A DNA stretch of 33,297 bases from an uncultured Bacteroidales bacterium (GTDB taxonomy: Bacteria; Bacteroidota; Bacteroidia; Bacteroidales; UBA932), in the NCBI GenBank assembly GCA_900320795.1, contig ONTQ01000016.1:1-33297 (forward strand), in the 5' to 3' direction. Positions 1 to 33,297 of this stretch are shown here, piece by piece. Within the stretch, counting starts at the first letter, position 1. Every line of letters begins with the position of its first letter. The notes beneath the pieces are model-generated. The model was not told the DNA's origin, searched no databases, and saw nothing but the letters and a program-made list of their open reading frames with translations. A program made the translations under genes and the position numbers.

Positions 1-108
1 ATCGGCGTGGTCCAGGACTCCGTGGAAACGGCCCTCAATTCCAGTGGCGATGTCTTTTTCACCGCAACGGCAGAGTATCGTGAGAATCCGAGCCTTCGTA
101 AGTTCTGA
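1..108 (+). CDS. 3' end of an unidentified protein-coding gene (partial)
   Basis: The window opens inside an open frame that reads 35 codons and ends at TGA (106-108). The visible tail ends in [11 protein letters not shown]. It has no motif I can assign to a family. The prfA promoter begins only nine bases after the stop, so this gene is the upstream neighbour of prfA but prfA does not depend solely on its promoter. In some Bacteroides a purine-biosynthesis gene precedes prfA, but nothing in this tail confirms that identity. Confidence 0.6.
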
Positions 109-116
109 TTTTTTAC

Positions 117-124
117 TATCTTTG
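117..124 (+). promoter_or_regulatory. -7 box of the prfA promoter
   Basis: TATCTTTG matches the Bacteroidota -7 consensus TAnnTTTG exactly and lies 20 bases before the prfA ATG. No clear -33 TTG is visible about 19 bases upstream. Confidence 0.65.
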
Positions 125-144
125 CAGGCTAGAACAAAAACGAT

Positions 145-1242
145 ATGGCAGAAAATACGTTGCTGGAGAAGGTGCTCAGCCTTCAGGACAAATACAAGAA
201 ACTGGAAGAACAGCTGGCAGATCCCGCAGTGATTGCGGATATGAAGAAGTTTGTGCAGCTCAACAAGGACTACAAGGAATTGCAGCCCATCATTGCCGCC
301 GGCCTGGAATACAAACGGCTGGTGGATGAACTTGCCCAGGCCAAGGACATCCTCATGAACGAGAAGGACGATGATCTCAAAGAGATGGCCAAGGACGAGA
401 TTGCGGAGATTGAGCCCAAACTCCCGGATATGGAGCAGAACATCAAACTGCTCCTGATCCCGGCCGATCCGGACGACAGCAAGAACGCCATGGTGGAAAT
501 CCGCGGCGGTACCGGCGGTGACGAGGCCGCCATCTTTGCCGGAGACCTCTTCCGCATGTACCAGCATTTCGCAGAGCGCAGGGGCTGGAAACTGGAAGTC
601 ACCGACCAGGCTCCCGGCACTTCCGGCGGGTACAAGCAAATCGTTTTCAAACTTTCCAGCAGCCAGGACGGCGTATATGGCGTCATGAAGTACGAATCCG
701 GCGTACACCGCGTGCAGCGTGTTCCCCAGACGGAAACCCAGGGACGCATCCAGACATCGGCCGCTTCCGTAGCCGTGTTCCCGGAAGCCGGTGAATTTGA
801 CATTGAACTCAATCCGGCCGACATCCGCAAGGATCTCTTCTGTGCATCCGGCCCCGGCGGCCAGGGGGTGAACACCACCTACAGCGCCGTGCGTCTCACC
901 CATATCCCTTCCGGCATTGTGGTCCAGTGTCAGGAAGAGCGTTCCCAGCTCAAGAATCTGGACCGGGCGATGGAAGAACTCCGTACCCGTCTGTATAACA
1001 TGGAACACCAGAAATACCTGGATGGGATTGCCGCCAAGCGAAAGACCATGGTATCCACCGGTGACCGCAGTGCCAAGATTCGCACGTATAACTATCCGCA
1101 GGGCCGCGTCACCGACCACCGCATCGGCTGGAGCATGTACAACCTGCCTGTTTTCATGGACGGAGACATCCAGGAATGTATCGACCAGCTGCAGATTGCA
1201 GAAAACGCCGAAAGGCTCAAAGAAGCAGGGGAGGAAGAATAG
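145..1242 (+). CDS. prfA: Peptide chain release factor 1 (RF1)
   Basis: RF1 recognises UAA and UAG in the ribosomal A site and triggers hydrolysis of peptidyl-tRNA. The 365-residue length is normal for the family. The catalytic GGQ is at residues 238-240 ([12 protein letters not shown]). The codon-reading tripeptide is of the PxT type (PQT, 194-196), which marks RF1; RF2 would have SPF. The N-terminal helical domain is followed by the GGTGGDEAA segment at 121-129. The ATG at 145 lies 20 bases after a -7 box. queF starts one base after the TAG stop (TAG-t-ATG), so the two genes are probably co-transcribed. Identification is secure. Confidence 0.97.
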
Positions 1243-1243
1243 T

Positions 1244-1699
1244 ATGTCGCGCAACGCCGATGACCTCAAGGCTTTGGGCCGCAAGACGGAGTATAGGCAG
1301 GACTATGCTCCCGAAGTGCTGGAAACCTTTGTCAACCAGCATCAGGAAAACGATTATTGGGTACGCTTCAACTGCCCGGAATTCACGTCACTCTGTCCCA
1401 TCACCGGACAGCCAGATTTTGCGGAAATCCGCATCAGCTATGTCCCGGACATCAAGATGGTGGAGTCCAAGAGCCTCAAACTGTATCTGTTCAGTTTCCG
1501 TAGCCACGGAGACTTTCACGAAGACTGCGTGAACACCATCATGAAAGACCTGGTGAAGTTGATGGACCCCAAGTATATCGAAGTGACGGGCCTGTTCACC
1601 CCGCGCGGAGGCATCTCCATTTACCCGTATGCGAATTATGGGCGTCCGGGCACCAAATGGGAGAAACTGGCCTGGGAGCGCCTGGCGTCCCACGAATAA
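1244..1699 (+). CDS. queF: NADPH-dependent 7-cyano-7-deazaguanine reductase QueF (short type)
   Basis: QueF reduces preQ0 to preQ1 in queuosine biosynthesis, which modifies the wobble base of GUN-anticodon tRNAs. The protein has 151 residues, the length of the short unimodular (YkvM-like) type. Visible landmarks are the nucleophilic Cys51 ([13 protein letters not shown]), the following Asp58, the signature ESKSLKLY at 74-81 that binds NADPH, and FHEDC at 91-95 with substrate-binding His and Glu. The ATG at 1244 is chosen because it follows the prfA stop by one base and gives the family length. Its TAA abuts the stop codon of the convergent fabZ with no spacer. Confidence 0.95.
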
Positions 1700-2119
1700 T
1701 CAGGCTTTCGGAGTAAGCGCCAGGGTGATTCTTGCCTGGGCACAGCGCTTGCCTTCTACCGAAAGGACAGCATCGCACACATAGAGACTGCCCTTGTGTT
1801 CGGCAAGGGTGGCGGTGATTTCGCAGAGGTCGCCGGGTTGCACCGTGCCCCGGAACTTCACTGCGTCAAGTCCCCGGTAAAGGATAAGATGCTGCTCAAA
1901 AGCATCGATGAAGAGCACGAAACAACTCTGCGCCATGATTTCGCAGAGAATGACGCCCGGGACGATGGGGTTGCCCGGAAAATGCCCCTGGCAAAAGAAA
2001 GGATGGTCCGGAATACGGTATGAGGCGTGCGAAACCCCGTCCGGGTCCAGGCGGGCTTGGTCCAGGAGCAGCATGGGCTCCCGGTGGGGGAGCACTTTCA
2101 TGATTTCTTCCCGGTTCAT
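1700..2119 (-). CDS. fabZ: 3-hydroxyacyl-ACP dehydratase, FabZ-like hotdog-fold protein
   Basis: This 139-residue protein has the FabZ active-site pattern: GHFPGNPIVPGVILCE, with catalytic His46 and Glu60, followed by IMAQ. FabZ removes water from 3-hydroxyacyl-ACP in the type II fatty-acid elongation cycle in the cytoplasm. Its ATG overlaps the TGA of fabF by four bases (2116-2119), a sign of translational coupling. It is the last gene of fabK-fabF-fabZ, which fits a FAS II role. A dehydratase serving another acyl pathway cannot be excluded, because a separate fabZ is often fused to lpxC in Bacteroidota. The stop codon directly abuts that of queF. Confidence 0.85.
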   Translation of the reverse strand: MNREEIMKVLPHREPMLLLDQARLDPDGVSHASYRIPDHPFFCQGHFPGNPIVPGVILCEIMAQSCFVLFIDAFEQHLILYRGLDAVKFRGTVQPGDLCEITATLAEHKGSLYVCDAVLSVEGKRCAQARITLALTPKA

Positions 2120-3372
2120 CCTTTGTAAGGTCTGAAGGCGACGCAGGCATCATGCCCGCCGAACCCGAAAGAATCGGAGATGCCGATGGTGAGGTCTGTC
2201 TTGACGGCCACATTGGGCGTGTAGTCCAGGTCGCATTCCGGGTCCGGAACGTCCAGGTTGATGGTGGGCGGGCAGATGCCGTGTTTGAGGGCCAGGATGG
2301 TGGCAATGGCTTCGGCCGCACCGGCGGCTCCGAACATATGGCCGGTCATGGACTTGGTAGAGGAGATATGGGCCTTGTAGGCAAAGTCTCCCAGGGCCAC
2401 TTTGTAGGCGATGGTTTCAGCCACGTCGTTCAGATGGGTTCCGGTTCCGTGGGCGTTAATGTACAGGTTGTCCCTGGACGGGTCGAATCCGGCTTCCTTC
2501 AGGGCATCCTGAATGGAACGGGCTTGGGTACTGCCGTCCGGACGGGGCGCGGTAGCGTGATAGGCGTCGCAGGTGTTGCCATAGCCTACCATCTCTCCAT
2601 AAATGGTGGCTCCACGCTCCAAGGCGTGGTCCAACGATTCCAGGATGAGGACGGCAGCACCGTCTCCCATTACGAAACCCTGCCGGTTGGCATTGAACGG
2701 GAGGGAGGAGTATTTGGGGTCGGTGGCACGGGTGAGGGCCTTGGCATTGAAGAAGCCGGCAACGCCCAGCGGAATGGAGGCATGTTCGCTGCCGCCGGCG
2801 ATAATGGCGTCGGCATAGCCGTGACGCACGGCCCGGAAAGCCTCGCCGATACAGTGCGAGGAGGTGGCGCAAGCCGTTACAATGTCCAGGCAGGGGCCTT
2901 TGGCCTGGTGCTTGATGGCGATATGACCGGCTGCTATATTGGAAATCATGGTGGCGATGAACAGCGGGGAAATCCACTTGCCCGACGGATCCTCGATCAT
3001 CTTTTTGGTTTCCCGGTACTGCACTTCGAACCCGCCGATTCCGGAACCCACATAGACGCCCAGGCGATACGGGTCGATATTGGTGTTTTCCCCTTCCGTC
3101 ACAAGACCCGACTGCTGCATAGCCTGCCAGGCAGCAGCCATGGCATACAGGGTGAAATTGTCCTGTTTGCGGATGAAAGGCTTGTCCATTCCAAACTGTT
3201 CGGCATCGAAATTCTTTACTTTGCCGGCAAAGGTGACGGGCATGTCCTTGAATTCCTCTACGAAATCAATTCCGCAGACCCCGTCCACGAGGTTTTTCCA
3301 AAATGTATCTACATCCAGACCGATGGAGGAGATAACTCCCATCCCGGTCACTACTACTCTCTTAGGATCCAT
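2116..3372 (-). CDS. fabF: Beta-ketoacyl-ACP synthase II (FabF)
   Basis: FabF condenses malonyl-ACP with acyl-ACP, the chain-extending step of type II fatty-acid synthesis. At 418 residues it has full family length. The thiolase-fold catalytic triad is complete: Cys168 (DIVTACATSSH), His308 (NAHGTGTHLND) and His345 (STKSMTGHMFGAAGA), with conserved Lys340. The N-terminus RVVVTGMGVISSIG is typical. The start overlaps the end of fabK by 11 bases and the stop overlaps the fabZ start by four. The operon therefore supplies condensation, dehydration and enoyl reduction; fabG, fabD and acpP are not in the window. Confidence 0.95.
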   Translation of the reverse strand: MDPKRVVVTGMGVISSIGLDVDTFWKNLVDGVCGIDFVEEFKDMPVTFAGKVKNFDAEQFGMDKPFIRKQDNFTLYAMAAAWQAMQQSGLVTEGENTNIDPYRLGVYVGSGIGGFEVQYRETKKMIEDPSGKWISPLFIATMISNIAAGHIAIKHQAKGPCLDIVTACATSSHCIGEAFRAVRHGYADAIIAGGSEHASIPLGVAGFFNAKALTRATDPKYSSLPFNANRQGFVMGDGAAVLILESLDHALERGATIYGEMVGYGNTCDAYHATAPRPDGSTQARSIQDALKEAGFDPSRDNLYINAHGTGTHLNDVAETIAYKVALGDFAYKAHISSTKSMTGHMFGAAGAAEAIATILALKHGICPPTINLDVPDPECDLDYTPNVAVKTDLTIGISDSFGFGGHDACVAFRPYKG

Positions 3373-4315
3373 AAATCAGATTATTGGCTTGGGCGAGTAC
3401 CTTCTCGGCACCGTCCATGATATCATTAACAATTGCTGCGGCCGGTTCTCTCTTCCGGATAAGTCCGGCCACTTCTCCTGCGAGGAAGCTGCCGCCGGAA
3501 AGGTCTCCGTCGAAAACGGCCTTGCGGAGCGATCCGGTGCCGAAGGCGCGGATTTCATCGGCCGATACCGACGGGTCGGCCTCCATCCTGGCGAACTGTT
3601 TGGCGAAGGGGGTTTTTAGGCTGCGGACGGCATCTCCCAGGCTCTTTCCGGTGACCATGGTTCCGATGTCGGAGGCTTTGATCAGCCGCGCCTTGTAAAC
3701 TTCGTGCACATGGCATTCGTCTGCGACGAGGAAGCGTGTCCCCACCTGGACTCCACAGGCGCCCAGCATGAAAGCTGCTGCGGCACTGCGTCCGTCGAAG
3801 ATGCCGCCGGCCGCAAGGACGGGTAGGTCAACCGCATCCACGACTTGGGGAACCAGTGCCATGGTGTGGAGTTCTCCCACATGACCGCCGGACTCGGCCC
3901 CTTCTGCTATGAGGGCCGTAGCACCGAGTTCTTTCATCTTCAGGGCATAGGCGACGGAGGCAACCACCGGAATCACGCAGATGCCCGCTGCCAGCCAGCG
4001 CTCTATGTACGGGGCGGGAGAGCCGGCACCGGTGGTGACGATGCGCACTCCTTCTTCCACGACGAGGTCTGCGATTTCCGCGGCGTTGGGAGCCGCCAGC
4101 ATGATGTTCACGCCAAAAGGCTTTTCCGTGCGTTCGCGGGCCTTCCGGATCTCGGCCCGGACGGCTTCCGTCCCCGCCTGGATGGAAGAAATGAGTCCCA
4201 GACCGCCGGCTTCGGATACGGCCGCCGCCAGGCGGGCATCGGCAATCCATGCCATGCCCCCCTGAAAGATGGGCTTTTCGATGCCCAGGATATTACATAT
4301 CGGGCTGTGTATCAT
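3362..4315 (-). CDS. fabK: FMN-dependent enoyl-ACP reductase FabK-like (nitronate monooxygenase superfamily)
   Basis: The 317-residue TIM-barrel flavoprotein opens with ILGIEKPIFQGGMAWIADA, the characteristic FabK/2-nitropropane-dioxygenase start. It carries EGAESGGHVG with the expected catalytic His145 and a phosphate-binding AAGGIFDG segment at 168-175. FabK reduces enoyl-ACP and, unlike FabI, is generally insensitive to triclosan. The location directly before fabF and fabZ supports FabK over a nitronate monooxygenase. I choose the ATG at 4315; an in-frame TTG at 4336 would place codons on top of the -7 box TATCTTTG. The resulting leader is at most about ten bases. Confidence 0.88.
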   Translation of the reverse strand: MIHSPICNILGIEKPIFQGGMAWIADARLAAAVSEAGGLGLISSIQAGTEAVRAEIRKARERTEKPFGVNIMLAAPNAAEIADLVVEEGVRIVTTGAGSPAPYIERWLAAGICVIPVVASVAYALKMKELGATALIAEGAESGGHVGELHTMALVPQVVDAVDLPVLAAGGIFDGRSAAAAFMLGACGVQVGTRFLVADECHVHEVYKARLIKASDIGTMVTGKSLGDAVRSLKTPFAKQFARMEADPSVSADEIRAFGTGSLRKAVFDGDLSGGSFLAGEVAGLIRKREPAAAIVNDIMDGAEKVLAQANNLIYGS

Positions 4316-4325
4316 ATGCAAATTG

Positions 4326-4333
4326 CAAAGATA
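4326..4333 (-). promoter_or_regulatory. -7 box of the fabK-fabF-fabZ promoter
   Basis: TATCTTTG on the minus strand ends ten bases before the fabK ATG. It lies between the stop of the DUF4293-like gene and fabK, so the fab genes can be transcribed independently of murQ. The predicted 5' leader is very short. Confidence 0.6.
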
Positions 4334-4339
4334 CAAAAA

Positions 4340-4777
4340 TTATTTTTTACGGCTTCTTTTGCGGCGCTCGCGGACACGGTAGGCGCTCTCGACCATGAGC
4401 TGGTCCTGAAAGCAGCCGCGGGCAGCCAGCAGGTTGCAGATGCAGATGACCAGCGGGAAGATGGCCGTCCAGCTGAAGACGGGACCTTCAAAGCTGAAAT
4501 ACATGTAGGCCAGCCAGCCCTGCATGCCCAGCGCCACGATGGCTGAAAGGGTGGCCAGCCGCATCTGCAGGATCCTGGATTTGTAAACCACCAGGGCCAG
4601 GGCGACCATGGCGGCCAGGATTCCCAGCAAGATGCCGAAATAGGGCTTCTGAAGCTGCCAGTAGGACACTTTGACGAGTCCGTCAGGGTTGGCAACACTA
4701 TAGGCCGTGGAGAAGCAGAGGGCCGCGATGAGGCCGGCCGAAATCAGGAGATATAAAGTTTGAATTCTTTGCCACAT
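4340..4777 (-). CDS. DUF4293-like four-helix integral membrane protein
   Basis: The 145-residue protein begins MWQRIQTLYLLISAG, which resembles the start of DUF4293 proteins, a family known to me only from Bacteroidota. Hydrophobic segments lie at about residues 6-25, 46-65, 73-94 and 100-118, and the C-terminus is strongly basic (RVRERRKRSRKK), suggesting a cytoplasmic tail by the positive-inside rule. No catalytic motif is visible and the function is unknown. The start follows the murQ stop by five bases, so it is probably co-transcribed with murQ. Family assignment is from recall of the sequence pattern, not a search. Confidence 0.75.
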   Translation of the reverse strand: MWQRIQTLYLLISAGLIAALCFSTAYSVANPDGLVKVSYWQLQKPYFGILLGILAAMVALALVVYKSRILQMRLATLSAIVALGMQGWLAYMYFSFEGPVFSWTAIFPLVICICNLLAARGCFQDQLMVESAYRVRERRKRSRKK

Positions 4778-4782
4778 GGGAA

Positions 4783-5589
4783 TTACTGTTTCAAATATGC
4801 ATCGACCGCGGCCCGCACCTGTCCGTACCGGAGCAGGAGGGCCTTGGCCTGTTCGTATTCTGTGATGCCGGTTTCTTCCATGATCATCCGTGTACCCCGG
4901 TCCACCAGTTTCTGGTTGGTCAACTGCATGTCCACCATCTTGTTGCCCTGGACATGTCCGAGCCGGATCATCACGGCCGTGGAGATCATATTGAGAATCA
5001 GTTTGGCCGATGTCCCCGACTTCATCCGGGTGCTGCCGGTGACGAATTCCGGGCCGACATCGGCCACCATGGCCACGTCGGCTACCAGCGTGACAGGACT
5101 GTCGGCATTGTTGGTGACGGCGCCGGTGAGAAGCCCGGCCTTGCGGGCTGCCTTGAGGGCCCCTACCACATAGGGGGCGCTGCCGGAGGCCGTGATACCC
5201 ACCAGGGTGTCTTCCGGACCGGGATGATAAGTTTGAAGATCGGTCCAGCCCTGATCCTCCTTGTCTTCGGCCCCCTCCACTGCATGGCGGATGGCTCCGT
5301 CCCCACCGGCCATCAGGCCGATGAAGGTGTGATCCACGCCATAGGTGGGAAGAATCTCAGAAGCATCCACGATGCCCAGCCGGCCGGACGTACCGGCTCC
5401 GATATAGAAGACCCTTCCACCGCGCGGAATCCGTTCCACGATGCCGTTGACCAGTTTTCCGATGGCGGGAATGGCTTCCGCAACGGCAGCGGGAACTTTT
5501 CGGTCTTCCTCATTGATGGATTTCAGGATGTCCAGGGTGCCCATCCGGTCCAGATGCTCGTAGCGGGAGGATTGTTCTGTCGTTTTCAT
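4783..5589 (-). CDS. murQ: N-acetylmuramic acid 6-phosphate etherase (MurQ)
   Basis: MurQ cleaves the lactyl ether of MurNAc-6-phosphate to give GlcNAc-6-phosphate and D-lactate during murein recycling in the cytoplasm. The SIS-domain signature FYIGAGTSGRLGIVDASE is at 61-78 with the expected catalytic Glu78, followed by VEGAED at 104-109 with the second acidic residue. The conserved block GSTRMKSGTSAKLILNMIST is at 185-204. The 268-residue length is about 30 short of the E. coli enzyme, mostly at the C-terminus, with all core motifs present. It is a catabolic counterpart to the murein synthesis genes elsewhere in the window. Confidence 0.95.
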   Translation of the reverse strand: MKTTEQSSRYEHLDRMGTLDILKSINEEDRKVPAAVAEAIPAIGKLVNGIVERIPRGGRVFYIGAGTSGRLGIVDASEILPTYGVDHTFIGLMAGGDGAIRHAVEGAEDKEDQGWTDLQTYHPGPEDTLVGITASGSAPYVVGALKAARKAGLLTGAVTNNADSPVTLVADVAMVADVGPEFVTGSTRMKSGTSAKLILNMISTAVMIRLGHVQGNKMVDMQLTNQKLVDRGTRMIMEETGITEYEQAKALLLRYGQVRAAVDAYLKQ

Positions 5590-5598
5590 AAGTAAATG

Positions 5599-5606
5599 CG
5601 AAGTTA
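5599..5606 (-). promoter_or_regulatory. Possible -7 box of the murQ promoter
   Basis: TAACTTCG on the minus strand differs at one position from TAnnTTTG and ends nine bases before the murQ ATG. It is the best candidate in the 71-base divergent spacer but is weak. Confidence 0.35.
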
Positions 5607-5619
5607 CTCATTTTTTTCT

Positions 5620-5627
5620 TATCTTTG
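5620..5627 (+). promoter_or_regulatory. -7 box of the nucleotidyltransferase-CPBP-divIC promoter
   Basis: TATCTTTG on the plus strand matches the consensus exactly and lies 33 bases before the ATG at 5661. It drives away from murQ, so the spacer is a divergent promoter region. Confidence 0.65.
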
Positions 5628-5660
5628 TATTTCGAGCAATTAAAACTTAAACGAGATATC

Positions 5661-6593
5661 ATGAAACCTACTTTACTAGTATTGGCAGCAGGAATGGGCA
5701 GCCGTTATGGCGGCCTCAAACAGATGGACGGCCTGGGTCCGCACGGAGAAACCATTATCGATTACAGCATCCACGATGCCGTGGAGGCCGGATTCGGCAA
5801 AGTGGTCTATATTGTCCGGGAGTCTTTCAAGGCCCAGATGGAACAGGCTGTCAAGGAAAAGTATGCCGGTGTCAAAACGGTTGACGGAGAGCCTCTCCAG
5901 TTCGTGTTCGTCACGCAGGAGCTGAACAAGATTCCCGCTCCTTTTACCGTTCCGGAAGAAAGGGTGAAGCCCTGGGGCACCGCCCATGCCGTCCTCATGG
6001 CGGCCGATGTCATCCACGAGCCCTTCGCCGTCATCAACGGAGACGATTTTTATGGCAAGGAATCCTTCAAGATTCTGGGAGACTGGTGCCGCAAGCATGA
6101 GAATACGGAAGGCCAGTACTGCATCGTAGGCTTCGAATTGGAGAACACCCTGAGTGAGAACGGCAGCGTTTCCCGCGGAATCTGCTCCTATGATGCCTCC
6201 GGTAACCTCACAGACATTGCCGAGCATCTGGAAATCGCCCGCGAGGGGGACGGAAAGGTCTATGGCAACAATTCCGTCAACGGCGAAAACCATGTGGAAC
6301 TTGAAGCCAAGGCCCTCTGCTCCATGAATATGTGGGGCTTCACTCCGGACTATTTTGCCAAGAGCGCGGACATCTTCAAGACCTTCCTGGAGGCGCATAT
6401 CACCGAGCCCAAGAAGGAGTACTACATCCCTTATGCCGTCGATGTCATCGTCAAGAGCGGAAAGGGCGCTTGCGAAGTCCTGTCCACCCCGTCCCACTGG
6501 TTCGGCGTCACCTATAAGGAAGACCGTCCCGGCGTGGTGGCCAAGTTCGCGGAACTGGTCCAAAAAGGTATTTATCCCAGCCCCCTTTATTAG
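5661..6593 (+). CDS. Sugar-phosphate nucleotidyltransferase-like protein
   Basis: The 310-residue protein starts MKPTLLVLAAGMGSRYGGLK, the nucleotide-binding loop of the NTP-transferase (GT-A-like) fold. It continues with GTAHA at 106-110 and NGDDFYG at 126-132, where the Asp pair would bind the metal. Such enzymes join NTP and a sugar-1-phosphate to make NDP-sugars for envelope polysaccharide. The sugar and nucleotide cannot be read from the sequence. I chose the ATG at 5661 because the longer frame from a TTG at 5625 overlaps the -7 box. The downstream protease gene follows after one base. Confidence 0.85.
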   Translation: MKPTLLVLAAGMGSRYGGLKQMDGLGPHGETIIDYSIHDAVEAGFGKVVYIVRESFKAQMEQAVKEKYAGVKTVDGEPLQFVFVTQELNKIPAPFTVPEERVKPWGTAHAVLMAADVIHEPFAVINGDDFYGKESFKILGDWCRKHENTEGQYCIVGFELENTLSENGSVSRGICSYDASGNLTDIAEHLEIAREGDGKVYGNNSVNGENHVELEAKALCSMNMWGFTPDYFAKSADIFKTFLEAHITEPKKEYYIPYAVDVIVKSGKGACEVLSTPSHWFGVTYKEDRPGVVAKFAELVQKGIYPSPLY

Positions 6594-6594
6594 T

Positions 6595-7533
6595 ATGCCT
6601 CCTGTTTTCTTGAAAAAAGGCCGCAAAGTCAGCAACAATTATGACCTTTATGCCAATCACGCCTGGTATGTGCCGGGCGTGAAGGGCATGTTCGTACTTC
6701 TGGGCTGGTTCCTCCTGGGCTCTCTTCTCGGCGGGCTTGTCATCGGCATCTGCAACGCATTTGTTCCGCATGAAATCATTGAGAAGTACGGCGAACTGGT
6801 CATGTATCCGCTTTCTTTCCTCCCGGCTATGGTTTATGTAGCCCAGAAGAGCCAGCGCAACAGTCTTTTCGAGACCGGATACAAACTCGACAACCGCCAC
6901 TGGGGCCCGTTCAAGGGCTGGCAGTTGGCCCTGATTACCGTGGCGCTCACCTGCGGGACCATGATATCGGCCGACCTTCCCAACTACTGGAATTACAAGC
7001 TCACCACGGCTTCTCCCGCCTTGAAGTCTTTCTACGACATGGTTACGGAAATTCTTCAGCAGATGACGGGCGGCCCGCTGTGGAGCAGTTTCCTCCTGGC
7101 GGCCATCTTCGCCCCCATCTTTGAGGAGTGGCTGTGCCGGGGCATGATCCTGCGGGGTCTTCTGACCAAGATGAAACCCGTGTGGGCCATCGTGGTATCT
7201 GCCCTGTTCTTTGCCCTGATCCACATGAATCCCTGGCAGGCGCTCAACGCTTTCATTATCGGCCTGGTCATGGGATATGTGTATTACAAGACCGGATCGC
7301 TGCTGCTCACCATGCTTATCCATTTTGTGAACAACGGTACGGCGGTGATCCTGTCCCAGTTCCCTTCCTTGCAGGAAGTCGATTTCTGGATAGACATGAT
7401 GCCCCGGACTACTTACATGATTATCTATGTGTTGGGCCTCGTCGTTCTTGCGGCCTGCCTTCTGGCTTTCCGCCGCATTCCGCTGGAGCAGAAACGGGGC
7501 AATATCGACACGGTGCAGCTCAATATTGATTAA
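6595..7533 (+). CDS. CPBP-family intramembrane metalloprotease
   Basis: The 312-residue polytopic protein carries all three CPBP/Abi (Rce1-like) motifs: EEWLCR with Glu177, Glu178 and Arg182; FALIH with His210; and HFVNN at 243-247. These residues coordinate the metal and water in intramembrane glutamic-type or metalloproteases of this family. About seven or eight hydrophobic segments are visible, the first near residues 31-53 and the last near 272-292. The substrate is unknown. The ATG at 6595 follows the previous stop by one base and the next gene starts one base after its TAA, so the three genes form a tight operon. A link to septum formation is only suggested by the divIC neighbour. Confidence 0.88.
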   Translation: MPPVFLKKGRKVSNNYDLYANHAWYVPGVKGMFVLLGWFLLGSLLGGLVIGICNAFVPHEIIEKYGELVMYPLSFLPAMVYVAQKSQRNSLFETGYKLDNRHWGPFKGWQLALITVALTCGTMISADLPNYWNYKLTTASPALKSFYDMVTEILQQMTGGPLWSSFLLAAIFAPIFEEWLCRGMILRGLLTKMKPVWAIVVSALFFALIHMNPWQALNAFIIGLVMGYVYYKTGSLLLTMLIHFVNNGTAVILSQFPSLQEVDFWIDMMPRTTYMIIYVLGLVVLAACLLAFRRIPLEQKRGNIDTVQLNID

Positions 7534-7534
7534 G

Positions 7535-7858
7535 ATGGAAGAAGGGCAGAAGAAAGCGCGTTTCGCCGCCATTCTGAAGCGCAGTGACCACAACTACCTG
7601 ATCCCGTTCGTGATTGTTGTCACGACGCTGGTCGCGTTGTGGCTGCTCTTCTTTGCACACAACAGCGTACTCAACTGGATCCGTGCCACGGTGGAGGTGA
7701 AGAACCAGGAGAAGGAAATGGTCCGTCTCCAAAGTGAGATAGACCGGATGCAGCAGGAAATCGATGACCTGCGCAACAACCGCGATTCCCTGGAATCCTT
7801 TGCGCGTGACACCTATCACTTCGCCGCCCCCGGAGACGATGTTTACATTGTAGAATAA
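7535..7858 (+). CDS. Septum formation initiator protein, DivIC/FtsB family
   Basis: This 107-residue bitopic protein has a basic N-terminal tail, one membrane helix at about 21-41 and a coiled coil at about 52-85. The conserved C-terminal pattern is SFARDTYHFAAPGDDVYIV, typical of the DivIC/FtsB family in Bacteroidota. These proteins pair with FtsL through their coiled coils and link FtsQ to the FtsWI synthase at the division site. An FtsL-like partner is encoded at 24145-24486 in the dcw cluster. The ATG at 7535 follows the protease stop by one base. Its stop directly abuts that of gltX on the other strand. Confidence 0.9.
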   Translation: MEEGQKKARFAAILKRSDHNYLIPFVIVVTTLVALWLLFFAHNSVLNWIRATVEVKNQEKEMVRLQSEIDRMQQEIDDLRNNRDSLESFARDTYHFAAPGDDVYIVE

Positions 7859-9643
7859 TTATTTTCTTCCCAGGCGGTCGGCCACGAAGCCCATGCGACG
7901 GGCAAATTCCTTGCGGCCGATGAAGGAGAGGATATCAGCGATTCCCAAACCGCTGGCGGCTCCCGTGAGTGCCAGCCGCAGGGTGTTCATCACCTTGCCC
8001 ATGGGGTACTCTTCCTTTTTGATGTATGCTTCGATGGCCGTTTCCAGATGCTCCTTGTCCATGGCGCCCCGGTAACTGTCCAAATCGTCGAACCCAAAGG
8101 CGGCGCCGGAGATGTACTGGGTGAGTTCGAAGCAGTATTCGTAGTGGTCTTCTTTCCAGAACTTGTCTACGTCCTTGGCCAGGAAAGGAGCCGTGAGACT
8201 GTCGTCGAACACCTTGGCGCGCGGGTCCACCGGACGGTTGGGATCCACAGGCTTGGAAGGAAGGCCGGCTCCGGCCTTTACACCATAGGTCTCAAATTCC
8301 TGCGGGGAAACGAAAAGGTAGGCGGCAATGTCCCAGAAGTCGGCCACGAAGGTGGCACGTTCCTTGACCAGGTTTACAACGGCTTCCACATATTCGCGCG
8401 TGAAGATGTGATTCTTGAAATCGGCCCCAAAACCTTCGAATTGAGCGCCGGCGGTGAGGGCGTTGCAAGGGCAGTCCACCACTTTCATTCCATGCTCTTC
8501 CAGAACCGGGACGAAGAGGGCCGTCAGCTCCTGTGTCGTTTTCATCCGCAGGTATTCTTTGTTATACCATTTGGCCTTGTCCGGATTGAACTTGGCCCCG
8601 GCCTTCTGGACTTTGTCCAGGGAGAAAGCCTGTACCAGTTCTTCCATGGTGAACAGCTCCCGTTCATCTCCGGGATTCCATCCCAGCATGGCCAGCATAT
8701 TCACGAACGCCTCCGGGAAATAACCGTCTTCGCGATAGCCGCGGGAGACTTCTTCCGTCACCGGGTTCTTCCAACGAAGCGGGAATACCGGGAAGCCCAG
8801 TTTGTCACCGTCGCGTTTGGAGAGTTTTCCGTTGCCGATGGGTTTGAGCAGCAGAGAAAGATGGGCGAAGCGCGGCATGGTGTCTTTCCAGCCGAAAGCT
8901 TCATACAGGAGATAGTGAAGGGGCAGTGAAGGCAGCCATTCCTCTCCTCGGATGACCTCGGTAATCTCCATCAGGTGGTCGTCCACGATGTTGGCGAGGT
9001 GGTAGGTAGGGAGTTCATCGGCCCGCTTCCAGAGCACTTTGTCGTCCAGGGTATCGGTATTTACTTCCACATGACCGCGGATGAGGTCTTCCATTTCCAC
9101 GATGCGGTTTACCGGCATCTTGAAACGGATGGTCCAGTCGGTCGTCGTCTCCAGGAGGTTTTTCACTTGCTCCGCGTCCAGGGTGAGCGAATTGCGAAGA
9201 CCGCCCCGGGTGGCGGCATTGTACATGAAGGTCTCTTTGGCGGCTTCCGCTTCTGCTCGGCGCCGGTCCAGTTCTTCGGCTGAATCGAAGGCATAGTAGG
9301 CCCATCCGGCGGCCACCAGCTGCTCTGCATACTGACGGTAGATCGGACGCCGCTGACTTTGCCGGTACGGAGCATGGGGATGACGGGCCGATGCCGTTTC
9401 CACCACCTTTCCGTTCTCATCGACACCCTCGTCCGGGATGATGCCGCACCAGGAAAGGGCTTCGATGATATACTGTTCCGCTCCGGGAACAAACCGGTGG
9501 GAATCCGTATCTTCAATGCGGATGATAAAGTCACCACCCTTCTGTTTGGCATAGAGGTAATTATAAAGTGCCGTACGAACACCGCCCATATGAAGCGGGC
9601 CGGTGGGAGACGGGGCAAATCTTACGCGGGTTCTTTTTTCCAT
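7859..9643 (-). CDS. gltX: Glutamate--tRNA ligase (GluRS), extended form
   Basis: GluRS charges tRNA-Glu. The class I signatures are present: the HIGH-type PSPTGPLHMGG at 11-21 and the KMSKS-type KLSKR at 273-277, with the family marker RIEDTD at 42-47. At 594 residues it is longer than the usual 460-510. The extra length is partly a short insertion near residues 76-92, just before the conserved PYRQS segment, and partly a Pro/Asp-rich stretch in the anticodon-binding half (SKPVDPNRPVDPRAK). GluRS rather than GlnRS is supported by overall pattern. The gene is monocistronic, divergent from folP and convergent with divIC without a spacer. Confidence 0.95.
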   Translation of the reverse strand: MEKRTRVRFAPSPTGPLHMGGVRTALYNYLYAKQKGGDFIIRIEDTDSHRFVPGAEQYIIEALSWCGIIPDEGVDENGKVVETASARHPHAPYRQSQRRPIYRQYAEQLVAAGWAYYAFDSAEELDRRRAEAEAAKETFMYNAATRGGLRNSLTLDAEQVKNLLETTTDWTIRFKMPVNRIVEMEDLIRGHVEVNTDTLDDKVLWKRADELPTYHLANIVDDHLMEITEVIRGEEWLPSLPLHYLLYEAFGWKDTMPRFAHLSLLLKPIGNGKLSKRDGDKLGFPVFPLRWKNPVTEEVSRGYREDGYFPEAFVNMLAMLGWNPGDERELFTMEELVQAFSLDKVQKAGAKFNPDKAKWYNKEYLRMKTTQELTALFVPVLEEHGMKVVDCPCNALTAGAQFEGFGADFKNHIFTREYVEAVVNLVKERATFVADFWDIAAYLFVSPQEFETYGVKAGAGLPSKPVDPNRPVDPRAKVFDDSLTAPFLAKDVDKFWKEDHYEYCFELTQYISGAAFGFDDLDSYRGAMDKEHLETAIEAYIKKEEYPMGKVMNTLRLALTGAASGLGIADILSFIGRKEFARRMGFVADRLGRK

Positions 9644-9662
9644 ATTTTCTGCATTTGCACTG

Positions 9663-9670
9663 CAAAGATA
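9663..9670 (-). promoter_or_regulatory. -7 box of the gltX promoter
   Basis: TATCTTTG on the minus strand ends 19 bases before the gltX ATG. It is back to back with the folP -7 box, 12 bases away on the other strand, so the two promoters may compete for polymerase. Confidence 0.65.
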
Positions 9671-9682
9671 GTGATTTTTTCC

Positions 9683-9690
9683 TACCTTTG
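9683..9690 (+). promoter_or_regulatory. -7 box of the folP promoter
   Basis: TACCTTTG matches TAnnTTTG and ends six bases before the folP ATG at 9697. With the usual spacing the transcript would start two to four bases before the start codon. Confidence 0.6.
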
Positions 9691-9696
9691 CCGTGC

Positions 9697-10557
9697 ATGG
9701 ACAGGAAGATTCATATCATGGGCATCGTGAATCTCACCGGAGATTCGTTTTATGCCGGCAGCCGGACCGACGCCGGCAGCGCACTTGCCCGTATTCGACA
9801 AATGCAGGCTGACGGGGCCGATGTCATTGACCTCGGTGCCTGTTCCACCCGTCCGGGTGCTCCGCAGCCTTCCCTGGAGGAAGAGTGGTTTCGCCTGGAA
9901 CCCGTCCTGCAGCAGTTGCCCGGAAAGACGGAGGGGGGTTCCGGAACATTTGCCCGTACAGGGTCGCGAAGCGACGTGGAGGAAACCCCCTCCGTCTTTC
10001 CGGCCCTGTCCATTGACACCTACAGGAGCGAGATTGTCCGCCGGGCTTACGACCTTATCGGCCCTTTTATGGTGAACGACATCAGCGCCGGGGAAATGGA
10101 CCCGGAAATGCTGGAGACGGTGGGCCGCCTGGGCCTTCCCTATGTGGCCATGCACATGCGCGGCACGCCGGAAACCATGCAGCAATTCACGCAGTATGGT
10201 GACATCATAGCGGATATAAAGGCGTATTTCCGGGACTTTGCGTTAAAGGCGGCCGATGCCGGAATAGCCCATTGGCTCCTGGACCCGGGTTTTGGCTTTT
10301 CCAAAACGCTGGAACAGAACTGGGAGTTATTGCGGCGGTTGGAGGAATTGCTTGAACTGAACCGGCCCATCCTGGTGGGAGTGTCCCGTAAGAGCATGAT
10401 TTATAAAGCGTTGGGCATCACTCCCGAAGAAGCGATGCCCGCAACGCAAGTAGTTCAGTATGCGGCTTTGCAGCGGGGGGCCAGCTGGCTTCGCGTGCAC
10501 GACGTTGCCGAAGCCGTCCGAACCGCCCTGCTCTTCACCCACTGCTGTGGCGCCTAA
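9697..10557 (+). CDS. folP: Dihydropteroate synthase (FolP) with an in-frame palindromic insertion
   Basis: FolP condenses p-aminobenzoate with the pterin pyrophosphate in folate synthesis and is the sulfonamide target. The 286-residue protein has loop 1 at MGIVNLTGDSF (8-18), loop 2 at STRPGA (50-55), SIDT at 105-108, the VNDIS strand and the C-terminal VGVSRKSM. Two oddities stand out. Loop 1 reads LTGDSF where nearly all family members have a Pro (TPDSF). Residues 76-102, between the loop-2 helix and SIDT, are encoded by an 84-bp inverted-repeat element absent from the family pattern as I know it. The ATG at 9697 follows the -7 box by six bases; the ATG at 9718 would lose the first strand. 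No stop or frameshift interrupts the gene. Confidence 0.93.
   Translation: MDRKIHIMGIVNLTGDSFYAGSRTDAGSALARIRQMQADGADVIDLGACSTRPGAPQPSLEEEWFRLEPVLQQLPGKTEGGSGTFARTGSRSDVEETPSVFPALSIDTYRSEIVRRAYDLIGPFMVNDISAGEMDPEMLETVGRLGLPYVAMHMRGTPETMQQFTQYGDIIADIKAYFRDFALKAADAGIAHWLLDPGFGFSKTLEQNWELLRRLEELLELNRPILVGVSRKSMIYKALGITPEEAMPATQVVQYAALQRGASWLRVHDVAEAVRTALLFTHCCGA
9920..10003 (+). repeat. 84-bp palindromic element inside folP
   Basis: Two 23-base arms, 9920-9942 and 9981-10003, are inverted copies with a single mismatch. The 38-base centre holds a second perfect hairpin, GTCGC-GAA-GCGAC (9963-9975). The element is 84 bp, exactly 28 codons, and stays in frame with folP. It is free of stops in at least two plus-strand and two minus-strand frames. 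It resembles in design the palindromic elements that insert within genes of Rickettsia (RPE), but I see no sequence kinship. No second copy was noticed in the window. Confidence 0.8.
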
Positions 10558-10560
10558 TTA

Positions 10561-10578
10561 CCTGTGAGACAGGCTTTT
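10561..10578 (+). terminator. Weak terminator-like hairpin after folP
   Basis: CCTGT-GAG-ACAGG followed by CTTTT lies three bases after the folP stop. The stem has only five base pairs. A neighbouring palindrome, CACTGATTATCAGTG (10585-10599), covers the ftsZ stop codon and may serve the opposite strand. Confidence 0.35.
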
Positions 10579-10593
10579 ATCTGCCACTGATTA

Positions 10594-11835
10594 TCAGTGC
10601 TTGCGGCGGATGGCCGGGATGTTTTCCAGATCGGCCTTCTTCTCACCCGGCCCTACGCAGAGAACCGGCTTTTTCTCCGTGGCAAAGTTGTAGTACTTGG
10701 CATTGTCGGAGTTGTTGTAGCCGATCTTGATGGTGTCGGTTCCTCCGGGGAGTTTGACCTCGTCTCCGTGTGAGGGCGTGTTCCATTCGAATCCTTCGTC
10801 GATGATGACCAGATTCCCCAGGTCCTTGTTGAGGCCCAGGCCACCCAGATCCATCTGGAAGCCCGTGACGATGGCCGTAATGCGCACGTGGTCGCCGAAT
10901 TCGGGATCGTCTTCCCAGATGATGCCTTTCTTGAAATGATTGGCATCTCCGGTATATTCGGTGATCATGTCGTCAATCTTTTCCAGGTCGCTCATCTTGG
11001 CGCCGCTCTCGTTGTTGCCCGTCGTGATGTTGATGAGAACGTTCTTGGCCGTCTTGAGGTCGAAGTCGTTCAGCAGGGGACTTTCAAAAGCGCCTTTCAC
11101 GGCATCCTGGAGGCGGTTGGGGCCTGTTCCTTCGCCGCTGCCCATGAGGGCCATGCCGCTGTTGCGCATCATCTTGCAGACATCCTGGAAGTCCACATTG
11201 ATGTACCCGTGACGGCTGATGACCTCGATGATGCCGCGGACAGCCGTGGCCAGGACCTCATCGGCCTTGGGAAAGGCTTCCTGGATGAGGGTGTCGCCAA
11301 AGAACTGGTAGAGCTTCTCGTTGTTGATAATCAGAAGGGAATCCACATTTTTCTCCAGTTCATGGATGCCGTCCACGGCCTTGGACTGGGATTCATTGCC
11401 TTCGTTCTTGAAGGGGATGGTCACCACCGCCACGGTGAGGATGCCGCGGTCCTTGGCCATCTTGGCGATGACCGGAGAAGCGCCCGTTCCGGTACCGCCG
11501 CCCATGCCGGCGGTGATGAAGAGCATCTGGGTACCGCAGTCCAGCACTTTCCGGGCAATCTCATCCTGGGCTTCGAGGGCAGCGTTGCGTCCGGCGGTAG
11601 GATCCGTTCCCGCGCCCAGGCCGTTCTGTCCCATCTGGATTTTGACGGGGACTTCGCTGCTCTGCAGGGCCTGTGCATCGGTGTTGCAGACGATGAAACT
11701 GCATCCCTGAATGTTCTGACGGTACATATAATTCACGGCATTGCAACCGCCGCCGCCTACACCCACTACTTTGATGATGGCGTTCTCCTGTGTCCAGTCG
11801 TTGGGGACAATGTTGGTGTCGATGTCGTAGCTCAT
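10594..11835 (-). CDS. ftsZ: Cell division protein FtsZ
   Basis: FtsZ is the tubulin-like GTPase that forms the Z ring. The 413-residue protein has VVGVGGGGCNAVN near 23-35, the tubulin signature GGGTGTG at 112-118 and the synergy loop NVDFQD at 213-218, whose Asp activates GTP hydrolysis in the next subunit. A variable linker of roughly 70-80 residues ends in the conserved peptide LENIPAIRRKH (403-413), the docking site for FtsA. The start lies three bases after the ftsA stop. It is the last gene of the dcw cluster; the next gene, folP, is convergent with a 36-base spacer. Confidence 0.98.
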   Translation of the reverse strand: MSYDIDTNIVPNDWTQENAIIKVVGVGGGGCNAVNYMYRQNIQGCSFIVCNTDAQALQSSEVPVKIQMGQNGLGAGTDPTAGRNAALEAQDEIARKVLDCGTQMLFITAGMGGGTGTGASPVIAKMAKDRGILTVAVVTIPFKNEGNESQSKAVDGIHELEKNVDSLLIINNEKLYQFFGDTLIQEAFPKADEVLATAVRGIIEVISRHGYINVDFQDVCKMMRNSGMALMGSGEGTGPNRLQDAVKGAFESPLLNDFDLKTAKNVLINITTGNNESGAKMSDLEKIDDMITEYTGDANHFKKGIIWEDDPEFGDHVRITAIVTGFQMDLGGLGLNKDLGNLVIIDEGFEWNTPSHGDEVKLPGGTDTIKIGYNNSDNAKYYNFATEKKPVLCVGPGEKKADLENIPAIRRKH

Positions 11836-11838
11836 GGT

Positions 11839-13287
11839 TTATTCCTCCTCGTTGGCTTTGTCGTAAACTTTCAGCGCGGTTTTCTCCACCTTGCTCCAGA
11901 AGATGGAAAGGATACCGGTCCCTTCTTTCTTGGCCACTTTCACCTTTTTGGTCTGCGGGGCCTGTTTCCTGGGCTTTTCCTGCTCGGGGACGGGGTCTCC
12001 GAATTCCTCGGGGGCGAAGAGCGTTTCATCCGGCGTGGCAGGAGTCTCGTTGGTCACTTCCACCTCAACCATTTCTTCCTCGACGGACTCTGCCGGCATT
12101 TCGGGTTTGGTAACGCAGTCGGGCAGGTGGTCTTCCTTGGCGGCGAGCACCATGCCGATGGCCGATGTGGCGGCGGTGGAATAGACCCCGCTTCCTACGG
12201 AGGCGGAGAACATGTATCGGGGATAGCCTTTGCGAACCTCATAGCCGGAGATATCTTTCACCAGCGGGATAAAATTGGCCAGTTCCGCTCCGCCGCCGGT
12301 AATCACGAGACCGCTGCGCAGGGAGTTCTGGAGGCCGCTTTCCTGGATGTAGTACAGGACGGCCTCGATGATTTCGCGGCAGCGGCAGTCGATGATTTCG
12401 GAAATATAGCGCACAGGGACCTCCTTGAAAGGCGGTTCCAGGCGGATCTGAAGCACTTTCTCACTCAGGGAAGCCAACTTGCCGGGGAGGCAGGCGCCGA
12501 AGCGTTTCTTGATTTTTTCGGCCAGGTCCTCGGAGATGGAGCATTCGGTGCGGATGTCGTTTGTGATTACCTTTCCGCCGAAGGGGATGGAGGCGTAGTA
12601 GCGCATGATGCCGCCGTGGTAGATGGCGACGGAGGTTACGCCGGCGCCCACATCGATGAGCGCGACACCGCTGGCCATCTCATCATCGGTGAGGACGGCG
12701 TGGGCCACCACTTCCGGGAGGAAGTATTTCTTGGCGATGGCGATGTCCAATTGGTTGAAAATCTTGTCGAGGGCCGTGGTGGCGCTGCGGTTTCCGACGA
12801 ACACCTTGAAGTTGCCCTCCAGGGAAGAGGAAAGGGTGCCCACCACTTCGCTCTCCACGAGTTGGATTTCATCGTCGGTAGAGAAGGACTGGGCTACCGC
12901 CCCGTACATGATCTGTTTTTCGGGATTGGAGAGGGGATAGGTCTCCAGGGCCATGGATTTGAGGTTCCCCACCTCTTCGGAGGAGATGTAGTCATCGGCA
13001 TTTGTGCGTTCGATGCGGGCCGATGCAGTCACCTGAGCCACTTCGCTGCGGGGCATGCCCACAACGACCTGCAGAATCTGGATCATCAGCTCTTTTTCGG
13101 CCTCCCGGACGGCTTCCTTGAGGCGGTTGGCCGCCTTCATTGGATTGGAGATGAGACTGGTGCGGATGCCCTCGGACGGGGTTTCCTTGTAGTACACAAT
13201 CTGGATGTCTTCCCCGTTCACGCGGGCGACGCAAAGTCCGAACTTCGAACTCCCCAGATCAATCGAGGCAATGTATTTCTCTTCCAT
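11839..13287 (-). CDS. ftsA: Cell division protein FtsA
   Basis: FtsA is the actin-like ATPase that tethers FtsZ to the membrane. The 482-residue protein starts MEEKYIASIDLGSSKFGL, the phosphate-1 loop of the actin fold. It continues with ALIDVGAGVTSVAIY (phosphate-2) and LVITGGGAELANF (adenosine motif). After the core comes an acidic, Pro-rich linker, then a basic segment and a C-terminal amphipathic helix (GILSIFWSKVEKTALKVYDK) expected to bind the membrane. I prefer the ATG at 13287, 11 bases after the ftsQ stop, to an in-frame TTG at 13311 that would overlap ftsQ. ftsZ follows after three bases. Confidence 0.96.
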   Translation of the reverse strand: MEEKYIASIDLGSSKFGLCVARVNGEDIQIVYYKETPSEGIRTSLISNPMKAANRLKEAVREAEKELMIQILQVVVGMPRSEVAQVTASARIERTNADDYISSEEVGNLKSMALETYPLSNPEKQIMYGAVAQSFSTDDEIQLVESEVVGTLSSSLEGNFKVFVGNRSATTALDKIFNQLDIAIAKKYFLPEVVAHAVLTDDEMASGVALIDVGAGVTSVAIYHGGIMRYYASIPFGGKVITNDIRTECSISEDLAEKIKKRFGACLPGKLASLSEKVLQIRLEPPFKEVPVRYISEIIDCRCREIIEAVLYYIQESGLQNSLRSGLVITGGGAELANFIPLVKDISGYEVRKGYPRYMFSASVGSGVYSTAATSAIGMVLAAKEDHLPDCVTKPEMPAESVEEEMVEVEVTNETPATPDETLFAPEEFGDPVPEQEKPRKQAPQTKKVKVAKKEGTGILSIFWSKVEKTALKVYDKANEEE

Positions 13288-13298
13288 ATCGTATTGTT

Positions 13299-14099
13299 TT
13301 ATTTTCTGCAAACCAGTTGTTTCCGGTGGCGTACATCCACCAGGCTATACCAGCCGGGCTCTTTGGAGGGAGCCACGCTTTCATAATAGGCGGCGATGAG
13401 GGTGAATTTCTCTTCTACGCGGGACGGCATCCCGAAAAGGAAGCGTTCTTTCCCTTCCCGGGGAATCAGGACCAGGTTTCCGTCCTTGTTAACATGGATC
13501 TGACTGATGTTTTCCTGCCAGACGGTACCGTCCATGTAGTTCACGAGATGAAGGACCTGTGAAAGCCAGGTTTTCTCTTTGGGGTCGGTGAGTTCGCCTT
13601 TGAATCCCCGGGCTACGTTCAGCGGCAGATTACCGTCGATGACAGGAACCTGCACGCTGCCCCGCGACTGCAGGGGGAACAGGAAACCGTCCGAGTCGGA
13701 ATAATAGCCGTTCTGGTCATCCTGGAAACGGACCACCGGCTGACGCTGGCTCAGGGAGACGTGCAGGATGCCGTCGTCGGTGAGCCAGGACTCGCAGTCC
13801 CGGACGGCGCTGTGGCTGCAGATGATTTTCTCAATCCGGTCCAAATCTACGCTGTCCAGCGGAAGGCCGGCATAGGCCCGGTATTCTTTGTCCAGCCAGG
13901 ATTCGATGTCCTCCCGGGTGACGAAGCGGCGCTCCAGGCTGTCGGTCACCAGTACATCCAGAGTTCCTTTGCCCTGGCAGGTCTTGGCACGACGCTGCCG
14001 CTCTGACAGGCTTGAAGACAGCAGCCAGACCAGACAGCAGCAAATGATGACGAGGAGGCCTAAGCCCCGGCGGGCAATGGGTTTCATTTCATGAAACAT
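13299..14099 (-). CDS. ftsQ: Cell division protein FtsQ/DivIB
   Basis: The 266-residue bitopic protein has a short basic cytoplasmic tail, one membrane helix at about 14-32 and a periplasmic domain. The stretch around VTREDIESWLDKEYRAYAG looks like a POTRA-type fold entry, followed by the FtsQ beta domain with the pattern GYYSDSDGFLFPL. FtsQ recruits the DivIC/FtsB-FtsL pair to the septum. Its ATG overlaps the murC TAA by one base (TAATG), indicating coupled translation; a second ATG 12 bases downstream (MKPIARRG) is a possible alternative. Sequence conservation in this family is low, so position between murC and ftsA is part of the evidence. Confidence 0.9.
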   Translation of the reverse strand: MFHEMKPIARRGLGLLVIICCCLVWLLSSSLSERQRRAKTCQGKGTLDVLVTDSLERRFVTREDIESWLDKEYRAYAGLPLDSVDLDRIEKIICSHSAVRDCESWLTDDGILHVSLSQRQPVVRFQDDQNGYYSDSDGFLFPLQSRGSVQVPVIDGNLPLNVARGFKGELTDPKEKTWLSQVLHLVNYMDGTVWQENISQIHVNKDGNLVLIPREGKERFLFGMPSRVEEKFTLIAAYYESVAPSKEPGWYSLVDVRHRKQLVCRK

Positions 14100-15457
14100 T
14101 AAATAGTTTTCAACCTTTTTTTAAGAAGGCCGGTGATGGGTTCGATGAAGCGGTCGATGTTTCCGGCGCCGAAGGTTACCAGTACGTCCAAGGGTTCATC
14201 GGAGAGATAATCCATCAGTTCCTCCTTTTTCAGGAGCACTTTTTCGGGGGCGGTGACGTCCTTGAAAATCATTTCGGAACTGACACCGGGAATGGGTTCC
14301 TCCCGGGCAGGGTAGATATCCAGCAGGATGAGTTTGTCCACTTGCGACAGGGACTTGGCGAATGCCGGGGCAAAGTCGCGGGTCCGGGTATAGAGATGCG
14401 GCTGGAAAATGGCCGTGATCTTGCGACCCGGGAAAATGTCCCGCATCGAGGTAATGGCCGATGCGAGTTCGGCCGGATGATGGGCATAGTCGTCGATATA
14501 CGAAAGCCCGGGGGTGTTTACGTGTACTTCCAGGCGGCGTTTCACGCCTTCGAAAGAGCCGATAGCCTCTCTCACGGCATCGGCCGGTATGCCATAACAC
14601 AGGGCGACGGCCGCAGCGGCGACGCTGTTCTCGCAGTTCACCCATCCCGGCGTTCCGACACGGATGTCCTCCACGATTCCGGTCGGCGTTTGAAGGTTGT
14701 AATGGAAATAGCCGCATTCGTCCGGACGGGCGTCGATGGGGTAGTAATCGGCCGTCGGGTCAGTATAGTGGTAGGTGAATACCCTTGCCTTGGTGTCTTC
14801 CGGGCCGATGGGCGTCCCTTTCTTTGCGATGAGGATGCCGCTCACCTGAGAGGCGAACATTTTGAAGGCCTCCACCACATGGGCGTAGTCTCCGTAGATG
14901 TCCAGGTGGTCCGGATCGACAGCCGTGATGACGGCGATCTCCGGGAAGAGCTGCAGGAAAGAACGGTCGAATTCATCGGCTTCGGCTACGATGGTCGGAT
15001 TCTCGGACATGAGCAGATTGGTGTCATAATTCCGGGAGATACCACCGAGGAAGGCGCTGCAGCCCTCTCCGCTTTGTGTAAGGATGTGGGCGATGAGGGT
15101 GGAGGTGGTGGTTTTCCCGTGGGTGCCGGCAACGGCCAGGCAGCGCTGCCCGCGCGCGATTTCCCCGAGTGTGCGGGAGCGTTTGAGCAGCAGATACCCT
15201 TCTTCGCGGGCTTTGACCAGTTCCTTCAGATCGTCCGGAACAGCCGGCGTGTACACCACCAGCGTTTCGTTCTTGTCTTCCGGCAGCAGGTCGGGCCTGT
15301 CCATATAGTGTACGTCGATCCCTTCTCTTTCGAGCGCAAAAGTGAGGTCCGACGGCGTGCGGTCATATCCGGCGACCTCGAAGCCTTTGAACTTATAATA
15401 CCGGGCGATGGCACTCATGCCGATACCGCCGATTCCGATGAAATAAACGTTCTTCAT
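14099..15457 (-). CDS. murC: UDP-N-acetylmuramate--L-alanine ligase (MurC)
   Basis: MurC adds the first residue, L-Ala, to UDP-MurNAc using ATP. The 452-residue protein begins with the Rossmann motif VYFIGIGGIGMSAIARY, followed by the ATP-binding GTHGKTTT at 111-118. Then come EADEFDRSF, DPDHLDIYGD and the C-terminal domain with DDYAHHPAE. These together distinguish MurC from MurD, E and F. The start lies ten bases after the murG stop, and the stop overlaps the ftsQ start by one base. Confidence 0.97.
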   Translation of the reverse strand: MKNVYFIGIGGIGMSAIARYYKFKGFEVAGYDRTPSDLTFALEREGIDVHYMDRPDLLPEDKNETLVVYTPAVPDDLKELVKAREEGYLLLKRSRTLGEIARGQRCLAVAGTHGKTTTSTLIAHILTQSGEGCSAFLGGISRNYDTNLLMSENPTIVAEADEFDRSFLQLFPEIAVITAVDPDHLDIYGDYAHVVEAFKMFASQVSGILIAKKGTPIGPEDTKARVFTYHYTDPTADYYPIDARPDECGYFHYNLQTPTGIVEDIRVGTPGWVNCENSVAAAAVALCYGIPADAVREAIGSFEGVKRRLEVHVNTPGLSYIDDYAHHPAELASAITSMRDIFPGRKITAIFQPHLYTRTRDFAPAFAKSLSQVDKLILLDIYPAREEPIPGVSSEMIFKDVTAPEKVLLKKEELMDYLSDEPLDVLVTFGAGNIDRFIEPITGLLKKRLKTI

Positions 15458-15467
15458 GAAGGAAGGG

Positions 15468-16598
15468 TTATACTAGTTTATAAATTTCGTCGCAAATAAT
15501 CTGGGCCGCGTTTGTGAGCGCCATGGCATGGGCGTTCTTTTCCAGTTTGGCGATGCGCTCCGGGCTTTTCAACAGCGCCAGGGCGGTGGGCAGCAATTCG
15601 TCAAGGGCTTCATTGTCTTTCACCAGCATGGCGGCTTCTTTCCGCACCAGGGCCATGGCGTTGTGGGTCTGGTGGTCTTCGGCCACGTTGGGGGAGGGAA
15701 CGAATACAGTGGCTTTTCCCATGGCGCAGAGCTCGCTTACGGTGCTGGCTCCGCTCCGGGAGATGACGACGTCGGCAGCGGCGTAGGCCAGGTCCATCCG
15801 TGCGATAAAGTCATAATGGACAATGCCTTTCACCTGTGGATGCGCGGCCATGAAGGCATCGATGTCTTTCTTGTAATATTTGCCGCACTGCCAGATAATT
15901 TCCACGCCGTCTCCGTCCGGACAGCCGTCCTGGATCCAATGCTTCATGGCGCGGTTGAGCGTGCCGCTGCCCAGGCTGCCGCCCACGATGAAAAGATGCT
16001 TTGCCCCAGGGGTGAGATGATAGAACGAAAGGGCTTCGGCCTTCATCTGCGGAGTTGCAGGGCTGGAAACAGCCGTGCGGATGGGGTTTCCGGACAAGAC
16101 AATCTTGTCGGCCGGAAAAAATTTCTCCATCCCTTCATACGCCACGCAGATGGATTGTACGCGGCCGCCCAGCAGTTTGTTGGTAAGGCCGGCAAAGCCG
16201 TTCTGCTCCTGGATGACGGCGGGAATCTTCATGCCGGTGGCTGCCCAGAGGAGGGGAGCACTGGCAAAACCGCCCACCCCCACAGCTACATCGGGCTTGA
16301 ACTCCCGGACGATGGACTTGGCCCGGCGGATGCTGTCCAGCACCCGGAACGGAACCGTCAGGTTGTTCAGGAGGTTCTTCATGTTGAACTGCCGTTGCAT
16401 GCCCACCATGGGAAGGCCTTTGATGCGGTAACCTTCCGCAGGGACCTTTTCCATTTCCATCTTCCCTTCGGCTCCGACAAAAAGGATTTCCGTGGCAGGA
16501 TTCAGTTCCTTGAGCTTGTTCGCGATGGAGACGGCCGGGAAGATGTGACCTCCTGTGCCGCCGCCGCTGATAATGACTCTGATAGATTTGTATTCCAT
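15468..16598 (-). CDS. murG: UDP-GlcNAc:undecaprenyl-PP-MurNAc-pentapeptide transferase (MurG)
   Basis: MurG adds GlcNAc to lipid I to make lipid II at the cytoplasmic membrane face. The 376-residue GT-B protein has the N-terminal GGGTGGH (12-18), a second Gly-rich loop GGSLGSGTLN, and the donor-binding stretch SRSGASTVSELCAMGK followed by PSPNVAEDHQTHNA. The ATG at 16598 is preferred because it overlaps the ftsW TAA by one base (TAATG). An upstream in-frame start at 16622 would extend 24 bases into ftsW. Confidence 0.97.
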   Translation of the reverse strand: MEYKSIRVIISGGGTGGHIFPAVSIANKLKELNPATEILFVGAEGKMEMEKVPAEGYRIKGLPMVGMQRQFNMKNLLNNLTVPFRVLDSIRRAKSIVREFKPDVAVGVGGFASAPLLWAATGMKIPAVIQEQNGFAGLTNKLLGGRVQSICVAYEGMEKFFPADKIVLSGNPIRTAVSSPATPQMKAEALSFYHLTPGAKHLFIVGGSLGSGTLNRAMKHWIQDGCPDGDGVEIIWQCGKYYKKDIDAFMAAHPQVKGIVHYDFIARMDLAYAAADVVISRSGASTVSELCAMGKATVFVPSPNVAEDHQTHNAMALVRKEAAMLVKDNEALDELLPTALALLKSPERIAKLEKNAHAMALTNAAQIICDEIYKLV

Positions 16599-17962
16599 TA
16601 TGCTGTCGTATCTTGCGTCCATTCTTCGTGATGTTCTATGATGGGAGCCACTTCCGCTTCCCGGCGGGCCATGTTGTCCCGGGCATCCTTTGAGATGGAT
16701 AACAGAATGCCGAAAACCACGCTGAAGACCAGGAATGCATTGGTTCCGTGACTGACCAGCGGAAGGGTCTGCCCCGTCTGGGGCACCAGCGGCAGGTGGA
16801 CGTTTACGGCCATGTGCATGAACGCCTGTCCCGTCACCAGGATAATCAGCCCTGTCATGATGATTTTGTCGTAATACCGGTCACATTCCTTGGCCACCAT
16901 CGTCCCCCGGGCCAGCAGGCTGAAGTACAGGATAATCAGGATGGCTGCGCCCCAGATACCTGTTTCCTCTACGATGAAGCTGAACATATAGTCGCCGAAA
17001 ATTACCGGAACCTGATATTTCTGGGTGCTGTTGCCGATTCCCTTTCCCATGAGCCCGCCTTCCTTGATGGCCAGGAGGGCCCCCACGGGCTGATCCAGCT
17101 TGCCGCGGGCCTGCCGCCATTCCAGCGATTCACGCTTGGAAGACAGCAATTGCTGCATGGTGGCATCATCGTCCTGCGTAATGCGGCCGATGGCCGTGCC
17201 GATGCGGCTTTCCTTGAGCCAGCCGGCTTTATAGGCCCCGAACATCAGTCCCACGCCCAGCAGTCCGACGGCCACGACGTAACCGATGTCCCGCCAGTCA
17301 ATTCCTCCGACCAGTACCATCAGCACCATAATGGCTCCGATGAACAGGGCGCTGGAATTGGACCCCATCATGACCATGAGGGTAGTGATGAGGATGGGAA
17401 GATAGATATAGAGGATCTTCTGCCAGATATCCTTCGTGAGGAAGGACAGGCGCGGGACATGCTGCCCCAGGAGCGGACCCCATTTGAAGTCGCCGTTCTT
17501 GAACGTGTCCAGAGCCCATCCCAGGTACATAATCATGAAAAGCTTTACGAACTCGTACACATGTACCTGCTTGCCGGCCACGATGAGAATGCGCCGCGCG
17601 CCGTTGATTTCTCCCGCCCTTACGATGCCCAGGTTCAGGTTGAGCACCAGGATGATGAGGATTCCGAAACTGAGCGCAAAGCCGAACTGGGACAGCTTCC
17701 GGTACCATTCCACCTTTACGAAATAATAGAAGCCGAAGATAATGACGAAGCCCAGCGCTACCACCTTGAGTTGGTTCACCATGATGGAGACACGGTCCAT
17801 GCCGGTGTCGTTGGCCAGGCGCGGAGTGCTGGAAAACACCGAAATCACGGAGATGAGCATCAGGAACAGGGCAATCAGGAGGATGACCTTGTCCCCGGAG
17901 AAGCGGTCCATGAAACTGGTGAGATGTCCCAGAAAGCTGCCTTTCGTCTTCTCTTCTGCCAT
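16598..17962 (-). CDS. ftsW: Septal peptidoglycan polymerase FtsW (SEDS family)
   Basis: FtsW polymerises lipid II at the septum together with the transpeptidase FtsI. The 454-residue protein has about ten membrane helices, the first near residues 27-44. The SEDS features are present: GINGARRILIVAG-like segment after the third helices (here EINGARRILIVAGKQV), and in the large extracytoplasmic loop VPVIFGDYMFSFIVEETG, which carries the expected catalytic Asp. The C-terminal helices include LPLVSHGTNAF, matching the family PFxSYGGS region. Location between murD and murG favours FtsW over RodA. murD ends five bases upstream. Confidence 0.95.
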   Translation of the reverse strand: MAEEKTKGSFLGHLTSFMDRFSGDKVILLIALFLMLISVISVFSSTPRLANDTGMDRVSIMVNQLKVVALGFVIIFGFYYFVKVEWYRKLSQFGFALSFGILIILVLNLNLGIVRAGEINGARRILIVAGKQVHVYEFVKLFMIMYLGWALDTFKNGDFKWGPLLGQHVPRLSFLTKDIWQKILYIYLPILITTLMVMMGSNSSALFIGAIMVLMVLVGGIDWRDIGYVVAVGLLGVGLMFGAYKAGWLKESRIGTAIGRITQDDDATMQQLLSSKRESLEWRQARGKLDQPVGALLAIKEGGLMGKGIGNSTQKYQVPVIFGDYMFSFIVEETGIWGAAILIILYFSLLARGTMVAKECDRYYDKIIMTGLIILVTGQAFMHMAVNVHLPLVPQTGQTLPLVSHGTNAFLVFSVVFGILLSISKDARDNMARREAEVAPIIEHHEEWTQDTTA

Positions 17963-17967
17963 ACGGT

Positions 17968-19302
17968 TTACAGGTTGCGGACGGCAGCTTTGAACTGCTC
18001 GCCCCGGTCTTCATAATTCTTGAACAGGTCGAAACTGGCGCAGCAGGGACTCAGGAGAACCACATCACCGGCTTTTGCCAGGCGGGAGGCCTTCTGGACA
18101 GCTTCCTGTGCCGACAGGGCGTCGGTAATCGTGGGAACCATCCCCTCAAAAGCCGAGTGGATCTTGCTGTTGTCCACGCCCAGGCAGACGATCGCTTTCA
18201 CCTTCTGCTTGACCAGATTGTTGAGGACACTGTAGTCATTGCCCTTGTCGGTCCCGCCCACAATCCACACAACCGGCTGGGTCTGGCATTCGAGTGCATA
18301 CCAGGCACTGTCCACGTTCGTGGCCTTGGAGTCGTTGATATACATTACATCCTTAATGCTCAGGACCGGCTCCAGCCGGTGTTCAATCGGCTGGAAAGTG
18401 GAGAGTGAGCGACGGATGACATCGCTCTCGATGCCGGTGGCCTTGGCTGCCAGGGCGGCTGCCATGGAATTGTAGATGTTGTGCTTTCCGCCCAGGGCCA
18501 GGTCTCTCAGGAATATGTCGGTTTCCTCTTTGTCATAACGGAGAACCATCCTGTCTTCCTTCAGGAAAGCGCCCTGTGCCACCTCCTTCTCCTGGGAGAA
18601 GGGGAGCATCTTGCAGCGGAGCACGATCTTTGACAGGTGTCCGACCGTGATGGAGTCATCGGAATCGAAGATGAAGCAGTCATCGCTGCGGAGGTTCTTG
18701 GTAATCTTGAATTTGGCGGCGACGTAGTTCTCCATCTTGTGGTCGTAACGGTCCAGATGGTCCGGCGTGATATTGGTAATAATGGCGATGTCCGGCCGGA
18801 AATCGTAGATGTCATCCAGTTGGAAACTGCTGATTTCCAACACATAATAATCGAAATGTTCGGTGGCTACCTGATAGGCGTAGCTCTTGCCGATATTGCC
18901 GCCGAGGCCCACATTCAGCCCGGCGTTCTGCAGTAGGAAATAAATGAGCGACGTGGTGGTGGTCTTGCCGTTGGAGCCGGTGATGCAAATCTTCCTGGCC
19001 GGGTCGAAACGGCTGGCAAATTCGATTTCGGACACCAGGTGGATTCCGTTTTCGCGGATCTTCTTCACCATGGGAGCCGTTTCGGGGATGCCGGGCGACT
19101 TGACAATTTCATCGGCATTGAGTATTTTTTCTTCCGTATGCTGTCCTTCCTCATAGGGAATCTCCCATTTCTGAAGTTCCTTGGCATACTCTTCCTTGAT
19201 CTGTCCCTTGTCGCTCAGGAACACATCAAAACCTTTCACTTTGGCCAGAACTGCGGCGCCGACGCCACTTTCGGCACCTCCCAATACTACTACTCTTGAC
19301 AT
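17968..19302 (-). CDS. murD: UDP-N-acetylmuramoyl-L-alanine--D-glutamate ligase (MurD)
   Basis: MurD adds D-Glu to UDP-MurNAc-L-Ala. The 444-residue protein begins VVVLGGAESGVGAAVLA, the MurD nucleotide-sugar loop. It has the ATP loop GSNGKTTTT at 109-117, LEISSFQLDD and NITPDHLDRYD in the central domain, and VWIVGGTDKGNDY in the C-terminal domain. All are standard for MurD. The start lies three bases after the mraY stop and ftsW starts five bases after its stop, within the dcw operon. Confidence 0.97.
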   Translation of the reverse strand: MSRVVVLGGAESGVGAAVLAKVKGFDVFLSDKGQIKEEYAKELQKWEIPYEEGQHTEEKILNADEIVKSPGIPETAPMVKKIRENGIHLVSEIEFASRFDPARKICITGSNGKTTTTSLIYFLLQNAGLNVGLGGNIGKSYAYQVATEHFDYYVLEISSFQLDDIYDFRPDIAIITNITPDHLDRYDHKMENYVAAKFKITKNLRSDDCFIFDSDDSITVGHLSKIVLRCKMLPFSQEKEVAQGAFLKEDRMVLRYDKEETDIFLRDLALGGKHNIYNSMAAALAAKATGIESDVIRRSLSTFQPIEHRLEPVLSIKDVMYINDSKATNVDSAWYALECQTQPVVWIVGGTDKGNDYSVLNNLVKQKVKAIVCLGVDNSKIHSAFEGMVPTITDALSAQEAVQKASRLAKAGDVVLLSPCCASFDLFKNYEDRGEQFKAAVRNL

Positions 19303-19305
19303 AAA

Positions 19306-20598
19306 CTAACGAATCTTTAACAATGCTAACGTGCTCACTGCCAGTATAATTCCAACAATCCAAAAGCGGACTGTGATCTTTGCTTCGTGCTGCGGAGGAA
19401 CCGGTTTGGCAAAGATGACCGGTCCCTCGGGTGCCTTCTTGTCCTGATAATGGTGGTGGAGCGGCGTCATGCTCCAGATACGGGTTCCCACCCCATTGCG
19501 CTTCTTGGTAAACTTGAACCAGGTGCGCTGCATCAGCACCGACAGGCTTTCGGCGAAGAAGATACCGCAGAGAAGGGGAATCAGCAGTTCTTTCCGCATC
19601 AGCACGGCGCTCACGCCGATGATGCCGCCGATGGTGAGGCTGCCTGTATCGCCCATAAACACCTGGGCGGGGAAGGAGTTGTACCAGAGGAATCCGGTCA
19701 GCGCCCCTACGAAGGCACTCATGAAGATGGCAATCTCTCCGGACCCCGGTATATACATGATGTTGAGGAAGTTGGAGTCGATGAGGTTGCCTCCCAGCCA
19801 GGCTATGATACCCAGTACGACGCCTACGATGGCCGATGTCCCGGCGGCCAGACCGTCCAGTCCGTCGGTGAGATTGGTTCCGTTGGAGCAGGCCGTAATC
19901 ACGAGGATGATCATCAGCACATAGATTCCCCATTTGGCATACCACCCCCAGGCGCCCTTCACGGGGGACAGCCAGCGGTAATCGAATTCGTGGTTCTTCA
20001 CGAAGGGAATCGTCGTCTTGGTGCTTTTCACCACGTCCTCTTCGACATACCGGCCACTGGTAACCGTTGTCTCCGTCTCCAGGGTGCGTTCCACGCTGGT
20101 GTCCACGGCCACTTTTTCGCGGACCACGATGTCGGGACTCATCCAGACCGTAAGGCCGATGAGAAGTCCCAGGACGACCTGGCCCAGGAGTTTGCCCTTC
20201 TCGGACATTCCTTCCTTGTTGTGTTTGAACACTTTGATATAGTCGTCTGCAAAGCCCAGGGCTCCGCACCACAGGGTGCTGATCAGCAGGAGGATCACAT
20301 AGATATTGGTGAGGTCGCAGAACAGCAGTACGCCCGAGAGGATGGAAACGATGATGATGATGCCACCCATCGTCGGGGTGCCTTTCTTCTGGATTTGTCC
20401 TTCCAAGCCCAGGTCACGGACCGTTTCTCCGATTTGCAGGCGGCGCAGACGGGCGATGATGCGTTTTCCGGCGAACATGGATACCAGCACGGCGGTAATC
20501 GCTGCCAGCATGGCGCGGAAGCTCAGATAATTCATCAGTCCCATGCCGGGGAAATCAACCCCGATGGAGTCCAGGTATCGGAAGAGATGGTAAATCAT
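19306..20598 (-). CDS. mraY: Phospho-N-acetylmuramoyl-pentapeptide transferase (MraY)
   Basis: MraY transfers phospho-MurNAc-pentapeptide to undecaprenyl phosphate, making lipid I. The 430-residue polytopic protein has KKGTPTMGGI, FADDYIK with the Asp pair, NLTDGLDGLA, FMGDTGSL and the loop motif TPLHHHYQ (379-386). It is longer than the roughly 360-residue E. coli enzyme for two reasons. A soluble segment rich in Thr and Val lies near residues 155-205, which I believe is common in Bacteroidota. About 14 extra residues follow HHHYQ before the conserved RFW segment. The start overlaps the murE stop by four bases. Confidence 0.96.
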   Translation of the reverse strand: MIYHLFRYLDSIGVDFPGMGLMNYLSFRAMLAAITAVLVSMFAGKRIIARLRRLQIGETVRDLGLEGQIQKKGTPTMGGIIIIVSILSGVLLFCDLTNIYVILLLISTLWCGALGFADDYIKVFKHNKEGMSEKGKLLGQVVLGLLIGLTVWMSPDIVVREKVAVDTSVERTLETETTVTSGRYVEEDVVKSTKTTIPFVKNHEFDYRWLSPVKGAWGWYAKWGIYVLMIILVITACSNGTNLTDGLDGLAAGTSAIVGVVLGIIAWLGGNLIDSNFLNIMYIPGSGEIAIFMSAFVGALTGFLWYNSFPAQVFMGDTGSLTIGGIIGVSAVLMRKELLIPLLCGIFFAESLSVLMQRTWFKFTKKRNGVGTRIWSMTPLHHHYQDKKAPEGPVIFAKPVPPQHEAKITVRFWIVGIILAVSTLALLKIR

Positions 20599-22058
20599 TC
20601 GGCAAGCAGTTTGAAGGTTTCAGTAACGATTTCTTTTTCGTTGAAGGGATGTTTTTCATGGCCGATGACCTGGTAGGTCTCGTGTCCCTTCCCGGCCAGG
20701 AGGATAGTGCTTTCCCGGGGAGCGGTGAGAATGGCCGTGCGGATGGCTTCGCGGCGGTCGGTGACCACCAGTGACTTGGCCATGCCCTTCCCGTCCAGCC
20801 CGGCTTTGATGTCATGGATGATGGCTTCGGGGTCTTCGGTACGGGGGTTGTCCGAAGTAATGACCAGCCGGTCGGCCAGTTTCTCGGCCACCTGGGCCAT
20901 TTCCGGACGTTTGGTCTTGTCCCGGTCTCCGCCACAGCCAAACAGGCAAACCAGCGTCCTTTCGGGCGCGATGTCACGGAGGGTTGTCAGAACGTTCTCC
21001 AGCGCATCCGGCGTATGGGCATAGTCCACGATGACGGAAAGGCCTTTGGGACCGCGGATGTTCTCCAGCCGGCCCGGCGCGCTCTCCAGGCGGGAGAGGG
21101 CCACCAGGGTTTCTGTGGAATCGGCCCCAAGACACACGGCGGCACTGTAGATGGCCAGGAGGTTATAGGCATTGTGCCGGCCGATCAGGCGGCACCAGGT
21201 GTCGGTTCCGTCGATTTTGAGGAGCATTCCGTCAAAGTTCTGCTCCAGGATACGGGCGGTATGGTCTGCGAGCCCCTGCACCGAATAGGTCACTACCTGT
21301 GCCTTGGTATTCTGCACCATCACCGCTCCATTGCGGTCGTCGTCATTGATCAGGGCGATGGCGTCCTTCGGCAGCTGGTCGAAAAACAGTTTCTTGCAGC
21401 GGAGGTATTCGGCGAAGGTCTTGTGGTAGTCCAGGTGGTCGTGGGTGAGGTTGGAGAAAATGCCCATGGCAAACTGCAGCCCTGTGACACGGTCCTGTTC
21501 AACGCCGATCGAACTCACTTCCATGAAGCAGTATTCGCAGCCGGTTTCCACCATACGGGCGAGCAGGCTGTTGAGCGTAATGGGATCTACAGTTGTGTTT
21601 TCGGTCTCCAGGCGCTCTTCGCCCACATAGTTGGCAATGGTGGAGAGGAGACCGCAGGAGTAACCGAGACTGCGGAAAAGATGGTACAGAAGCGTTACCG
21701 TGGTGGTTTTTCCATTGGTGCCGGTGATGCCTACCAGGGTGAGTTTCCCGGACGGGTGTCCATAGAAGGCATCGGCCGCAAGGGCCACTGCCTTCCGGCT
21801 GTTGGCTACCTTTACGAAGCATCGTCCGGAGAGGGCCTCTGCTCCTTCCGGAAGTTCTTCGCAGATGATGGCGACAGCACCTCTGTCCAGAGCCTGCGGA
21901 ATGTAGGCGTGGCCGTCGCTGGCATAGCCCCTGACGGCAATGAACAGTGCTCCGGGAATGACTTTCCGGGAGTCGCTGCAAATGGCCGTTACGTTCACAT
22001 CGGCAGGTCCCTGGACAGAGACCGTATCAAAGTGCTGTATGAGTTCGCTCAGTTTCAT
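20595..22058 (-). CDS. murE: UDP-MurNAc-L-Ala-D-Glu ligase adding the third residue, probably meso-DAP (MurE)
   Basis: MurE adds the third stem residue. The 487-residue protein has the ATP loop GTNGKTTT at 113-120, NLTHDHLDYH near 203-212, a Lys-rich YLRCKK segment where the carbamylated lysine is expected, and DNPR at 403-406. DNPR is the motif linked to meso-diaminopimelate as substrate, so DAP-type murein is likely. One deviation is MEVSSIG at 179-185: the family almost always has His after SS (MEVSSH). Start and stop overlap ftsI by one base and mraY by four bases respectively. murF is not found between murE and mraY. Confidence 0.96.
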   Translation of the reverse strand: MKLSELIQHFDTVSVQGPADVNVTAICSDSRKVIPGALFIAVRGYASDGHAYIPQALDRGAVAIICEELPEGAEALSGRCFVKVANSRKAVALAADAFYGHPSGKLTLVGITGTNGKTTTVTLLYHLFRSLGYSCGLLSTIANYVGEERLETENTTVDPITLNSLLARMVETGCEYCFMEVSSIGVEQDRVTGLQFAMGIFSNLTHDHLDYHKTFAEYLRCKKLFFDQLPKDAIALINDDDRNGAVMVQNTKAQVVTYSVQGLADHTARILEQNFDGMLLKIDGTDTWCRLIGRHNAYNLLAIYSAAVCLGADSTETLVALSRLESAPGRLENIRGPKGLSVIVDYAHTPDALENVLTTLRDIAPERTLVCLFGCGGDRDKTKRPEMAQVAEKLADRLVITSDNPRTEDPEAIIHDIKAGLDGKGMAKSLVVTDRREAIRTAILTAPRESTILLAGKGHETYQVIGHEKHPFNEKEIVTETFKLLAE

Positions 22059-24148
22059 TATTTCAAAGTAATTTTCACAGTTTGTCCCTTTTCGTACCTG
22101 CTTCCGGCGGTGGGGGACTGGGACGCCACATGGCCGGTTCCGCTGTACTGGCAGTTGAGCCCCATGGATTCCAGGGTGTACAGGGCGTCCTTGAGCCCTA
22201 CGCCCTTCAAGTCCGGCACGCGGCCTTTCTCAGTAACGAGATTCTTTTCCATCACGGGTACGCTGGCGGCGGGCTTCAGGGTCTGGTCCCATTCTCCGTC
22301 CAGCGCATAGAGCTTGTCCACAATCTCGCGGACGGCAAGGGCCGGCATGGTGCCACCATAGAAGTTCCGGTGTGAAGGATAGGAGTAAACGGTGACCAGG
22401 ATGGTGTATTTGGGGTTTTCGGCCGGGAAGAACCCGACAAAGGTTCCTTGGAATTTCTTTCGGCCGTACGCGTCGCTGTAGGGATCGGCGCTGCCACCCC
22501 GCTCCGCAGACGAGAGGACGACGCGGGCCGTTCCGGTCTTACCGGCGACGGAGAGTTTGGCATTCTTCAGCCGGGTGGCGGTACCCTCGTTCACGACGGA
22601 ACGGAGGGCGCGCGTGACCGTATCGGCCGTGGCGGGGGAACAGATGCTGCTGTTGAGGGCGGAGGGCTCGAATCGTTTGATGACCTTTCCCTCTTTTTCC
22701 ACGCTCTCGACCAGATAGGGCTTCATCATGGTGCCTTTGTTGGCAATGCCGTTATAGAACGTGACTACATGCAGGGGTGTAACGGCCATGCTGTATCCAT
22801 AGGCCGTGGTTCCCAGGGTGGTTTTGGACCAGCCCGGCGTGCCGGGACGGTTCACCACGGGCGTACCCATGCCGGAAATGTCAAAGTCGAAAGGCTCGCC
22901 AAAGCGGTAAGAGTAGATGTGGTCGAACATCTCCTGCGGCTTTTTCCCGTAATACGTTTCTGCCAGATAGGTGAATACGTAGTTGGAGGATATTTCGAAG
23001 CCGTGCATGACGGTGATGTCTCTCCGGCCGGTTTCCCGCTGATAGTCCAGGATGTGGACATCCTGGTTGTAACCGCCGGGGACAAAACCGTTGTTGGTCG
23101 GCAGCGTCTGCTCCAGGTTTTTGACATAGCCGTCCTCCACCAGGGAAACCAGGGTGACTGTTTTCATGACGGAGCCCTGTTCTCCCACTTCTCTCAGGCA
23201 CAGGTTTTCGCGTTCCCACAAGGTGGTTTGGGGAGTGTTGCCGCGGGACAGGTTTACCATGGCGCGGATGGCCCCCGTCTTGGCTTCCATGATGATGCAG
23301 ATGCCGGCGCGGACGCCGTCATCGGCCTGGATCTGGGCACGGAGAGCCCGGTCGGCGATGTCCTGGAAGTCGACGTTGAGCGTGGTGCGGATGTCATTGC
23401 CGTCCTGTACCTTCACCTGGGCCGAATCCAGGTCGCGGACCCAGCGCTTGTTGTCGGTCACGCGACGCCATTCGTAGCCTTCGCGACCATGCAGTTCACT
23501 GTCGAAACTGGACTCCAGGCCAATCCGGTTCTGCTCTTTCACGTAGCCGATGACGCGGCGGGCGAGGGAGTCGTACGGGTAGATGCGTTCCTCGTGCTTC
23601 TCCACGATGAATCCGCCGGTGTAGGGTCCTTCCCGGAACAGGGGGAAGGTCTTGACCTTATCCAGGGTGCTCAGGTCAACATTTTTCTGGATGCGGAGGT
23701 ATTTGGCGCCCTTGTCACGGCCGTCCAGGATGGCCTTTGCGTAGGCGTCGGCGCTTTTGTCCCTGAACTCGTTGCTCAGGTAAGTGGCCAGTTCGCGGGC
23801 TTTGGCCTTCCAGGCACGCTCGAGGCTGTCTTTCCCCAGGTCGATGTAGTCCTGCTTGCGGACCGTGCAGTCCATGTAGATGTCATAGAGCGGAGCCGAG
23901 ATGGCCAGGGGCCTTCCGTCCGTGGCGAGGATTTTTCCGCGCACCGGATGGTCCACATGCTTCTGGACGGAGGGACGAAACAGGCCGATGACCCTGTCGT
24001 CCACCGAGTAGGTGGCCTGGATTTGTACGATGCGCACCATGATGGCAATCCCCAGGAGCATAAACAGCAGGGACAGGAAGAACATCACCACGTGGATTCT
24101 GTCGCGGTTTTCGATGGTGTCCTTTATTTCACTCTGTTTCTTGCTCAT
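22058..24148 (-). CDS. ftsI: Septal penicillin-binding protein (FtsI/PBP3-type transpeptidase) with PASTA domain
   Basis: This class B PBP cross-links septal peptidoglycan in partnership with FtsW. The 696-residue protein has a membrane anchor at about 20-40, the PBP dimerisation domain, and a transpeptidase domain with SVMK (326-329, acylated Ser326), SSN (387-389) and KTG (537-539). A single PASTA domain follows at about 641-696 (RVPDLKGVGLKDAL...). The residue before the Gly-Ser of the active site is Gln rather than the usual Pro. The start overlaps the ftsL-like gene by four bases and the stop overlaps murE by one. Position in the dcw cluster supports a septal rather than an elongasome role. 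Confidence 0.95.
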   Translation of the reverse strand: MSKKQSEIKDTIENRDRIHVVMFFLSLLFMLLGIAIMVRIVQIQATYSVDDRVIGLFRPSVQKHVDHPVRGKILATDGRPLAISAPLYDIYMDCTVRKQDYIDLGKDSLERAWKAKARELATYLSNEFRDKSADAYAKAILDGRDKGAKYLRIQKNVDLSTLDKVKTFPLFREGPYTGGFIVEKHEERIYPYDSLARRVIGYVKEQNRIGLESSFDSELHGREGYEWRRVTDNKRWVRDLDSAQVKVQDGNDIRTTLNVDFQDIADRALRAQIQADDGVRAGICIIMEAKTGAIRAMVNLSRGNTPQTTLWERENLCLREVGEQGSVMKTVTLVSLVEDGYVKNLEQTLPTNNGFVPGGYNQDVHILDYQRETGRRDITVMHGFEISSNYVFTYLAETYYGKKPQEMFDHIYSYRFGEPFDFDISGMGTPVVNRPGTPGWSKTTLGTTAYGYSMAVTPLHVVTFYNGIANKGTMMKPYLVESVEKEGKVIKRFEPSALNSSICSPATADTVTRALRSVVNEGTATRLKNAKLSVAGKTGTARVVLSSAERGGSADPYSDAYGRKKFQGTFVGFFPAENPKYTILVTVYSYPSHRNFYGGTMPALAVREIVDKLYALDGEWDQTLKPAASVPVMEKNLVTEKGRVPDLKGVGLKDALYTLESMGLNCQYSGTGHVASQSPTAGSRYEKGQTVKITLK

Positions 24149-24486
24149 TTCTTTTTTATGATTGTCGCGGGCTCCTGGGGCAGGCTCAGGTCCACGCCCA
24201 GTTCTTTGAGACGGGCTTCTGCGGCCGATGCGCTGTGCAGTTTCACCAGGGCGGCTTCCTTCTCGGCATAATGGATGCGGAGCTGGTCAATTGCAACCTG
24301 GTTGTCACCGGCTTTGGTAAGGGTTTTGTCAACCTGCAGGCTCAGAAGGATGGTTACCCACATGAGCAGAAACAGGTACATGATATGCATATAGTATTTG
24401 TCGGCCCGGATCCGGAGCAGGAATTCTCCGTTTCTCAAGGCGCGCATCAGGTTGCGGAAGGTGGTCCAGGCGCTTTTGAAGCTCAT
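24145..24486 (-). CDS. ftsL: FtsL-like division protein, Bacteroidota type
   Basis: The 113-residue protein has a basic cytoplasmic region, one membrane helix at about 33-51, and a periplasmic coiled coil at about 60-95, ending in LKELGVDL. This is the architecture of FtsL, which forms a complex with FtsB/DivIC and activates FtsWI. The gene sits exactly where ftsL lies in other dcw clusters, between rsmH and ftsI, overlapping each by four bases. Sequence similarity across FtsL proteins is low, so architecture and position are the main evidence. Its likely partner is the DivIC-like protein at 7535-7858. Confidence 0.88.
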   Translation of the reverse strand: MSFKSAWTTFRNLMRALRNGEFLLRIRADKYYMHIMYLFLLMWVTILLSLQVDKTLTKAGDNQVAIDQLRIHYAEKEAALVKLHSASAAEARLKELGVDLSLPQEPATIIKKK

Positions 24487-25394
24487 TCTGACAACCTCCT
24501 TTCCGCTATCCGGAGTTTTGCGCTGCGGGCGCGGGTGTTTCCGGAAATTTCACTTTCTTCCGGAAGGATGGGCTTCCGGTTCACGGCCTCCAGCGGCGTC
24601 TCCATGCGGCCGAAGGCATCCTTCACAACCGTTCCTTCCACATTCCCGGTTTTGATGAAGTTCTTCACCATCCGGTCTTCCAGGCTATGGTAGGTAATCA
24701 CTACCAGACGGCCGCCGGGCTTCAGGCTCCGGGCTGATCCGTCCAGGAATTTCTCCAGGGCGCGCATCTCCTGGTTTACCTCGATGCGGAGTGCCTGATA
24801 GACCTTGGCCAGGATTTTGTGTTCGGACCCCGGGGGCAGCATCCTGGCGATGGCCCGGTCCAGGTCTCCGGTCGTGGCGATCGGGTTCAGGGCTCGGGCT
24901 TTGACGATGAGCCGGGCCATGTTGCGCTCACCGTCCACTTCTCCATACAAGCCCAGGATGCGGGCGAGGTCTTCTTCGGCATAGCTGTTTACCACCTCTG
25001 CCGCCGTGAGGGATCCTTCCCGGTTCATGCGCATGTCCAGCGGAGCTTCCTCGAAGCGGAAACTGAAACCGCGGTCAGCGGTATCGAACTGGTGTGAGGA
25101 TACGCCCAAATCGGCCAGGATGCCATCGAACTGCACTCCTTCGTGCCTGGCATAGTTCTCGATAAAGCGGAAGTTGTTGTGGATGAGCTTCAGCCTCGGA
25201 TCCTTGGGCGCATTGGCTATAGCATCGATGTCACGATCGAAGGCGATGACTCTCCCGCCGGCGTTTAAGCGTGAAAGTACGGCAGCGGTGTGTCCACCGC
25301 CTCCGAAAGTGGCATCTACATATGTTCCATCAGGATTTGTGACCAGAGCAGAAACGCTTTCTGCCAGGAGCACAGGGATATGATATTCAGACAT
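24483..25394 (-). CDS. rsmH: 16S rRNA (cytosine(1402)-N(4))-methyltransferase RsmH (MraW)
   Basis: RsmH methylates N4 of C1402 in the ribosomal P site using SAM. The 303-residue protein begins EYHIPVLLAESVSAL, followed by the SAM loop TFGGGGHT (29-36). Later come DLGVSSHQFD, the RGFSFR block with PLDMRM, LRIEVNQEM and VITYHSLEDRMVK near the C-terminus. All are family hallmarks. It starts 15 bases after the mraZ stop and overlaps the ftsL-like gene by four bases, the canonical second position of the cluster. Confidence 0.97.
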   Translation of the reverse strand: MSEYHIPVLLAESVSALVTNPDGTYVDATFGGGGHTAAVLSRLNAGGRVIAFDRDIDAIANAPKDPRLKLIHNNFRFIENYARHEGVQFDGILADLGVSSHQFDTADRGFSFRFEEAPLDMRMNREGSLTAAEVVNSYAEEDLARILGLYGEVDGERNMARLIVKARALNPIATTGDLDRAIARMLPPGSEHKILAKVYQALRIEVNQEMRALEKFLDGSARSLKPGGRLVVITYHSLEDRMVKNFIKTGNVEGTVVKDAFGRMETPLEAVNRKPILPEESEISGNTRARSAKLRIAERRLSE

Positions 25395-25409
25395 TTCGAG
25401 ACCCTCCCA

Positions 25410-25871
25410 TTATTTCTTGGAAGATAGTCTCGATGCGGTTTCTTTGAACTTCTCGTCGGAGAGAAGATCGGCCTCCCTGGCCTCTGATGCCCAGATCTGG
25501 AGTTTGTAGCCGACACCGCCGAATACTACCTCTTTGGTAATACCTGCACTCGCAAGCAGTTCTGACGGGATGTTCAGCCTTCCCAGTTTTCCGTCCGGGA
25601 CAACGGTGAAGACGCCGTCATTGTACTTGGTCCAAAAGTCAGCGTCTTCGGTATTGAGTTCGGGGTCCAGGCCTTCCAGTACACGGTCGCTGCGGCGTAC
25701 CCATTCCTCATACGCAAACACGTCCAGACAACGCTGCTGGACGTTTTTCTTTACGATGAGGGTCATTTCCTCGGCACCGCCGCGTACCAGGGCATCACGG
25801 AAAATGGCCGGGAGCACGATGCGTCCCTTGTCATCTACCTTGCCGGTGGCTTTGCCGAAAAATCTGACCAT
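25410..25871 (-). CDS. mraZ: Transcriptional regulator MraZ
   Basis: MraZ is a ring-forming DNA-binding protein with two SpoVT-AbrB-like domains that represses its own dcw promoter in E. coli. The 153-residue protein shows the first domain at GKVDDKGRIVLPAIFRDAL and the second at DGKLGRLNIPSELLASAGI. The ATG at 25871 gives the usual family length and N-terminus (MVRFFGKATGKVD). It is preceded by AAGGGTT, a possible ribosome-binding site. An in-frame GTG at 25898 sits only nine bases after the -7 box and is less likely. It heads the 13-gene cluster. Confidence 0.95.
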   Translation of the reverse strand: MVRFFGKATGKVDDKGRIVLPAIFRDALVRGGAEEMTLIVKKNVQQRCLDVFAYEEWVRRSDRVLEGLDPELNTEDADFWTKYNDGVFTVVPDGKLGRLNIPSELLASAGITKEVVFGGVGYKLQIWASEAREADLLSDEKFKETASRLSSKK

Positions 25872-25907
25872 AACCCTTGTTTGACTTTCTACTTTCACGC
25901 TTGGTTA

Positions 25908-25915
25908 CAAAGGTA
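25908..25915 (-). promoter_or_regulatory. -7 box of the mraZ/dcw promoter
   Basis: TACCTTTG on the minus strand matches TAnnTTTG and ends 36 bases before the chosen mraZ ATG. The periodic TGGAA boxes begin nine bases upstream, overlapping the place where a -33 element would sit. Confidence 0.65.
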
Positions 25916-25924
25916 AGAAAAGTT

Positions 25925-25959
25925 TTCCATTTTATTACACTTTCTTCCAAATTTTTCCA
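25925..25959 (-). promoter_or_regulatory. Putative MraZ operator: four TGGAA-like boxes at 10-bp period
   Basis: On the minus strand TGGAA occurs at 25959-25955, 25949-25945 and 25929-25925, with TGTAA at 25939-25935. Starts are exactly 10 bp apart, giving 5-bp boxes separated by 5-bp spacers. E. coli MraZ binds TGGGN repeats with the same 5+5 geometry, so this is probably the autoregulatory site of the dcw operon. That the box here is TGGAA rather than TGGGN is read directly; function is inferred. Confidence 0.6.
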
Positions 25960-25976
25960 CAAAGTTTTTAACAGGC

Positions 25977-26008
25977 AAAAAAGACGCCCCGGCACAAAAC
26001 CGGGGCGT
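25977..26008 (-). terminator. Rho-independent terminator after rpoN
   Basis: A perfect 9-bp GC-rich stem (ACGCCCCGG at 25984-25992, CCGGGGCGT at 26000-26008) with a 7-base loop is followed on the minus strand by a C and six T. It lies 20 bases after the rpoN stop and separates the rpoN transcript from the mraZ promoter. Confidence 0.88.
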
Positions 26009-26028
26009 TCATTCTCAGATGGCACGGA

Positions 26029-27480
26029 TTACAGTTCGCGGCGCAGACGGGCTTTGGGAATGTCCAGCAGGGAGCGGTATTTGGCGATGGTGCGGCGGGC
26101 GACTTTGTATCCCTTGGCGGCGAGACCGTCCACCAGTTCGTCATCGGTGAGGGGATTGTGCTTGTCCTCGCCATCCACCATTTCGCGGAGGGCCTTTTTG
26201 ATTTCGCGGGTGCTCACCTGGTCGCCTTCGCTGTTTTCCAGCCCTTCGGAGAAGAAATACTTGAGGGGAAAGATTCCGAAATGGGTCTCGATCCATTTGC
26301 TGTTCACCACGCGGGAGATGGTGGAGATGTCAAAACCGGTCTTCTCGGCGATGTCCTTCAGAACCATCGGCTTGAGGGAACTTTCATCTCCGTCGACGAA
26401 GTAATCGTGCTGATAGTCGATAATGGCGCGCATGGTGCTTTCCAGCGTGTTCTGGCGCTGGCGGAGGGCTTCAATGAACCATTTGGCCGAATCAATCTTC
26501 TGCTTGACGAAAGTGGCGGCTTCCTTGTCGGCACGGGACTGGGACATCCGTCCGTTCTCCATGATCTCGGAGTATTTGCGGTTGATGCGAAGTTCCGGGA
26601 TATTGAAACGGGGCATCGACAGGAGAAGCTGACCGTTTTCATAGTCCAGCTGGAAATCCGGCACAACTTGCTGGGCCTGGTCGTTGTAGGAGTCGTCAAT
26701 TTGGCCGCCCGGAGACGGATTCAGGTGGCGGATTTCTTCCAGGACGGCCTTCATCTCGTCCTCCGACAGGTGGAGCCGGGTCATGATTTTCTGGAAGTGG
26801 CGGTTCTTGAAAGCATCGAACTGATCGGTAAGGACACGGATGGCATTGACTACCGACGGGGTACGTTTCTTGTCTTCCAACTGGATCAGCAGGCATTCCC
26901 GAAGGTCTCTTGCCCCCACGCCGGACGGCTCGAATTCCTGAATCACCTTCAACATCTGCTCCACCTCCCCGGCATTGGATTCAATGCCGGCCCGGAAGGC
27001 GAGGTCGTCCACGAGGGACTCAATGTCCCGCCGGAGATAGCCGTCATCGTCCAGTGAGCCGATGATGAAAGAGGCCACGGTGCGCTGGTGATCTGTGAGA
27101 TTGCGGTATCCGAGCTGCTCCTGCAGGCTCTGGGTAAAACTCTGCTTGACAGAGAAAGTATTGTATTCCGGCCGCTCGTCCTTCCCCCAGTTGTTCACGT
27201 GGAGGTTATAGGAAGGGATGTCGTCATCCTGCGGTCCGTAGTTCTCTTCCAGGGAACCACCGCTCTGTTCTTTTTCCTCCACTTCGGAAATGGAGACGTC
27301 GCGGGGCTCATCCTCTCCTTTCTGGGGTGCGTCATCCAGGACGGGATTGTCATTCAGAACCTCCCGTACATGCTGCTCCAGGGCCTGCACCGGCATCTCG
27401 ATCAGTTTGATGGTCTGAATCTGAAGCGGCGAGAGTTTTTGCTGCTGTTTCTGCTGAAGTCCCTGTTCAATGGCAGCCAT
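26029..27480 (-). CDS. rpoN: RNA polymerase sigma-54 factor
   Basis: Sigma-54 directs polymerase to -24/-12 promoters that need an AAA+ activator. The 483-residue protein has a Gln-rich region I (GLQQKQQQKLSPLQIQTIKL), an acidic region II, the core-binding and helix-turn-helix region around FDISTISRVVNSKWIETHFG, and the RpoN box ARRTIAKYR at 461-469, which reads the -24 element. No enhancer-binding activator lies in the window. It starts three bases after the SPOR gene stop, so it is the last gene of a three-gene operon. Confidence 0.96.
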   Translation of the reverse strand: MAAIEQGLQQKQQQKLSPLQIQTIKLIEMPVQALEQHVREVLNDNPVLDDAPQKGEDEPRDVSISEVEEKEQSGGSLEENYGPQDDDIPSYNLHVNNWGKDERPEYNTFSVKQSFTQSLQEQLGYRNLTDHQRTVASFIIGSLDDDGYLRRDIESLVDDLAFRAGIESNAGEVEQMLKVIQEFEPSGVGARDLRECLLIQLEDKKRTPSVVNAIRVLTDQFDAFKNRHFQKIMTRLHLSEDEMKAVLEEIRHLNPSPGGQIDDSYNDQAQQVVPDFQLDYENGQLLLSMPRFNIPELRINRKYSEIMENGRMSQSRADKEAATFVKQKIDSAKWFIEALRQRQNTLESTMRAIIDYQHDYFVDGDESSLKPMVLKDIAEKTGFDISTISRVVNSKWIETHFGIFPLKYFFSEGLENSEGDQVSTREIKKALREMVDGEDKHNPLTDDELVDGLAAKGYKVARRTIAKYRSLLDIPKARLRREL

Positions 27481-27483
27481 GGC

Positions 27484-27942
27484 TTAACGCGGATAGTTGA
27501 TACTTTCCTTGATGATGAATGCCGTGGGATAGGCCCCCTTGAGCGCATTGAAGATGCGCTGGGCTTCGTCTTTGGAACGGAAATCGCCGATACTCACCTT
27601 GTAGTTGGGGCTTTCGAAAGAACGGTAAACGCCCGTTCCCGGGAACTGTTTCTTGAGAATCAGCTCGATGCTCTCGGACTTGGCACGTGCCTGCGGGCCA
27701 TTGTCATAGAAAACGCGGATGCGGTAGCCGCTGAGGGGCTTTTCGGCATTGGCCCGGGTATAATTTTCCAGGGCCTGGCGCACGGCAGCGCTTTGCTCGA
27801 CTTGGACACCGGAGCCCAGGACGGAGAGAATGCTCTTTCCGTAGAGGGAGGAATCGACCGGAGCGGTGCGGGTGGTATCCTGTGCCTGCAGGGAAAGGCT
27901 TCCAAGCAGAAGGACTATGAGTATGAGAAGTTTCCGTTTCAT
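27484..27942 (-). CDS. Exported SPOR-domain protein
   Basis: The 152-residue protein has a signal peptide (MKRKLLILIVLLLGSLSLQAQ, cleavage likely near residue 19-21; only its first residues are needed to see the basic start and hydrophobic core). The C-terminal half, about 72-150, reads GYRIRVFYDNGPQARAKSE and YKVSIGDFRSKDEAQRIFNA, typical of the SPOR fold, which binds glycan strands stripped of stem peptides at division sites. The middle is unassigned. It lies between an LEA14-like lipoprotein and rpoN with 3-base spacers. A septal role is plausible given nearby division genes but not shown. Confidence 0.85.
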   Translation of the reverse strand: MKRKLLILIVLLLGSLSLQAQDTTRTAPVDSSLYGKSILSVLGSGVQVEQSAAVRQALENYTRANAEKPLSGYRIRVFYDNGPQARAKSESIELILKKQFPGTGVYRSFESPNYKVSIGDFRSKDEAQRIFNALKGAYPTAFIIKESINYPR

Positions 27943-27945
27943 AAC

Positions 27946-28416
27946 TTACTTTTTGAATTGGGAGATGTCCAGGTCCCGGAAAGAGATCGGGGCTCTCAGC
28001 ACCCCGTTCTTCTTGAGGGCGCCCTGGATGTCAACATCGGCCTTCAGGCCTTCCAACGAGCCTTTGGCGGCAATCAGGAGCACTTCCAGGATGGAGACAC
28101 CTTCGTCCAGGACGACGGTGCAGGGGAGTTCATAGGTCTCCTCCGTCTTTGCCTGCAGTTCCAGCGGACCTGTTACAAAATGCGCGACAGGCTTTTCGTT
28201 GTAGCGGAGGGTGCCGCTGACCTCCTGCACGGCAAATTTGCGGGCGGGGTTGTTGATGCCCAGCAGCAATTTGGCATCAACCGACCGGGCCGATGTCGGG
28301 ACGATATACGCGATGCCGACGTTGGTCACGGCGATTTCCTTCACCTTGGACAGGCCGCAGGAACAGGCCAGAAGGGCCGCTGCAAGAAAGATGCCGATAT
28401 GCTTGAGTGCTTTCAC
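27946..28416 (-). CDS. LEA14-like lipoprotein
   Basis: The 156-residue protein has a lipoprotein signal with lipobox LLAC at 15-18, so Cys18 is the expected lipidated residue. The rest resembles the LEA14/water-stress fold: repeated beta-type stretches such as VDAKLLLGINNPARKFAVQEVSG and low-charge VVLDEGVSILEVLLIA. These domains are often on lipoproteins of unknown function. The start is GTG; there is no in-frame ATG in the signal peptide, and the -7 box ends five bases upstream, implying a leaderless mRNA. It heads an operon with the SPOR gene and rpoN. Confidence 0.78.
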   Translation of the reverse strand: MKALKHIGIFLAAALLACSCGLSKVKEIAVTNVGIAYIVPTSARSVDAKLLLGINNPARKFAVQEVSGTLRYNEKPVAHFVTGPLELQAKTEETYELPCTVVLDEGVSILEVLLIAAKGSLEGLKADVDIQGALKKNGVLRAPISFRDLDISQFKK

Positions 28417-28421
28417 AAACG

Positions 28422-28429
28422 CAAAGGTA
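28422..28429 (-). promoter_or_regulatory. -7 box of the lipoprotein-SPOR-rpoN promoter
   Basis: TACCTTTG on the minus strand lies between the miaB stop and the GTG start, ending five bases before it. It can make this operon independent of upp-miaB. Confidence 0.6.
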
Positions 28430-28440
28430 ATGATTTTTTT

Positions 28441-29751
28441 TTATTCGCAGATAAGGGTGGCCGATGTGCAGTCCTTCACCTTGACTTTCACATAGGTTCC
28501 GCTCTTGCGGTCCAGGGCCGGGAATACGCACATCATGTTGTTGGAAGCGCGGCCGCAAAGTTGCGCCGGATCGCGCTTGGAGGGTCCTTCCACCAGCACT
28601 TCCACTTCCTTGCCTACCTGGGCGCGGTAACGCTCCAGCGACTTGCGGTTTTGGAGTTCGATGATTTCGTTGAGCCTTCGGTTCTTTACATCGGCCGGGA
28701 CATCGTCCGGATAATTCCGCTGGGCGAGGGTTCCGGGACGCTCCGAGTAGGCAAACATGAAGGCCCAGTCGAAACCCACTTCCTCCATCAGGGAAAGGGT
28801 CTCCCGGTGATCTTCTTCCGTTTCCGAGCAGAATCCGGCGATGACGTCGGTGGTGAGCCCGCAATCCGGGATAAGGCTGCGGATTTTGGCCACCCGCTCC
28901 AGATACCACTCCCGGTCATATTTGCGGCGCATTTTTTCCAGCATCCGGGAACTGCCGGACTGCACGGGAAGGTGGATGTGGCGGCAGATATTGGGATGGG
29001 CGGCCATGGTTTCGATGACCTCGTCGCTGATATCCTTGGGGTGGGAGGTGGCGAAGCGGACGCGAAGGTCCGGTGCAATGGCGGCCACCCTTTCCAGCAG
29101 GCGGGCAAAGTTGACCGTCTCGTCGGAACTCTTCCAAAGGTAGGAGTCAACGTTCTGCCCCAGGAGGGTAACTTCCTTGTAACCACGGGAATAGACATCG
29201 CAGGCTTCCCGGATGATGGAATGGGCATCCCGAGAACGCTCGGCTCCGCGGGTATAGGGCACCACGCAGTAAGAGCATACATTGTTGCATCCGCGCATGA
29301 TGGAGATGAAGGCCGATATGCCCGTGCGGTCCGTGCGGACGGGGGTGATGTCGGCATAGGTCTCGTCCCGCGACAGGAGGACATCGATCTGGGGTTTGTC
29401 CGGAGTGATGGCTTCCAGGAGGCGGGGAAGGGAGCGGTAGGCATCGGGCCCCACCACAAGGTCCACCTTCCCGTTGTCCAGAAGCTTGTCTTTCAGGCGT
29501 TCCGCCATGCAGCCCACAATGCCCACCAATACGCCCGGCCGGGCCTTTTTCTGCTGGTTGAACACGTCCAGACGTCCCCAGATGCGCTGTTCTGCATTGT
29601 CGCGGATCGAACAGGTGTTGGCCATGACAAGGCCGGCTTCCTCCATTTTTTCCGTGCGCTCATAGCCGGCTTCCCGGAGGATGGCAAAAATGACTTCGGT
29701 GTCATTGACATTCATCTGACACCCGTAAGTTTCGATATAGGCTTTTTTCAT
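28441..29751 (-). CDS. miaB: tRNA-2-methylthio-N6-dimethylallyladenosine synthase (MiaB)
   Basis: MiaB adds a methylthio group to i6A37 of tRNAs reading UNN codons. The 436-residue protein has the N-terminal iron-sulfur cysteines 11 (ETYGCQMN), 47 (ANTCSIRDN) and 81 (IVGCMAER), and the radical-SAM triad Cys155, Cys159 and Cys162 (GCNNVCSYC). A TRAM domain follows at about 370-436. The invariant block SGSSRMLEKMRRKYDREWYL is present. This pattern fits MiaB better than RimO or MtaB. The start lies 15 bases after the upp stop, suggesting co-transcription. Confidence 0.95.
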   Translation of the reverse strand: MKKAYIETYGCQMNVNDTEVIFAILREAGYERTEKMEEAGLVMANTCSIRDNAEQRIWGRLDVFNQQKKARPGVLVGIVGCMAERLKDKLLDNGKVDLVVGPDAYRSLPRLLEAITPDKPQIDVLLSRDETYADITPVRTDRTGISAFISIMRGCNNVCSYCVVPYTRGAERSRDAHSIIREACDVYSRGYKEVTLLGQNVDSYLWKSSDETVNFARLLERVAAIAPDLRVRFATSHPKDISDEVIETMAAHPNICRHIHLPVQSGSSRMLEKMRRKYDREWYLERVAKIRSLIPDCGLTTDVIAGFCSETEEDHRETLSLMEEVGFDWAFMFAYSERPGTLAQRNYPDDVPADVKNRRLNEIIELQNRKSLERYRAQVGKEVEVLVEGPSKRDPAQLCGRASNNMMCVFPALDRKSGTYVKVKVKDCTSATLICE

Positions 29752-29766
29752 AGTGAAGGGATGCGG

Positions 29767-30420
29767 CTATCTTTTCCCGCCGTAAGCCAGGTCTCCGGCG
29801 TCTCCGAGGCCGGGGATGATGTAGTTGTGGCTGGTGAGTTCTTCATCGATGGCGGCCACCCATAGGGTGTATTTGTCGTCCAGTTTCTGCAGAAGCTGGT
29901 CAACGGCGTAGCGGCTGGCGACGGGGCAGACCATATGGATGGTGGCCGCCTCTCCGCCTTCTTCTTCCAGCTTTTGGAGGGCGCTTTCCATGGATGCGCC
30001 GGTGGCCAGCATCGGATCGGCCACGATGAGGGTCTTGCCCTCCAGCGAAGGACAGGTGCAATAGTCTGAATAAACCTTGAAATAGTCTCCCTTGCCATGT
30101 TTTCGGTAGGTGGAGAGGAAGGCGCTCTCGGCATGGTCGAAAACGTCCAGGATTCCGCTCTGCATGGGCATTCCCGCCCGTAGGATGGCGGCAATCACCA
30201 ACGGGGTGTCAAAAGTGGAAACCCTCGCTACACCCAGCGGAGTGGTGACATCCTTTTCCGAGTAAGCCAGCGTACGGGAGATTTCATACGCGAAAACCCG
30301 GCCCACCCGCTGCAGGTTGGTGCGGAAACGGAGGCTGTCTTTCTGGATGCGCGCATCGCGAATCTCTGCAATGTAGGTGTTCAGCACTGTGTTGTTCTCT
30401 CCAAGGTTGACGACTTTCAT
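29767..30420 (-). CDS. upp: Uracil phosphoribosyltransferase
   Basis: Upp converts uracil and PRPP to UMP in pyrimidine salvage. The 217-residue protein contains the PRPP loop VADPMLATGAS (133-143), ILRAGMPM (79-86) with the substrate-binding region, and the uracil-binding C-terminus with IPGLGDAGDLAYG. All fit the family. The ATG lies about 25 bases after the -7 box. The first gene of a likely upp-miaB transcript. Confidence 0.95.
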   Translation of the reverse strand: MKVVNLGENNTVLNTYIAEIRDARIQKDSLRFRTNLQRVGRVFAYEISRTLAYSEKDVTTPLGVARVSTFDTPLVIAAILRAGMPMQSGILDVFDHAESAFLSTYRKHGKGDYFKVYSDYCTCPSLEGKTLIVADPMLATGASMESALQKLEEEGGEAATIHMVCPVASRYAVDQLLQKLDDKYTLWVAAIDEELTSHNYIIPGLGDAGDLAYGGKR

Positions 30421-30445
30421 ATTTCAGGCATTTGAGACTACATTA

Positions 30446-30453
30446 CAAATATA
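30446..30453 (-). promoter_or_regulatory. -7 box of the upp promoter
   Basis: TATATTTG on the minus strand matches TAnnTTTG and ends 25 bases before the upp ATG, in the 41-base spacer after radC. Confidence 0.6.
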
Positions 30454-30461
30454 GAAAAAAT

Positions 30462-31145
30462 TTATTTTCCCACCCTTTCTTCGGAAAAAGAATAGAAAGC
30501 CCTTTCGGCAACGATGATATGGTCGGTGAGGGTGATGCCGATTGCAGCGAGGGCTTTTTTCAGCAGGTCGGTCTGGACTATATCGGCCTGGCTGGGCAGC
30601 GGGGAACCGGAAGTGTGGTTGTGCACGAGGATGAGGTGGCTGCACTGTTTTTCAATGGCCTTTTTGAGAATCCGGCCCACGTCCAGCGGAGCGGCGTCCA
30701 GGGAGCCAGAGGTGATCATTTCCCGGCCGATGATATAGTTGGCCTTGTTCAGGAACAGGACCCAGCATTCCTCGTGGTCCAGGTTTTTGAGGGTGGGGAG
30801 CATGAGTTGGTAAACCAACTGCGGAGAGGTGACGGAACGCTTGTCGATGACGGATGCCTCTTCGAAGGCCCGCCTTCCCAGTTCCAAGGCGGCGGCGATG
30901 CCGATGGCCCGGGCTTCTCCCACCCCCTTGTGCGTGACGAGCCGCTCCAGCGGCATGGCCCCCAGCAGGGACAGCCGCCCCTTGGCACTGACCATCAGTT
31001 CCTGCGCCACATCCATGACGTTTCTTCCTTCGGTGCCGCTTCCCAGCAGGATGGCCAGCAGTTCGGCATTGGAGAGAGCCTTCGCGCCCCTGAGGCGCAT
31101 TTTCTCCCGGGGCCGCTCGTCCGGGCACATATCCAAGATTTTCAT
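30462..31145 (-). CDS. radC: RadC family JAB/MPN-domain protein
   Basis: The 227-residue protein has an N-terminal helix-hairpin-helix-like region (LSNAELLAILLGSG and THKGVGEARA) and a C-terminal JAMM domain with Glu near 125-126 (DHEECW), HNH at 175-177 and Asp188 (HNHTSGSPLPSQAD). These would bind zinc. The biochemical role is unresolved; the historical link to DNA repair is not supported by later work. I choose the ATG at 31145. A longer frame from 31181 would be translated from the terminator of the upstream gene. It appears to be a single-gene unit. Confidence 0.9.
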   Translation of the reverse strand: MKILDMCPDERPREKMRLRGAKALSNAELLAILLGSGTEGRNVMDVAQELMVSAKGRLSLLGAMPLERLVTHKGVGEARAIGIAAALELGRRAFEEASVIDKRSVTSPQLVYQLMLPTLKNLDHEECWVLFLNKANYIIGREMITSGSLDAAPLDVGRILKKAIEKQCSHLILVHNHTSGSPLPSQADIVQTDLLKKALAAIGITLTDHIIVAERAFYSFSEERVGK

Positions 31146-31149
31146 GGTG

Positions 31150-31157
31150 GCAAGATA
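31150..31157 (-). promoter_or_regulatory. Possible -7 box before radC
   Basis: TATCTTGC on the minus strand is a near match to TAnnTTTG and ends four bases before the ATG. The upstream terminator means radC needs a promoter here, but the match is imperfect. Confidence 0.3.
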
Positions 31158-31160
31158 CCC

Positions 31161-31206
31161 CATAAAAAAGAAAAACAACACAATCGGAAAAAAGATTGTG
31201 TTGTTT
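31161..31206 (-). terminator. Rho-independent terminator after the carboxyltransferase gene
   Basis: A perfect 13-bp stem (31173-31185 paired with 31194-31206) encloses an 8-base loop and is followed on the minus strand by a T-rich tract (TTCTTTTTT). It lies 30 bases after the stop of the upstream gene and before radC. Confidence 0.85.
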
Positions 31207-31236
31207 CAGGTGTCGATTCGCTGTTTTTTACGATTC

Positions 31237-33021
31237 CTATTGGATAAAAGCAACGATTTCGCCCTTTTCTGTCTTGTCGCCCTGCTTGCCCAGGACGGCG
31301 ACCAGAAGACCATCCACGGCAGCCACGACATCTTCGATGCCATAATAGGTCTGTACATGGCCGATCACCTTTCCGGCTTTCACTTTCGTCCCGACGACCG
31401 GAGCCTTGGAGGCGTCGTCCACATCCAGTTCCCAGAGAAGCTGGCCCTTGACCGGGCACTGAACGGGCGTGGCCTTGGGATAGCGGGCCGTGTATTCCTC
31501 GATGGAGAACTTAGGCATTTCCACCACGGGGCGTTCCACCACAATGGGCGCGCCGGCCTTGGCCTTGAGTTCGGCCAATTCTTTGTTGAAGCGCTCCTTG
31601 GCGATGCCGCTCTTGTAATCCCTGTATTGACGCTCATGCATGGCCAGTTCGAAGAGTTCCTCGTCGTCCTCGCCGTAATCCCAGCCTTCCTCGTCCATCA
31701 TCTTGCGGAACTTGGGCAGTTCGTCGGGATAGTTGTCCTGCGGGTTGCCGGTGCTGAATTCCAGCCCTTTCTCCTTGGCCAGGGTAACGATTTCCGGATC
31801 CAGTTCTCCCGGGAGTTTGCCCATATGGCCCAGAATCATGCCCCAGGTATCCTTGTCGATGGTGGTCCAGCGCGGCTTGTCGTTCAGCATGTTGAACAGG
31901 TTCATCAGGGCCGTGTTCTTCACATACTGGCTGAACGGCGTCACAAGCGGGGGATAACCCAGGCGGGGCCAGACGTATTCCACTTCTTCGAAGAGTTTCA
32001 CCATGAGGGTGTCCAGGCTCATTTCCGGGCGGCCATGGGCGCGCTGGGCGGCGTTGATGGCGCCTTGGAAGCCTTTGAGGTCGGCCATCATGGAGCCCAT
32101 CATGCCGCCGGGAAGGCCGCAGCCCACCAGGAGGGAGGTCATCAGTTTGTTGCTGGGGTTGATCCAGTAGCCCAGAAAATCGTCGATGAACTTCTGGGTG
32201 AGGCGGCGCACTTCCATGTAGGCGTCCATGTTGAGGTCCTTCACGAGGAAGCCGTCGCAGCGGAGCATTTCACGGATGGTGATCACGTCCGGATGTACCT
32301 TGCCCCAGGACAGCGGCTCTACGGCTACGTCCAGATAATCGGCGCCGGCGCGGGCTACTTCCAACATGGAGGCAACGGAAAAACCGGGACCGGTGTGGCC
32401 GTGGTACTGCACCTTGATATGGGGATACTTCCTTTTGATATCGGCCACCAGCTGACCCAGCACATTGGGACGGCCGATGCCGGCCATGTCCTTGAGGCAG
32501 ATTTCATCGGCCCCGTATTCCACCACTTTGTCCACGATGTCCATGTAGTAGGCGACCGTGTGCACGGGGGAGTGGGTGATGGAAAGGGCGACCTGCGAAA
32601 TCATCCCACCTTTCTTTGCGCCGATGACGGAGCCTTTGAGGTTGCGGTGGTCGTTGAGGCCGCAGAAAGAACGGGCGATGTCCGTTCCCTGTTTTTTCTT
32701 CACCTTGAACATGAGTTCACGTACGTCCAGCGGGACGGGATTCATGCGGAGGGCGTTGAGGCCACGTTCGAGCATGTGGGTCTGGATGCCGGCCTTGTGG
32801 AAGGGGGCGGTCCAGGCGCGTACGGCCTTGTTGGGGTTTTCGCCAAACAGGAGGTTTACCTGCTCGAAGGCGCCGCCATTGGTCTCTACGCGGTCAAAGC
32901 AGCCCATGTCGATGATGGCGGGGGCCACTTCTACCAGCTGGTCCACCCGGGGAACGTATTTTCCGGAACTTTGCCACATGTCCCTGTAAACCAGGGAAAA
33001 CTTGATTTCTCGTTTTGCCAT
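31237..33021 (-). CDS. Biotin-dependent carboxyltransferase subunit (PycB/OadA/5S-like) with a biotinyl-like domain lacking the acceptor lysine
   Basis: The 594-residue protein has an N-terminal carboxyltransferase TIM barrel. The metal site is complete: Asp14 (VYRDMWQSS), Lys177 (ICLKDMAG, the lysine that is carbamylated in relatives), His207 and His209 (YHGHTGPG). The conserved SFCGLNDHRNL is at 118-128. A post-barrel domain follows, then a C-terminal domain at about 520-594 that aligns with biotin carriers. There the sequence VIGHVQTYYGIEDVV replaces the usual EAMKM region, so Tyr560 sits where biotin-Lys should be. Substrate (pyruvate/oxaloacetate or methylmalonyl-CoA) cannot be decided. 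The ATG at 33021 is chosen because a longer frame runs antisense through tRNA-His. Confidence 0.88.
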   Translation of the reverse strand: MAKREIKFSLVYRDMWQSSGKYVPRVDQLVEVAPAIIDMGCFDRVETNGGAFEQVNLLFGENPNKAVRAWTAPFHKAGIQTHMLERGLNALRMNPVPLDVRELMFKVKKKQGTDIARSFCGLNDHRNLKGSVIGAKKGGMISQVALSITHSPVHTVAYYMDIVDKVVEYGADEICLKDMAGIGRPNVLGQLVADIKRKYPHIKVQYHGHTGPGFSVASMLEVARAGADYLDVAVEPLSWGKVHPDVITIREMLRCDGFLVKDLNMDAYMEVRRLTQKFIDDFLGYWINPSNKLMTSLLVGCGLPGGMMGSMMADLKGFQGAINAAQRAHGRPEMSLDTLMVKLFEEVEYVWPRLGYPPLVTPFSQYVKNTALMNLFNMLNDKPRWTTIDKDTWGMILGHMGKLPGELDPEIVTLAKEKGLEFSTGNPQDNYPDELPKFRKMMDEEGWDYGEDDEELFELAMHERQYRDYKSGIAKERFNKELAELKAKAGAPIVVERPVVEMPKFSIEEYTARYPKATPVQCPVKGQLLWELDVDDASKAPVVGTKVKAGKVIGHVQTYYGIEDVVAAVDGLLVAVLGKQGDKTEKGEIVAFIQ

Positions 33022-33049
33022 AGTCGGGTCAGTCAGTTTTGCTTGCACG

Positions 33050-33057
33050 CAAAGATA
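33050..33057 (-). promoter_or_regulatory. -7 box of the carboxyltransferase promoter
   Basis: TATCTTTG on the minus strand ends 28 bases before the ATG at 33021. It diverges from the tRNA-His promoter within a 98-base spacer. Confidence 0.65.
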
Positions 33058-33076
33058 GGAATTATAATTGAAAAAT

Positions 33077-33107
33077 TTTGGAAAGAAAGAAAAAATCCTT
33101 ACATTTG
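33077..33107 (+). promoter_or_regulatory. Complete -33/-7 promoter of tRNA-His
   Basis: TTTG at 33077-33080 and TACATTTG at 33100-33107 are separated by 19 bases, the classic Bacteroidota spacing. The -7 box ends 12 bases before the tRNA. This is the only promoter in the window where I see a convincing -33 element, as expected for a strong stable-RNA promoter. Confidence 0.7.
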
Positions 33108-33119
33108 CAGTCCCAATAT

Positions 33120-33196
33120 GGTGGATGTAGTTCAGCTGGTAGAGCATCGGATTGTGGTTCCGAGTGTCGTGGGTTCGAGCCCCATCATCCACCCCA
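33120..33196 (+). tRNA. tRNA-His (anticodon GTG)
   Basis: A full cloverleaf can be drawn. The acceptor stem pairs GTGGATG (33121-33127) with CATCCAC (33186-33192). The anticodon stem TCGGA/TCCGA holds the loop TTGTGGT, so the anticodon is GTG. The T arm reads GTGGG-TTCGAGC-CCCAT. Position 33120 is G and the discriminator 33193 is C, the G-1:C73 pair peculiar to tRNA-His. CCA is encoded at 33194-33196. With a GUG anticodon it is a substrate for queuosine, whose pathway includes QueF. Confidence 0.96.
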
Positions 33197-33230
33197 CAAA
33201 AAAAGCAGCCCTTCGAAAGGCTGCTTTTTT
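33197..33230. terminator. Bidirectional terminator between tRNA-His and the last gene
   Basis: AGCAGCC (33204-33210) pairs with GGCTGCT (33219-33225) around an 8-base loop, with a T run to 33230 on the plus strand and an A run before the stem (T run on the minus strand). It can end both the tRNA-His transcript and the convergent gene at the right edge. Confidence 0.8.
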
Positions 33231-33247
33231 GCTTCTATGGGCACCGT

Positions 33248-33297
33248 TTAGATGTTATAGACCGTGTAGGTGTTCTTCTTCACTTCTTTGTTGTCGG
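33248..33297 (-). CDS. 3' end of an unidentified minus-strand gene (partial)
   Basis: Sixteen bases after the terminator's plus-strand T run is a TAA read on the minus strand (33250-33248). The open frame upstream runs to the window edge and encodes a tail ending DNKEVKKNTYTVYNI. Too little is visible to assign a family. The shared terminator supports it being a real gene end. Confidence 0.5.
   Translation of the reverse strand, partial: DNKEVKKNTYTVYNI

Follow-up and report, generated by a model that had tools for sequence, protein, structure and literature searches.

Protein-coding palindromes of gut Bacteroidales whose arms match within each copy and whose core occurs in both directions at orthologous sites

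How does a long palindrome come to lie in frame inside an intact gene, and what keeps its two arms matched? The question is raised by folP of an uncultured Bacteroidales bacterium (assembly GCA_900320795.1, contig ONTQ01000016.1), carried on a stretch of 33,297 nucleotides that is called here the window. The initial annotation, made from the letters of this stretch, had described an 84-bp in-frame palindrome with 23-base arms, one arm mismatch and a nested perfect hairpin, contributing exactly 28 codons to an intact dihydropteroate synthase (DHPS). This description proved accurate (Table 1). We consider it probable that the folP element belongs to a family of protein-coding palindromes restricted to one lineage, in which template switching during replication keeps the arms matched and flips the core.

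Table 1. Features of the folP palindrome in the window.
Feature	Position	Strand	Remarks
folP, dihydropteroate synthase, host gene	9697..10557	+	286-aa intact ORF; Pfam PF00809 (Pterin_bind), E 9.2e-63; PDB DHPS matches
Entire palindromic element, 84 nt = 28 codons in frame in folP	9920..10003	+	codons fully inside: GKTEGGSGTFARTGSRSDVEETPSVFP
Left arm of the element, copy-specific sequence, 23 nt	9920..9942	+	
Right arm of the element, 23 nt, pairs with the left arm bar one mismatch	9981..10003	+	
28-nt conserved core ATTTGCCCGTACAGGGTCGCGAAGCGAC	9948..9975	+	opposite direction at the folP site of the closest relative found
Inner hairpin GTCGC-GAA-GCGAC, perfect, 5 bp	9963..9975	+	compensatory variants in relatives: GTTGC/GCAAC, GTGGC/GCCAC

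The arms of the folP element are 96% complementary and separated by 38 nt. Stop codons are absent from all six frames of its 84 nt, which is more than the four at least that had been claimed. As RNA the element folds to -54.1 kcal/mol (z -4.8), a stability equalled by none of 200 shuffles, and as DNA its fold has a z of -5.9. It is the strongest of six inverted repeats of 16 nt or longer in the window (arms no more than 220 nt apart), the other five being 71-84% complementary or, just past a tRNA gene, 94% across 16 nt. The latter belongs to the segment 33121-33230, in which tRNA-His is followed by the repeat with A/T tails, probably a terminator. Across window positions 9600-10600 nothing exceeded the Rfam gathering score, and the sub-threshold matches over the element were mostly microRNA-type hairpins scoring far below it. 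In the protein, the insert precedes the SIDT strand, as had been stated in the initial annotation, which held that the DHPS family has no such segment there. Aligned with PDB 1aj0, the E. coli enzyme, residues 75 and 104 of the window protein fall opposite chain residues 86 and 93, so that this turn has 28 residues in the window protein versus 6 in 1aj0. From TIM-barrel topology, the turn presumably lies on the barrel face opposite the active site.

The suspicion that the element belongs to an undescribed, gene-tolerant repeat family of Bacteroidota is supported by copies elsewhere in the same genome and in relatives, most of them in long open reading frames and mainly in one register. The window genome holds four copies, three of which were found with a 124-base query that matches them in its middle part. 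Allowing three mismatches, the core pattern occurs in 18 of 151 genomes of the genus, the window's own included, at 1 to 15 copies per genome; the reversed pattern, used as a control, gave no match in the same 151 genomes. At up to two mismatches the core is found in 8 of 249 genomes of the family (2 of 25 genera), and with one mismatch in 1 of 295 genomes across the order, which is the window's own. At least 117 named records contain it. The 80 matches listed are all titled Bacteroidales or Bacteroidia, and many of these name ruminant gut as their source. Viral contigs contained no exact match to the core pattern, nor did phage and plasmid records match the 94-bp stretch compared with them. 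The 156 distinct copies examined reduce to 83 independent sites by flank homology. Multiple dispersed copies would fold into a long hairpin, as judged by arm pairing; folding energies were computed for the window copy.

No transposition event was seen, and no mobilising enzyme is tied to the 28-nt-core family. Matches to the Y1 transposase (PF01797) occur in 19 of 20 genomes chosen as carriers (G153 and G270 being counted in through folP) and in 13 of 20 picked from genomes in which the core was not matched. This enrichment is weak (Fisher p 0.04), and none of 30 fetched Y1 loci has the core nearby. On these figures a RAYT/Y1 transposase was not adopted as the mover. Seven loci (L014, L022, L037, L063-L065 and L076) form a subfamily in which the core takes variant forms, ATTTACCCGTACTGGGTCGC among them, and the inner flanks are GCGACC/AGGGAGC; its members often lie outside long ORFs, and some are weakly paired. 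At L133, two elements of this agggagc type stand in tandem with a common arm, resembling a clustered repeat.

The relation to genes is close. Long ORFs (more than 500 nt around the core) hold 125 of the 156 copies. The consensus element is free of stops in six of six frames. For any one frame, 127-145 of the 156 copies are open, compared with 42% for base shuffles. Being open in every frame, the element is able to sit in genes. The codon registers of the 125 copies in ORFs are distributed 49, 70 and 6, one register set being nearly empty, and the phase is identical in either core orientation for 90 of 101 copies whose sense strand was judged by ortholog identity. In this main phase the two core orientations encode the consensus peptides PEGDTLSGAFARTGSRSDAEERVSPS and PEGDTLSSASLRDPVRANAPERVSPS, and the main register yields a short hydrophilic loop. 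It appears that selection leaves the main codon register. All of ten hand-picked host proteins match Pfam families, nearly all of them different genes; among the ten are MraW methylase, a Mur ligase, cysteinyl- and methionyl-tRNA synthetases, UvrA and ATP synthase subunits.

Elements of the family are about 78-84 bp long and combine a nearly invariant middle with variable arms. The 28-nt core was compared among 57 main-type sites, picked from the 83 as those whose right flank begins with G, whose offset is zero and whose pairing score is at least 10. Its variation is mainly limited to two positions that are unpaired in the RNA fold and to one covarying inner-stem pair, which is C-G or T-A, or G-C in two genomes of another genus. 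The arms vary from copy to copy yet are mostly complementary within one copy; the arm covariation that had been put forward as a check is thus present. In 90 unfiltered copies the mean pairing score is 19.1, versus 6.0 for 200 swaps of arms between copies and 4.9 after shuffling, where the maximum is 10. The best swap reached 20, which 41 of the 90 copies exceed. Three copies (L020, L024 and L032) are barely paired, with a score of 4. At positions 6-25 a weak consensus, of 0.2-1.1 bits per position, runs through the arms of the 57 main-type sites. Further out, at stem positions 26-31, sequence is hardly conserved and 40-79% of the 57 sites are paired against about 25-29% expected, an excess that is an upper estimate since choosing the subset for pairing inflates its percentages.

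Arms differ at 10.3 of 20 positions within one genome and at 11.4 between genomes. For the core the differences, out of 28 positions, are 0.80 within a genome, 1.32 at orthologous sites and 1.60 between genomes overall. None of 1000 label shuffles was as extreme as the within-genome core similarity, to which shared ancestry of genomes can contribute. This greater likeness of cores within genomes suggests turnover, or copying between cores.

Comparison of orthologous sites adds a feature that was absent from the initial annotation, namely an invertible core flanked by copy-specific arms. Homologous protein flanks on both sides defined 28 ortholog groups with 160 pairs, which are not independent. 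One of the groups consists of two elements in tandem at the single locus L133, and in another (L151/L128) the flanks are 50% identical. Both core orientations occur in 18 of the 28 groups, and over the 160 pairs the orientation is the same in 90 and opposite in 70. Five pairs with collinear flanks carry the element on opposite strands in blastn: L154/L130 (78 bp, 97%), L189/L180 (77 bp, 99%), L137/L157 (82 bp, 98%), L187/L234 (89 bp, 93%) and L156/L109 (88 bp, 89%). After reverse complementation, L154 and L130 are identical at 76 of 78 positions. In two of the five pairs blastn also reports one opposite-strand match of 45-48 bp at another place. The sixth pair compared, L137/L004, has the same orientation.

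The arms change together, and the core is conserved and often reversed. Over all ortholog pairs, arm differences come to 7.8 of 20 positions and core differences to 1.3 of 28. In the stems, 872 cells changed on both sides and still pair, 381 of them by transversion, and 596 changed otherwise. The folP site itself provides an example. In G153, the closest folP relative of the window among 300 genomes (84% DNA identity), the core is reversed between the same arms, with two compensated changes and with the single arm mismatch retained in both genomes. Since this mismatch was kept through a core inversion and two compensated changes, correction of the arms is incomplete. Compensated changes are not clustered: the 56 ortholog pairs (of 160) used for this test show 59 adjacent ones where 56.3 would be expected. 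Copying of several bases as one block is thus neither demonstrated nor favoured. Where the arms of an ortholog pair are very unlike, the two copies may in some cases be separate insertions at one hotspot.

Relatives whose folP is free of the 28-nt-core element were also found, in keeping with what had been expected of a mobile repeat. The anchors flanking the insert are 84 nt apart in the window, versus 15 in L249 and 12 in L252; a small palindrome is present at the L249 site. The same folP position is occupied in relatives by other palindromes, some with arms that extend into the codons with which the SIDT strand begins. One of these belongs to a third family, larger and GC-rich, present at the folP site of L244, L246, L248, L250 and L254-L256, whose arms reach conserved folP codons. 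Its anchors are 150-207 nt apart in the three loci measured (L244, L246 and L256). The middle of this family, about 105 nt, has opposite orientations in two sets of loci, L244, L246 and L256 on the one hand and L248, L250, L254 and L255 on the other, the best opposite-strand match being L250/L256 (91.5% over 106 nt). L251 matched none of six of the seven third-family loci and shares an 18-nt match with L250. At the folP turn of L253 there is a direct peptide repeat, SYTKPAPSVYEP / SYTKSASSVYEP.

A second family, built on the core GCTAAAAAGAAGGCCGATGCC, has the same architecture with copy-specific matched arms (L323-L338, L259 and L240). It comes from other genomes of the genus, G132, G139 and G140, and from one named record. 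Its core pattern gave 23 matches, 16 with paired arms (score 13-27) and 7 scoring 1-4. The second and third families indicate that the architecture and the inversion are not limited to one core. At L106, a core of the GCTAAAAAGAAGGCCGATGCC family directly adjoins an element of the first family, forming a composite palindrome.

Arm co-change and core reversal would both be explained if a replicating hairpin lets the polymerase switch template between its arms. A mutation in one arm would then be copied into the other, and the stem could creep into adjoining gene sequence. A switch across the loop would flip the core with length and frame unchanged. The conservation of the core at the DNA level could reflect recognition by a protein, or re-copying from other copies. 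Precedents exist: in yeast coding genes template switching gives arm homogenisation and spacer inversion (PMC8604942), and loop inversion by template switching is described for RNA genes (PMC8794818). The spacers inverted in yeast, of 2-5 bp, are much shorter than those of the Bacteroidales elements, which counts against the parallel. At the orthologous sites arm homogenisation and spacer inversion are both found as template switching predicts, and the predicted clusters of multi-base changes are not. Template switching is thus the putative cause of the two observed behaviours.

These data can be read in other ways. Perhaps the core alone is mobile, the arms being made at insertion by inverted copying of one target flank, which would give every copy its own matched arms. 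This would fit arms that vary within a genome nearly as much as between genomes while the cores hardly do, stems that enter ordinary gene sequence (as where arms of other families run into the SIDT codons of folP in relatives), and a second family in which a different core is likewise framed by copy-specific matched arms. It is harder to reconcile with the weak common consensus of arms at the main-type sites and with the many orthologous copies that retain related arms drifting in step, and we regard it as unlikely, though with a real chance of being right. Developed further, it would describe mobile DNA of a new kind, where nothing but the short conserved loop is handed on, arms are drawn from the target by inverted copying and the loop keeps flipping in place. 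Housekeeping proteins would then carry a two-state surface peptide, and several unrelated loops would share the route within the genus; we offer this tentatively, as a possible but rather unlikely picture. That the hairpin itself is under selection, as a folded mRNA or DNA that controls translation, for example, or forms a protein-binding cruciform, seems clearly unlikely. The stem is strongly conserved by compensated change, and the core is conserved with a covarying inner stem. However, the stem mismatches (G.T 30, A.C 44 and other 48 of 1860 cells, in 93 of 101 elements passing the pairing filter, with the sense strand assigned by ortholog identity) show no excess of G.U over A.C on the coding strand. 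Selection for an mRNA hairpin, of the kind that according to the initial annotation may affect translation of folP, is accordingly disfavoured and unlikely to maintain the stems. The hosts, moreover, are unrelated genes, the core is absent at up to three mismatches from 133 of the 151 genus genomes, and selection for structure alone does not predict core inversion.

Inversion by a site-specific recombinase, in the manner of phase-variable invertons, would account for both orientations at orthologous sites and for a core conserved as a recognition site should be. We judge it very unlikely because the inverted repeats bounding the core vary from site to site and hence provide no common recombination site; inversion via common end sites was rejected on account of these differences. 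It is scarcely credible that the family is an assembly artefact, or a local protein insertion without a DNA-level repeat. Among the matches listed, the core-bearing named records are indeed titled as uncultured or metagenome-assembled genome contigs, but sites and arms are common to assemblies with different project prefixes, and the two orientations encode different peptides from one DNA core. Template switching acting on a dispersed family of coding palindromes is the reading that we prefer.

On this reading, protein-coding palindromes extend to gut Bacteroidales, and template switching would be the mutational process acting on them at dozens of sites that can be compared. The correction of arms, the growth of stems and the inversion of loops can be followed together in real genes, which makes it testable how coding palindromes spread and persist. 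A caution follows: "compensatory" changes in a stem need not indicate RNA function.

No description of this Bacteroidales family was found in titles and abstract openings from open-licence PMC text, in which broad topics were sampled in part. Among known systems, REPINs and REP-BIME with their RAYT transposase are likewise short, dispersed inverted-repeat hairpins, probably non-autonomous. According to PMC3116915, the REP sequences that compose REPINs in P. fluorescens are primarily extragenic and define the repeat by their own conserved 16-mers, whereas the Bacteroidales elements have variable arms around a conserved middle and mostly lie inside genes (125 of 156 in long ORFs). Invertons have common recombination sites at both ends; the arms of the Bacteroidales family vary by site. 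The Correia elements of Neisseria, a kind of miniature inverted-repeat element, are reported to invert and are placed mainly upstream of genes (as cited in PMC10969869); they are set beside the Bacteroidales family by description rather than by sequence. Coding palindromes in mitochondria of Nematomorpha are also inverted repeats within coding genes whose arms evolve in concert, but the passages of PMC6649704 considered present them neither with a shared core nor as a family of dispersed repeats.

Coding palindromes of proteins have been described in Rickettsia and, going by the reference list of PMC2229807, also in Wolbachia and Methanocaldococcus. As PMC2229807 and PMC10969869 describe them, the Rickettsia palindromic elements are repeats that form hairpins and occur in frame within unrelated genes. 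The Bacteroidales copies are also dispersed, hairpin-forming and in frame in unrelated genes, with relatives that have no insert, and the likeness to the Rickettsia elements proposed in the initial annotation therefore seems sound as to kind. By description, the Rickettsia elements measure 105-150 bp, and core inversion is not mentioned in the excerpts of these two papers. The Bacteroidales elements measure about 78-84 bp; every copy has matched arms of its own, and between orthologous sites the core is inverted. The quasipalindromes attributed to template switching in yeast (PMC8604942) share arm homogenisation and spacer inversion in coding DNA. They are, however, single repeats with spacers of 2-5 bp, while the Bacteroidales elements constitute a repeat family with an invertible middle of about 38 nt at many sites.
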